This document shows positions 1-64,000 of a DNA stretch of 64,000 bases, piece after piece. Numbering within the stretch: position 1 is the first letter of the stretch; the number at the start of each line of letters is the position of its first letter. This DNA is from Erinaceus europaeus. Taxonomy: Eukaryota > Chordata > Mammalia > Eulipotyphla > Erinaceidae. The stretch covers positions 57,613,296-57,677,295 of the forward strand of contig NC_080164.1 in the NCBI RefSeq assembly GCF_950295315.1. Direction: 5' to 3'. The translations under genes were made by a program, and so were the position numbers. The notes under the pieces are model-generated. The model did not search any database. It saw only the letters and a list, made by a program, of their open reading frames with translations, and was not told where the DNA came from.

Positions 1-221
1 TGCCAGCACTACAAATCCACTGCTCCTAGTGGCCTTTTTTCCCATTTTACTGAATAGAGAATAAGTGAGAAAGGAGGGGAAGATAAAGAGAAGAAGAGAA
101 AGACACCTGCAGACCTGCTTCACCTCTTGTTAAGAGACCTCCTGCAAGTGAAGAGCCAGGGGCTCAAACCCAGATCCTTCCACTTAGTACTATGTGTGTT
201 TAACCTGGTCCACCACTGCCT

Positions 222-222
<1 letters not shown>
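1..222 (-). mobile_element. SINE-A (ERI-type tRNA SINE) with 3' extension, cut by window edge
   Basis: Reading the minus strand, a tRNA-like head (around 150-222) is followed by the family's 'cacctgcag...gaagcaggtctgcaggtgtct' type body, a purine/pyrimidine-rich middle and an A-rich linker. The segment at 9-40 (actacaaatccactgctcc on plus) is the extra 3' module described for other long copies at 13.7, 38.1, 40.8 and 42.3 kb. Noticeably diverged, so an older copy. SINEs like this are Pol III transcripts mobilised in trans, most likely by L1 given the A-rich tail. Confidence 0.85.
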
Positions 223-223
<1 letters not shown>

Positions 224-265
<42 letters not shown>

Positions 266-312
266 CCTCCCTCTCCTTTTTCCTCTCCCTCTCCCCCCTC
301 CTTTTTCTCTCT
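224..312. repeat. (TC)n microsatellite grading into a pyrimidine tract
   Basis: About 19 uninterrupted TC dinucleotides (224-262), then CCCT/CTTT-rich pyrimidine sequence to about 312. It lies directly at the tRNA end of the flanking SINE and is not coding; the apparent reading frame across it is poly-Ser/Leu. Confidence 0.95.
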
Positions 313-329
313 TCCCAAGGATATCACAA

Positions 330-655
330 CTTCACCATTCCCTGCAGCCATATTTTCCTTTTCTTTTTGATAGTGAATGAGAAACTTAAAAGAAAGAAGA
401 GGGATAGATAGATCATAGCTAGATGATTGATAGATAGCTAGACGATAAATGATAGGTAGATAGATAGATAATAAGTGATAGATGATAGATAGATAGATAG
501 ATAGATGATAGATAGATAGATGATAGATGATAGATAGATAGATAGATAGATAAGTAAAGACATCTACAGTACTCTTTCACTACTCCTGGAGATTCCTCTT
601 CTCAGGACCTGGGAGAGTGAATCTGTGTTTACTTGGTGAGCCACTGCCCAGTTCC
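330..655 (-). mobile_element. Old SINE-B-like copy with internal (GATA)n expansion
   Basis: Minus-strand SINE-B landmarks can be followed on both sides of a GATA array: the 'actctttcactactcctggag' type body near 570-590 and the 'tggtgagccactgcccagtt' head near 637-654. The purine-rich middle has been replaced by about 150 bp of GATA/GATG repeats (403-553). Strongly diverged. Confidence 0.55.
403..553. repeat. (GATA)n microsatellite, interrupted
   Basis: Tetranucleotide GATA units, interrupted by GATG and GCTA variants, run from 403 to 553. The long interrupted structure suggests an old locus with at least three pure sub-blocks. Confidence 0.95.
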
Positions 656-716
656 TTCTTCTTATTTTTTTATTGTGGTGCCAGGGGATAAACCCAGGGT
701 TTTTCATATGCACAAC
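640..716 (-). mobile_element. Left half of an old tRNA-type SINE interrupted by a provirus
   Basis: The sequence 'gtggtgccaggggataaaccc' to 'catatgcacaac' continues after removal of the provirus at 3190-3225 ('accactgggaaacatcccc'). Removing 717-3183 and one copy of the CACAAC duplication gives a continuous tRNA-like SINE end, so the SINE was the target of the proviral insertion. Confidence 0.5.
711..716. repeat. 6-bp target site duplication (CACAAC), left copy
   Basis: CACAAC immediately precedes the left LTR at 717 and recurs immediately after the right LTR at 3184-3189. A 6-bp duplication is the usual length for class II (ERVK/beta-like) integrases. Confidence 0.85.
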
Positions 717-1106
717 TGTTGTTAAAATTCGGCGGCTCCAGCCGGGCGGGTAGCTTCACGGGCGGTTAACAGAGATGCGGAGACAACGGCTGGGCAGGGA
801 AGCTGTATTTCTTTATTCAGGAACAACGATTCATAAACTAAACCAAACTAATCACCAAACAAAACTCTGCTGTCTCTTTGCGGAGGCGCAAGCACTCTCT
901 CTTACTCTGGAACTCAGGAACCCTGGAACTCTCTTACTCTGCAACTCTCCAACTCCAGACTCTCGAACTCTGCAACTCTCCAACTCTGGAACTCTGGAAC
1001 CCTCTGGCGGGGTTCCTTCGGAGCAGGGCCAAGCAGGCCGTGAAACTAACTGGACTGATCCAATTCTCTTGGTGGGGGAGAACTATCCAATGTAAAGCAT
1101 ACAACA
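717..1106 (-). repeat. 3' LTR of the provirus (390 bp)
   Basis: On the minus strand it begins TGTTGTATGC and ends TTAACAACA, giving a TGTTGT/ACAACA terminal inverted repeat. A polyadenylation signal (AATAAA on minus) sits at 812-817. Upstream lies a degenerate array of CTCTGGAA/CAACTCTC-type octamers (about 895-1005). Compared with the other LTR it carries 16 extra bases near 752-768. Confidence 0.9.
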
Positions 1107-1107
1107 A

Positions 1108-1124
1108 TTCCCCCTTTTCTTTTT
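1108..1124 (-). promoter_or_regulatory. Polypurine tract (plus-strand primer)
   Basis: The minus strand reads an uninterrupted 17-nt purine run (A4GA4G5AA), separated by one T from the LTR start TGTTGT. Position and composition match a retroviral PPT and set the element's orientation. Confidence 0.85.
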
Positions 1125-1448
1125 AACTAAATGACTATAGTATCAAGGGTGTGGGGTGAACAGAAACATATATCATACAGGCATTTTTAAAAAAAGAAAC
1201 TGGCACAAACATGGAGAAACATGTAAGCAAATAACAAGAACCAGTGTGCTGCCAAGGGAAGGCCTGAGAGGGCCGGCCATTTTTTGCCTCTGTGGTCAAA
1301 ACTTTATCAGCTTAAAAAAAAAAAATCTCTTGCCTCTGGGGGGCATACTTTCTTGACGGGCATTTGCATGGGGGTGGGGAACGGCCTAGAGTCCCAAAGG
1401 CAGCTGGCTGCAATTTATTTACTATGAAACAAAACTTGTTATTAGCAT

Positions 1449-1641
1449 ATTTCTAATAGAGAAGGAATTTGAGACTTTTACATATCAACAACGTCTTTTA
1501 ACCTTTTGTTACACCCATTCAAGATGGAGACAGGAAAGGAAACCTCAGGCATGAGAATAATTAGCATTGTGCAATCTACCATTTCTAATAGAGAAGGTAA
1601 TGGAGAGTTTTACATATCAACAAGTCTATTTAACCTTTTGT
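1449..1641 (-). repeat. Imperfect ~62-bp direct repeat inside the provirus
   Basis: Two related blocks, 1449-1510 and 1581-1641, share 'ttctaatagagaagg', 'tttacatatcaacaa' and 'ttaaccttttgtt' in the same order. They lie in the AT-rich 3' part of the internal region, which has no long reading frame. Confidence 0.75.
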
Positions 1642-1880
1642 TTAGACCAACTTAGTTAAAATATATTGCTTGTTAACTAATTTTTACCTCAGACTTTAAA
1701 TGTAAGTTAATTTTATCTTTATGAGAATTACATTGAAAACCTTTTTCATTTAACTTTGTCTAGTAAGAATTTAGCCTTAAAGTTATTGTTTACCAAACTT
1801 TAAACATACACATAAACATGGTCATTAATACACAAGGAGAGAAACCTTTGTTACGAAGACATGTCATTTTAAACACGAAT

Positions 1881-2501
1881 TTAAATCTGTACTGTCTTAG
1901 TTGTTGGGGGGGGTTTTTCACCATCTGGAGGTGGCTTCCCACGCAGCTTCACTTCTAGGAATTGTAGGTTGCGATCTCTGCACAAATCTCTGCGTACTCC
2001 AGCTTGTCTGCTTTCAGACCGGACTGGCAGCTGGAGATCTCGTGTGCCCAGTTTCGGCAGGGAGCCCGGGGGTCCGGGAGGTCTGGGATCATTACAGAAT
2101 TCATAGCAAGAGGGCAGGCAGGCCAGTTTTGTAGAAGGCGTGGGCCTAGGTGCCCAGGGGTGGCGGCCATGATAGGCCACTGCGGCCCTGCCCCATGGCC
2201 CTGCCATGTCTGCTGCCCTGCTCGCAGTGGCCGAGCAGTGTGGAGGGATCACACGTCCAGTGCCCTGTGCCACACGGTGGAGAGCCGGCTCCTGTGGGCT
2301 GGCCTCAGGCTCTTGCGTGTTGGCATCGGGCTCCAGCGTGTTGGCATCGGGCTCCTGTGTGCTGGCATCGGGCTCCTGCGTGCTGGCGTTGGGCTCCTGT
2401 GTGCTGGCGTCAGCCTCCTGCGTGCTGGCGTCGGGCTCTTGGGGCTCTTGTGTGCTGGCGTTGGCCTCCTGCAGGCTGCAGGGCTGCGGGGCTGAGGGCA
2501 C
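1881..2501 (-). CDS. Provirus internal open frame (206 codons) with acidic heptad repeats, unknown product
   Basis: An ATG-initiated minus-strand frame of 206 codons covers the middle of the provirus. Residues about 13-70 are an array of heptads of the form D/N-A-S-T-Q-E-P, encoded by a 21-bp minisatellite; residues 71-206 are Pro/Arg-rich with no motif that I recognise. It starts about 290 bp downstream of the primer-binding site, roughly where a gag leader or gag would be, but no matrix, capsid or zinc-knuckle pattern (C-X2-C-X4-H-X4-C) is visible. The array is GC-rich and unlike the AT-rich flanks. The frame may be open only because a 21-bp repeat cannot shift frame. I do not claim that it is expressed. 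Confidence 0.3.
   Translation of the reverse strand: MPSAPQPCSLQEANASTQEPQEPDASTQEADASTQEPNASTQEPDASTQEPDANTLEPDANTQEPEASPQEPALHRVAQGTGRVIPPHCSATASRAADMAGPWGRAAVAYHGRHPWAPRPTPSTKLACLPSCYEFCNDPRPPGPPGSLPKLGTRDLQLPVRSESRQAGVRRDLCRDRNLQFLEVKLRGKPPPDGEKPPPTTKTVQI
2287..2463 (-). repeat. 21-bp minisatellite (8 units plus a 9-bp partial)
   Basis: Full units begin at 2287, 2308, 2329, 2350, 2371, 2392, 2413 and 2443, with a 9-bp (three-codon) partial unit at 2434-2442. Core on plus: GGCTCCTGTGTGCTGGCATCG, with transitions at a few positions between units. Every length change is a multiple of 3. Confidence 0.9.
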
Positions 2502-2790
2502 GGTGCACGGGGTTGTCTGGGCGCAGCCGGCTGGCTGGCTGTTTAACCAGGTGGAAACAGCAGCTCCGCGTCTTGCCTCCCTCCCACTGGCTCTTCCCGC
2601 TGGCTGTTCTGAGTTCGCCCAAGCGAGTGGAAACCACAGAGTGGTCCAGAGATAAATGTTCCAGAAACAGCAAAATAGTCTCGTGAAGAAAGTGCAGAGG
2701 CCTTTGGAGATCTCTTAACAAGCAGAAGAGAAGGCCATAGTGCATAGGTAGCCAAATTGTCTTCACTTATCTGAGAGATGCGCAGGTCAG

Positions 2791-2806
2791 GTCCACGTGG
2801 GCGCCA
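2791..2806 (-). other. Primer-binding site, tRNA-Lys type
   Basis: The minus strand reads TGGCGCCCACGTGGAC two bases after the LTR end. This matches the TGGCGCCCAACGTGGGG-like site complementary to tRNA-Lys of beta-type retroviruses, with a 1-nt gap and a few changes at the distal end. Confidence 0.75.
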
Positions 2807-2808
2807 TT

Positions 2809-3183
2809 TGTTGTTAAAATTCGTCGGCTCTAGCTGGGCGGGTAACAGAGACGTGGAGACAACAGTTGGGCAGGGAAGCTGTATTTCTTTATTCAGGAAC
2901 AACGATTCATAAACTAAACCAAACTAATCACCAAACAAAACTCTGCTGTCTCTTTGCGGCGGCGCAAGCACTCTCTCTTACTCTGGAACTCAGGAACCCT
3001 GGAACTCTCTTACTCTGCAACTCTCCAACTCCAGACTCTCGAACTCTGCAACTCTCCAACTCTGGAACTCTGGAACCCTCTGGCGGGGTTCCTTCGGGGC
3101 AGGGCCAAGTAGGCCCGTGAAACTAACTGGACTGATCCAATTCTCTTGGCGGGGGAGAACTACCCAATGTAAAGCATACAACA
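2809..3183 (-). repeat. 5' LTR of the provirus (375 bp)
   Basis: It has the same TGTTGT...ACAACA ends and an AATAAA signal on the minus strand (2888-2893). It differs from the 3' LTR by about 12 substitutions, a 16-bp deletion between two GGGCGG-type short repeats near 2840, and a 1-bp insertion. It is followed on the right by CACAAC (3184-3189). Confidence 0.9.
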
Positions 3184-3189
3184 CACAAC
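3184..3189. repeat. 6-bp target site duplication (CACAAC), right copy
   Basis: Identical to 711-716 across the provirus. Confidence 0.85.
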
Positions 3190-3230
3190 ACCACTGGGAA
3201 ACATCCCCAGCAGTGTTCCATCCTTTCAAT

Positions 3231-3312
3231 TTTTTTTCTTTTTAAATATTTACCTATCCAATTATTTGTTAAATAGAGACAGGGAGAAATGGAGAGCTAA
3301 AGAGAAGATAGT

Positions 3313-3347
<35 letters not shown>

Positions 3348-3506
3348 GATAGATAGATAGATAGATAGATAGGGAAAGTGAGATACCTGAAGAACTGTTT
3401 CACAGCTCATGAAACATCTCTTTTGCAAGTGGGGACCAGGGTATTTAACTTCAGTCCTTGCACATTGTAATATGTGCTCTACCAGGTGTGTCACCACTAA
3501 GTCCAT
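3231..3506 (-). mobile_element. Old SINE-B copy with internal (GATA)n
   Basis: The minus-strand SINE-B body (aactgtttcacagctcatgaa) and head (tgtgctctaccaggtgtgtc) flank a (GATA)n array at 3311-3372 that replaces the family's purine-rich middle. Confidence 0.75.
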
Positions 3507-3730
3507 TCAAGCTTCAGTTTTAGTGAGAAGGAGAAAGATAGAAATAGAGGAGAGAAGGAGAAAGAGACGCACATATGGAGAAGAAACAGAGCAATATTTC
3601 ACCATTCCTGGAGTTATGCTGGTACTGTTCATGGCACTCAAGTATAGTATCAGGGCTCAAACGCAAAGCCTCATGAAACCAACACATGCCAATACATATA
3701 CTTTTCCAGGTGAGCTATAGCCAGTTCTCA
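3507..3730 (-). mobile_element. Old tRNA-type SINE (SINE-E group)
   Basis: A purine-rich AGAGA-type middle is followed by 'accattcctggagttatgctgg' and a head ending 'caggtgagctatagccag' (reverse of a tRNA 5' end). It abuts the previous SINE head to tail. Strongly diverged. Confidence 0.6.
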
Positions 3731-5104
3731 TAAATTTTGTTATGGTTGTTTTGTGGTACAGAGTTTGAAACCCTCCCAATCCTGATCTACTGTTCTCTTA
3801 GTGTGTTACTATTAGGGTGATCTCAAGATCAAAGGCAACATGTAAATGTTGTCTTGGGTTTTTGTCCCATGAAAGCAGTCTGAACCTAAGGCTCGGTGTA
3901 CATGGGAGTTTTGGGGGTTAACTCGAGAAAATTCCAGTGAAGAAGTGTAAAAAGCGAGTCTGAGAAAGGAGCGAATGCATTAATAACATTTTAATGAGTT
4001 GATTCCTGCTGTAGGTGGGATTCATTACATTGGGGGCCCTTTCAGAAACAATGTTGAACACAACTCAGATTCATTTTACTGGGCTATTGAGCTGTACAGG
4101 CACAACCATCCTCCCTCGCTGAGAGACACTGAGCCTGGAGACATGAATGGGCAGCACTTCCTCTTTGTGCACTGTTGAAGAGTAAACATGAAAGTGTTAG
4201 CAAAAGCCTTAAGCCTTGATGGCACAGGTTTTTTGAGGGAGTGTTGTGAGCATATTAGAGATTGTCCATCTTAGTATCAGGGGAATTCCAGTGGGCTGAA
4301 GGGGAATAAAGCCGGGTTTAAGAAGGAGGTGCTGATGATAGACTTGGTACCAACAATTTGAGAATATGAGTAGTACAGAACAACAGAAATATTGGAACTA
4401 TGGGAATGTAGAGTTTAAATCCTGCCTCCCACCACCCAAATCACCAAAAAAAAAAAAAGTAATGCTAGGAGGATACATCAGTCAAGTATACTGTGCAATT
4501 CAGTTTCTAAATCTTGAAAATGACAATTTTCGTATCAAGGAGGTTGCTATCCTTCAGTTTTAGCCCAGTGTTCCCAGTCATAAATAGATGCTGAATTTTA
4601 TTAGATCATTTAATTCTTTGCCTGAAAAAATCTAGAAGTCCAGATTTTATGGCAATTATCCAATTTTTAAACCATAATATAAATTAGGTTCTCCATGAAG
4701 CACATATGAGGATCTCCACCTTCCATTTACATAATAGTATCTGCTGCAACAAGAGAGAATGGGAACTCAAGATCATAGAAAATTAATGGTCCATTTGTGT
4801 AGTTTTAGACAAACAGGCTTTGCTAATGCAAACTTATTTCTTAGGAAGCAGGTTTCTGACAGACCTTAAAGGGAGCAAGTGTAATTAAGAACATGCAATG
4901 AGAGGCAAAAGCTATGCAGCCTCAGTAGATAAACTTTTTTTCTACTGAGACTAATAATATATTTGGGCTAAAGTGGAAAAGGCTAAAAAAAAAAATTCCA
5001 GGTTAAAGCAGCTTGGTTTTGCATTAGGAAAATTTAAGGTCAAGTTTTGATCTCCTCTTTATTAAAATTAAGTAATGCCTTATCCTGAACTTAAAAAAAT
5101 TAGT
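3731..5104. other. Unassigned, no gene seen
   Basis: AT-rich single-copy-looking sequence. I see no long reading frame, exon-like segment or repeat that I can name. A run of 12 A lies at 4447-4458. Confidence 0.5.
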
Positions 5105-5262
5105 CTTAGCAGTCCAGGAAGTGGTATAGTGGATAAGGCATTAAATTCTTATGCATGAGGTCTTGAGTTCAATCCCTAACAGTATATGTGCCAGAATGAT
5201 GCCATGGTGTGTCCTCTTTCATTATTTCTCTCATTAATAAATAAACAAAATTTTGTTTAAAG
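5105..5262 (+). mobile_element. SINE-D (tRNA-derived, AATAAA-tailed)
   Basis: A box-A-like 'agtggtatagtggataagg' and a box-B-like 'gagttcaatcccta' (B box GGTTCAANNC type) occupy the first 75 nt. A short body with 'gccagaatgatgcca' and a 'ctcattaataaataaaca' tail follow. Only this one clear copy in the window. Confidence 0.75.
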
Positions 5263-5396
5263 TATTTTTAACTAGAGGTCTTGAGTGGAAGAATTTGGCA
5301 TGCCTTAAGCTCAGGACACAAAACTGTCATCAAATCAGTTTATTGGGAATTAAGACATATTGCATTAAGATCTATATCCTTCATAATTCTATACAT

Positions 5397-5535
5397 TCAG
5401 GAGCAGTTAAGCACATGTGGTACAAAGCGTAAGGACTAGCATAATGATCCCAGTTCAAGCCCCCAGCTCCCCACACGCAGGGGAGTCACTTCACAGGTGG
5501 AAAAGCAAGTCTGCAAATGTCAAAAAAAAAAAAAG
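5397..5535 (+). mobile_element. SINE-A, 3' shortened with poly(A)
   Basis: Head 'gcagttaagcacatgtgg', B-box 'agttcaagcccccagc' and body to 'gtctgcaaatgtc', then directly A13. The pyrimidine-rich distal half is missing. Confidence 0.8.
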
Positions 5536-6009
5536 AAAGCACAAACATAATTCTATATGTTCAAGTTTGAAGCTCACAGAAAACATAAAATAAGAATAAA
5601 TGATAGCTTAATAATGGCAAATAAAGAGGACACAAGATAATAAAATGATATCCATGTGACAAAATATATTTTTGTAGCTTTCAGGTCCCTCTTTCTTATT
5701 GTTTTTCTTCTTCCATCTTCTGGTTCCTCCCTCAGTGCCCCTTTCACATTCCAACACATTTTGTCACACCAGTGAACTCTTATTCCTTCCTATCCAAGAT
5801 CCCCAGTCAACTTTTTACTTCAAAATAAGAAACCCTAGCTATTTGCCACCATTTATTATAATTAAATTTTATTCTAATTGTAGAATAATGGTTTTACACT
5901 CCTGTTATAAATATTCAAAAATAAGCTTCTAAGTAGTAGTAAATAGTGATTTTTACTCTCCCTCCAGAACTTTTTTTTTATTTTATTATTCTATTTGGTA
6001 TGATAGATT
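5536..6009. other. Unassigned AT-rich stretch
   Basis: No gene or recognisable element; short reading frames only. Confidence 0.5.
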
Positions 6010-6300
6010 TTCCCTTTTTTATTAGTGACTTAATATTGGTTTACAAAGTTATGAGATAATAAGGGTATAATTCCACCCATTTCCATCACCAGAGTTCTGT
6101 GCCCCATTTCCTCCACTGGAAACTGTAGTACTTCTGGGGGGAAAATGTTAGGGGAGGGTGAACAGAGGGCTCTGAACTCCAATCCCATCAGGACCCTGAG
6201 AGAGAAGCGATGGAAAAAAGGAAAATCATATGGAAGTAGTAAAAGGTGTAGGTGTGACTTAGAGATGAAGAAGAGGCAGGACCTTAGAAACAGTGGGGAA
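6010..6300 (-). mobile_element. Repeat X fragment (uncharacterised retroposon), rearranged
   Basis: 6010-6125 matches the A-tailed end of repeat X on the minus strand (tail, then 'aattccaccc...accagagttctg'). The adjoining 6135-6300 matches, in the plus direction, sequence that follows the repeat X copy at 45.55-45.78 kb (ggggaaaatgttagggg; ggtgtaggtgtgacttag). The two parts are therefore inverted relative to each other. Confidence 0.6.
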
Positions 6301-6360
6301 GATATATCTAAATATATATACATATATATTTATATGTTGTATATAATTATATAAATAATA

Positions 6361-7129
6361 GTTAATCATCCAAACTTTTAAAAATAATTAGATGTATACA
6401 CAGTATGGAAACCTGAGGCTCAGCCTTGTACAGTTTATAAAGAGAGACAGTGACAAGAAAAGAAATGAGATTTGCTATACATTTTAAACTACAAACAGCA
6501 AACATATATGAGATAATTCCTTAGTAATAGGCAAAGTAGGATGATAGAATTAAATGTGTCTGTCTTTTACAGGATACACAGGATGGTGGGAGAGGTGGAT
6601 GGAAGCCTAGATTTACAGTACAGTACACTCTTTGTACTGCTAGACCAAGATAAAACTTGATAAGATGATATTTGGCACAGACCCCATGGCACTTTTTAAC
6701 TCTTTTCAGATTTCCACAGCAATTTAGTCAGACCCTACAGCATATACTTCCCCCTGTCTTTGCCTCTTAATAAATTAGCTTTCTTCTTCTGAAGTTCTTA
6801 CCCCTGCTATGAAGTGACTACCATTACTCTGTACCCACCTACTCCAACATATATACCACAATCATTATCTGTGCTTTGACATCCAAAAGCATCATTCTTG
6901 GCTTTCGCCTCAGTCCCTCAAACAGCTAAAGAAATCCTCTGACTTCTTCTTTACTGAAGGGCTTTATTTTAATTTTACTTGACATGGTGCCTAGTGTTCC
7001 AATAATAAATATTTTATAAATCCCCTGAGAACCCAGAAGAAACAAAAAAATTAAGAGATATAGAAGATTTAGTAATATCTCCATCAAGAAGGCACCATTT
7101 CTTATGGTCATGAAGAGTAGCTAAAGTTT
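6361..7129. other. Unassigned, no gene seen
   Basis: AT-rich sequence beginning just after a (TA)n-like run at 6305-6355. Nothing recognised. Confidence 0.45.
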
Positions 7130-7535
7130 AATACCAGATGGAGAGGAAAGCATTTGAGCTGAGGCTATAACTTATACAAAAACAAGAAGGACCTTAAAAA
7201 ATAACGTTAAGTGAAATAAGTCAGAAACAGAAGGATGAATATGGGATGATCTCACTCTCAGGCCGAAGTTGAAAAACAAGAGCAGAAAAGAAAACACAAG
7301 TAGAACCTGAAATGGAATTGGCATATTGCACCAAAGTAAAAGACTCTGGGGTGGGTGGGTGGGGAGAATACAGGTCCATGAAGGATGATAAATGACATAG
7401 TGGGGGTTATATTGTTAAATAGGAAACTGTGCAATGTTATGCATGTACAAACTATTGTACTTACTGTTGAATGTAAAACATTAATTCCCCAATAAAGAAA
7501 TAAATTATAAAACAAACAAACAAACAAACAAAAAA
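7130..7535 (+). mobile_element. L1 3' end (ORF2 tail and 3'UTR)
   Basis: The last codons of an ORF2-like sequence run into the hedgehog L1 3'UTR, with landmarks 'gatgatctcactctcaggc', 'gcatattgcaccaaagtaaa', 'gactctggggtgggtggg', 'aactattgtacttactgt' and a terminal 'ccccaataaagaaataaa' with an (AAAC)n-like tail. 5'-truncated and dead. Confidence 0.9.
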
Positions 7536-9492
7536 ACGAAAAGGTGTGACAGACTTGGTATGTTTGAGAGAGAATAAGAGGCTCCACAAGAAAACATATC
7601 TGCACCTCCCTGTTCTGTCATAGGTGTCTTTTTCATATAAGAGGAACATTTACACTCCAATCAAAAGGTACAAGGTTTATTTCCTTAGGTTCCAGTGATA
7701 ATGCACATATGGAAATGATACAAAGAATTTATCTTGTGAAAGAAGAAATTTCAGAATTTTGCTACTGGACTAATTTTACATTATTGATTATAATACTAAT
7801 TGGTATAACTACCTTAATCCAAAAACCTTTTCACTCTCTCTTTCTTTCTGTGTGTGTCTCTTTTCTCTCTCTCTCTGACACAAACACACCATACAGGCCA
7901 TTTTCCTTCAAACAACTCCTTTACCTTCAAACAAATCAACTCCTCTAATATTGCATTTCACCCTGAAATTTTCCCTTTAACAATAGGTGGGGCCCATCGT
8001 TCTGATTTTAACTTCTTCCCACCAGGAGGTAGAGATTTATCTTGACAAACTGTTTGGGATTGCTGAGGGAATATTAATAAAATGTGAACGTGCATCATAC
8101 AGCAGTGAGAAGAATACCTGAGAAGTTTGAAAGCTTTCGTGGGAGATTAGAGGCGGCTGTGAGAAAATGTGCTACCCAGTGGTAAGCTCCCAACACAGAT
8201 ATTTCACTATCCAGGGATCTCTAATTACTAATACAGTACATGAACAGTATGATATGTCCTTACAATTGCAGATGCCTTTTCAAAGATAATCTTTAATGGT
8301 TTATTTGACAACCTGTAAAATTATAGAAAATTATTAGTCTTGGGAATTACAAAAATCCCTGTAGTACAGTCAAACAATAAAATTATAATTACCTGTGGGT
8401 AATTGAAATTTAACTGTTTTTTTATTGTATATTACACATCAATAGCAACATAAGTTCAAGAGGTTTTTTTCTTTTTTCCTTTTTTCTTACAGAACCTGAG
8501 AAAATGGACAGCACTGTTGGGGGCTTGTGAGTTCCTGTCACAGTACAGAGCTTGAACAATTTCGATTAAAGCCCCATGTTTGAGACTGTCATTAGACCTG
8601 CATTAAATTACATATCTGGAGTGTTAAAAAATAAAGAGTACAGTAGCTTTTTCTCAGCTACCTAAGGTAAGTAGTTAAGGCCTTGATTATCTTTAAAGAT
8701 CTATTTTTCCCTTCACTGAAAGTCATTGTTTCTTTCATTAAACATAAAACACATTTAAGAACACTAAACTGTGCAGACAGGAATATTAGGATGGCATATT
8801 CTAAAGTACTTTTGTTCTGTATTCATTGCTCTGGTTGACTTCTGTATTGTATAATGTGATTTTATTATTTAGCTTTCATTCAAATGAATTGAATAGGATT
8901 GGCATTGCTTGGGACCTTTCATTTCCTGAGCTTTGGCTAAAGTAAGTTCTTAACTTCTCTTCCTCATTAAAATGCCCCTAAAACTATCTTCCCCAAATAA
9001 TTTTTTAATGGACACATAAGTCATTTTTTTAAAATAAAGTAGGGTGCTGGCACTTTTATTACTCCCCATCACTTTTCCTTTCAATTAAGGCCTTTACCAC
9101 AGCATAATTTCTCTCTACCCCTTTGATTTCCATTGTTCAAGGATTTTTTCTGGTTCTTTTGTTCTTCCCAGTACAGTAATGTTTTAACTGAATGATAAAC
9201 AAGTAATGGACTTGTACATGGGATGAAAGACCACAGGTGGAAGACTGGTCCCTTTATAGAATTTACTCACTAAATCTGTGTTTCAGACATGAATTAGAGA
9301 CATGAAAACTCTGCCATTTGTGGAACCATTAATTCATGATTTGGCAAAATATGTGGTATGATCTAGTTTACATATGATTTCCTCATAATTAACTTTTTTC
9401 TCTTACTATAGCGTAAACTACATGAAGCAAAAACTATGTTCTCTTTTCACAATCCTCCACTGGTTTCAAACTTAAAATAAAAATATCCCATG
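7536..9492. other. Unassigned, no gene seen
   Basis: AT-rich DNA with a short (TC)n near 7857-7876. I checked both strands for exon-like frames and recognise none. Confidence 0.45.
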
Positions 9493-9640
9493 CAGGCTGG
9501 CAAAGTAGCTCACTTGTATAGTGCACTTCCTTTGCCATGGCCAATACCCAGGTTCAAGCTTGTTCCCCATCATACCAAAAGAAGATTTGGTGACTTTCTA
9601 TTTTTCTATGTCTTTAGAAAACATCACTGGCAAAACTCTC
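9493..9640 (+). mobile_element. Old tRNA-type SINE (SINE-E group)
   Basis: tRNA-like 'ggctggcaaagtagctcac' and B-box-like 'ccaggttcaagcttgt', then a short decayed body. It lies directly upstream of the L1 at 9640. Confidence 0.6.
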
Positions 9641-10049
9641 CACAAGCTCTGCTTTGGTAGTGCCTTTAAAGACTTGAGTCCAGTGGCAAGGTAAACAAAA
9701 TCAAAAATCTACCAATGCGGCGACATTAAATTAAAAATTTTCTCCATAGCAAAGAGAAACACTACCAAAACAGAAAGACTCTCTACAAAATTGAAGACGA
9801 TATTTACATGCCATACATCAGATAAAGACTACATGAAACTCAACAGTAAAACAGCAAATAACCCAATAAAAATGGGTAGAGGCTATAGACAAAATCTTTA
9901 TCAAAGAAGAGATCCAGATGGTCAACAAACACATGAAACAAAGCTCAAGGTCACTGATGATCAGAACCATGTGAATAAAGACCATGATGAGATACCACTT
10001 TACACCTGTGAGAAAATCATACATTAATTAGGAAGGATAGAAATAACAA

Positions 10050-10180
10050 CACAGGTCCAAGAAGGATGACAGAGGACCTAGTGGGGATTGTATTGTTATA
10101 TGGGAATCTGGGGAATGTTATGCATGTACAAACTATTGTACTTACTGTTGAATGTAAAACATTAATTCCCTAATTAAAAA
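10050..10180 (+). mobile_element. Very short L1 3' end nested in L1
   Basis: About 130 bp of L1 3'UTR ('aggatgacagaggacctagt' to 'attccctaattaaaaa'). The host motif 'agaaataacaa' occurs before it and again right after its tail, as expected of a target duplication. Extreme 5' truncation. Confidence 0.75.
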
Positions 10181-10198
10181 AGAAATAACAAATGTTGG

Positions 10199-10278
10199 GT
10201 GGGGGTAGATAGCATAATGGTTATGCAAAGAGACTCTCATGCCTGAGACTCCTAAGTCCCAGGTTCAGAGCTGAGAAA

Positions 10279-10337
<59 letters not shown>

Positions 10338-10362
10338 GAAGAAAGAAAGAAGGAAGGAGGGA
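10199..10362 (+). mobile_element. SINE-C with long (GAAA)n tail
   Basis: 'gtagatagcataatggttatgc' head, B-box region 'cccaggttcagagctgag', then a (GAAA)n tail in place of the usual 3' part. It is flanked by the 17-bp duplication AGAAATAACAAATGTTG, at about 10182-10198 and 10364-10380. Confidence 0.85.
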
Positions 10363-10368
10363 AAGAAA
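10273..10368 (+). repeat. (GAAA)n polypurine microsatellite
   Basis: 96 nt without a pyrimidine, mostly GAAA units with GGAA variants at the distal end. It forms the tail of the SINE-C. Confidence 0.95.
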
Positions 10369-10848
10369 TAACAAATGTTGCAGTCGGAGAGAAAAAGGAA
10401 GTCTGCTACACTGCTGGTGAGAACATAAATGGGTCTACCTCCTGTGGAAAACAGCCTGGACATTTCTTAGAACACTAGAAATGGATCTACCCTGTGACAT
10501 AAATCTTTCTTGGAGATTTATCCAAAGGAATCAAAGACTCCTACTCAAGGAAGTCTCTATATATCTATGTTCACAGAAGCACAATTTATAAAACCCAAAC
10601 TTAGAAACAACCCAGATGCCCAATAACAGATAAACAGCTAAGGCATGTGTGGTTTATATGCACAATAGAATACTACTCAGCTGTTAAACATAATGAAGTC
10701 ATTTATTCTGTCTCATCTGGGATGAAAATTGAAAGAATCCTGTTATTTGAGATAAGCCAAAAAGAGAAGTATGAATACCAGATGATCTCAATTTCAAGTG
10801 GAATTTAAGAAATAAGGAAACAAAGGGAAAGCAAAAGGTGAAATTTAG

Positions 10849-11054
10849 GGCTTGGTTGGTGGTGCATCTGGTTGATCCCACATGTTACATAGCACAAGGA
10901 CACAGGTTTGAGCTCTAGGTCACCAATTGCTGGGGAAAAGCTTTGCAAGTGGTGAAGCAGTATTGTAGATGTCCCTCTGTCTCTCTTCCTCTCTATCATC
11001 TCCTTCCCTCTCAATTTCTTACTATCTCTATCAAATAAATAAAAAAAATTTTTA
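10849..11054 (+). mobile_element. SINE-B nested in L1
   Basis: Head 'ttggtggtgcatctggttga', B-box 'caggtttgagctc', body 'gctttgcaagtggtgaagca', pyrimidine-rich middle and 'caaataaataaa' tail. The L1 sequence 'gtgaaattt' before it recurs as 'cgaaatttt' after it. Confidence 0.85.
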
Positions 11055-11290
11055 AGACGAAATTTTGATTGAGTATGGTGTTTTGTACCAAAGCAAAGGA
11101 CTCTTGGAGAGGAGGAAATTTGAGGGATTGGAGAGGACATTGGGGTCCTGGTGCATGATGGCACTAAAGGGTCTGATAGGAGGTGAGAGAGTGTTTTATA
11201 GACACCTATCACAGGAAGATGAAAAAAAATGTAGCCATGTATCAGTAACTATACCGAGAGCCAATACCACACAATAAAATTATTTAAATA

Positions 11291-12581
11291 TAAATAAAAT
11301 AAAGTCAGCCAGGAGAAGGGAAACTGCAGTGAAAACTATATATATGCATTTCCTCCTTTCATGTCTAGATCATGTCTACCTCTCTGACCTTGTCGCCCAC
11401 TTCTTTTCTGGGCTTTACTCCAATATCTAAATATTCCCCTTTCTGTGCATAGATGTTCAGTGCCCCAACTTCTGCTGACAGCCAATTCTCTCTTTTTATT
11501 CCTCCCTTCATTTTTCCCTTTTTCCTTCCTTCCTTCCTTCCTCCCTCCCTCTCTCCATTCCTTCCTTCCTTTCTCCCTTTCTCTTTCCTCCCCCCCCCCT
11601 CCTTTCTTTCTTTCTCACTCTTTTTCATTTAGCTCTCTTTTTTACATCCTTGGGGCTTCATGATTACTCTTCTAAAATCCTCAGTTTTCCAAACCCAGTG
11701 TTCTGTTTTCCCTTACACTAGTTGTAATTTTCTTATGGTACGTATCACCATCTAGAAAGTGTCAGCAGTCATAATGACTAAATAATATTCAGTATGGGGG
11801 CAGAATTTTAGTTAGTAAAGGATATCTCAGGATGGGAATATGTACAGAGGTTAAAGTGATCCTTACTTATGTGCCAGAGGCTAAAGGGTCATTAATAGCA
11901 GGAATGGGGTTGTATAGAAATAAGTATCTAATCACTGATTAATTACTTTTATTTGATATTAATATTAATTACTTTTATTTAATAAAAATTGTGATTTCTG
12001 ATTTTTTTAAATGATACTTAGTGATCAGTGCAGAGTTAAAGATTCTGCAATGGGTCCAACAGTTCAACATTACATTGGGGAGATAAATGTGGAAACTATC
12101 AAATCCACAAGGTAAAACCTAATTTCCACCTATTTAATCTCTATTAAAAGCCTCATAAACCACATTTTGGTAAAAGAGACTAATGTCTATCTCACAGCTA
12201 TGCCCAGTTTCTAACTCAGCCAGCATATGTTTCTGCATATTCCTCTTTAAAAAAATCAATGGTTTATGAAATTATCCAAATACCTGAATTCTTCCCTAGC
12301 CAGAAGAAGTCAGTAAATGCAAAAGAATTTAAATTGCACATATCTAACAACTCCCCAGGCCTCCCCAGACAAGTGCTAGCTTTAACTTAAAGAAAGAGAT
12401 GTGTGTAAAGTTGAGATTTTTATTTAATGTCCTTATTTTAATCCAAAATGTTGAAAGGTGGCATTTAAAAAATGGCCAAATGCATATTTGTGTACTCTGC
12501 CATGACTTCACCAATCTCTTTTGCTGCTTGAAGAGGAAATATTCAGCAGAGTCTCAGCATAACCGCATGAAGGAGTCATTT
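11291..12581. other. Unassigned, with a TTCC-type pyrimidine tract
   Basis: 11505-11635 is nearly pure pyrimidine (TTCC/CCCT units). The remainder is AT-rich with no gene that I recognise. Confidence 0.5.
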
Positions 12582-12762
12582 GGAAGAGGAAGAAGAAGGG
12601 GGAGAAGGAGGAGGAGGAGAAGAAGAAGAAGAAGGAAAAGAGAAGAAAGAGAAGGAGAAGAAGGAGGAGGAGAAGGAGAAGGAGAAGGAGAAGGAGAAGG
12701 AGAAGGAGAAGGAGAAGGAGAAGGAGAAGGAGAAGGAGAAGGAGAAGGAGAAGGAGAAGAAA
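12582..12762 (+). repeat. 181-nt uninterrupted polypurine tract, (GGAGAA)n core
   Basis: Not a single C or T on the plus strand from 12582 to 12762. The right half (about 12667-12757) is a regular hexanucleotide array of GGAGAA; the left half is irregular AAG/GAG. The frames it opens (poly-Glu, Gly-Glu, poly-Leu) are artefacts of composition. Confidence 0.97.
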
Positions 12763-13737
12763 CCCTGTAGACTTCTCCGTGAGTGGGGACATATATCTAA
12801 GACAATAATCTATAAAGGCATCCCTTTTTGAATATTTTTCAGAATCTTTAATATATTTATTATTTATGCCTCATAACTACATAGTAGCCTGTGTTCAAAG
12901 GTATCTTGATAAAGACCCATTGGACCTTTGTCTGGACAGTGTCCTTTGCTTAAGTCCAGTGAAGATTCTTAGAGTAATTATGATCTTCAGGAAGTGTTGA
13001 GAGGGATGGAAAACAATGAAAAGTTTCAATTTCTGGTTTTCTGGAACATTTTCATCTCTTTCTCTCTACTTTAAAATAGTGTTCTTTTCCCAGTCTCCTC
13101 AGGTCACCTGATCACGTCTATACTGAGGTCTATACAGAGGTCAATTTTTGTCCCCCAGCATCTACCTCATATGGCAGCAAAGCACTATAGATTTAAAGCT
13201 ATCCAAGGAGTGGACTACCTTTCAAGTGTTGAGCAGACTGTAAACTGTTCTGTGTTCTATAAACTCTGTATGTGTTTTTGGCTGAAATCAGAGGATTGAT
13301 TGTCAGAAACTTTTTCACATCCATTCCAGTTTTATGAGTCCAGGTTTTACATCAGGCCCAGATAATTCTTGTAGTGAAATAGTGAAACTTCTGTTCTAGC
13401 TAATTCAGTCTCCTGCACATTTGCTACTGTTTTTTAGAAGCCAGAGGCGATTTACAAAGGAACTTGCAAAGCCATTTTGCTTGAACAAATTCTCCATCTG
13501 GTGATTCAGTGAACATTATCTCATATTTCTTAGAAGAAGAAACAAGGAATGGATGTAGAAGGCCCCGTGTTGGTTTTTACCTGCCAAAGATTCATATTCT
13601 ACTGACTCTGCAGACCTATTTGTAAACTGACACTTACATTTGCTGTCTTACAAAATAGTTTTTGGGAAGAATTTTGCAAGTGTTGCTTTCTTCCTTCCTT
13701 TCTTTCTTTGTTTCACTCTTCTCTCTCTATCTCTTTT
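12763..13737. other. Unassigned, no gene seen
   Basis: Ordinary AT-rich sequence; no repeat or exon recognised. Confidence 0.45.
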
Positions 13738-14022
13738 TTAATTGCTACCCACATTATTGATGGGGCTTGGTGCCTGCACTATGAATCCACGGCTCCTATA
13801 GGCCATCTTTTCCTTTCTTTCTTTTTTTCTTTTTCATTTTATTGTATAGGACAGAGAGAAATTGGGGGGGGTGCTGGGAGATAGAGAGGGAGAGAGAAAT
13901 ATAGATACCTGCAGAGTAGCTTCACCACTCCTAAGGCATCATGCTATAGGTGGGGAGCTAGGACTAGCACCCAGATTTTTGTGCATGTGCTTAACTGGGT
14001 GCATCACTGCCCTGACCCCCTA
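13738..14022 (-). mobile_element. SINE-A, long form with 3' extension
   Basis: Minus strand: tRNA-like head near 13985-14020, body, 'ccaatttctctctgtcc', A-rich linker, then the extension ending near 'gcaccaagccccatcaata' (13755-13800). Old copy. Confidence 0.8.
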
Positions 14023-15390
14023 AATTTAAAAAATATTTTGCAGTTGATAGTAAATACAGTTATTGGCATATATGTAAAGTTTCTCAGTTTCCTGCAAAAC
14101 ACTCAAACCTCCCACCTAGGTTCCCCTACACCATCATGCAGCAGGACCTGAGCACCCCTCCACCCAAGTCATTTACTTTGGAGCAATTCATCAAACCCAG
14201 TCCAATTTCTTCTTTGTGCTCTTCTTTCTCAGAATATCATCCAATATTCAACCTTCTCTTTCTAGCTTATCTCAACATGATTCCTTAAATTGAGATGAAG
14301 AAGGTGAATTCATCATTTTATTAATATATATATATATAGACAATTTTCTCAGCCACTCATCAGTTCTTGGACACCTGAGTTGCTTACAGAATTTGGCTTT
14401 TACAAATAGTGCTGCTATGGGCATAGATATAAATATATCTTTTTGGATGGACATATTTGGTTCCTTAGAATATATCCCTAGGAGATGAATTGCAGGGTCA
14501 TAGGCTGGTCAATTTCTGATATTCTGAGGGTTTTCTAAACTGCTCTCCACAGGGTTGGACCAATTTTCTTTACCACCAGCAGTTCAGGAGTGTTCCTTTG
14601 CCCCTACAACCTTTCCGTTGTTGCTATCCTTTCTGGTGTTCAAAATTCTCACAGGAGTGAAATAGTATCTGTTTGTTGCCTTTATTTGCATTTCTCTAAC
14701 CATCAATGACTTGAATACTTTTTTAATATGTTGTTGGCCTTTTGGATCTCATTTTTGGTGAAAAATTTGTTCATATACTCTTCCCTGTTTTGGATGAGGA
14801 AATGTTGTTGTTGTTGCTGCTGAACTTTTTGAGCTCTTTATATATTTTAGTTATTAGCCTTTTGTCTGATGAATGGGATGCATAGTTAATCTCCTATTCT
14901 TTAAGGCATCTCTTTGTTTGGCTGATAGTTTCTTATGTTACGCAGAAGCTTTTAATTAGAACCGAAATAAATAACATTGAAAATAAAAGGACCATACAAA
15001 AGATCAATGAATCTAAATGCTGGTTCTTTGGACGAGTAAACAGAATTGACAAGCTATTGGCCAGAGTCACTAAAACAATAGAGAGAGAAGAACCAAATAA
15101 ATAGCTCTGTAAGTGAAAGAAGGGATATTGCAACAGACACCACAAAAACACATAGAATCTTGTGAGACTTCTATAAACAACAATATGCCACCAAGAAAGA
15201 GAACTTGAAAGAAATGGAAGAATTTCTAGAAACATATGACCTTCCAAAAATGAACCAAGAGGAATGAGACAACATCAACAGGGCAATCACTACCAAATAA
15301 ATTTTAAAAGTTACCAAGAGCCTTCTCAATAATAAAAATTGAGGACCAGTTGGTTTGACAAATGAATTCTACAAAACCTTTAAGGAAGAG

Positions 15391-15925
15391 TTAAGAAAGC
15401 TCATAGATGATCTAAGAGCACAACTAGCTGAACAAGCTAATACAGTATCAGAACAGGGTAACAAAATAGCTGAACTACAGAAAATAGGAGAGGGGAGAGA
15501 GAATAGAATATATGAGGCAGAAAAAAAAAAGGGATTAGCAAGATTGAGGATGAATTAGAGAAAAATAAGAAAGAAGTAAGAAATCTCAAAAAGAGATTAA
15601 GAGATACTGAAAACAACAACAGAGCCATGTGTGAGGACTTCAAAAGAAATAATATACACATTATTGGCTTACCAGAAGAAGAAAAAGATGGAGTGGAAGA
15701 AAACATTCTATAGGACAAGACTAGAAGAAAAAACACTAAGCAGAACGTGGAATGGAGTTGCTTTATTTCACCAAAGAAAAAGATTCTAGGTTGGGTAGGG
15801 GGATGATTCAGGTCCTGGAACATGATGGCAGAGGACCTAGTCAGGGTTGTACTGTTATGTGGAAAACTGAGAAATGTTATGCATTTATAAACTATTGTAT
15901 TTACTGTCAATACCCCAATAAAAAT
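15391..15925 (+). mobile_element. Half-L1-like element: ORF1 segment joined to L1 3'UTR
   Basis: 15391-15715 has L1 ORF1 character: a Lys/Glu-rich coiled-coil-like stretch, then a segment ending with a Leu-Pro-Glu-Glu motif. At 15716 it passes directly into L1 3'UTR (gaatggagttgctttatttc; gaccctagtcagg-like; aactattgtatttactgtc; ccccaataaaa tail). All of ORF2 is absent. The surrounding L1 ORF2 sequence breaks off at about 15390 and resumes at about 15935, so this was a separate insertion. HAL1-type elements with this organisation are known in mammals. An open stretch of 67 codons (15355-15558) covers the coiled coil and its left flank. Confidence 0.65.
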
Positions 15926-16779
15926 AAATTTAAAAATGTCTGAAGACACAGAAATACGCCCTTCTACCTTCTATGAAGCCAAAATCACCCTAATACCAAA
16001 AACAAACAGGGATACACATACAAAGAAAACTATATACCAATATATCTGATGCACAAAGATGCTAAAATTCTGAGCAAAATTCTAGCCATGTACATCATGA
16101 CCAAGTGGAATTTACCCCCAGGAATGAAAAGCTGCTTCAATATCTTTAAGTCAATCAATGTGATCCATCACATCAATAAAAGAAAATCCAAAAAACACAT
16201 TATTATCTCAATAGATGCAGAGAGCATTTGACAAAACCCAACATCCTTTTATGATCAAAACACATACAAAAAAAGGAATAGATGGAAAATTCCTTAACCT
16301 ATTGTAGTCTATATATAGCAAAACCTACAGCCAACATCATATTCAATTGTGAAAAGCTGAAAGTATTCATGCTCAGATCAGGTACTAGACAGAGCTGCCT
16401 ACTATCACTATTAATATTCAACACAGTGTTGGAAGTTCTCTCCATAGCAGTCAGGCAAGAGCAAGAAATTAAAGTGATACAGATTGGAAGAGAAGTCAAA
16501 TTGTCACTATTTACCAATGATATGACTGTATGTAGGAAAACCTAAATAATCTAGCAGGAAGTTTTTGGAAATTATCAAGCAATATAGTTAAATTGTCAGG
16601 CTAAAAAATTAGCATACAAAAGTTGGTGACATTCCTCTACGCAAACACTAAGTCAGATAAAGTAGTCCGGAAATCAGTCCCATTCATGGTATCAGCAAAA
16701 ACAATAAAATATTTATGAATAAACCTAACAAAAGAAGTGTAAGATTTGTATACTGAAAACTGTGAGTGAGTCACTCACT

Positions 16780-16830
16780 ATTCATGTTCATGTTTATGGA
16801 TTATTCATGTCCATGTTCATGGATTGGAAG
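16780..16830 (+). repeat. Short local duplication
   Basis: The 'ttcatgttcatgtttatggatta' segment is repeated with small changes inside the L1 remnant, a local slippage event. Confidence 0.7.
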
Positions 16831-17440
16831 AATTTACATCACCAAAAGGAATATTCTAGCCAGAGCCATATACAAATTCAATTCAATCACCATCAAGGTC
16901 TCACTAATTTTTTTTTTTTGAAGAACAGAACAAAAGCTAAAAACATTTATTCTGGAACCAAAAAATACATAGAGTCACCAAAACTATCTTGAGGGGAAAA
17001 AAAAAAAAAGAACAGAACTGGAGGCATCACACTCCCATATCTCAAATTGTATTATTATAGGGCCACTGTAATCAAAACTGCTTGGTACTGGAATAAATGC
17101 AACATACTGACACGTGGAATAGAATTGATAGCCCATAAATAAGTCTCCATACCTATGTACCTCTAATAATTTTTTAAAAGAAGAGCCCAAACTATTAAGT
17201 GGAGAAAGGAGAGTCTCTTCTATAAATGATGCTGGAACAACTGGGTTGAAACATGCAGAAGAATGAAATTGAATCACACACAAAAGTAAACTACAAATGG
17301 ATCAGGACTTAGGCTAGACACTATATCAAATACCTAGTGGAAAATACTGACAGCACTCTTTTCCATCCAGTCTAATTGCAAGGAATACTAAAACAAAAAT
17401 AAACCTATGGAACTACATCAAATTAAACTAGTTTTGCTTT

Positions 17441-18989
17441 CCTAAGGCCACATATTTATCAGTATTTAGATGATTCTCTTTGTCACTAAGCTTCAACTCA
17501 TAATGCTATTTCTGTGAACTTGGTTGCTGCATGACTGGGTCTTACATCCATTTATAGAACTCCTATACAGAGTCTCTTCTCCAGTACAAATATAAAATGG
17601 TCATTCTCTGAGTCAGAGGTACTTGTCCCTATTTTACTAACTCCTCAGCAAAACAGGTTCTTGTTCTTGGTCATATCATGACTAACTTAAGACTTTCTCC
17701 TAAGCTATCATATCACATACAGTCATACAGCTGCTAATTCAGTCAAACAGTCAAACATTTAATTAGATCATGCTGAACAATATTTACCTATATTTATTCC
17801 ACAAAGATTTAGTATGTGTTAAAAATTGCCCTGAGTTTTCTGAATATGACTGTGAAAAAGATAAAGTTGCTGATATCGTGTACACTGCATATTCCTGGAA
17901 AAGCTTGAAAGGAAACATACATTTCCTTTCAGATATTGGTAAATTTTATGAAGATAAAATAGCTAAGTAAAAAGACAGAAATACATATAATGGAAGGAAA
18001 AGTTTCCAGCAATAAAGCATCATTTGGGTGAACAAAATGTAGGCGTGAACCATGTGATGATCCAGTAGAAAAGCACTTTAGATAAGGGCGATAGATAATC
18101 AATAACCCCCAAGCAAGAGAGAATTTGGTTCCTATTCAGGAAATAGAAAATTTTGGCAGGTCCTTTTTTCCATGGGAAACCAAGGACCTCGCATTTTCAA
18201 AAAATAATACCCACTCCATTGTTATCACCTGCTTAGTACTTATCTTTCCCCCTAGGCTACATACAACATGAAGCAGAAAAGCTTGACTTTCCTTCACCTC
18301 CTAGTGCTAACTTGATATCTCGTACATCAGAGGTGTCCCATAAATAGTAATCAAATGAATGAGTGGATGTCTGAATAAACTGCCCTATAAAATGAGATAA
18401 TGCACATAAATCTTTTAGATCAGTGCTAGACATATACTACACATTTAATGGATTTCAGGAACAATATGTTGCTGCTGATGTAGGTGATGATGATAGAACC
18501 CAGGATAAAATAAACTTCCTTCTAGAGATGGAGAAACTGCTTTTGCTTTCCGGGTAGACCTATATAGCGAAAAGAGTCACTTAAACTGCTTCTCACTGAA
18601 AATATATCCATTTTGTGATAGTTGTAGTGCTAGCATATGTCTCTATGACATAATCATAGAAAATAATCCAATAATATAATCAATAAAATGAAGGCATAAT
18701 TATTTGCTCTTAATTGCTAAAGTTTCCAAACAAGAAACAAGGTCTTCAGAGAGAAAACAAGTAAATTATGTAGAATGAGGTTAGTCATTCAATTGAGGAA
18801 TTAGTAAAAAACATACTTTTTTTAAGTTCCATTTTATTAGTGCATATACAGAAATATTAAATGTTACTGCAAAGGTTCAATTCTCAAAACTTTTGAAATC
18901 ACACATACAACAGAGAAAGTCTCATATTTCCTTTTTTTCCCTCCTTCTCCACTTCTTATTTATTTATTTAAATATTTCATTTATTTATT
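17441..18989. other. Unassigned, no gene seen
   Basis: AT-rich sequence. An ORF at 17770-17970 (66 codons) has no feature of a real gene that I recognise. Confidence 0.45.
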
Positions 18990-18994
18990 TTTAA

Positions 18995-19160
18995 CAACTG
19001 AGTAAATATTTAAAAAAAAAATATATATATATATATACAAAGAGCTACCAGAGCACTGCTCAGCTCTGGCTTATGGTGGTGCTAGGGACTGAACCTAGGA
19101 CTTTGAAGTCTCAGGCATGAAAGTCTTCTGCATAATCATCATGCTTTCTCCCCAGGCCCC
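18995..19160 (-). mobile_element. SINE-C
   Basis: Minus-strand SINE-C: oligo(A)/(TA)n tail at 19010-19037, 'ccagagcactgctcagctctg', the B-box region and a head ending 'cataatcatcatgctttctc'. Confidence 0.85.
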
Positions 19161-19174
19161 ATCACTTCCTCTTT

Positions 19175-19315
19175 GTATTCTTTTATTTAAGAGAGAGAGA
19201 GAGAGAGAGAACATTGAAGCTTGAAGCTTCTTCACTTTGGTGGTGTAATGCTCAAATCTGGGTTGTGTACATGGTAAAGCAGCATACTATCTAAGCGAAT
19301 TATTCCACAAACTCA
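19175..19315 (-). mobile_element. Old tRNA-type SINE (SINE-E group) with (GA)n
   Basis: A (GA)11 run at 19190-19210 sits in the family's purine-rich middle, followed by 'cttgaagcttcttcactttgg' and a degenerate tRNA-like head. Confidence 0.5.
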
Positions 19316-20874
19316 GTTTTCATGTAAGGGAATATATTTCTTGGGAACTGAAGAAAACTCACATTGTGATAGAGCTAGTATAAATTCATGATTACGAGGT
19401 AAATAAATAAAATAGCAGTGATTAAAATGTAAATACCTGGGAAGTCAGAGCTGGTGAGTATTTCATGAAAGTTAATCCTCCATTTCATATATTAAGAAAC
19501 CAACTCTATTTGTCTGAAATGTCCCTTTCAAATTTCTATCACCAATAGAACTTAGCTCTTCTGTCTGAAAGATAAGAGGTTCTGCAGTTATCTTCACAGC
19601 CCCACAACTGGCCTTCTTGATTCTAGACTTGCCCTTCAAGTCAGTTTATACATAGTATCAAAATGATGTTTAAAACTTGAACTCAGATCATTTTATATGA
19701 CTAATCAAACCCACTGGTTTGATCTCTCATTATACGTAAAATTTAAATCCCTTACAACAACAATTCTCTAACATAAGTTAATGCCAAATACTGAATAGTT
19801 ATCATAAATAAAGGAGTTTCTTTTTTCTCTGATAATACTATAAAATTAGACAATCATTAAATCTGTATTAACAGATTTTAAATAGACTACTAAACATTAT
19901 TTCATCTAAAATTAATAGACACAACAATATCCAAGCTGGGTAAAATTGGGTTAACTGAATTCAGTCATCAGACCCAAGTAATTTATGTTCATCTTTATTG
20001 TCTACTGGATGGATACTAGTTCTGAGTCTGACACAGCCTCATTAGACACCTTTCTAATGATTTTGAGAAAAACATACAAAGAAAACTTATAACATTGGAA
20101 AGACAAAGTTGGAAAAGATAGTAAATATAATTATTATTATTTAAGATTGTTCTGACAGGCTAGAATTCCCAAAAGATGAAATTTAATAACTGAATATAGT
20201 GAACTACCTAAAAGTTCAAATATTAATTGTCTAAGTACAGGATGGAGAAACTTGACTTGGCAGAAATTCATGTGAAAACAAAAAATCTGGAAAACTTTGC
20301 TGACCACAACTTTAATAAGACCCATCAGTATGAGGCAGATGCATTTTAAAAAAATCACATTCATAGGTTACATTAGTAGAAGCCCCTCTCCTATTTTTTT
20401 TTTTTTCTAACTCACAGCCAATGGTAGTTTTCCTGCACTCTGTAGCTCTGACCACATCCTGAGTTTTTCATTCAATTCTGGTTACCATATTTTAAGGGGA
20501 ACACTTAATCCAGATGGAGGAAGATAGAAGACAGAGAATACTCCAAAACGTAAGCCATAGTTGAAAGCACTGAAATCCAAAATCATGGCAATATTTTAAA
20601 TTCTATAATGCTAGAAGAGCTTCATTTTTCCTGCTCTGGAAATCAGAATATGAATCAATAGCTATATATGGGTAGTAAATAAATCCCTACTGATAGTAGA
20701 TTTTTGAATCAATAAATACTGATATAAAGATAGAAAGTAATTGTCATTGTGCTTAGGGAGAATGGATAACTTTAACAACACAACATCCACTGAAATGAGT
20801 GGGAATACTTAAAACTATTTGCTACTAGAAGTTGTCAGAGGAATATGGGAGAAGATAACTAAGACTCAATAGTT
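19316..20874. other. Unassigned, no gene seen
   Basis: AT-rich, apparently single-copy; no element or exon recognised on either strand. Confidence 0.45.
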
Positions 20875-20892
20875 AGAAACACTGAATTATTA

Positions 20893-21112
20893 TTATTATT
20901 TTAATCTTTTATTATCTTTATTTATTGGATAGAGACAGCCAAAAAACAAAAGGGGAGAGAATGACAGAGAAGGAGAGAGACATAGAGACACCTGAAGCAT
21001 TGCTTTACCACTGGCAAAGCGGTCCCCCTGCAGGTGGGGACCGGGGGCTTGAACCTGGGTCCTTGCACATTGTAACACGTGTGCTCAACCAGGTGCGCTA
21101 CCACCAGGCCCC
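20893..21112 (-). mobile_element. SINE-B, well preserved, with perfect 18-bp target duplication
   Basis: Minus-strand copy of about 220 bp: head 'ggggcctggtggtagcgcac', B box in 'ccaggttcaagccccc', body, purine/pyrimidine middle and (TAA)n-like tail. It is flanked by AGAAACACTGAATTATTA at 20875-20892 and 21113-21130, identical. The low divergence and perfect duplication indicate a recent insertion. Confidence 0.95.
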
Positions 21113-21332
21113 AGAAACACTGAATTATTACATCTGTCCTGATTATATAATTTCCAAACTAATTATGGTGCTTCTCTTCCTTGCTAACTGTCCAAGTAGT
21201 GAATTTAGGAATCCATATTCTCTTTCTTTCTTTTTTGAGACTCTAGGGACCTCACAGGCTACTGTAGCTCTCCTATTTAATGCCAAGGCTCAAAAAATCT
21301 CTCCTACAAAAGCCAAGAATTTTTCTTTATCT

Positions 21333-21610
21333 TTTTTTTTAATAGTAATTGAAAAGATTGTAGAATAAGAGGGTACAATTCCATACAATTCCTACCACCA
21401 TAGTTCCATTTCCCATCCCCTCCATTGGAAGTTTTCCTAATCTTTATCCCTCTGAGAGTATGAACCATAATTCTTTACGGGGTGCAGAAGGTGGAAGTTC
21501 TGGCTTCTATAATTGATTCTCTGATGACTGTGGACATTGTCAGGTCAATCCATACCTCCAACCTGTTTCAATCTTTCACTGATGGTATAGGGTTCTGGGA
21601 AGGTTTTCCT
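21333..21610 (-). mobile_element. Repeat X, tail end
   Basis: Minus-strand copy: T-rich tail, 'gattgtagaataagagg', 'tacaattcctaccacc', 'ggtgcagaaggtgg', 'ggcttctataattga'. Truncated at its 5' side near 21610. Confidence 0.75.
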
Positions 21611-22732
21611 TTATCTTTTGCTTTCTCTTTTCCCCATCTTTCTATGTCTTCTTACTCTCCAGCTTCTCCCTATCCCATCCCCTGTCTGTCTCCCATTCTC
21701 TCCATCACCCCAACTCTGCCTCCACCCAATTTTGTAGTTTCACTATAAATGTTTCAAAAGGGGTTGTCTGATTGAATCACAAAGTTTTATCTTCAGAAAA
21801 CTAAAAATATCCTGAAACCTAAAGCTCCCCATATTCTTTAATCAAAAAAGATTAATCGAGTATTTTTCAACCAATGTTTCTTAGTTTCCTGATTTGAAAT
21901 AAAAATTCTAAGCTAGACAGGACATTCAAGTACAAGTGTGGGCAACAAAATAGACTTAGTATGTCTTATTTTATTGTTCTCTTCAGTGATGAAATGAACA
22001 CAATCACTAGGTTCAACACCATGCATCCTGACGGTTGCATTCATCTCACTTCATTGAGTACTCCAAGCAAGGAAGTCTTGTGGAGTGTGGAAATAATAGA
22101 GACATATGATGAGCACTTTACAATTTAGAAAGCCATTCAAAAACATCCACCATATAATTAAGCTGTTTATTTTTATTCTGAGTCAATTAGAAATGGTAGA
22201 ATATTCTCATTTTAGCACCAGCATGCCAGTCAGACCATAGGGGAGGGTGAGTGTTTTCCAAGCTACAAGCATAGTGTCTGAAGACGATTTACTTTCTCCC
22301 CTGCCCACTCCATATCCATGTAATTAAATAAAGGATTATTTGCCCGTTTTTTTTTTTCAAAAATATAATGAATTGTTCACTGGCTACATTCTTTTCCCTA
22401 TTTCTATTCTCTTAGCAGTATTTAAAAGTTAGATCTTGTATCCATTAAGGACTACTATGCAATCCCAGAAAAACTTATTTTCAAGAGCTTATAGGGTCAT
22501 TGTGAAAAAAGGCTTAGGGCTCTCCTCTATGAGTTCCAGAAAAGAGGTGATTTATTTTTTCTCTCCTGAAATATAGACTATTCTTTTTATGACTAATTTT
22601 AATTAAATATGTAATTATTTGCTCTATAGGAAAATTTGCCATATTGAAAACGTATCCAAATATCTCCTGCTATATCTGATGTTTCAAGTCACTAATTTAA
22701 GGTGCAACTTCTCATCTCTATTGATAAAATAT
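21611..22732. other. Unassigned, no gene seen
   Basis: Pyrimidine-rich near 21610-21730, AT-rich beyond. No recognisable element. Confidence 0.45.
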
Positions 22733-23000
22733 TTTTTCTTTTTTTTATATTTATTTTCCCTTTGGTTTCCCTTGTTGTTTTTCATTGTTGTTATAGTTAT
22801 TATTGTTGTTGTCATTGTTAGGGCAGAAAGAAATGGAGAGAGGAGGGGAAGACAGAGAGGGGGAGAGAAAGATAGACACCTGCAGACCTACCTCACCACC
22901 TGTGAAGCGACTCCCCTGCAGGTAGGGTGCCGGGGGCTTCAACCCAGATCCTTATGCTGGTCCTTGTGCTTCACACCACGTGCTCTTAACCGGCTAAAAG
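22733..23000 (-). mobile_element. SINE-A
   Basis: Minus strand, nearly full length: (TTG)n-like linker (ttgttgttatagttattatt), 'agaaatggagagaggagg', 'cacctgcagacctacctcacc', 'aagcgactcccctgcaggt' and a B-box-containing head ending 'gctcttaaccggct'. Confidence 0.9.
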
Positions 23001-23142
23001 AATTTTTTTCTAGTTCTCTAAAGATTGAAACCAGTGCTATTTACAAGTAAGATTATTAGACTAAACTCTATCAGAAGTTACTCTTATAGAATTGTCTTTC
23101 AGCTAAGGTGATTATGCTTAGTAACATAAATGAAGTGGAATA

Positions 23143-23353
23143 CAAGGAGATAGGTGGTGGGATATCTGGTAAATTGCACATATCACCATGTACAAGGACC
23201 AGGGTTCAAGTCCAGAGGCCCCACCTGAAGAACGGATACCATGAATGGTGAAAGAAATGGTGCTGGTCACCCACTCCTTCTCTCCTGCTCTTTCCCTCAC
23301 TCTCCCTCAACTCTCAGAATTTCTGTCTCTATCAAACATAAAAAGTAAAAAAG
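23143..23353 (+). mobile_element. SINE-B
   Basis: Head 'taggtggtgggatatctgg', B-box 'agggttcaagtcc', decayed body, pyrimidine middle and 'atcaaacataaaaag' tail. Confidence 0.75.
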
Positions 23354-23454
23354 AACTGAGAGAGACAACTATTGGGTCTTTTCATTCCAATGTGGTATAT
23401 AGGGAATTAAAATAGGATTTCTTTTTAAAAAATCAATTTTTTTTTTTTTTAGTT

Positions 23455-23828
23455 TTCTATATTCTACAGATGTCATCAGGATGCCAGCCAGGCTTCCCTA
23501 GACTGAAGACCCCAGCAATGTGTCCTGGAGCTCCACTTCCCCAGAGACCCACCCTACTAGGGAAAGAGAGAGGTGGACTGGGAGTATGAACCGACCAGTC
23601 AATGCCCATGTTCAGCAGGGAAGCAATTACAGAAGCCAGACCTTCCACCTTCTGCAACCCACAATGACCCTGGGTCCATGCTCCCAGAGGGATAGAGAAT
23701 GGGAAAGATATCAGGGGAAGGGGTGGGATATGGAGATTGGGTGGTGGGAATTGTGTGGAATTATACCCCTCCTACCCTATGGTTTTGTTAATTAATCCTT
23801 TCTTAAATTAAAAAAAAAAGAAAAAAAT
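23455..23828 (+). mobile_element. Repeat X, tail end with oligo(A)
   Basis: Plus-strand copy: 'aatgtgtcctggagctccac', 'gaagccagaccttccacct', 'tggtgggaattgtgtgg', 'cctatggttttgttaatta' and a terminal 'tcttaaattaaaaaaaaaa'. It shows that repeat X ends in an oligo(A) tail, as expected of an LINE-mobilised retroposon. Confidence 0.8.
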
Positions 23829-23894
23829 CCATCAAGTGATTTTTTTTTTTTTGTCTTTCACTTAGCACACTAACCTTTGAGTCCATTCATCTTT

Positions 23895-25500
23895 TTTTTT
23901 TCCATTTTATTAGGGGGATTACTGGTTTTATACTAAATACAGTTATTGATAGATATGTAAAATTTCTTATTTTTCTGCAAAACACTCTCACCTCCAGCCT
24001 AGATATGTCTACACCATAATGTACCAGGACCTGAAAGTCCCCCCTTCCTCAGGGTTCTTTTAGTACAATACACCAAGGCCAGACCAAGTTCTACTTTGTA
24101 TTTCTCCTTTATTTTCTTATTTCTCAACTTCTGTGTACAAGTTGAAAGATATCCATATTCATCCTTCTATTTCAGGGTTATCTAACTTAACACAATTCCT
24201 CCTAGCTTCATCTTAGATGAGGTAAAGATGGTGACTTCATTATTCCGAATAGCTGAGTAGTATTTCATTATGTATATGTACTACAACTTGATTAACCACT
24301 CACATGTTATTGGACACATATGTGCTTACAAATATTGACATTTACAAATTGTGCTGCTATGAACATAGATATACACAAATTTCTTTGAGTATGTTTGATT
24401 CTTTAGGCTATATCCCCAGGAGATGAATTTCCAAGTCACAAGAAGTTAAGTGCACTTCTAGCCTTCTGAGAGTTCTCCAGACTGCTCTTCACAGGGGTTG
24501 GACCAATTTACATTCCTACCAGCAGTGCAAGGGGATCCCACTACCCCCATAATCTCTCCAGAATTTACTGTTGCTATCCTTTCTGATTATGTTATCATAA
24601 TCACAGTGGTAACTCATTGTTGTATTTTATTTGCATTACTCTGACAATGACTTGAAGCATTTTCTCATATGTGTGTTGGGTTTTTCTTTTGGTATTTTGG
24701 GTTTTTCTTCTGGTGAATATTTTGTTCATATTCTCTCCCCATTTTTGGATTCAATTACTTTTTTTTTTTGGTGTTTGATGAGCTTTTAAAAAATATTTTG
24801 GTTATGAGCCTTTTGTCATACATTAGTATGGCAAAAGTATTAGATATCTATATTAGTATTAGATATCTCCCATTCTTTAAGGAATATCTCTGCTTGATTG
24901 GTGATTTCTTTTGGTATGCAGAAGCTTTTTCATTTCTTGCAGCCTGATCAGTTTATCTTTCTTTTGTCTTCCTTGGAATTAGGCTTGATTTGTTAAAAAT
25001 GTCTATAAAACTTAGATAGAAAAAAAGGCTTTGTCAACATTTTCCTCTAAGTATTTGGTAGTATTTAGTCTAACATCCAAGTCCTTGATCCATTTGGAGT
25101 TTACTTTTGTGTGTGGTGAAATGTAGTAACTCAATTGTTTTGTTATACATGTTTCAACCCTTTGTTTCAACCACTTGTTGAAGAGGCTCTCCTTTCTCCA
25201 CTTAATATTTTGTCCCCCCTTGGAAAAAAATTAAATGCCCAAATGGTGGTTACTAGCAATTAAGCAAGAGAGAGATACAAATTGGAAGAGAAGTACAACA
25301 GTCACTATTTGTAGATGATATAGTATACATAGAAAACCCTAAAGAATCCAACAGGTAGCTCCTGGAAACTATCAAGCAATATAGTAAGGTGTCAGGCTAC
25401 AAAATTAACCTACAAAAGTTGTGGCATTCCTTTATGCAAAAACTAAATCAGAAGAGGAAGAAATCCAGAAATCGGCCATTTATTACAACAACAAAAAACA
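23895..25500 (-). mobile_element. L1 with inverted 5' segment
   Basis: 23895-25245 is L1 3'UTR and the ORF2 C-terminal half on the minus strand. 25250-25500 is ORF2 sequence from the RT catalytic region on the plus strand. The layout matches a second 5'-inverted L1, with intervening ORF2 sequence lost. Many stops. Confidence 0.65.
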
Positions 25501-26269
25501 ATGAACTCTCTAGGAAATGGTGAGCCTCACTGTCAAATCTGGTGCCATCCTACTATAATTAAAACATTTTTAAAAACTGGGAACAGCTTAGCGCAGGTTT
25601 AAGACAGATCATGGGTTTATTACATTGTGATACAGTGGTATGGAACAGTATTATTTAGATACAGCAAGATAAGCAAAGTGGCAGAGATCAGCTACTCATT
25701 ATGGCCACGGAGGAGAGTCTTTTAAGCTAAATTTACTGGAGCTTGGCTACACATGTTCAGTCTCCTGTGAGAGGCAGCATGGCAGGTCCTGGGGAGCAGG
25801 AACCAAGAGCACTCAAGAAAAGAGACCAATTTCCACCAGCTTCCTGCTTAAAACATTTGGCTTATGTAAGCCCATCAGCCTAACGTAACTGTATGCTATT
25901 TACACCCCCAAAATCTAATTCATGTGCTGTGTCACATGAGGCATTCCTGAGTATGGCCTTTTAGTCCTGGAAATCACTCTTTCACCCCCTTTCTGTCCAC
26001 AAGTGACACACTTACCCATGGCTTAGTGAGTTTCTGAAGAGATCCCGGTTGTATTATGTTTGCTGAGTTTTCAGGTGTTTTTCATTGCTTTTCCTAGTTG
26101 ATGGGGAGAGAAAAACAGTTGCTACTATTCTATAGCCATTCCTCTGGAAGGCCCCATGAATTTTCATTTAAAAAATATCTGTCAGGGAGAAAGTGAGAAG
26201 GAGAATACCACTCTGGCATATAAAGATTAGGAACCCCAATTTTTAAAGTCCTATGCTCTATTTGCATTT
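25501..26269. other. Unassigned, with an LTR-like segment (25560-25990)
   Basis: 25560-25990 is GC-richer than its flanks and contains 'tgggtttattac' (AATAAA on minus at 25617-25622), reminiscent of a solo LTR on the minus strand. I found no convincing TG/CA ends or target duplication. The rest is unassigned. Confidence 0.3.
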
Positions 26270-28560
26270 TTTTAACATTAGAGCTTTATTGAATATAGGC
26301 CTTTTTTTACACCACTCCCATCACCAAAGGTTTGTGTCCCCTAACCACCCCCATAGATAACCACTATAGTTCTTCCACAATCTTAGATATACGTTGACTT
26401 ATTTTTTCATTTTTTTGTGTTAAATTCTCTGTATTCTGCATGTGAGAGAAACCATTTTGTAGTTGTCCTTCACCTTTTTATTTGCTTCAGTAAGCATAAT
26501 CTTCTCCAGTTCCATCCACTTTATCCCAAAGGATACAATATCAATTTTTTTTTGCTGAATAATACTTCATTGAGTATATGTCCCATTACTTTTATATCCA
26601 GGCATCTGTCAAAGGGCATTTTGTCTGTTTCTAGGTTCCTGCTACTGTGAATAAAGCTGCTATGAAAATGGGAGTAACATATGTACCTTCTAATCAGCGT
26701 GATTATATCTTCTGGGTATATACCTAGCAGTGTGAATGATTTTTTCAATTAGCATAAAGATTTGCAAGATTTATTCATGTTGTGCTTTATTTCTTTTTAT
26801 ATATTCTACCTTATGGGGACATCAATATTTTATTCTATTTGTCAATTGATGGACATTTGGGTTGCATAAACAATTGGGTTGTGGGATCAGGTGGTGGCGC
26901 ACCTGATTTAGTACATATGTTACAGTGTTCAAGGACCCAGGTTTGAGTCCCTGGTACCCACCTGTAGGGGAAAACTTCACTAGTGGTGAAGCAGTTCTGC
27001 ACATGTCTTTCTGTCTTTCTTCCTCTCTATCCCCCACTTCCCTGTCAATTTCTGACTGTCTTTATACAATAAATAAAAATAAAAGATAATAAAAAATCAA
27101 TTGAGTTGTGATGAATAATGCCGAAATACAAATTCATTCATAAGTTTCTATATATTCATGTGCTTATTTCTCTTGGTTACACACTTCAGTGACAATTATG
27201 AGTCATTTGACCATTCAATGATTTAAAGAACAGGCTATTTTTTTTCTGCCAGCATATAGCTGGTTCTTACTTCTTTAGATCCATATTAATTCATGTTGTT
27301 TTGATTCTATTTATCATATATATATTTATTTGACCCTGATAAATAATGATATTGAGAAAATTTCATTGTGCTTTTTCAACCATTTGTAAATTTCTCTTTG
27401 AGAAGTATGTTTCATATCCTTTCCCCATTATGAAAACTGGGTTGTCTATTGAGTTCTAAGAATTTTTAATAAATTCTGGACATATGACTTCTGGTCATTT
27501 GCAGAATATGAATAATTGAGCTTTATGAAGTCATAAGTTATATATAGATTTTTATCATTAAAATTGTACTTGTATCAATTTGTTGATATACATTGTACAA
27601 TATTGTAAGAATACTTTGTTTACTTCTTTAGTTATGGTTTCCTTTAGCTCTATGAATATATTTATAATGACTACTTTAAAATATTTTTCTCATAAAACTT
27701 AACATGTGGTCTTTCATCATGGGTAGTTTCAGATGCTCCATGATTTCCCTCTAAAGGTCACAGCTTTTGTTTCATACTTTATAATTCTTACTAAAGCTGG
27801 GCATTTTAGATAATGTACTATATCCATTCCAGTATTGTCCTTTCCTGTCTCCAGGTTTGGTATTTCTATTGGCTTGCTTTTAAAAAAAAATCTAACTAGC
27901 TGGGTTATTGTAGTGTCATGTCCCCTGATCCTCTCCAGTAGTAAATCTCTGATGTTCCTCAGGGACATGTGACTACTCAGGGATGAAGGTGGCATTAGTA
28001 GAGTTCTCAGCTTCGCTATCCCTCCTTTTATTCAGCTGTTAAATTCTATTAATTGCCAGATGATTACTCTATTACATTTAATAATGTCCTGGGGTATAAA
28101 TTGCTCTACAAACTATTTCATTCAAATTATGACTCCTTTGAACGAATAGTTTCTCAGATCACTGTTTGATTTGCGTTTTGATCCTTGGAGAGCTTTTTCC
28201 AACTATGTTATTTCTTGTTTCTTTTCTGCTAACCAATTGGCCTATAGTTTGGCCCATATCTGAAATTTCCTCCCAATTACATTTCAGTTTGACTTACACT
28301 GTTTTTAAGAGTGCACTAGGTGTGAATTTCTTCATTGTAGCTTGCAAAAGCCAGTTCTTTAGGAAGGGATGACGAGTTCTCTGGTTTGTGAGTTGCCTCC
28401 TCAAACAAAATTCTCTAGTAAATTTGGTGTTAAGGAAATAATAAAGTTTTTTATTAATATTTTTAGCTCATCTCCACTCTACAAACAAAAACTACATAGA
28501 AGAGGTAATCCGAGTTGTTTTTTGTTTTTTTTTTTTCTATTTGCTATTCCCAGTGTGAAG
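26270..28560 (-). mobile_element. Ancient L1 (3' part), split by a SINE-B
   Basis: The minus strand resembles old mammalian L1 3' regions: 'tttttaacattagagctttattg', 'ttccatccactttatcccaaag', 'ctgctatgaaaatgggagtaac', later 'tgtctccaggtttgg'. Far more diverged than other L1s here; the right boundary is uncertain. Confidence 0.55.
26883..27100 (+). mobile_element. SINE-B nested in ancient L1
   Basis: Head 'atcaggtggtggcgcacctg', B-box 'ccaggtttgagtccctgg', 'cactagtggtgaagcagttc' body and an AATAAA-rich tail. Flanked by an imperfect duplication ACAATTGGGTTGT / TCAATTGAGTTGT. Confidence 0.9.
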
Positions 28561-29659
28561 TCAGGCCTTTGCGAGGTAGAGAGAGATCAGGGCCTCATGT
28601 AGATAAAGAAAAAAAAAAAAAAGGAGTCCTTGAGTCTCAGCTGAACATGCCTGGGTCTTAGTCTTAGCAGCAAGACACTTAAGCAGGATAAAAAGTCCTG
28701 ATGTCCTTATTCCAGAAAAAAAAAAAAAAAAAAGCTCTCTTAGTGTGTTCTGGGAACAGCAGGAGTACTATGTTCTTGACAACAGAAACCTGGAAAAAAA
28801 TAACTGCCCCAGTGAGCTGGGAAGAAGGGAAGTTCCGGGAAGGAACAATCTTTGTTCAAATACCACACCATTTCATTTTTTGTTACTAGGTTTTAAGATA
28901 TTATGGGACAGATACTTTTTTGTATGTTATTCACACTTCGGACAATTTGCCAGGTGTATATTTTTAAAATGGTTTTCACCAGTTTCACTGGGGAATTAGC
29001 TAGCCTCGTTACTCATGCTTTAACACTGGAGGCTGATCTGAGACCATTATGATGTTTTTGATTTAGAGGCTTTCTAGTTAAATAATTCAGAGTTTGAATT
29101 GCGGAATATTTAGAAGGCAAAATAAATACTTGACACACTAGATGCAAACACACAGATAGTTAAGTGAGTAAAACTGGCTGATAACTGGCCAGTTTGATGA
29201 AAATACTGTCACTGAATTTCCCTCTTTAAGAAAATCACATTTTCCAAAGTGATCAGTTCTGTTATGATCACAGTACATTTTAACTTATGTTAATAATTGC
29301 ATTTATCTATATACTATGCATCTAATAAATTATTCTGTGAATATACCTGAGCAGTAGAAAGTAACAAAACTGGTTTAAAAAAGTTCAGTGAGATCATGTA
29401 AAATTAGTGTAGTAAATGTTATGTGATATTCTATAAACACTATGCCAGCCACTCACTGCTATTTTATAGAACTAATGTCCCAAATGTGTTTTTCCTGTCT
29501 AAAGGTAAAAGGAACATTAAATGGGCTCCATATAACTGAGAATATGAGTATATTAATACAACATATCACAAATTAAAAGTAATGCAGATTGCCATCTATA
29601 TGCAAAATTTTCAAAGTACATAAAAAAGTAATTAAAATACATTAAGCCTATAGTTTTGT
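28561..29659. other. Unassigned, no gene seen
   Basis: Two oligo(A) runs (28609-28621 and 28716-28733) may be remnants of retroposon tails, but no element body is recognisable beside them. Confidence 0.45.
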
Positions 29660-29865
29660 GTATTGTATGAAGCAAAACATTCTGGGGAGGGAGGGTGTAG
29701 GAGAGGGAGGCCTGTAGGGTCCAGGTATATGGTGGTAAAAAAGGACCTAAGCTGAGGGTGAGAGAATTTTGCAGAATCTATCATAGTGAAATGAGAAATT
29801 TTACCCACGTGTCAGAAACTATATTATAAACCATTAGCCCCCAAATAAAATAATCAAGTGACTGA
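29660..29865 (+). mobile_element. L1 3'UTR fragment
   Basis: Recognisable 3'UTR order: 'attctggggagggaggg', 'gggtccaggtatatggtgg', 'gtcagaaactatattataaa', 'gcccccaaataaaataa'. 5'-truncated. Confidence 0.75.
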
Positions 29866-30304
29866 ACTGATAAATGTTTAAAAAACATTTCACGTAGTAT
29901 AAGGAAATGATACATTTAGAAATATTTTAACAAAAAGTAATCTTAAAAGGACGTATAAGTGTTTATGCATAGATACAGATTTTGGGGAAGTAAAAAGAAA
30001 AGTTTATTTTTCAAAATGTGCTGTGATGTTTTGATATGATGTATATGTCTATATATTATATAGACTTTGTTTATTTTCTTCTCTATATTTTTATGTTGAG
30101 TTTAATCTACAGTTGTTGACACATGGGTACAATTTCTCATTCTAAGAAGATATGTGTCTGCAAAACACTCTCACCCCCAAATTTGTTCCACCATTATGTA
30201 CCGGGACAAGAAAGTCCCCACTCCTCCCACCCACCCCTGTTCCTGCCTCCTTCTCCAGAGCCTTTGCCTTAGTGTATGTAATACACCAAACCAGCCCAAG
30301 TTTT

Positions 30305-30606
30305 TATTTTATTTTATTTTATTTTATTTTATTTTATTTTATTTATTCCCTTTTGTTGCCCTTGTTGTTTTATTGTTGTAGTTATTATTGTTGTTGTCGT
30401 CATTGTTGGATAGGACAGAGAGAAATGGAGAGAGGAGGGGAAGACAGAGAGGGAGAGAGAAAGATAGACACCTGCAGACCTGCTTCACCGCCTATGAAGA
30501 GACTCCCCTGCAGGTGGGGAGCCGGGGTTCGAACCGGGATCCTTATGCCGGTCCTTGTGCTTTGCGCCACCTGCGCTTAACCCGCTGCGCTACAGCCCGA
30601 CTCCCA
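30305..30606 (-). mobile_element. SINE-A, well preserved, nested in L1
   Basis: Full-length minus-strand copy: (TTTTA)n tail on the left, (TTG)n linker, 'gaggggaagacagagaggg' and an almost canonical B box (GGTTCGAACC) at about 30524-30533. It is flanked by CCAGCCCAAGTTTT at 30291-30304 and 30607-30620. One of the least diverged SINEs in the window. Confidence 0.95.
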
Positions 30607-30631
30607 CCAGCCCAAGTTTTAATTTATGTTT

Positions 30632-31065
30632 TGTTGTTAACGTTCCGGAGCTCCAGCAGGCCGGGCTAGCTTCGCGGCGGTGAACAGAGACTCGGGGACT
30701 CATGGTTGAGCTGTAGGCAGTATCTCTTTATTCATGCAGGACGCAGCGCAATCTATACCAAGCCAAGCTAAACTAAAAACTACAATCTTGTCCTTATAAA
30801 TATACTAGCCCAGTAGGGTGGGAACAGGATGCGATGCAGAGAGGGTGGAGAGAAAAGTGACTGGTGAAAATCAGGGTATGACAAGGAGAGGGGGCGGAGC
30901 AGGCAAGAATTCTACCACTGAACCACCAGTGCCCTGGAGGGAGGGTGGTGCTTGTTAACAGAGGTTATGTAAATAGAATACAGTGTTATGTAAATAGAAC
31001 GCAGGGGGGATTAAACCAAATGAAACAGAAGGGGTTTTTAAAGCAGAATTAGAAGCATACCAACA
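30632..31065 (-). mobile_element. Solo LTR (434 bp), class II, with 6-bp target duplication
   Basis: It starts TGTTGTTAAC and ends CCAACA on the plus strand, and is flanked by ATGTTT at 30626-30631 and 31066-31071. The first 70 bp is clearly homologous to the U5/R end of the provirus LTRs at 0.7-3.2 kb. The AATAAA signal is on the minus strand (about 30726-30731). No internal sequence, so it is the product of LTR-LTR recombination. U3 contains a tandem 'ttatgtaaatagaa' duplication (about 30966-31005). Confidence 0.9.
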
Positions 31066-32505
31066 ATGTTTCACCTTTCTGTTCTTGTTTCTTAAGTTCT
31101 ACCCATGAGTGAGGTCATCCCATATCCATCCTTCTCCATCTGGCTTATCTGAATTTACATTATTCCCTCAAGCTCTATCCAAGATGAGGTGAAGAAGGCA
31201 TCTTCATCATTTTAAATAACTGAGTAGTACTCCATTGTGTACATATCCCACAATTTTCTTAGCCACTCATATGTTGTTGGATACCTAGGCTGCTTCCAAG
31301 TTTGGGTTATTGTGCTGATAGTTGCCGTCCAAATTTAGATACACAATCCCTTTAGATGAATATATTTGTTTCCTTAGGATATGTCTAGGAGAGGAATTGC
31401 CAGATCTTAGGGTAGGTCTATTTCTTGTCTTCTGAGAGTACTCTAGACTGCTCTCCACAGGGGTTGGACCAGTTTACACTCCCACCAGCAGTGTAAAAGA
31501 GTTCATTTATACCTGCAACCTCTCCAACATTTATTATTACTGTCCCTTCTGATGTATGACATTTTAACAGGAGTGAAGTGACAACTCACTGTTGCTTTTA
31601 TTTCATTTCTCTGATAATCAATGACTTCAAGCATTTTTCCCTGTGTCTGTTGGTCTATTGGATCTCTTCTTTGGTGAATGTTTTGTTCATGTCCTCCCCC
31701 CCACTTTTAGAACTTTTTTCTGAATTTGATGAGCTTATGTTTTGGTTATTAATATGTGTCTGATGCATGACATGTAAAGATCTTCTCCCATTCTATAAGA
31801 TGTCTCTTTGTTTGGCTGGTGATATCTTCTGCTATGAAGATTTTAAATTTGATGTAGTCCCATTTGTTCATTTTTAGTTTTGTTTTCCTTGTGAATTTAT
31901 TTGAGTCATTGAAGATACCTTTAAAACTTAGATCAAATAGAGTTCTGCCATTTTCCTCTAAATATTTTATGGTTTCTGGTTTAACATCGAAATCTTTGTT
32001 CTATTTGGAGTTTATCTTTGTACATGGCGAGATGAAGTGGGTCAGTTTAATTCTTCTGAATGTTTCAATCCAATTTATCAACACAATTTTCTGAAGAGAC
32101 TTTTTTTTCTGCATATAATATTTTGAGTCTTATAGTCAAAAATTAGATGTCCATAGGTATTGGGCCTCATTTCTGGGCTCTCAGTTATATTGCACTAGTC
32201 ACTGTGTCTATTTTTATTCCAATGCCAGGAAGTTTTGATTATAATAGTTTATAGTTTAACTTATACTTTGAGATCTGGGAGCATGATGTCTCCATTTCTG
32301 TTCTTTTTTTCTTCAAAATTGCTTTGGTGATTCTAGATATTTTTCTGGTTCCAGATTAACTTTTTAAAAAAGCTTTTGTTCTATTCTCTTACAGAAATTT
32401 TTTGGGGGATTGCATGAAATCTGTTTATGGCTCTGGGTAGAATAGTCATTTTGATGGTGTTAATTCTAATCCATGAACTTGTGACACCTTTCCACAGGTG
32501 ACATA

Positions 32506-32614
32506 TTTCTCTATTTCCTCTAATAGTGAATCATAATTTTCTCTATTTCCTCTAATAGTGAATCATAATTTTTAATCAATATTTTCTCTATTTCCTCTAA
32601 TAGTGAATCATAAT
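32506..32614. repeat. 32-bp unit repeated three times inside L1
   Basis: Identical units at 32506-32537, 32538-32569 and 32583-32614, the first two in tandem and the third after a 13-bp spacer. Confidence 0.95.
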
Positions 32615-32640
32615 TTTCAATATGCAAGTCTTTGCTCTTG

Positions 32641-33291
32641 AATCTTTTCAAAGGCACATGGAGATTATGTTTTGCATGGACCTATGCAGGTTATACTTCA
32701 GCCATTGCATATGTCACCAATAAGTAGTAATGCTTTCAAACACTTTTCACTAAGGATCTTTACTTATGTTTTCTGATTGTGTTGCATCTAATTGTTAATA
32801 AAAACAACTGCTTTTCTCTTTGAGGATTTTAATTCTATTTTTTTTTCATACCAAGAAAAGACTTGTAATACTATTTTTTAAAAAAATAGAAAAACTTTAC
32901 CTTTAAGGGAACTGGATAATCTCAGTCCTTGAGACTATAAACAGGCTCTCATATAAATCTCATTTGCATTTGAGGATTTTGAGAAAGGAGGGAGAGTATA
33001 CCTGGGTTCAGTTACTAGAGACACAAAAAGGAAAGTGCTAAGATAGCCTTTGAAAGGATTCAAGAGCAAAGACCGAAGAAAACAGTCATAAAAAAAAAAA
33101 GCAAAAGAGTCTGCTCTAGTGAATGAAGGCAAGAAGATGGTTCTCCAGCTGAAAACATTCCAGAAGGTGGGGAGAGTGTGTGAAAGACAATTTAAAAGAA
33201 AAAAGCCTGGAATAAATTCCAAAAGAATAAGTTTAAATAAAGTTCCATACATATTGTGACTGTTTTCATGCCTACCCTTGACCTTTGCAAA
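32641..33291. other. Unassigned, no gene seen
   Basis: A minus-strand frame at 32935-33252 (105 codons) has no recognisable motif. The sequence is AT-rich. Confidence 0.45.
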
Positions 33292-33426
33292 ATTTTTTTT
33301 TTTTATTTTTTAACCAGAGCACTGTTCAGCTCTGCCTTATGGTGGTGTGGGGGATTGAACCTGAGACTTTGGAGCCTCAGGCATGAGAGTCTGTTTGCAT
33401 AACCATTATGCTATCTACCCTCCACC
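33292..33426 (-). mobile_element. SINE-C
   Basis: Minus-strand full copy: T-run, 'aaccagagcactgttcagct', B-box region, and a head ending 'cataaccattatgctatcta'. Flanking ACCTTTGCAAAATT / ACCTTTGTGAAATT looks like its decayed target duplication. Confidence 0.95.
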
Positions 33427-33559
33427 CAACCTTTGTGAAATTAAGGTCAGGTGTGACAATGAAGATCTACATATGATAGATCTAATATTTACTAGTCGTG
33501 AATAAGTTAACATATGTTTATACCTATCCTCCTATAGTGATCCAAGTCCCAAAGTCTAA

Positions 33560-34035
33560 ACTTAATTTTTATATTATTTTATTGAGGGCTTGTTTTTACA
33601 GTACAATTGTTGATATATGGGTACCAGTTCTCATAGTCCCATGATAAGTTTCTGCAAAAGACTCTCACCCTAACTGAAGTCCATTTTCACCATTGTGTAT
33701 CATGACCCAACACTTTTTCCACCCCTTTTGTACCCCTTCTTAACTAGAGTTCTTTGTTTTTGTGATAAATACTATACTTGGTCGAAGGTTTTCTTTGTGT
33801 CTTCCTTTCTCTCCTTGTTTCTTAAGTTCCACCTGTAAGTAAGGTCATCTGGTATTTGTTTTTTCTCTTTTTGGCATACTTTCTTCAAGTTCCATTCAAG
33901 ATGAAGTGATGGAGATGACATCATCATTTTAAATAGCTGAGTAGTATTCTATTGTGTATATGTACGACAACTTTCTTAGCCACACATCTGTTGTTGGGCA
34001 TCTGGGTTACTTCCAAGTTTGGGCTATTATGAACT
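33560..34035 (-). mobile_element. L1 3'UTR and ORF2 tail
   Basis: Landmarks 'gttgatatatgggtaccagt', 'gcaaaagactctcacc', 'aaatagctgagtagtattct' on the plus strand, read as minus-strand L1. It abuts an oppositely oriented L1 at 34040. Confidence 0.8.
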
Positions 34036-34039
34036 GTGC

Positions 34040-34860
34040 CACTAGTCCTTTTGGAAAACCATATTGAGAGTTCTTAAATAAAAATCAAAATATTTTATGA
34101 TTCACCAATGACATTCTTAGGCATTTATCCAAAGGACTAGAAAACACTATTTTGAAAGGACATATGGACCCCTATATTCATCCTGTATTGTTCACAGACT
34201 AAATCTCTATCAACAGATGACTGGATAAAGAAGTTATGGAATAGGGGCCAGGTGATCATACAACTGGTTAAGTATATACTTTACCATGCTCAAGGACCTA
34301 GATTTAAGTCACTGATCCCCACCTACTAGGGCGAAGGGAGCCTTGAAGCAAGTACTGCCTATGTCTCTGTTTCTCTATATCTCCCTCTCCTCTGAAATTC
34401 TCTCTATTCTGTCACATAAAAAATTAAAAAGAGGGAAAAAATGGCCACTAGGAGCAAGGGATTCATTGTGCAGACACCAAACTCCAGTGATAAGCCTAGT
34501 GGAATATTACTCTCATTGTAAAGAATATGGAAGTCCTGCATGAGTAAAAATGAAAGGAGCATTCTACAAGAATCAGGCCAAGGTGACTGAAAATATGGGT
34601 AGAGACTCACTTCTAAATAGGGGTTGAAATAAAAATAATATAGAATCAGTGCATCATGAACAAGAATGGCTATATTTCCTCTTAGATAGACTTTGTGATC
34701 TGATACTACTGTCCTTAAAATTGTGTAAATGGGTAGGATTACATCTTGATTAAAATTTTCAGTTCTCTACAGGTTGAAGACTGACGGCTCAAGTCACTCT
34801 GTAGAAAAGGTGGCTAATTCAAACTTAATAAAATTTTCCCACTTGTTTAGAAAAACACTG
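34040..34860 (+). mobile_element. L1 ORF2 C-terminal fragment interrupted by a SINE-B
   Basis: 34040-34243 and 34501-34650 are consecutive ORF2 C-terminal segments on the plus strand. Beyond about 34650 the similarity becomes uncertain. Confidence 0.55.
34244..34500 (+). mobile_element. SINE-B, long form with 3' extension
   Basis: SINE-B head and body (ggccaggtgatcatacaact; 'gccttgaagcaagtactgcc'), A-rich linker, then the extra module 'atggccactaggagcaaggg' to 'ccagtgataagcctagtgg'. Confidence 0.8.
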
Positions 34861-34865
34861 TCTTC
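34849..34865. repeat. 17-bp target duplication of the compound insertion, left copy
   Basis: AGAAAAACACTGTCTTC here and AGAAAAACATTGTCTTC at 38402-38418 (16 of 17 identical) enclose SINE-C, Vingi and SINE-A together. Confidence 0.9.
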
Positions 34866-34939
34866 GGGCAGGGGTAGATAGCATAATGGTTATGCAATGA
34901 GACTCTCATGCCTGAGGCTTTAAAATCCCAAGTTCAATG
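34866..34939 (+). mobile_element. SINE-C, left part (interrupted by Vingi)
   Basis: The head 'gggcaggggtagatagcata' runs to 'cccaagttcaat'. The SINE resumes at 38018 with 'ccataagccagagctgagca' and ends in poly(A) near 38064. Compared with uninterrupted copies, about 11 bp (around CCCCTGCACCA) is missing at the break. Confidence 0.9.
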
Positions 34940-35008
34940 GGATGCATTGGATCGACCTTCCTGTGGTGCATCCCGTGAGTACCCATTCATTGGGGAAACT
35001 GACGATTC
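34940..35008 (+). ncRNA. Candidate HDV-like self-cleaving ribozyme at the Vingi 5' end
   Basis: Pairings read by eye. P1: 34940-34945 GGATGC with 34968-34973 GCATCC (a seventh pair, 34946-34967, is possible). P2: 34949-34954 GGATCG with 35003-35008 CGATTC (one G-U). P3: 34955-34957 ACC with 34965-34967 GGT, with a 7-nt L3 (34958-34964). P4: 34982-34985 CCCA with 34991-34994 TGGG. J4/2 contains C34999-T-G-A immediately before P2', fitting the C-N-R-A pattern of HDV-like ribozymes, so C34999 is the candidate catalytic base. Cleavage would fall just before G34940, the first base of the element, which is what such ribozymes do in R2, RTE and trypanosome ingi/L1Tc-type elements. Weak points: P1.1 supports only about one G-C pair, P4 is short, and J4/2 is slightly long. 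Confidence 0.6.
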
Positions 35009-35029
35009 TTCCTAGCCAACTGAATCCAC

Positions 35030-36679
35030 ATGGATCCCAGTCACTTTCAAAGCCAGCAACAAGCAGCTCCTGACAGCTTTCAAGCTGTTGGTCCTGCTCT
35101 TCGAGTCCTCCAACTTAATGTTATGGGGCTTTCCTTTGCCAAACGCGTTCTTATTGGTCAATTGGCTATACAGCATCAGGCAGATGTTATATGCCTACAA
35201 GAAACACATATAGCAGTCGATGAAGCTGCTCAATTCACCATCAGTGGATTCGATTTAATATGCTATAATCTCCATCCTAAACACAGCCGAGCCATCTACG
35301 CCAAATCGTATCTTGCAGACGTTTACCATACGGCCTCTTCGACCTTCTACGACTCCATTACTATTGGAACTATTCAGCTCGTCAATGTATATAAGCCTCC
35401 CAGTGCCTCATGGGATAATGAGGTCCTGCCTAGCCCGAATCACCCAGCCATTTACATTGGAGACTTTAATAGTCATCACCAAGACTGGGGATATTCCTCC
35501 ACTCGTGCTGACAGCTCTATCTTGGCAGACTGGGATTCAGCGAATGACCTCTCCCTATTATACAATCCCAAACAGCCAGGCTCTTTTCACAGTGCTAGAT
35601 GGAATAAAGACTCGTCACCCAACCTGTGCTGGATTAGCACAGTCAACGGCCAAGCCTTTCCCGCTATGAGACACGTTCTCAAGATCTTCCCGCACAGTCA
35701 TCACCGCCCAGCTATCATCCACATTGGTCTCCAGCTCCCACTGATTCTGTGCTCAGAGAAACTAAGATGGAACTTTCGGAAAGAAAACTGGCATCTGTTC
35801 AGTGATCTTACCAACAAATCTATTCCTGCAATTCCAATTAACTCTATCCCCTCTGAAGATTCCTACAGGCGCTTCCGCCAAGCCATCTTCAAAGCAGCTT
35901 CCCAAGCTATTCCTCGTGGGAGACGTGCTAACTATATGACTTGTCTTGATGCTGAATGTGAGCAACTACTAAAGCAGTATGATGAGTCGGGCGACCCAGA
36001 TGTGGCCAACCATCTCATTCCCTCACTGGATGCAGCACACCAAGCCCACTGGCAACAACTCACGGAAAGTCTGAACTTCACCCACTCAAGTAGGAAGGCC
36101 TGGAAGCTTCTTCATAGTCTGGGTGCTGGTAGCCAACCCTCTCCCGTCTCCCATCCTCCCGTATCTCCAAACTCAGTGGCCAGTCACCTAACTCAAGTTG
36201 GACGTGCTAAAATCGACCCTGTCTGGAAAAGAGAAATTTCCCATGAGTGGTCATCCCACTTCCATTTATCTTGTCCATCTCCAAAACTCTCTCCCTTTAC
36301 ACTGTCTGAACTGGAAGACGCTTTGAAGAGGGTTAAACCGGGAACGGCTGCTGGCTATGATAACATCACCCCAGAATTCATTCTTAACTTGGGCCCCGTG
36401 GCAAAGAAGTGGCTCACTACATTCCTGTCCCACATCTTGGAATCTGAATCTATGCCCAAAATATGGCGTCATGAGAAGATAATAGCAGTTTTGAAATCAA
36501 AGAAAGACCCAACACTGGCAGCCAGCTATAGACCAATTTCTCTCCTCTCCGTGTGTTACAAACTCCTTGAGAGGCTGCGTCTGTCACAAATTTCTCCTCT
36601 TACAGAGAAATTGCTATCACCCGCCCAAGCTGGTTTCCGCCCAGGAAGATCTACCTGCGAACAAGCCCTGGCCCTCTGA
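35030..36679 (+). pseudogene. Vingi ORF, N-terminal part: endonuclease and start of RT (549 codons, ends at an in-frame TGA)
   Basis: APE-type endonuclease signatures occur in order: L-N30, Q-E58-T, N-V-Y-K-P-P (119-124), G-D145-F-N147, S-P-N (196-198) and H-S-H-H-R-P (222-227). In related endonucleases S-P-D and S-D-H are usual at the last two sites, so the third residue of S-P-N may be a damaged catalytic Asp. RT domain begins near 430: 'VKPGTAAGYDNI' (435-446), 'SYRPISLLSVCYK' (499-511), 'QAGFRPGRST' (533-542). TGA at 36677-36679 stops it; the same frame then continues through RT motif A. The start is the first ATG after the candidate ribozyme and is shared with the deletion derivative. 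In an active element this protein would nick target DNA and prime reverse transcription there. Confidence 0.88.
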
Positions 36680-38010
36680 ACTTACATTGAAAATGGATTC
36701 CAGAAGAATTTAAAGACAGGTGCTGTCTTTGTTGATTTCATAGCAGCCTATGACACGGTCTGGCACCATGGTCTCCTAGTCAAGATCTCTAGATGCCTGC
36801 CTCCATGGGTGGCCAACACTATATTGTTTCTTCTCAAAACAGAAGATTCCGGGTGCATCTGGGTGACAAGTCTAGCAGATGGAGACTTGTCTCAAGTGGC
36901 CTCCCCCAGGGCTCTGTTCTGGCTCCTATGCTATTTAATATTTACATCAATGACCTCCCAGAAACTTCTTCAAGGAAGTTCATCTACTCCAATGACATCT
37001 GCTGTGCAACTCAGGCATCCAAGTTCGAAATCCTCGAGGAAACACTAACGAAAGACATGTCTCTGATATCTGATTACTGTAAAAAATGTCGACTAATCCC
37101 TAGCACTGCAAAAACGGTATCATCTGTTTTCCATCTACACCATGCCTCGGTCTCGCGTGAGCTTAATGTGCAGCTTGACGATACGAGAATCCGGCATGAA
37201 GCCTAGCCAGTCTATCTTGGCGTTACTCTCGATCGCACTCTGTCATTTCACGAACATCTCATAAAAACTGCAGCAAAGGTGGGCGCGAGGAATAACATCA
37301 TTGCAAGACTGGCCAGCTCCTCATGGGGCACGAGCACTTCCACACTACGATCATCATCTCTGGCATTATGCTATTCCACTGCAGAATACTGTGCCCCAGT
37401 ATGGTTCCGTAGCCCCCATGTCCACTTGGTCGATTCCAAATTATATTCCTCCATGAGGATAATTTCTGGAACCATCCATTCCACCCCGGTTCCATGGCTG
37501 CCAGTTCTTAGCAACATCACCCCGCCAGATATTCGTCGGGATGCGGCATCATCTAAGTTCATTTCCCACGTCTGCGCTCAACCGGACCTGCCAATATACG
37601 CAGATATCTTTGCCCACCCAGTTCAACGCTTGACATCTCGTCATCCAATCTGGTCTCCTACGCCTACACTGAACTTCTCTGTTCCAGACTCTTGGTAACA
37701 GAGTTGGCAGTCAGCTGAGGTAAAGAACAAACACCTCATCACAGACCCCTGCAAGCGTCAACCCGGCTTTGACCTAGCACGTTATGATTGGGCCCTCCTC
37801 AATTGCTATAGAACAGGCCATGGCCGGTGCGCATCTATGTTCCATCGCTGGGGAACCAGAGAGGACCCGAACTGCCCCTGCGGCTACAGACAGAGTATGA
37901 CCCACATAGTCAATGACTGCCACCTCCCCAGATTCAAAGGAGGTCTCGAAACTTTACATCAGGCTCAACCTGAAGCTGTTGACTGGCTACAGAAGAAGGG
38001 CAAACGCTAG
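36680..38010 (+). pseudogene. Vingi ORF, C-terminal part: RT core, thumb and CCHC motif, frameshifted and stopped
   Basis: The original frame runs from 36680 to about 36836 and contains motif A (V-D-F-x-A-A-Y-D). Loss of one base in an A-run at about 36836-36839 moves the rest to the next frame. RT motif B region (G-L-P-Q-G-S-V-L-A-P) follows near 36906-36935. The catalytic box at 36985-36996 reads Y-S-N-D instead of [FY]-x-D-D, the first Asp codon having become AAT. Further stops are TAG at 37204-37206 and TAA at 37696-37698. A C-x-C-x7-H-x4-C motif (37873-37920), common at the C-terminus of such elements, is intact. The frame ends with TAG at 38008-38010, seven bases before the element's 3' end. 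Confidence 0.85.
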
Positions 38011-38017
38011 AAGAAGA

Positions 38018-38064
38018 ACCATAAGCCAGAGCTGAGCAGTGCTCTGGTAAAAAAAAAAAAAAAA
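38018..38064 (+). mobile_element. SINE-C, right part with poly(A)
   Basis: 'ccataagccagagctgagca' and 'gtgctctggt' followed by A15. Completes the SINE-C that begins at 34866. Confidence 0.9.
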
Positions 38065-38087
38065 TGCCCTGTTTTTTTTTCCCCCAA

Positions 38088-38401
38088 GGGTTTGTTGGGG
38101 CTTGGTGCCTGCACTATGAATTCACTGCTCCTGTAGGCTTTTTTTTTTCCCCCTTTTGTTGCCCCTGTTGATTGTTGTTATTATTTCTGTTATTGCTGTC
38201 GTTGTTCTTGGATAAGACAGAGAGAAATGGAGAGAGGAGGGGAAGACAGAGATGGAGAGAGAAAAGACACCTGCAGACCTGCTTCACCACTTGTGAAGTG
38301 ACTCCCCTGCAGGTGCAGAGCTAGGAGCTTGAACAGGGATCCTTACCCTGGTCCTTGCAGGTTGCACCATGTGCTCTTAACCCGCTGCAGTACTGGCCCA
38401 C
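38088..38401 (-). mobile_element. SINE-A, long form, inserted at the SINE-C tail
   Basis: Minus strand: extension at the left (ttggtgcctgcactatgaat), linker with (TTG)n, 'gagaggaggggaagacagag' body, and a head ending 'gctcttaacccgctgcagta'. It lies inside the 17-bp duplication of SINE-C (right copy 38402-38418), so it entered the SINE-C tail later. Confidence 0.9.
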
Positions 38402-38418
38402 AGAAAAACATTGTCTTC

Positions 38419-40842
38419 CAATATAGTCTTATGGAATATTTAGTGAATTCAAGGAATAAATTTAAGCTGCTTCAATTTATTTAGAAAGTTTAAGAGGTTT
38501 GTGTTTGTTTTGTTTTCAATTAATCTTTAATGTGTATATTTTATTTTTCTTCTCTCTTGTGTTCTGTTGCCTACCAAAATTCTCCTGTGTATTCTGAAGT
38601 ATTGAAAATTCCATCTTTGTTGGTCTTAAAAGTCATATTTTTTTTCAAACAATCTAGAAATAGCAAAGGAAGACACACTTTGACTTTTTATGTGTCTAAA
38701 GTTGCTTCAGGATCTTAGATAGTCATTTTAGTATTAGTCTGTGTCAGGTAAAAAAAGAAATCAGAGGTAAAAATTCATCCCATCCATTAATCACCCAATA
38801 AAATTAATTAGTTAATTAATTAATATTAATTCATGTATATATCTTGCTTGAATTCCTAGCTGAAAATACATTTTAAAATGTATTCTATAATGTTCTATTT
38901 GTCTTTTATCATAAAAAATACTACTACAAAAAAACATGTTGCGTGTCCTTGATGTCCCATGCCTCCTCATACACACCTACCTAGCTGTAAAATTTACAGG
39001 GTTCCTGTTTTTGTAAGTGTACAGGGTTCCTGTTCTTGTAAACTAGTTCTTACCCTGGGCATAGGGTAAATTTTGTGTATTAGTCTTTTCCTGTCTACTC
39101 CTCCAAGGCTGAATGTGGGATATTAAGACTTTTAGAATACCACTCCCTGTACTCAAGCTACCTAAAGCGTACAGATGGAATAACCATTAAGTATATTTCT
39201 ACATAATTGAGTGTTTACCAACAAAAAAGACTATCTAATGTATGGTCCTGTTTCCCAGAATTTCTGTAGAGGGAGACCAAGCTAATAATCATTAAAGATA
39301 TATTTGCTCAGATAGTTATATACACCAACTCTTTTTCTGAAATCCTAATTTTAAATTGGTTTAAAATCAACTGGATAACTACTTCAGCAGGAATGAAAGC
39401 TATCAGAAATGTGGTTGAAAATAAATTTTAATTTTCAGTTTGAAAGGGCACATCTCCTGAATAGTTTTAGTTGTTCATATTTGAAATAAATACAAAATAA
39501 TACCTAAAAATTAACTTTTGTTTCTACATATTAACAAGTTGATGGAAAAATCTATCTCCTAAGCTTGGGAATATTTCCATTATTCATCATATTAAACTGT
39601 TATCATTTATGAATTGTATTGATAGTTGTTAAAACTGTTAAAAATATCTATGGTATTGAATGGTGTCAACAATTTTTCCTTTTAAAAACATTTTTGTTCA
39701 TACAAAAATAATTGTGTTGTTAAATAAATAAATACCTTTACTTTTTTTTTTTCATTTAGACAGAAAGAGACAGCATACTTACTAAGATAGAATTAAAAGA
39801 AGCCTTCATGGTTGGTTATTTTGAAGAACCACTTTTTTGGTAACTATACCTTTACATACACTGACATCCTGCAATTTTTTTTCTTCAAAAGACATAAATG
39901 TAACTTATAATAAAAGGGGGCAGTGCAAGACAAGAAGAGTATCAGAGAAACGCACCAGAAAAGGTTAGTGATGAGCGTGGGCAACTAATTTCACTCGTGC
40001 TATATTTCTACCTAAAACTTGTTCTTCAATTAGGCCCAAAAGGTCTAGACAAAGGCCATTTCTTATCACTAAAGTGCATTCGAACCAGAACCCTGGGTAT
40101 TTTTCACAAGAGCATTTTTTGATTTATAGTAGGGGAAGCAATGGGATGTGGGCCAGATTCCATTTCCCTGCACTCATAAGCTATTTTCCCTAAGGCCTGC
40201 AAGCACCGCTTATGAATAGCTAGGAACCAAATTTGCCCCTTTTAAAATATTATTGCATTGTCCACCATAATGATAGTAATAACCTTGTAATGAGTGTGCA
40301 TAGAGCCAAGCCAGTACAAAACTCAGAATGAGCCACACTCCTTGCCTCTGCATAGTGCATACCAAAGAGCCCCTTCCACTTCCCATTAGGGCAGTCACTA
40401 TTCAAAAAGGTTGGTGATCACTTTCTTTCTGACTTTCTGGCCACTGGCCATGAATATTGAAAGTTGTTATCATCCTAGGCTACCCATTTTCTTTTCCAGA
40501 AGCCTTTAATGCTTACAGTAAGTATACTACCTTGTAACCTTCGCAATCTGAAATAATGTCAACTGGCCATTCCTTAAAGTACCCTCAGAAAAAAGTCATA
40601 TTTGGTACCTAATAATGAAGTAAAAGCTTCAGCTAATTCCACTGAAGTAGAAATCCTTCTACTGATTTCTTTCTCCACTTATACAGAAAAATTTACATTA
40701 ATTCACCTAAACTCTGGCATCTATACTCACACCTCAATGGCTATATTCTTCTACTGTTAACCTCACATTAGTTTTCAAACTGGTAATCAGATGATTCATT
40801 AATGATCACCACTTCAAAAAAGGGCCTAGTACGGACTTCAGT
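38419..40842. other. Unassigned, no gene seen
   Basis: AT-rich, mostly single-copy-looking. It includes a tandem 25-bp duplication (38996-39020 and 39021-39045, ACAGGGTTCCTGTTTTTGTA core). No exon-like frame recognised. Confidence 0.45.
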
Positions 40843-41096
40843 TTTTTGCCTCCAAGGTATTTCTGGGGCTTGGTGCATGCACTACAAATCCACTGCCATA
40901 ATTTTTCCATTGTTGTTGCTTTTGTTTTTGTTGGTGCTGCTGTTGTTGTTGGATAGGACAGAGAGAAATTGAGAGAGGAGAGGGAGAGAGAGAGGGATAG
41001 AAAGACAGAACCTATAGACCTGCTTCACTGCTTGCGAAGCTAACTCAGATCTTTGCGCTGGTCCTTAAAGCTTAGCACTATGTATGCATGTACCTC
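40843..41096 (-). mobile_element. SINE-A, long form with 3' extension
   Basis: 'ggggcttggtgcatgcacta' extension, (TTG)n linker, purine-rich body and a decayed head. Confidence 0.8.
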
Positions 41097-41110
41097 GGGG
41101 GGGGGGGGGG
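41097..41110 (+). repeat. G14 homopolymer
   Basis: Fourteen consecutive G at the edge of the SINE. Homopolymers this long are often miscounted in assemblies. Confidence 0.9.
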
Positions 41111-41279
41111 TTCCGCTCAGTGGCTTCAAAATTTGAATCAACATAAAATAGTATCTAATGAAGATGTTTACAGTGAATCAAAGTAAAAGAAGGCTGTTAA
41201 GGGAAAAGTAGAAAAGAGACAAAAGATAATGCAAGGATAAAGACAAAATAACCAGTTGATCTTCAGAGCAAGAGGAGTT

Positions 41280-41355
41280 ACTGATGCTATTCTTTGAAAT
41301 GATCAGCTTTTCTGTTAAACTGATGCTATTCTCTGAAATGATAAACTTTTCAGAT
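41280..41355. repeat. 39-bp imperfect tandem duplication
   Basis: 'actgatgctattctttgaaa' and 'actgatgctattctctgaaa' start two units at 41280 and 41319. Confidence 0.9.
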
Positions 41356-41518
41356 AATTTATGAGGTAATAAGAGATGAGAATATATGAAAAAAGTTCAT
41401 TGGCTCTATATTAATTTAATAGACAAAATTACTATGTTAAGTATCTTCTAAAGTTTTGTCTCTTGGAACTCTATTATGGTGGTGATCCTGATCCAGTTAC
41501 CAAGCAATGCCAGAAAAC

Positions 41519-41690
41519 CGGTAGGTCTGGAGAAATAGTACAATGGTTAAGCAAAACTCTTTCATGCTTGAGACTCTGAGGTTCCTGGTTAAATCCCCAA
41601 TACAACCATAAACCAAAGCTGAGTAGTGCTCTCTTTTCTGTCTCTGTTTTGCTTTCTCTCCCCTTCCCTTTCCTTTCTCTCTCATCAAAA
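41519..41690 (+). mobile_element. SINE-C variant with pyrimidine-rich 3' part
   Basis: 'agaaatagtacaatggttaa' head, 'aaccaaagctgagtagtgct' core, then a CT-rich tail instead of poly(A). Confidence 0.75.
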
Positions 41691-41694
41691 TTGA

Positions 41695-42015
41695 GTTAAG
41701 TACTAATTTCTGGATTTCTTCTTCTTCAAACTTAGTTTTTGCATAAAGAAACACCACCAACTTTTGTATGCTAATTTTGTAGCCTGACACCGTACTATAT
41801 TGCCTGATAATTTTCAGGAGCTTCCTACTGGACTATTTAGGTTTTTCTATGTATATTATCATATCATTTGCAAATAGTGACAGTTTGACTTCTCTTCCAA
41901 TCTGTATCCTATTAATTCCTTGCCTGATTGCCATGGCAAGAACTTCCAACACTGTGTTGAATAGTAATAGTGATAGTGGGCAGCCCTGCCTAGAACCCGA
42001 TTTAAGTGGGAAAAA
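41695..42015 (-). mobile_element. L1 ORF2 fragment (RT region)
   Basis: The minus strand matches the RT catalytic neighbourhood of ORF2; the box near 41868-41880 reads F-A-N-D rather than F-A-D-D. No 3'UTR nearby. Confidence 0.8.
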
Positions 42016-42299
42016 TGAAAACTTTGGTGATGGTGATGCTTGATTAAATTAACAAATACTTTCAAAAGAGTTAAGTGTTTATAGTAAAAATTAACCAAAC
42101 CATTGCATTACTTCTTTCTTAAAATTGCTTTTTATATTTAGTTGCCCTAAATCAAAGCTGTGACTGAAGAGGCATATGGCAGATATGAAATCAGTAACTT
42201 AGACATTTTCTTAAATCTCTAACTTTGTTTAGGAATGCTGTGGTTGTTCAGAAATATTCTTCACATCAGAGATAAATATCTGGAATTGGCTTATTTTTA

Positions 42300-42592
42300 A
42301 AATTTTTTTAATTTTTTGCCTCTAGGGTTATCGCTAGGGCTTGGTGCCTGAACGACAAATACATTGCTTCTGCAGTCTTTTTTTTTTTTAATTGCTTAGA
42401 TAGAACAGAGAGAAATTGAGAAGGAAGGGGAAGATAGAGAGGGAGAGGGAAAGACACCTACAGACCTACTTCACTGCTTGTGAAGTGACCCCCTCTGCAG
42501 GTGGGGAGCTGGGGGTCTCAAACCGGGATCCTTGATCAGGTCCTTGTACTTTGTACTATGTCCACTTAACCCGGTGTGCCATCTTACAGCCC
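42300..42592 (-). mobile_element. SINE-A, long form with 3' extension
   Basis: Extension 'gggcttggtgcctgaacgac', linker, 'agaaattgagaaggaagggg', 'aagtgaccccctctgcaggt' and a head ending 'cacttaacccggtgtgccat'. Flanking TGGAATTGGCTTATTTTT / TGGAATTGACTTTTTTT is a decayed target duplication. Confidence 0.9.
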
Positions 42593-42595
42593 TGG

Positions 42596-43874
42596 AATTG
42601 ACTTTTTTTAAGTGATTATTTTTATGTGTATGGTGCATGAAAGACCCAAATTCTTTAAAGCTTTTCATACAGGCAAGCTTATGAAAATAAGTACATGCAG
42701 ATCTCAGCTTTTAGATAATGTTCTAAAAGTCTAAATCATAATTATAAGTTTATCTTAAAGTTACTAATGGTTCTGAGAATTACATGTTTTCATAGGTTTA
42801 AACATGATTGCTGTGCCTTATTAATCATAGCTAGATAAATTAGCAGTGCCATCTGACAATAATATACCCTAGCTGATTGACTTCATATACATATACTTTC
42901 TGAAAACAGTTGCATTATAAATGAGAGACTTACAGAGGGCAAGTGTAATATGCAGAATTTTCTCTTCATTTATTGCTTTGTTGTTTCACATCATTATTTC
43001 AGCTTGGAGTTGCAGAATATGACCATCTAGCCAATGGAAGTCTGGCTGAACTTCCTAGTGGTATATTTTTACTGAAGTTCAGTCTGATAATAAGGATATC
43101 ACACAGTATAAAACATGACAGAAAGCAGTGAAGTGTTTCTAAAGTAACACACAACTTTCTCTGAGCCATTAACCCTACTTTGTTCAACCTTCATAAACTA
43201 TATAAGTGTCCTAAACAGGGAAAAAAATGTTGAATGGATACCAACCAGAACTTTTTTTTTTTTTTATTTGAGTATAATCTATCACCTTTCCCCCCATGGT
43301 AGTAAAGAATGAAGCTGTATCTCAGAATTTTTTTTAACATGACATATTAACTTCTCAGTGTTTTGGAAGATCTAGTTTGCCCTCCTGGATGCTTACGAAG
43401 TTACTTTTTTCAACTCACCTGAAGTTGATCTCATTAATAAAAGAATGACTTTACAGGAAAGTCTGTAAATTATGCTTTGACTCAGAATTGCAAGAGTTAG
43501 CTTTTTTCTGGCCTGATGATAAATTTCTTAAACATTAAACTTACTTTACCAAGCATTACACCTGACACTCTCTCATAAATTTTGCATTTATTTTAACTTA
43601 TTTTAATGTTATGTGGGTTTGGTTTAAAATATTATATCATAGTTTCTGAAGTTGAATATTCTCAGACATACATTACTTGTAGGAATGCCAAAACCTCCTA
43701 AAATGTCATTTTACTTATAAAAACATTAGTTATGATCCCTTTTGAGTTTTTTTACTTGTTTGCCTATTTATTATTCACTTTGTATATATTGAAACCAGCC
43801 ATGCAGTTGTATTCTTTTTATGAGTGTACAATTATGTTTTGACAGGCTATTATTGGAAGCACTTTGTATTTATT
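42596..43874. other. Unassigned, no gene seen
   Basis: AT-rich; a T13 run at 43252-43265. No element recognised. Confidence 0.45.
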
Positions 43875-44110
43875 TATTAATTTACTTTTGTAGAAGCAGG
43901 CCTTCTGAATGCATGATTTCACTACTCTCAGGCTACTTTGTTTTCAGATAAAGAGACAGGGCTATGTAAAAATAGAGACAGAAACAGAGAGAGAGAGACA
44001 GAGAGAGAGAGACATCATAGCACCAAAGCCATCGGGACCTTCCATGAGGTGCCAAAATTTGACAAATCACACAGTTTACATGGTGAGCTATCTGTCTGAT
44101 TCCTGGAAAC
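43875..44110 (-). mobile_element. Old tRNA-type SINE (SINE-E group) with (GA)n
   Basis: Purine-rich (GA)n segment at 43980-44012, then 'agcaccaaagccatcgggac'. A decayed head near 44080-44110. Confidence 0.45.
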
Positions 44111-44579
44111 ACATTTTTATATATCTGATATGCCACACTCACACTAGGCATCATAATCCAGTCAGGCAGAATCATTTCAGAAGGCAACATAGTATATTAT
44201 ATACAAAGGCCACATACATTCTAGTTGGGCCAGTTTTTCATAGATGTCACTTTGTTGAGAAAAAAACAAAAGCAATGCAAATGGAAATAGTACTTGTCAG
44301 CTAGCTGCATCTTCTTGAGAACATTCCTTTCCATAGCAGTACAGTATAGGCCTTACCCTTATGCACCAGTTGTACACTGACACTTAACTCATCTGCTATG
44401 ACTGAATTGGTAGGTAACCAGCTAAAACAATTGACAAATTCAGTGAGAAAGCACAGGCTTGAAATAACCAGTTTCCTCAATCTAGTCAGTAGATGAACAA
44501 CAAATGGTAAAAATTAAGATAGTTGCACAATGATTCTGTTAAGGATATCAAAACAGGTTTGACACTAAAGTTAACAAAC
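44111..44579. other. Unassigned
   Basis: Nothing recognised. Confidence 0.4.
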
Positions 44580-44735
44580 ATTTGCTTTTAAGTTAGAGCC
44601 AGAGAAAGAGTGTGTAAAACTCCACAGTGGCAAAGCTTCCTTCAATGTGGTGGGGGCCCTGTTTAAACCTGGGTAGCTTGCTTGGCAAAACAAGTACACT
44701 ATGCTAGTGAGCTAATTTGCTGGCCTGACAATAAG
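44580..44735 (-). mobile_element. Old tRNA-type SINE (SINE-E group)
   Basis: 'agagccagagaaagagtgtg', 'aagcttccttcaatgtggtg', and a head 'agtgagctaatttgctggcc'. Same family as 46785-46948. Confidence 0.65.
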
Positions 44736-45300
44736 TTAATATGGTCAATTTGGTGCTTATAGTTAACAGAACTTAAGAGAATTCTAGAGTAACCAGCATA
44801 TTGAAAGGATTACCTTACAATGCTAAAATTCAAAACCTGTGGTCCATATGCATATTACTTTATTAAAAATGTTAAGTGACAGAGTGCCATTCAGGGAATC
44901 CTGGTGCTGTAATATGTGCAGCCTAGAAATTTCTCAGCTGTGAGCATGGACTGTAAGCTCTGACTGACAGGGATCTGGAAGTTATATAGGTTCCATTAAA
45001 ATATTAATATACATAGGCCCCAGTTGTGGCAAACTGTTAATTGTATTTATATATTTTTCCAAGGATGGGAGTCACTCTATCCCTAACCCAGATCTCTAGT
45101 TCCCTTCTGACACCATCCTTCTACATATATTTACACTCCACTTTCATGTTAGCTATTAAACTCAAGTGAAGATTACTAAAGTTCTGGACCTCTAGAAACA
45201 TACCTAAAATAAATATCCTAGGTTTTTTTTTTTCTTCCCTAGGGTCTCTGCTCTCATTGGCTCTAATTCTTCTCTTTGGTCCCTGATTATTAAAAAATTG
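44736..45300. other. Unassigned
   Basis: No recognisable element or gene. Confidence 0.4.
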
Positions 45301-45786
45301 TCCTGCTTTATATTTTACTGCCTTTCAGCTACCAAATTCTGGATGCTACTACGGTCCCATCCTGACCTCCCTGGGCAGATGATCTAGCCAGTGTGTCTCA
45401 GAATCTCACCTCTTTAGAGTTCTGCTACTAGGGAAATATAGAGTTGCCTTTGGGTATAGATCAACTGGCCAATGTTCATGCCTAGCAGAGAAGTAATTAA
45501 AGAATGCAGAACTCCTTCCTTCTGCAACCCCCTTTTCTCTCCAATTACTCCCCGAGGGAAAATTGTTAGGGGAAGATGACTAGAGGACCCTGAACCCCAG
45601 TTTCTCTGGGACCTGGAACTTTTGTGACCAGGAACCTTTCTTTGTTAATGCCCATCACTGAAAGAGAAGAGAATATGAACAACACCTGAGGATAACAGGC
45701 CCTGTTTCCTTTACCTGAGAGAAAATAAGAAGAAGGAAGCACATCTGGAAGTTAGAAGTGTAGGTGTGGCTTAGATAGTAGGTGAG
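45301..45786 (+). mobile_element. Repeat X, diverged copy
   Basis: 'ctaccaaattctggatgcta', 'ccctgggcagatgatct', 'gccaatgttcatgcctagca', 'ccttccttctgcaaccc' follow the order of the plus-strand repeat X at 23.5 kb. The 3' portion (45555-45780) differs from other copies but matches 6135-6300. Confidence 0.6.
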
Positions 45787-45955
45787 GGCTAGGGAGACAG
45801 CATAATGATTATGCAAATAACTCTCAGGGCTGAGGCTCTGAGGACCCAGTTTCTATCTCCAACAACATTTATCTCTCTCTACCTATTTATCTCTAGATAT
45901 CTTTCTCATTAAAATAAATAAAACAATAACAATAACAACAACAATAAAAAACCAG
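45787..45955 (+). mobile_element. SINE-C variant
   Basis: 'gggagacagcataatgatta' head, 'ctgaggctctgaggaccca', then a decayed 3' part and (AAC/AAT)n tail. Confidence 0.7.
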
Positions 45956-46318
45956 TGAGGGCAACATTAGAAAAATAAATAAATATAATAAAATTAAATT
46001 TTAAAAAAATCTTAAAAAAAATAAACCAATATTTTTTTTTTTATGAAAGGAAATGAAGGCAGGGCATTAGAAGTAAATAAAAATAGCCATTAGCTTCCAC
46101 ATGAGTATATCCATCTTTGTCTGAATGACTTGTTCTCTCTGATTTAAATGTAAAAATATCTGTAAAAAGAAATAGGAAGAAAAAAATTATGAGGAATATT
46201 TAGAGTAGAGGGAGGGGAATACCTTAACAATGGAATAAAAATTAATAATTTGAGTCTTAGTAATACAAAAAAAAAGTTTTGTGAGACATATATTTCATGG
46301 AACATTACTCAGAAATTT
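45956..46318. other. A-rich, unassigned
   Basis: Very A-rich sequence directly after the SINE tail. No gene. Confidence 0.4.
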
Positions 46319-46425
46319 TTTAAAAGGAAGTTTCATTAGTGGTGAAGAAGTGCTGTATATGTCTTTCTCCCTATCTCTGCCCTCTCTCTCAATTTCTCTC
46401 TGTCTTTATAAAATAAATTAAAATA
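46319..46425 (+). mobile_element. SINE-B, 5'-truncated
   Basis: Only the distal half is present: 'cattagtggtgaagaagtgc', pyrimidine-rich middle and 'tataaaataaatt' tail. Confidence 0.75.
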
Positions 46426-46784
46426 TATAATATGTATAGTAATTATTTGATTTCATTCTAATCATAAATGAAATAGAAAAGGATACTATTAGGGAGAAAC
46501 AAGTATAATGAATAAAAGAAGATACCAAGTTATCAAGATAATTAATATTTAATGAAATATTTTAAAACATCACAATTAATGCAAAAGAAGCATGACAAAT
46601 AAAACATTAACTTTTAAATGAAGGTTAGATATTTTTGTTGTGTGATTATGGATTATTGTGCAGTAGAAATGATAGTTTTCAATCAGCCTGAGGTTCTGGG
46701 ACTATTGTATCTGCTGGGTGGGATTATAGGAGTTGGCAATAAGGATGTAATAAAATGGATAAAATGAAGCTTTCAGTAACATTT

Positions 46785-46801
46785 TCAGAGACAGAGAGGT
46801 G

Positions 46802-46832
<31 letters not shown>

Positions 46833-46948
46833 AAAAGAGACCATAACACTAAAGCTGCTTTCAATGCAGTGGGGCCTGGGCTTACACTTTATCCTTGAAC
46901 ATGACATAGCAGTCACACTATACAAGTGAGCTATTTTTCTGGCCCAAA
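46785..46948 (-). mobile_element. Old tRNA-type SINE (SINE-E group) with (GA)n
   Basis: (GA)n at 46803-46829, 'gctgctttcaatgcagtggg', and a head 'gtgagctatttttctggccc'. Confidence 0.65.
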
Positions 46949-46965
46949 TTTTCAATATATTAATG

Positions 46966-47160
46966 CTTTTTTTTTTGATAGAGACAGAAATTGAGAGGGG
47001 AAAGAAAGATAGAGAGGGAGAGAGACAGAGAGAAACCTGCAGCTCTGCTTCTCCACTTGTAAAGCCTCCCCCCTGCAGGTGGGGACCAGGGACTTGAAGC
47101 TGTGTCCTTGTGCCCTAGTAATGTGAGTGCATAAGGAGGTGTGTCACTGCCCAACCCCTA
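46966..47160 (-). mobile_element. SINE-B, minus strand
   Basis: 'gatagagacagaaattgaga', 'cctcccccctgcaggtgggg', head ending 'ggaggtgtgtcactgcccaa'. Back to back with the previous SINE. Confidence 0.85.
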
Positions 47161-49569
47161 TCTTCATGCTTTCATGATTGTAGAATTTTCACTAGCTTTT
47201 TCTTTTTCCATTTGGTTCAAAATATGAGAGGATATTTTAGAGCACAAAGATTTTTCTTTTAATATTTATTTTAATTCTCATTGACTTAGTATAGCATTGG
47301 AAATGGATGTTTTCATAATTTTCTTTTAGAAAAAATACTATAAGGATAATAAAGACACTTAAGCTCACACAGTTAGTAGAACAGCAGTTTGAAACAAAGT
47401 CTTACTTCCAAGTCTACTCCCCTGATCCCTATGCTTTCATAGAAACCATAGCATTCAGCCAGAAAACTCAAGTATCTAGGTCACTTTGCTTTACGTGTTT
47501 CCAGATTGAAGCATTTTTTATAACTTATATACTATAAACAATTCCTTGTAAATCATGTCTCTGATAATTTTATAGTCATTTGCAAATTGCAATCTATTTC
47601 CCCATAGACTGATACATTCTGTAGCATGAATTTCTTTGTTGCTTTAGATATATCAAGAAAAGAAACCATTGTGCTGCCCAAAGGTGTATCACATTCATTT
47701 GTGGCAACCCAGAAGAGAAAATATGTGTGTCTCTGCAAATATGAGTACCTTATAGTGTGCTGATAATTCTATTAAATCCACACATTAGCATGTATAGTCT
47801 CAAAAAGGAAGTTCATTTTTAGGTGGAAGCACTCCATGGCCTGTAAATAATTCTTGATCTTCTTCTAAGCATCAATTAGTTTGTTTTCTAACTATCTGAA
47901 TCATCTCAAATTATTTTAGCATGACTTTATCAATTTTCAATATACTTATTTCCTTAGGTTCAAAGCATGTTTTTCCCTGATTAACATATAGCATAAATAA
48001 AACTGTAAAACATAGCAAAGACAAATCATTTCTATTCTCATCATGGAATTTTACTTAAATGAAAAAACAAATAAACAAACTATTGTTACAGGACAATGCT
48101 ATTCTGAAGTTTGTGTGAGAATAGTATGTGTGAGAATTTCCTAATGCAAAACCTGTTAAAGTGCTGAACCCAGAAGAATTTGGCATAAATGAGACATAGA
48201 ATTAGCTGACATGAGATATTGTGTTTATTCCATTGTTGGAGAGGACTAAACTGGGCAGCTATTGTCACAGGTGAAAAGTGTTTTCAAAAGTCTGCTCTGG
48301 TGCTTGTTAGATAAGGGGCTGCCTTACTCTGAATAACCTGAACAAGATTTATACACTTCACTGAAATGGACTTGTGTTTACAGTTTGTCCTTGCACACCA
48401 GGATTAACAGAGCAAGGGCAGTGTGAGCGGCATCTAGAAAGGAAACCTCAGACAACCTTTAGAAAAGTGCTAGGAGGTTGTTTAGAAGAAAAACAGGTTT
48501 TCTGAATCTAGTCTTTAACTTATAGTAGGTAGCACGCTCTTTTCTGCACCAAGAATAGATTCTCAGTTGCTGTTATGACCTGAGTTGGGAGGTGCTTTTT
48601 TTTTTTTCTGCTAGTGGAAACTTTCTAACTAAAAATACTTAAATATTTTACATGAGCCAAAGTTCTGCTGTCATCCTCTCTATGAAGAGTGAGATACTTT
48701 GAAAAAAAAATCATAGAATACAATGAAAGTCCTTGGTGTGGAGTTTTTTTAAAATACACCAATGTGCTACAATCACAAAATATTCTTTATGGAAAGTTAG
48801 GATTCATAACTCCTCAGTGTATATTTTTACTGCACAGGGATCCTCTCCTGCATACTTTCACTCAGGGACTATTCAGCTCATGCCTGTGCTCCTAGGGTCT
48901 GAGCCATTTTCAAGTCCCTTTATGATCTATGCAGAAATTATCTCTACTTCCAAACCATCAAATGTAGTGTGTGGGTGCAATGGCTGCCTTCCAGTGAATT
49001 GAAAAGCTCTCATGACTTGGCATACAGTCTTTCCCTGGGCCCTTCAGTAATGGCATTTCACTTAATACAATATGCCCCTAACTGAGTTTTAGTGATTTCA
49101 AATGAATTTAGTCTCCTTATCAATATCCTCTATTTGGTGGTATGCTTGCTCTTCAGTGTGCTGTGCCAATAAATCCAGCACAAGTGCTGCCTCTTTCCCT
49201 CTCAATTGTCTGGCCTCTCTCCTATGAAAGCAAACACCAGGCAGTGAAAAAGAGGCTCTCAAAGAACTTGTTTGTATCATAAATGTAAATATCAATAAAC
49301 TCAGAAGGTTGACAAGGGCATGCTCTCAATAGATTTGGCCATGTTCTTGGCTGCTTTACAAGAGAAATGCTGGAATACTAGGAAGCCCGAATAGCTTGCT
49401 AGTGGGCCTAAAAAGACATGTCCAAATTTAAATACTGAAAAAAAATAGTCTGATCAGAAACCTAATTCATCAGTTCCCACCAGAATGTTAGTATAATTCA
49501 AAGAAAGACAAAAGGAACATCATGTCAGGTTATCTGTATTTTATCCATGATCTAGGTAGAATTAGGATT
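47161..49569. other. Unassigned, no gene supported
   Basis: AT-rich, apparently single-copy. A minus-strand segment (about 49125-49240) has an open frame preceded by a 'tttgctttcatag' splice-acceptor-like string. The peptide matches nothing that I recognise, so it is not called as an exon. Confidence 0.45.
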
Positions 49570-49873
49570 TCTTTTTTATTTTATTTTATTTTTTTTAATT
49601 TATTTCTCTTCTGTTGCCCTTGTTTTTTATTATTGTTGTAGTTATTGTTGTTATTGATGTCGTCGTGGTTGTTAGATAGGACAGAGAGAAATGGAGAGAG
49701 GAAGGGAAGACAGAGAGGGGAAGAGAAAGATAGACACCTGCAGACCTGCTTCACCACTTGTGAAGTGAATCCCCTGCAGGTGGGGAGCTCGGGACTCGAA
49801 CTGGGATCCTTATGCTGGTCCTTGCTCTTCTCGTCAAGTGCACTTAACCCACTGCGCTACCACTCGACTCCCA
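49570..49873 (-). mobile_element. SINE-A
   Basis: Full-length minus-strand copy: T-rich tail, (TTG)n linker, 'agaaatggagagaggaaggg', 'cacctgcagacctgcttcac', B-box region 'gggactcgaactgggatc', head 'cacttaacccactgcgctac'. Confidence 0.92.
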
Positions 49874-49939
49874 GCATCGGCATTTCTATCTAGTCTGTCT
49901 TAGTATTTGAAAAAAAGAAAAGGAGTTTTAGTATTATTG

Positions 49940-50100
49940 TGAAGAGACTGAAAACTAGAGAGAGAAAAGGAGAAAGACAGAAATTTGTAGCACTACTCAA
50001 CTATTTTAGAAGCTTCTTCCCCAAAGGTGAATACCAGGGACTTGAACCCGAGTTCTTTCACACAATGACTTGCACACTTTACAAGTTGAGCCACCATTTT
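49940..50100 (-). mobile_element. Old tRNA-type SINE
   Basis: Purine-rich middle, 'gcttcttccccaaaggtgaa', 'gggacttgaacccgagttct' and a decayed head 'acaagttgagccaccat'. Confidence 0.65.
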
Positions 50101-50109
50101 TTTTTACAT

Positions 50110-50640
50110 ATTTTGAGACAATTTTGGACTTAGAGGCAGTGGTAAGAAATATATAAAATAAATGAACTATTCTATTTTCCCCAATATTTATGTCTTACAG
50201 AATCATAGTACAATAAGTTAGCTAGGACATGAATACTGATACAATTGCTCCCATCAACACATGGATCACTGATACTGACCTTTAACAGTCATATACTTTC
50301 CTTTCTCATCCTTCCTTAATTCTTGGAAATCACATGTCCTTGTATACTTCTGGTACTGTCATTTCAAGAATATGAGATACATGGAATCAGGAATTAAGTT
50401 TTTTCATTCAGCATAATTATCCAGAGTTACTGTAGGTATGTCTAAATATTTTTTTCCATTTTATTACTGACTAGTACTCCATGGCAGGGATATACCACAG
50501 GTGTATTAGCTGCTCACTTAACAATGAACACTGATGTTGTGTCCAGTTCATAGTACTAAACATAATGCTTCTGTATACATTTCAGTAGAGTTCTTCATGT
50601 GCAAAAATATGTTTTTATTTTTTAGAAAGGAGCTTAAAAA
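50110..50640 (-). mobile_element. Ancient L1 3' region
   Basis: Minus-strand similarity to old L1 3' sequence: 'catggaatcaggaattaag', 'ttccattttattactgacta', 'gtactccatggcaggg'. Highly diverged. Confidence 0.55.
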
Positions 50641-50673
50641 TAGAATATTTATCTACCCATCCAATATAACTAA

Positions 50674-50809
50674 GGGGGCGGGAATGGATAGCATAATGGT
50701 TATGTTAAGAGTCTCTCATGCCTGAGGCTCCAAAGTCCGAGGTTCTATCCCTTGTACCACTATAAACCAGAACTGAGCAGTGCTCTGGTTAAAAAAAAAA
50801 AAAGAAAGA
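50674..50809 (+). mobile_element. SINE-C, full copy
   Basis: 'gggaatggatagcataatgg', 'tctcatgcctgaggctccaa', 'aaccagaactgagcagtgct', poly(A). Confidence 0.95.
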
Positions 50810-51017
50810 TTAAAAAATAAACCAATTAACTAACCAATATTAGTAAGGGCATTTGAACAATATGCCGGTTCATTGCTGTTGAAAAAAGCATCAGCCACTA
50901 GATTTAAATTCTGATGTAGAAGCTTTTGTTTCCCCCTTCCTGCCCTCCTTCCTCAATCTTTTGCTTTGGTGCAATATACCAAACTCCAGTCCTAGTTTTA
51001 CTTTGTATTTCCCATTT

Positions 51018-51302
51018 CTTTTTTTTTAATATTTATTTTATTTATTCCCTTTGTTGCCCTTGTAGTTTTATTATTGTAGTTATTATTATTGTTGTCATTG
51101 TTGGATAGGACAGAGAGAAATGGAGAGAGGAGGGGAAGACAGAGAGGAGGAGAGAAAGATAGACACCTGCAGACCTCCTTCACCGCCTGTGAAGCGACTC
51201 CCCTGCAGGTGGGGAGCCGGGGCTCAAACCGGATCCTTATGCCAGTCCTTGTGCTTTGTGCCACCTGCGCTTAACCTGCTGTGCTACAGCCCGACTCCCT
51301 CT
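51018..51302 (-). mobile_element. SINE-A, well preserved
   Basis: Full length, minus strand: linker 'ttgtagttttattattgtag', 'gagaggaggggaagacagag', 'aagcgactcccctgcaggtg', head 'gcgcttaacctgctgtgcta'. Confidence 0.95.
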
Positions 51303-51790
51303 TCTATTTTTTCTTAAGTCCTAGGTATAAATAAAATAGTTTATTGAGAACTTCATGTTCATGACCTGTAGTATAGTTGGAGAGATATGGAAATGATTTC
51401 TCTCCCTCCCAACTAAGTCCTTTTCCACCATCATGAACCAAGATCACAAAGTACCCCCAGTCCTCTTCCTTGTCTTTGTTCCCCAGTGTTCTTTGCTTTG
51501 GTGCAATACACTACATATAGCACAAGCTTCACTTCGTGTTTTCCCTTTCTGTCTTTGTTCTTTATAATCCGTCTATTGGTGATATCATTTTGTATTTGTC
51601 CTTCTTTTTTTTAGATGATTTCCCTTAACATAATTCCTTTTTCTTCCATCCAAGATTAGGTGACAGAGATCATGTCGACATTTTTAACAGCTGAGTGATA
51701 TTCCATTATGTGTATATACACAACTTTCTTAGTCACTCACACACTGTTGCTAGGCATCTGGGTTGCTTTTAAGTTGAACATATAAGTCTA

Positions 51791-52084
51791 GGGAGTCAGG
51801 CAGTAGTGCAGTGGGTTAAGTGCACATGGCACAAAGCACCAGAACCAGCATAAAGATCCTGGTTCAAGCCCCTGCCTCCCCACCAGAAGAGGAGTTGCTT
51901 CACAAGCGGTGAAGCAGGTCTGCAGGTGTCTTATCTTTCTCTCCCCCTCTCTGTCTTTCCCTCCTCTCTTCATTTCTCTCTGTCCTATCCAACAAGGACG
52001 ACATCAAGAACAACAACAATAATAACTACAACAATAAAACAACAAGGGCAACAAAAAGGGAATAAATAAATATTTTTTTAAAAG
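51791..52084 (+). mobile_element. SINE-A nested in L1, plus strand
   Basis: Head 'ggcagtagtgcagtgggtta', 'ggttcaagcccctgcctccc', body, (AAC)n linker and 'gggaataaataaat' tail. Flanked by AAGTCTA at 51784-51790 and 52085-52091. Confidence 0.95.
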
Positions 52085-52269
52085 AAGTCTACAGACATCT
52101 TTGTAGAGCCATATTTGCTTTCTTTAGATATATGCCCTGGAGAGGAATTGCCAGGTCACAGGATAGGTCTATTTCTAGAGTTCTGAGAGGTTTCAAGATC
52201 TTGGCAACCACCTTCTATCTTATAGTAATTTAATTTTGGCTACTCAGTTTCACTGCTGTAAGCCAAAAT

Positions 52270-52432
52270 TTTCAGATAAAGAATAAAAGAGACAGATAGA
52301 GAGGTAAAGATACCACAACAAGCTTCCCCCAGTGAGTTGAGTTGGACACTGTGCTCGAACATGAATCTATGTGCATGATACAGCAGGTGCAATATCCAGG
52401 TGGGCTCTCTTGCTTGTCTGGCAGCTAATAAA
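52270..52432 (-). mobile_element. Old tRNA-type SINE (SINE-E group)
   Basis: 'agagacagatagagaggtaa', 'acaagcttcccccagtgagt', head 'caggtgggctctcttgcttg'. Confidence 0.65.
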
Positions 52433-52749
52433 TACCTTTTGTGTTATGCTTGATGTCTTCACTGTCCTATTTGTTTTTATCTATGAAGTTTTTGTTTTGG
52501 GGATACTATGAGTGTATATATAAGATTCTATACTTAACCTGTTGTAAATTGAAAGCAAGTGTACTTGAAACTCATGTATTTTATGATAGTGAGAGGAAGA
52601 CAACCGCACTATACTCTAGCATATATGTGGTACCAGGTTCTCACATGTACAAGTCCTAGCTGCTATCTTGGGCTCATTGTAAGTCCTTAAACTCGTTCAG
52701 AAAATTTAAAAGGGAACATATATAAACACATCTTATATATCCAATTATA

Positions 52750-53265
52750 TCCTGTCAGAGATATATTTAGAAAGTCCATACCAAAAGCAAAGGAAATAAA
52801 AGCAAAAAATAGACAATTGGGATTACATAAAATAAAATATTTCTACACAGCAAAATAAGTTATCAACAAAACAAAAGAACATTCAACCAAATGTGATAAA
52901 ATACTCATGCAACATACAGTTGACAAAAGGCTAATGTCTCAGATTTATAAAGAATTCACAGAATTCAACACCAAAAAGAAACGCTCTGTCAAAATATGTG
53001 TAAGGGCACTGGACAGATACTTCACAAAAGATGTACAGATGGTCAATAGGAACATGAAAAATGCTCTTTGTTACTTATCAGGAAATTGCAGGTCCAGATA
53101 ATATAGATGCTTAATACCTCATGCCTGTGAAACTATGCTACATCACAAAGGTCAGAGATCACAAATGTTGGCAGAGTATGGAGAGTAAAAGAACCCTTAT
53201 CTACTCTTGATGGGAATGTAAGCTTGTTCAACTTCTATGGAAAACAGTATAGATATTTCTCAAAA
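52750..53265 (+). mobile_element. L1 ORF2 C-terminal fragment
   Basis: Plus-strand ORF2 remnant: 'atagacaattgggattacat', 'gctaatgtctcagatttata', 'gatgggaatgtaagcttgtt', ending in an A-run. Stops throughout. Confidence 0.85.
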
Positions 53266-53453
53266 AAAAAAAAAAAGACTTCTGTTGTGAGTGGCACATA
53301 TATAGGGCAGCTCTTATCTCTGTGTGTGGAACTGACATCAGGAGATTTTGGAAGCATAAGTTTTTGTAGTACTCAGGGAGCTAATCATTATTGGTAATGT
53401 ATCTGACAAATTATCCAGAAATTCTACCCTAATGGTAAAAGTATACAATGTCA

Positions 53454-53520
<67 letters not shown>

Positions 53521-53584
53521 AACTAAAATCTTCAAAAAGATCTTAACATGAGTTAACAATACCTTAAATGGCTCATATATTATG
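53266..53584. other. Unassigned, with a (CA)n(GA)n microsatellite
   Basis: Contains (CA)22 at 53455-53498 followed by (GA)12 to 53521; no gene. Confidence 0.6.
53455..53521. repeat. (CA)n(GA)n compound microsatellite
   Basis: Pure CA dinucleotides, then pure GA dinucleotides, without interruption. Confidence 0.97.
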
Positions 53585-53851
53585 ACCAAATAGGATATTC
53601 CAGAGATGCATGAATAGTCAAATATATACAGAGATTAATGTAATACACCAACCATAACAGCAAAAGGAAAGATAAAAATCATATCATATGATACCTGTAT
53701 GGAAAGCATTTAACAAGATTCAGCATCTATGTAGGATAAAAAATAATAAAATGGAAAATAAAGCAATATATTTAAATTCAAGAAAAGGTCATGTAGCAAA
53801 AATACAGTGAATATAATGTTCAATGGTGTGGTGAAAGCTTTTCTGTAAGAT

Positions 53852-53864
53852 AAGGTATAAGACA
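53852..53864. repeat. 13-bp target duplication of the Vingi derivative, left copy
   Basis: AAGGTATAAGACA here and at 54058-54070, identical. Confidence 0.95.
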
Positions 53865-53933
53865 GGATGCATTGGATCGACCTTCTCATGGTGCATCCTG
53901 TGAGTACCCATTCATTGGGGAAACTGACGATCC
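53865..53933 (+). ncRNA. Candidate HDV-like ribozyme in the Vingi derivative
   Basis: Same fold as at 34940. P1 53865-53870 with 53893-53898; P2 53874-53879 GGATCG with 53928-53933 CGATCC, here fully Watson-Crick; P3 53880-53882 with 53890-53892; L3 TTCTCAT; P4 CCCA/TGGG; J4/2 with C53924-T-G-A. Differences from the other copy lie in L3 (three), in the base after P1 (one) and in P2 (a G-U to G-C change that keeps pairing). Confidence 0.6.
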
Positions 53934-53954
53934 TTCCTAGCCAACTGAATCCAC

Positions 53955-54050
53955 ATGGATCCCAGTCACTTTCAAAGCCAGCAACAAGCAGCTCCTGACA
54001 GCTTTCAACCTGATGCTGTTGACTGGTTATGGAAGAAGGGCAAACGCTAG
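53955..54050 (+). CDS. In-frame micro-ORF of the Vingi derivative (31 codons), possibly non-functional
   Basis: The parental ATG is retained. The deletion joins its first 18 codons to the last 13 codons of the parental ORF in the correct frame, ending at the parental TAG. The product would have none of the endonuclease, RT or CCHC motifs; it would be a short Gln-rich N-terminus linked to a basic K-K-G-K-R C-terminus. One deletion in three keeps frame by chance, so conservation of a peptide is not implied. Confidence 0.3.
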   Translation: MDPSHFQSQQQAAPDSFQPDAVDWLWKKGKR

Positions 54051-54057
54051 AAGAAGA

Positions 54058-54070
54058 AAGGTATAAGACA
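54058..54070. repeat. 13-bp target duplication of the Vingi derivative, right copy
   Basis: Identical to 53852-53864. It directly follows the (GAA)n end of the element, with no poly(A). Confidence 0.95.
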
Positions 54071-54185
54071 AGGATGGCTATGTGGAATATACAGAATAGA
54101 AACACACGAACTTGCAAAAGAAAAATAGCCAAGTTTCAAACTGTCTCTAAAGTTTTGTGAGAACTATACTGATTCTCTCTATGTC

Positions 54186-54218
54186 TATCTCTCACTCTTT
54201 CTCTCTCTCTGTAGTGTG

Positions 54219-54292
<74 letters not shown>

Positions 54293-54298
54293 TGTGTA
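54186..54298. repeat. (TC)n(TG)n compound microsatellite
   Basis: CT-rich run, a short GTAG break, then about 40 TG units with one TTTG and one TATG interruption. It opens artefactual Val/Cys reading frames. Confidence 0.97.
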
Positions 54299-54409
54299 GG
54301 GAGTGTGGAAAAACAGAAATTTGGTGTTAGGTCTGGTTTGAGATTATACCCACATCATTTTACAACCTTGAAAACCACTAATCATCACTGTTTTTTAAAG
54401 ACAATGATA

Positions 54410-54661
54410 GAGGCCAGACAGTGGTATGCTCAGTTGAGCACAGATGTTAGCATGAACCAAAATACTAATCAAGCCCGTGTCCCCACCTACAGGTGAGAAG
54501 CTTCTCCAGTGGAGATGGCGCCCTTTTACTCTCTGTCTCTATCTCATCCTCCTCTTCCAGTTTCTCTCTGTTCTATCAAATAAAAATAAAGGAGGGGGAG
54601 ACCAGGTAAAGTAGTGAATTTTTCATGCAGGCAGGAGCCCCAGTGATAACACTGGTGGCAA
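54410..54661 (+). mobile_element. SINE-B, long form with 3' extension
   Basis: 'ggccagacagtggtatgctc' head, 'cagtggagatggcgccc' body, 'atcaaataaaaataaagg', then the extra module ending 'gccccagtgataacactggt'. Confidence 0.75.
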
Positions 54662-55000
54662 TTAAAAACATAAAAAGCAAGAATGAATACCACAATTATT
54701 TGACATTGTAGTGGAAGCCTCATCCAGAGCAATCAGGTAGGAAAAGAAATGCAAATAGGAATAGGAGAAGTCCAATTATCATTATTTTTAACTGACATGA
54801 TAATACTCATAGAAAACACTAAAGACCCATAAAAGACTATTAGAAATAATAAATAAATGAACTAAAGTGGTAAGCTAAAATAAATATATAAAAATTTATT
54901 GCTTTATATACACATATAACTGGAAGAGAAAGAAATAGAGGAAATAGCCCTATTTACAATGGCAAGAAAAATAAATATTTTCCAATTAATTTATAAGGCT

Positions 55001-55414
55001 AGAATTACTGTTATATTATATTTATGTCTGACATTAGATTTAAGAAAACATCAAACCAATATATTCCATGAATTTATACAAAATCATAATGAAATTATCA
55101 AATTAAATGAAGTTTAATTAACATATGACCTAAGAGCTTGAGGTTGAATTATAATCTAAATATAAAACTATAATTTTATACTTAAAAAATTAAGTAAAAA
55201 ATCATCTGAATAAAAATGGAAAGAGCATTTCACATAACACATATTCATCATAAATAATTATAAAACTATATAAGGGACTTCCTTATCCTGTTTATTACTT
55301 TTAAAATTTGGTATCATAGTTAATAGGGAAACATTGAAACTTTCATGCTAGGATTGAGAGCAAGAATGTCTATTTTTAAAACTAATTTTGATTTTGAATA
55401 ATATTTAAATAATT
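55001..55414. other. Unassigned AT-rich
   Basis: Possibly decayed L1; no confident assignment. Confidence 0.35.
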
Positions 55415-55545
55415 ACTTTTGTTTTTTTAGAGAGAAAGGTCAGTCCACTGCTCAATTCTGGTGTGTGGTGCTGCTGGAAACTGAACACAGGACCTCAGAG
55501 CTTTTAGGCATCAAAGTCTGGTACATTATTGCTCAACTCTCATCA
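55415..55545 (-). mobile_element. Old SINE-C
   Basis: 'agtccactgctcaattctgg', 'gaaactgaacacaggacctc', 'ggcatcaaagtctggtacat' keep the SINE-C order with heavy divergence. Confidence 0.6.
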
Positions 55546-55549
55546 CTCT

Positions 55550-55750
55550 CACATTTCTATTCAGCATTCAAATGGGGGTCTTTACTAGTACAACAAAGTG
55601 AGTGGAAAAAAATAAACATAAAAATTGGAAAATGTGAAATACAACTTTATTCATAGATGACTAATCATATATTTAGAACATCCCAAACAAGCTATAAAAA
55701 TCTATTACTACAACTAATAAATAATAAGCAATTGACCAAACCCTGTACAA
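55550..55750 (+). mobile_element. Decayed L1 ORF2 fragment
   Basis: Weak plus-strand similarity to the ORF2 region downstream of the RT catalytic box. Confidence 0.35.
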
Positions 55751-56365
55751 AGGAATGCTATTAGGAAGTAAATAGGAACACATTATTGGATGCAATATAG
55801 TTGCAGCAACATAAATGAAATCCAAAACCATGTGCTAAACAAAAGAAGCTAGGTGAAAAATATAATGCATGCTCCATAATTGTATTTATGTTCAACTGCA
55901 GAAAAGGTATCTAATTTCTTTTGACAGAGAATAACTGTTTACTAGGGCAAGATTTTTGATAATGAGTGTGAATGGGCAAAAGGAACAAATTATGTCCAAA
56001 GAAATGTTCTATATCATGTGGTTTTATGTTATCTAAATAGTATTTAGAATGTACATGTATATATGCATATATATGTATATACATATATATGTGTATATAC
56101 ATATATATGTATATATAAAGAGAGAGAGAGATCACACTGTATCTCAATAGAATTGAGCTAAAAAAGGTTAATCATAATATATATTTCATCCTAAACTAAG
56201 ATAGTATTATTTATAAACACTTTTCTACTTAACAGTTTTCTTCATGAAGATCTGAGGAAATTATCTAGAAATACTCTCTTAGAAAGCAATTAGATTGATT
56301 TTATGTTATGTTATGTTTTTTATCTCACTGTTTTGTTCCTTGCAGTCTAAATTTGCATCACTTGG
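55751..56365. other. Unassigned, with an alternating AT-rich (TATA/ACAT) tract
   Basis: 56050-56120 consists of alternating pyrimidine-purine steps (ATGTATATAC type), then (GA)n to 56130. No gene. Confidence 0.55.
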
Positions 56366-56486
56366 GCAGGAGATAGCATAATGGTTATGCAAACAGCTTT
56401 CATGACTGAGGCTCCTAAGTCCCAGGTTCAGTCCCCTGCACCACCATAAGCCAGAGCTGAGCAGTGCTCTGGTATTTCTCTTTCTC

Positions 56487-56523
<37 letters not shown>

Positions 56524-56560
56524 GTCTCTCTGCATTTCTCTCAAAAATAAAATATTAAAA
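56366..56560 (+). mobile_element. SINE-C with (TC)n 3' part
   Basis: Near-consensus 'agatagcataatggttatgc', 'cccaggttcagtcccctgca', 'gccagagctgagcagtgctc', then (TC)n and an 'aaataaaatatt' tail. Confidence 0.95.
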
Positions 56561-56564
56561 ATCT

Positions 56565-56765
56565 GCTCAACTGGTTAAGTACACATAGACAGTGTACAAG
56601 AACCCAGGTTGAAGACCCTGGTCCCCACGTGCAAGGCGGAAAATTTCATGAGTGGTGAAGCAGGGCTGCAGGTGTCTCACTGTCTCTTTCCATCTGTTAT
56701 CTCCCCTTCCCCTCCCACTTTCTCTCTGTTTGTACCCAATAATAAATAGAACTTTAAAAAGAAAG
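56565..56765 (+). mobile_element. SINE-B
   Basis: 'gctcaactggttaagtacac', 'cccaggttgaagaccctgg', 'catgagtggtgaagcagggc', pyrimidine middle, 'caataataaatag' tail. Confidence 0.9.
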
Positions 56766-56766
56766 G

Positions 56767-56850
56767 TTAGGGAGTCTGGCGGTAGCACTGCGGGTTAAGC
56801 GCGCATAGCACAAAGTGCAAGGACCGGCATAAGGATCCCGGTTCCAGGTC
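56767..56850 (+). mobile_element. SINE-A, head only (3'-truncated)
   Basis: Only the tRNA-like first 85 nt of a well preserved SINE-A is present ('gggagtctggcggtagcact' to 'ggatcccggttccaggtc'), then unrelated sequence. Third SINE in an uninterrupted head-to-tail row. Confidence 0.85.
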
Positions 56851-58329
56851 ACGAACATGGCAAAGCAGGCACAGTATTCAACTTTGTTGTTTTGCCATCC
56901 CATAGCTATAAATAATTTTAAGTATCTAAAAACACATGACTAAATACACCAATGAAGTATTGAAAGAAAAACTGTAATGAAAAAATCTATCTGAAAGAAG
57001 GTAACATATTAACTACAAAATAATTTAAATGAATGACAGTTTTCATACAAATAGACTTTGTATTTCATATTGACGATATATGGTAGCCAATACAGAATTT
57101 TGGATAGCAACTATGAAAGAAAGTCATACGAATGTATGACATATACTAAACAGTCTCCCACTCCCTGGTTTTATCCTTCTTGAGTTATTCAACACTTTTA
57201 AATGTTGTATGCAATTGAAAAATAGTGATAATGTTAGTAATGATTTGTTGGATTATATTGTGGAATAAATGAGAGGATGTAAATGTTTTGTAGGCGAAAA
57301 TCCCATGCAAATATATGCTTAAATACTGGCTATGTGTCAAGTTAGACATGTGATTAGTAACTATGTTGGCAATGTCATTTTCAACTAGGAAGGACAATCT
57401 ATGTAATAATAATTGTACATATATCTATTATGGGCCATTGCAACTGTTGATAGTTCTTAAACTGTTCAAATAGTGTTTAATACCCAGTTAGTAAACCAAG
57501 GAAACTCAGTTTCTGACTTAAATGGACTGTGAATGAAGGTATAAAGAATGGTTTCACTTACACATTTAAATAATTGCAGGACTTCAGCTGGATAGGAAAA
57601 TCTTTGGCCTCGTTAATGAGGACTGGTTCAAATTATGCTATGAAAGAATTCCTGGAGCACTGGTTTAATTTCATTTTTTTTTCTCCAAGCACACATTACT
57701 ATGGTCTACTGAAAAGTAACCCTGATTCAGAAGGCTACAATTCAGAGATAGGAAAAAAGAGGGTTGGTTGACTTGGGTAGCTCCCTGCCACTTAACACCT
57801 CTAATGTTTGAAACTTGTTTGAATATTAAGTCCTCTATATGTTAGGCCCTGCTGTAGATGATATCTTCTGTGTCAACATTCATTGGATACCTTGGGTGAG
57901 TTCATCAAAGTCTGAGCTTCAGTTTTTTCCCCAAAAGATTTATGTAGTTATTAGTGAGGAAGAGAGAGGGGAGAGAATCAGAGCATCAATCTGGCAGAAA
58001 TTATGCCAGAAATCAAACTCAACCCCCCCAACCCCGCCTGCCTATTCCTTGTTCTACTCATTGTGCCAATCTTCAGATTGAGATGGGTGATAGTTCTGCA
58101 TTAGGACTACATATCAAGAATCTGGGTCTTCATCCTTTTTTGCAGTTGGTCACTGACTCACACTCCACCTCTGTTCTAAGTATCTGCAGCCTGTTCTTAG
58201 CTGAAACAGCTTGTCCACACAGAATATTTTGCCAGCGTATCTTTCTGCTACCATAGACTATTGTTTCAAGTTAGTAATAGTTATGGAAGGGTAAGATTGA
58301 AACAATAAGTGGGATGAGGATTTATTCTT
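56851..58329. other. Unassigned, no gene seen
   Basis: No exon-like frame recognised; short frames at 57574-57771 and 57839-58256 have no family features. Confidence 0.45.
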
Positions 58330-59430
58330 TTTTTTTTCATGTATTTCTTTTTTAAAATTTTTATTTATAAAAAGGAAACACTGACAAAAAACATAGGATA
58401 AGAGGGGTACAACTCTACACAATTCCCACCACCAGAATTCTGTATCCCCTCCCCTTCCCTGATAGCTTTCCTGTTCTTTATCCCTCTGGGAGGACCCAAG
58501 ATCATTGTGGGATGCAGAAGGTGGAAGGTCTGGCTTCTGTAATTGCTTCCCCGCTGAACATGAGTGTTAGTGGGTTAATTCACACTCCCAGCCCGTCTCT
58601 CTCCCTAGTGGGGCGGGGTTCTAAGGAAGCAGGGCTTCAGGACACATTGGTGGGGTCTTCTGCCCAGGAAAGTCCGGTTGGCAACATGTTAGCATCTGAA
58701 ACCTGGTAGCTGAAAAAAGAGTTAACATATAAAGCCAAACAAATTGTTGACTAATCATGAACCTAAAGGCTGGAATAAGGCAGATGAAGATTTGGGAGGT
58801 CTCCATTTTGTAGGTAGTTAGTAGTCCTATTTTAGTTACATTCCAAAGGGTCTGTGGCTATACAAGTTTTTTTTTTTTTCTGAGTCTGATATCTAATATG
58901 CGAGTGGACCCAAATTATTGTCTGGGGAGATGATGTCATGGCTGGAAAAAGGACCAGAAAGCTAGACCAGGGAAGAGAGTAGCTCTCAAATTTGGGAAAG
59001 GTGTACAAATATTGTTGACTGTAAACCCCATCAATTTGATCTGATCTGATCTGAATATGATCCCATATTCAGCTTAGGAGCCTATGTGACCTCTGCATCC
59101 CTGTAGATCTGAGCTCACATTATGTAGTCATGAGTAGGAATTTTCCAAGCTGCCCTAATTTCAGGACCCATCTTCCTCAGGTGGAACATAGAGTATGTTG
59201 CCCAGCCTCCCTTTGGAGGATGGAACAGTCTCTACAGTTGTTTATCCACATTGGAGGCAAGGTCCTATGGGGGGGGGGGGCTCACAAAGGGGTCTATTGT
59301 GTTTTTACTGATAGAGATGATCAGTAACAATGGAGAGAGGAATCTATTCTATTCTAGGTCTAGGCCCATCATATCTGTTTGGGAATCTCAGAACTCCCCA
59401 AATAGGGCCCCAGCTGCTGGGGTGACCTGA
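58330..59430 (-). mobile_element. Repeat X, longest copy (about 1.1 kb)
   Basis: On the minus strand the copy runs from about 59430 to an A-rich tail at about 58330-58380. Landmarks on plus: 'aattcccaccaccagaattc', 'tgcagaaggtggaaggtctg', 'gctgaaaaaagagttaacat', 'tctggggagatgatgtcatg', 'tgaccctctgcatcc'-like, 'ggacccatcttcctcaggtg'. No protein-coding potential that I recognise. Collinear with the copy at 60.1-61.06 kb. Confidence 0.8.
59269..59280 (+). repeat. G12 homopolymer
   Basis: Twelve consecutive G inside repeat X. Confidence 0.9.
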
Positions 59431-60134
59431 TAATGACTAAAGAGCCATTGTTAAAGTATGCCAGTCTCTTGCCCTTATTCAGCTTTTGCAGTCCTTACTT
59501 TGATAAGGTTAGCTTTGGAGTGACTGAGGGAAGTATAATAGGAAGTAGGTGAGGAGGGTATCTAAGTCTAAGTAGACACTATTTCATTATGAACTTTATG
59601 GTTAATTTATCCCACAAGTCTCTCTTAGTATGAGAGACTTTTATATACGAGATATATAAAGATACTTTTATTTGAACTTCAACATTTTAAAACAGCTAAT
59701 TACAATGTGAGGGACATCTTTTGATAGTACCTTATCATCACAGTACTAGATTACTTTTTGTCTAATATTAAAAATTATTTGAAGTATTGTGAAACCTCAA
59801 AGGTAAGTTCCTGTTGATATGTGTGTATTTGTGTGTAGATACATTTCTATGTATTGATTTAGTTTTAGTTAAATTATGAAAATAAATTAGAAAATACAGC
59901 CTGTTTTGAATGTAAATATCAACTCTGCTACTACCTATCAGGTTTGCTGTGTCTATTATAGATACAATTCTCTTATCTTTAGAATAATCATATTACCTAC
60001 CTTTACTCTTAGTTGTAAAGTTTAAGGCAGACTATAGAAGTTCCCTAGTATAATGGCTGTCTCAAAATACTACTCAATACATGTAGTCATGGTCCTTTTT
60101 GTGCCAAATTAAAGTTGGTGAAGACATATACAGG
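59431..60134. other. Unassigned
   Basis: Could be a more diverged 5' continuation of repeat X, but the copy at 60.1 kb does not extend far enough to compare. Confidence 0.4.
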
Positions 60135-61060
60135 ACTTTTTAAAAAAAATTTATTAGTGACTTAATAATTATTGGCAAGATTATGGGATAAGAATGGCTC
60201 AATCCCTCACAATTCCCACTACCAGAGTTTTACATCCCACTCCTCAGTTGGAAACTTCTTTATTCTTTATGCCTCTGGGAGTATGGCCCAAAGACCTTTA
60301 TGGGGTACAGAAGGTGGAAGGTCTGGCTTCTGTAATTGCTTTGTGGCTGGACATGAGCATTGACAGCTTGATCCATACCCTCAGGCTGTTTCTATCTTTC
60401 CCTAGTGGGGAAAGGCTCTGGGGAGGTGGGGGTACCAGGAGACATTGGCAAGGTCATCTGCTCAGGGAAATGAGATTGGCACCATGGTAGCATCTGAAAC
60501 CTGGTAGCTAAAAAGTATTAATATATAAAGCAAAAAAAATTGTTTAGTAATCAAAAACCTAAAGGTAAGAATACAGCAGATGAGACTTGGAACCTTCATG
60601 TTGGAAGAAGCTAAGAAGTCTATTTTAGATATATTCCAAGGGTCCCATGACTTTATTTATTTTTGCCTGAGTCTGAAAATTAACATGAAGATGGGCTAAA
60701 GGTATTATCTGGGGAGATGGTGTCAGGAATAGGATTAGAAAGCTGGATCAGAGCAGAAATAGCTCCTAGATAAGGAAGAAGTATGTAAACACCATTAAGT
60801 TTAAACCCCATTGACCTGATCTAGGACCTATATTAAGCATAAGAGCTTATGTTACCTCTTCATCTCTGTAGGTCTGAGCTCACATTCCATGGTCATAGCT
60901 AGGAACATTGTGGGCTTGCACTCATTTCAAGACCCATCTTCCTTGAGTGACAGATTATGTTAACCCAGCCTCCCTTTGGACAGTGGAGCAGTTTCCACCA
61001 TTGTTATTCTACTATACAGGACCTCTTACAGCAGTGCATGGAACGAGGGCTCATTTCTTG
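60135..61060 (-). mobile_element. Repeat X, second long copy
   Basis: Same order of landmarks as 58330-59430: 'attcccactaccagagtttt', 'gtacagaaggtggaaggtct', 'tctggggagatggtgtcagg', 'ggtctgagctcacattccat', 'agacccatcttccttgagtg'. Roughly 20-25% different from its neighbour by eye. Confidence 0.8.
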
Positions 61061-62222
61061 AGACAAAAAGGCTTTCCCTTTATTAATATAAATATCTAAT
61101 TTAGTTCATGAAGATATGGTGAATTCACTTAAGAAACCTATATTCAGAACTACTTCTTAGAATATCACTAGAAGAGAATTTCTGGTATTAATAAAGAATG
61201 GGTCAGGGAATGCAGGGTTGATAGAATCAGTGGTGATTTCTAGGGATGACCAAAATGTTCTTATTTAAGGTGAATATTATTGGGGATATTTTTATTAGTA
61301 ACAAATGTGACATTTCCTTGGAATAGAAATTTCTTCTCTGGCTTACTTTTGTGTGGCATACCTAGAAGAGTAAACTTTATTGCCCAGAATAAAAACTAAT
61401 AATCTTCTTGTATATTATTGGTTAAAATACTTGAAACATTTTTCTCTCTGCCACTGAACTCAGAGACAGCAGGGCCAAATTTTCCTGCTCTGCACTTTTT
61501 CATTATAAATAAACTTTGGTCTGTGACTTGAGCCCCTGAACACTTCTGACCAGAACATGTTTCACATCAGCTGCCAAAGTTTCCTTAACTTGAAGTCAAC
61601 CAGTAAGGACACCATGCCCAAACATCTAGTCTATGAGAAAAGCACAGACCATTGAAGATTCTCACATGCCAACTAAATAACTAAAGATGAGGACATTCAG
61701 ATGTTGTCCCAGGAAGACAAGGCCTTCGGTAACTTCAGGCACTACATGGCTCAGAGAAACAAAGGCCAGAACTGGACTATGAAGCACTCCCTGCCTGTTT
61801 ACAAATACTGTCTTCAGAACAGTTCCTACAAAGAGTATTGCTTTAGGTAGTCCTCACAGCAACTCAGAGGGGTTGAGAGATTGAGCCTTAAATATTTTAC
61901 AAGTAGAAGGACTGAGACACAGAAGAAATAAATGATGTATCTAAGGTCAAGTAAAATCATTGCAAAAGCAGTTTAGTGTGAAATGTGTTCTGGGTTTTCA
62001 GTCAGTCTCTCTGAAGGAGAAGAATAAATATATGTTTAAAAAGTGAGGAATCCTATGGTTCCTCCTTGGATTACATCTATCTTTAGCCTGTTAAAAAGTG
62101 AGGAGAAGGGACACAAAAGATAAAGTTATTTCCATCTAACAGAGTATATGAGATAATATGTTAATATTTACATATACTCCATTGACTTTTTTTGAGTCGC
62201 TGATACCTTTAAAGAATTATAG
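61061..62222. other. Unassigned, no gene seen
   Basis: A 'tcattataaataaactttgg' string at 61499-61518 resembles an LTR polyadenylation region, but no LTR ends are found. Confidence 0.4.
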
Positions 62223-62357
62223 TGGGGGTAGATAGCATAATGGTTCTGCAAAGAGACTCATAGCTGAGGCTCCAATGTCCTTGGTTCAATCCCATGCACC
62301 ACCATAAAACAGAGCTGAGCAGTGATCTGGTAAAAAAAAAAAAAAAAAAAAAAAAAT
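62223..62357 (+). mobile_element. SINE-C with A27 tail
   Basis: 'gtagatagcataatggttct' head, 'ggttcaatcccatgcaccac', 'agagctgagcagtgatctgg', long pure poly(A). Confidence 0.95.
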
Positions 62358-62416
62358 CTGTGAATAATTGGTCTTAGCTTTTAATAAGGAATACTCCTCT
62401 CAAAAAGCATACAATT

Positions 62417-62608
62417 GGGGTCTGGCAGTACTTCACCTGATAGACTGCACACATTACTATTTCTAAGGACCTGGGTTCAAGTTCCTAGTCCCCACTTGTA
62501 GCGGGGAAAGGTTCACAAATAGTGTGAGGATGTGCTACAGGTGTCTCTTGCCTACTCTCTCTGCTCCCTCCTCCATTTCTCTCTGAGTCTATCAGAAAAA
62601 AAACATAT
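62417..62608 (+). mobile_element. SINE-B, decayed
   Basis: 'gggtctggcagtacttcacc', 'cctgggttcaagttcctagt', pyrimidine middle, 'tatcagaaaaaaaac' tail. Confidence 0.85.
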
Positions 62609-62613
62609 AAGCA

Positions 62614-62818
62614 GGGGTGGGTGATGGCACACCTGGTTGAGCATACACACTACAGTGCACAACGACCCAGGTTCAAGTCCCCAGTCTCCACCTGCAAGGG
62701 GAAAGCTTCACGAGTGGTGAAGCACTGTTCAGATGTCTCTTTGTCTCTCTCCCTATCACCCCTTTCCCTCTCAATTTCTGGTTATGTCTATCCAATAAAT
62801 AAAGATAATAAACTAAAA
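62614..62818 (+). mobile_element. SINE-B, well preserved
   Basis: 'gggtgatggcacacctggtt', 'cccaggttcaagtccccagt', 'cacgagtggtgaagcactgt', 'ccaataaataaagata' tail. Inserted head to tail behind the previous SINE-B. Confidence 0.93.
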
Positions 62819-64000
62819 AAAGCATGCAGTGTAGTCAGAGGAAATGAGACAGATCTAATATAATTTAAAAACTTAGAAAACACAATATTTTAAGTATAAA
62901 ATTATTTGGGGGCAAAGGGATTTCTTAGAAATGAGAGATGGATTTGAGCTAGCATTATCTTGGAAACCTTCATGGAGGAAGCCATATTTCAACCATACTT
63001 TAAAGGATGCATAGAGTGTACTGAATTCAGATACTCAGCTTAAGATAGATAAAAAAAAATTTTTTAAAAAGCTGTAGAAACTGAAAATATAGCTTAGAGA
63101 ATTGTCAACAGAGAGATAAAAAGAGTGCCATGACTATTAGAGACTGAGGACAGAGTGTTAAGAACACTAGTGTGGAAGAAAAACCATGGAAAGACATCAT
63201 AGAAGAAGCTGTGCTATAGTTTAGAGTTATTCTATAAATTGCAATTATATGTAAATATAATTATATAATGATAGGCCATTCATATTTACTTGGTGTCACA
63301 TTACCTTAATTTTGTTACAAAATCAGCATTACTCTAAATTCCATTTTGATATTTGACAGAATGCATTTCCATAGTGTCTAGTTGTATTTGTATATATCAT
63401 ATGTGGAGTGTTTTTCAATTTAACACAAAAGACTAAGTTTTCAAAATGATTATTGAAAATGGAATAATATCTTTACAACTTGAGCTCATAGGTGAGCAAA
63501 AATGTTGTTTCCACATGTAAATATAAATATATATCAGATTAATTGTTTAACTGTATTTTTCATGCTTTCACTCAAAAGGTCAAGCTATTCATTTAAAGCT
63601 GACTCAGACATTTCAGAAGAACCCATGAGAAATCACATGAATTGAATCAGTCCATAGTATAGCCAGAAATACTGGAATGACTACTTTGTGATCCTATGTC
63701 ATTCTTTCAGAATATTTAATCATATTCTTTGTTTATAGATAACTTTCCTTTTTAATTTCCCTGACAGTCATTTATTTCACTTATAGGAAACTACTGGTTA
63801 CTAGACTGAGAAATAAAAAAACAAATTTCCACAGCAAATCTTCTTAAATAACTCACATTTATGACATGTCTCATGTGACATATTTAGATCACAAAGTTAT
63901 GACACAGGCATGTCCATAGAAGTAAGATGAAATACAGAATAATTTAATCGTTATGTAATTTGGACTCCAAATAAGAATTATACTCTTAAAGTTGGCACTT
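62819..64000. other. Unassigned, no gene seen
   Basis: AT-rich single-copy-looking sequence to the window end. Confidence 0.45.

Follow-up and report, generated by a model that had tools for sequence, protein, structure and literature searches.

The 64,000-nt stretch of Erinaceus europaeus DNA analysed here, referred to as the window, carries the long copy of a Vingi-type LINE on the plus strand (34940-38018), which has both ends in common with a second copy in the same window and terminates in GAAGAAGAA at 38017 or 38018. It is inserted into a tRNA-derived SINE, and the SINEs of the window are presumably of the hedgehog type. Alignment with seven SINE copies of the window placed the 5' part of the host SINE at approximately 34868 to 34938 and its 3' part, including the A-tail, at 38019-38064, both on the plus strand. 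About 10 SINE bases are missing between the two parts, i.e. at this locus (34868-38064) the long copy replaced these bases and the target was not duplicated. The SINE head preceding 34940 was ruled out as a part of the LINE, since comparison with the other SINE copies of the window identifies it as the host of the insertion. A 17-bp direct repeat (34849-34865 and 38402-38418, 16 of 17 positions identical) brackets the SINE, the Vingi insert and a region at about 38075-38400 which may be an antisense SINE. This arrangement suggests nested insertions. Elsewhere in the window, a tandem repeat with a 21-bp unit and about seven copies was found at 2287-2438; between 1881 and 2714, it lies within stretches left open on both strands.

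The first part of the LINE frame (35030-36679, plus strand) runs from an ATG at 35030 to a stop and encodes the endonuclease and the start of the reverse transcriptase. The 549 amino acids from this ATG gave matches to PF14529, PF03372 and PF00078 within 35030-36676, as expected for an APE-type endonuclease and a reverse transcriptase. This stop, near 36677, closes the frame, and a different frame carries the next long open stretch. For the 549-aa piece 147 homologues were found, the best five of which are 50-57% identical. Among the 120 homologues listed, whose named sources include Latimeria and Synaphobranchus, one partial match reached 89% identity over 22% of the query. Vingi is the sister of Ingi and is separated from it by the lack of an RNase H. 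No RNase H match was obtained in three translated pieces of the element, nor does the precomputed Pfam annotation show one in the listed homologues (120, a good part of them partial). We provisionally assign the element to Vingi as described by Kojima et al. 2011, a label that is consistent with the endonuclease and reverse transcriptase protein and with the absence of RNase H from the scanned pieces. Going by the title of that work, Vingi reportedly expanded recently in hedgehogs. Kojima et al. 2011 is cited by PMC3183009 and PMC5753468, and a table of PMC3183009 gives Vingi-1N3_EE with 311 in hedgehog.

When the element was compared with the window by BLAST, a single other 5' end came up, at 53865, with 95% identity over the first 151 bases and followed by a piece of the 3' end. 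This short, internally deleted and non-autonomous Vingi copy (53865-54057, plus strand) consists of some 150 nt from the 5' end followed directly by some 50 nt from the 3' end. It is flanked on the left (53852-53864) and on the right (54058-54070) by the target-site duplication AAGGTATAAGACA, a perfect 13-bp direct repeat. Such a flanking repeat is what target-primed insertion leaves. The repeat and the common first base thus fix the 5' end of the element to within one base. Both insertions, although situated in different flanking DNA, begin at the identical base, which is the first base of the 6-bp helix P1 of the candidate ribozyme described in the following. Of the short derivative, more than a third is ribozyme.

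The candidate HDV-like ribozyme covers 34940-35008 with a P1 of 6 bp or 34939-35008 with a P1 of 7 bp on the plus strand, as judged from the sequence, descriptor scans and an Rfam comparison. Inspection and descriptor agree that 34940-35008 has the nested double pseudoknot order P1-P2-P3-P3'-P1'-P4-P2'. P1 pairs GGATGC (34940-34945) with GCATCC (34968-34973), its 3' strand extending to C34974 if G34939 provides an optional seventh pair. P2 pairs GGATCG (34949-34954) with CGATTC (35003-35008) and includes one G.U, where the second copy is Watson-Crick throughout. P3 (ACC, 34955-34957, with GGT, 34965-34967) encloses the loop L3, TTCCTGT (34958-34964), and P4 is a hairpin of CCCA (34982-34985) and TGGG (34991-34994). 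All four helices, together with the C34999-T-G-A that the earlier note had likewise read from the letters, were found in place when the sequence was checked. This CTGA (34999-35002) lies in J4/2 and supplies a candidate catalytic C34999 and the conserved, constrained A35002 ahead of P2'; the letters are identical in the 53865 copy. Further candidate active-site features lie around L3. C34960 can form a single C-G pair, P1.1, with G34975 after P1' in both copies, and a second P1.1 pair would be non-Watson-Crick. U34958 and G34963 are candidates for the reverse-wobble pair of L3. The short-copy ribozyme (53865-53933, plus strand) keeps the catalytic C at 53924 and has an A (53888) in place of the L3 G. 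That the Vingi 5' end has the potential to fold as an HDV-like double pseudoknot is near certain.

The earlier note let P1 start at the first base of the element. The 5' end of the element at 34940 is backed by the second insertion with its 13-bp duplication, while a 7-bp P1 from G34939 is an alternative. G34939 is not explained by the host SINE, since six of the seven aligned SINE copies have a C at this position and the seventh is without that part. C34974 is a possible partner for it; the short copy has A and T at the corresponding positions, which are likewise able to pair, and the Rfam alignment makes use of G34939. Counter to a 7-bp P1, A53864 falls within the 13-bp repeat and may belong to the flank, and G34939 could be a base added at the junction. 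The first base after the predicted cleavage may therefore be 34939 or 34940.

The place had been picked before any search was made, and the descriptor was written later, with the structure known. These two circumstances would favor a chance resemblance produced by looking hard at one place. The descriptor ranges are akin to those reported for R2 (P1 of 6-7 bp, P2 of at least 5 bp). With the first G required, it matched the plus strand of the 64-kb window at 34939, 34940 and 53865 and nothing on the minus strand, and it gave 4 matches when the window was shuffled 91 times and one strand was scanned (5.8 Mb). When the first-G rule was dropped, the only matches on the plus strand of the window were 34939/34940 and 53864/53865, i.e. 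both Vingi 5' ends. On the shuffled element this looser version produced 143 matches in 96.7 Mb, or about 1.5e-6 per base, and 6 of the 143, or about 6e-8 per base, also carried the three active-site letters (U and C in L3, G following P1'); with a descriptor composed after the fact, these null rates are guides and not clean p-values. A shorter run on the shuffled element gave 1 match in 1.35 Mb and none with the active-site letters. Besides these low rates, the match sits at a boundary that is fixed by independent evidence, in a kind of element known for such ribozymes. The descriptor match at the Vingi 5' ends is more than chance, and we regard mere resemblance as very improbable.

Rfam gave a less distinct picture. 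A scan of 5001 bases returned no HDV family up to an E-value of 10. In scans of 121 bases RF00094, the HDV ribozyme, was the best family for both the long copy (23.2 bits, E 0.087) and the short copy (23.3 bits, E 0.081); the gathering cut-off is 50 bits, so by the rule of Rfam neither is an RF00094 member. In both copies the alignment contains P1, with 7 bp, and P3 as proposed, and the 3' part of the model falls about 20 nt downstream of the proposed P2'. This lends weak support to the HDV-like fold class. The mammalian CPEB3 ribozyme has a similar 7-nt L3, and its Rfam family was absent from the matches of both 121-base scans. It is of the same fold class and likewise resides in a mammal, though in an intron of CPEB3 (PMC10919898), in contrast to the retrotransposon 5' end of the Vingi candidate.

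The two copies differ in 6 of 70 columns, yet all 21 pairs can form in each of them. One pair changed on both sides (pair 1-36, G-C versus A-U) and one on a single side (the G.U of P2 versus G-C). In a control, this result was equalled by 252 of 500 shuffles; with n=2 covariation cannot be separated from chance. The change at pair 1-36 was rejected as proof of covariation, because base 53864 is part of the 13-bp duplication and could thus belong to the flank. Of the cells, 31-45% pair when the structure is slid out of register and 100% when it is in place, as is expected for a structure derived from these sequences. Three of the differences are in L3, where the long copy has TG and the short copy CA. 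CpG sites usually decay to either TG or CA. Hence, to judge from the letters, the source element probably carried the L3 G, which the long copy keeps.

The L3 G is known to form a reverse wobble with the L3 U; when it was replaced by A, a Nasonia R2 no longer cleaved, although in HDV the loss was not complete (PMC3774820). Because of the Nasonia result, the ribozyme of the short copy is predicted by analogy to be weak or dead. This bears on the view that the 5' end was formerly a working HDV-like ribozyme and that the copies of the window have decayed, a view that for the family as a whole overlaps with the explanation we prefer. The interrupted LINE frame, the G.U in P2 of the long copy and a very stable competing hairpin would fit such a fossil. 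The long copy, on the other hand, keeps all 21 pairs, the catalytic C and both the U and the G of L3, so that we hold decay of both copies to be rather unlikely. Activity of the long copy is likely, as far as can be predicted from its structure. A good fold is no guarantee of cleavage: among trypanosome SIDER1 candidates, two failed to cleave in vitro even though their folding was adequate (PMC4035085).

The competing hairpin was obtained with ViennaRNA, which draws no pseudoknots. It extends P1 into J1/2 by pairing GGGATGCATT with GGTGCATCCC, uses up J1/2 and P3', and is the minimum-energy fold of both copies. Its energy is -28.4 kcal/mol for the long copy and -24.0 kcal/mol for the short copy, with z-scores relative to shuffles of -3.0 and -1.8, respectively. 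P1, P3 and P4 together have -19.4 kcal/mol in the long copy and -16.7 kcal/mol in the short copy, and P2 as a free duplex adds -4.6 and -7.5 kcal/mol, respectively. The plain sums are -24.0 for the long copy, less stable than its hairpin, and -24.2 for the short copy, on a par with its hairpin; they ignore pseudoknot loop costs and stacking between helices and are undecisive, yet a warning for the long copy. The strong hairpin would also be at home in an internal promoter or in an element for translation or packaging, with the pseudoknot being incidental. The Pr77 hallmark of trypanosomes indeed doubles as an internal promoter (PMC4035085). But the hairpin alone leaves the right order and spacing of P2, P4, the CNRA motif and the L3 letters unexplained, and promoter and ribozyme can coexist, as they do in Pr77 (PMC4035085). 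We therefore consider it improbable that the 5' end serves these functions only. Folding further indicated that GAATC at 35022-35026, downstream of the candidate ribozyme, can pair with bases of P2'. This is reminiscent of L1Tc, in which downstream sequence attenuates the ribozyme (PMC4035085), and a similar role in Vingi is conceivable by analogy.

Several known systems resemble the arrangement found here. In R2 of Drosophila and in elements of the R4/Dong, L1 and RTE clades, the 5' junction is cleaved by an HDV-like ribozyme (PMC3774820), and the same holds for L1Tc/ingi elements (PMC4035085). The ribozymes of R2 share with the Vingi candidate a P1 of typically 6-7 bp, a P2 of at least 5 bp, the catalytic C, the U and G of L3 (in the long Vingi copy), and the release of the element 5' end (PMC3774820), which for Vingi is predicted. 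The R2 SIDEs are short deleted copies consisting of the ribozyme and the 3' end (PMC3774820), a build that they have in common with the 53865 copy. In contrast, R2 is located in 28S genes and, in the majority of the species studied, cuts inside the upstream 28S sequence (PMC3774820), whereas the Vingi copies occur in different flanks and their fold needs perhaps at most one flanking base. L1Tc/NARTc and ingi/RIME are non-LTR elements of the Ingi group with the ribozyme in a 77-nt 5' hallmark, Pr77, and NARTc and RIME are truncated versions that keep this hallmark (PMC4035085). In these cases the host is a trypanosomatid and Pr77 is also a promoter, while the Vingi host here is a vertebrate. 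The P1 of Pr77 is reported to differ from that of R2 and HDV in the orientation of the G-C pairs (PMC4035085), and the likeness drawn here between Pr77 and Vingi is one of build.

The N-termini of 17 aligned relatives yielded nothing decisive as to in-frame traces of a ribozyme. A P-A-D-x-I stretch is present in 4 of these 17 N-termini and S-A-D-Q-I in a fifth. In a manual alignment anchored on the D-P-S-H of P0001, this stretch would be encoded directly after the ribozyme (35009-35029), where an in-frame TGA (35021-35023) falls within it; the short copy has the TGA too. In viral contigs one exact pattern had no matches, and a protein-alignment scan (19 stretches) gave no relative. The same kind of scan of genome contigs (35 stretches) gave three relatives, L001, L002 and L003, at 26-36% identity. 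L001 starts too late for the whole frame, and in L002 the expected start is preceded by about 100 bases. A relaxed fold scan matched L001 on the plus strand at one place, L002 on the minus strand only and L003 on both strands. Being unanchored to an element 5' end, these matches are uninformative either way.

Taken together, the best explanation, to which we assign a probability of about 0.85, is that this Vingi-type LINE opens with 69-70 nt encoding an HDV-like self-cleaving ribozyme, which frees the RNA of the element and which short copies keep. Such a ribozyme had been proposed in the earlier note, and this structural prediction gains support from the fold, the 5'-terminal position, the catalytic-C motif, the L3 letters and the recurrence in a second, separate insertion. 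In HDV ribozyme chemistry, the catalytic C acts as general acid and the product carries a 5'-OH. The element would be transcribed from an upstream host promoter, and the double pseudoknot would fold once P2' (up to 35008) is made. C34999 would then act as general acid, and the chain would be cut just before the first base of the element, 34940 or 34939. The released RNA would have an exact 5' end whatever the flank, with a 5'-OH, and might then be translated, the open reading frame beginning 21 nt after the ribozyme, and reverse transcribed. In short deleted copies the ribozyme would be retained along with the 3' end, which the reverse transcriptase of the LINE presumably recognizes, and such copies could spread in trans in the manner of R2 SIDEs and trypanosome NARTc/RIME.

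Our literature search found no description of a ribozyme in Vingi, in line with the earlier note, which knew of none for hedgehog Vingi; an earlier mention is possible, as key papers from 2011 were outside the search. The main text of a 2025 paper on LINEs and SINEs of the African hedgehog contains neither ribozyme nor ingi, nor Vingi. The best reading of the predicted structure is that of a candidate HDV-like ribozyme akin to those of R2, RTE, R4/Dong and L1Tc/ingi, and new for Vingi. It is tempting to speculate, with the odds somewhat against it, that this ribozyme was inherited from a common ancestor of the trypanosome and animal Ingi/Vingi elements and carried into hedgehogs, where many short copies have seeded self-cleaving ribozymes across the transcripts of a mammalian genome. 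If the Vingi 5' end is indeed a ribozyme, the element could cut itself free from any host transcript around it and would need no promoter of its own, and the identical exact 5' end in different flanks would be explained. Short derivatives would gain a way to keep working 5' ends. Furthermore, the HDV-like ribozymes of mobile elements would extend to a family that reportedly expanded recently in hedgehogs, and common ancestry versus convergence of the Ingi and Vingi ribozymes becomes directly testable.
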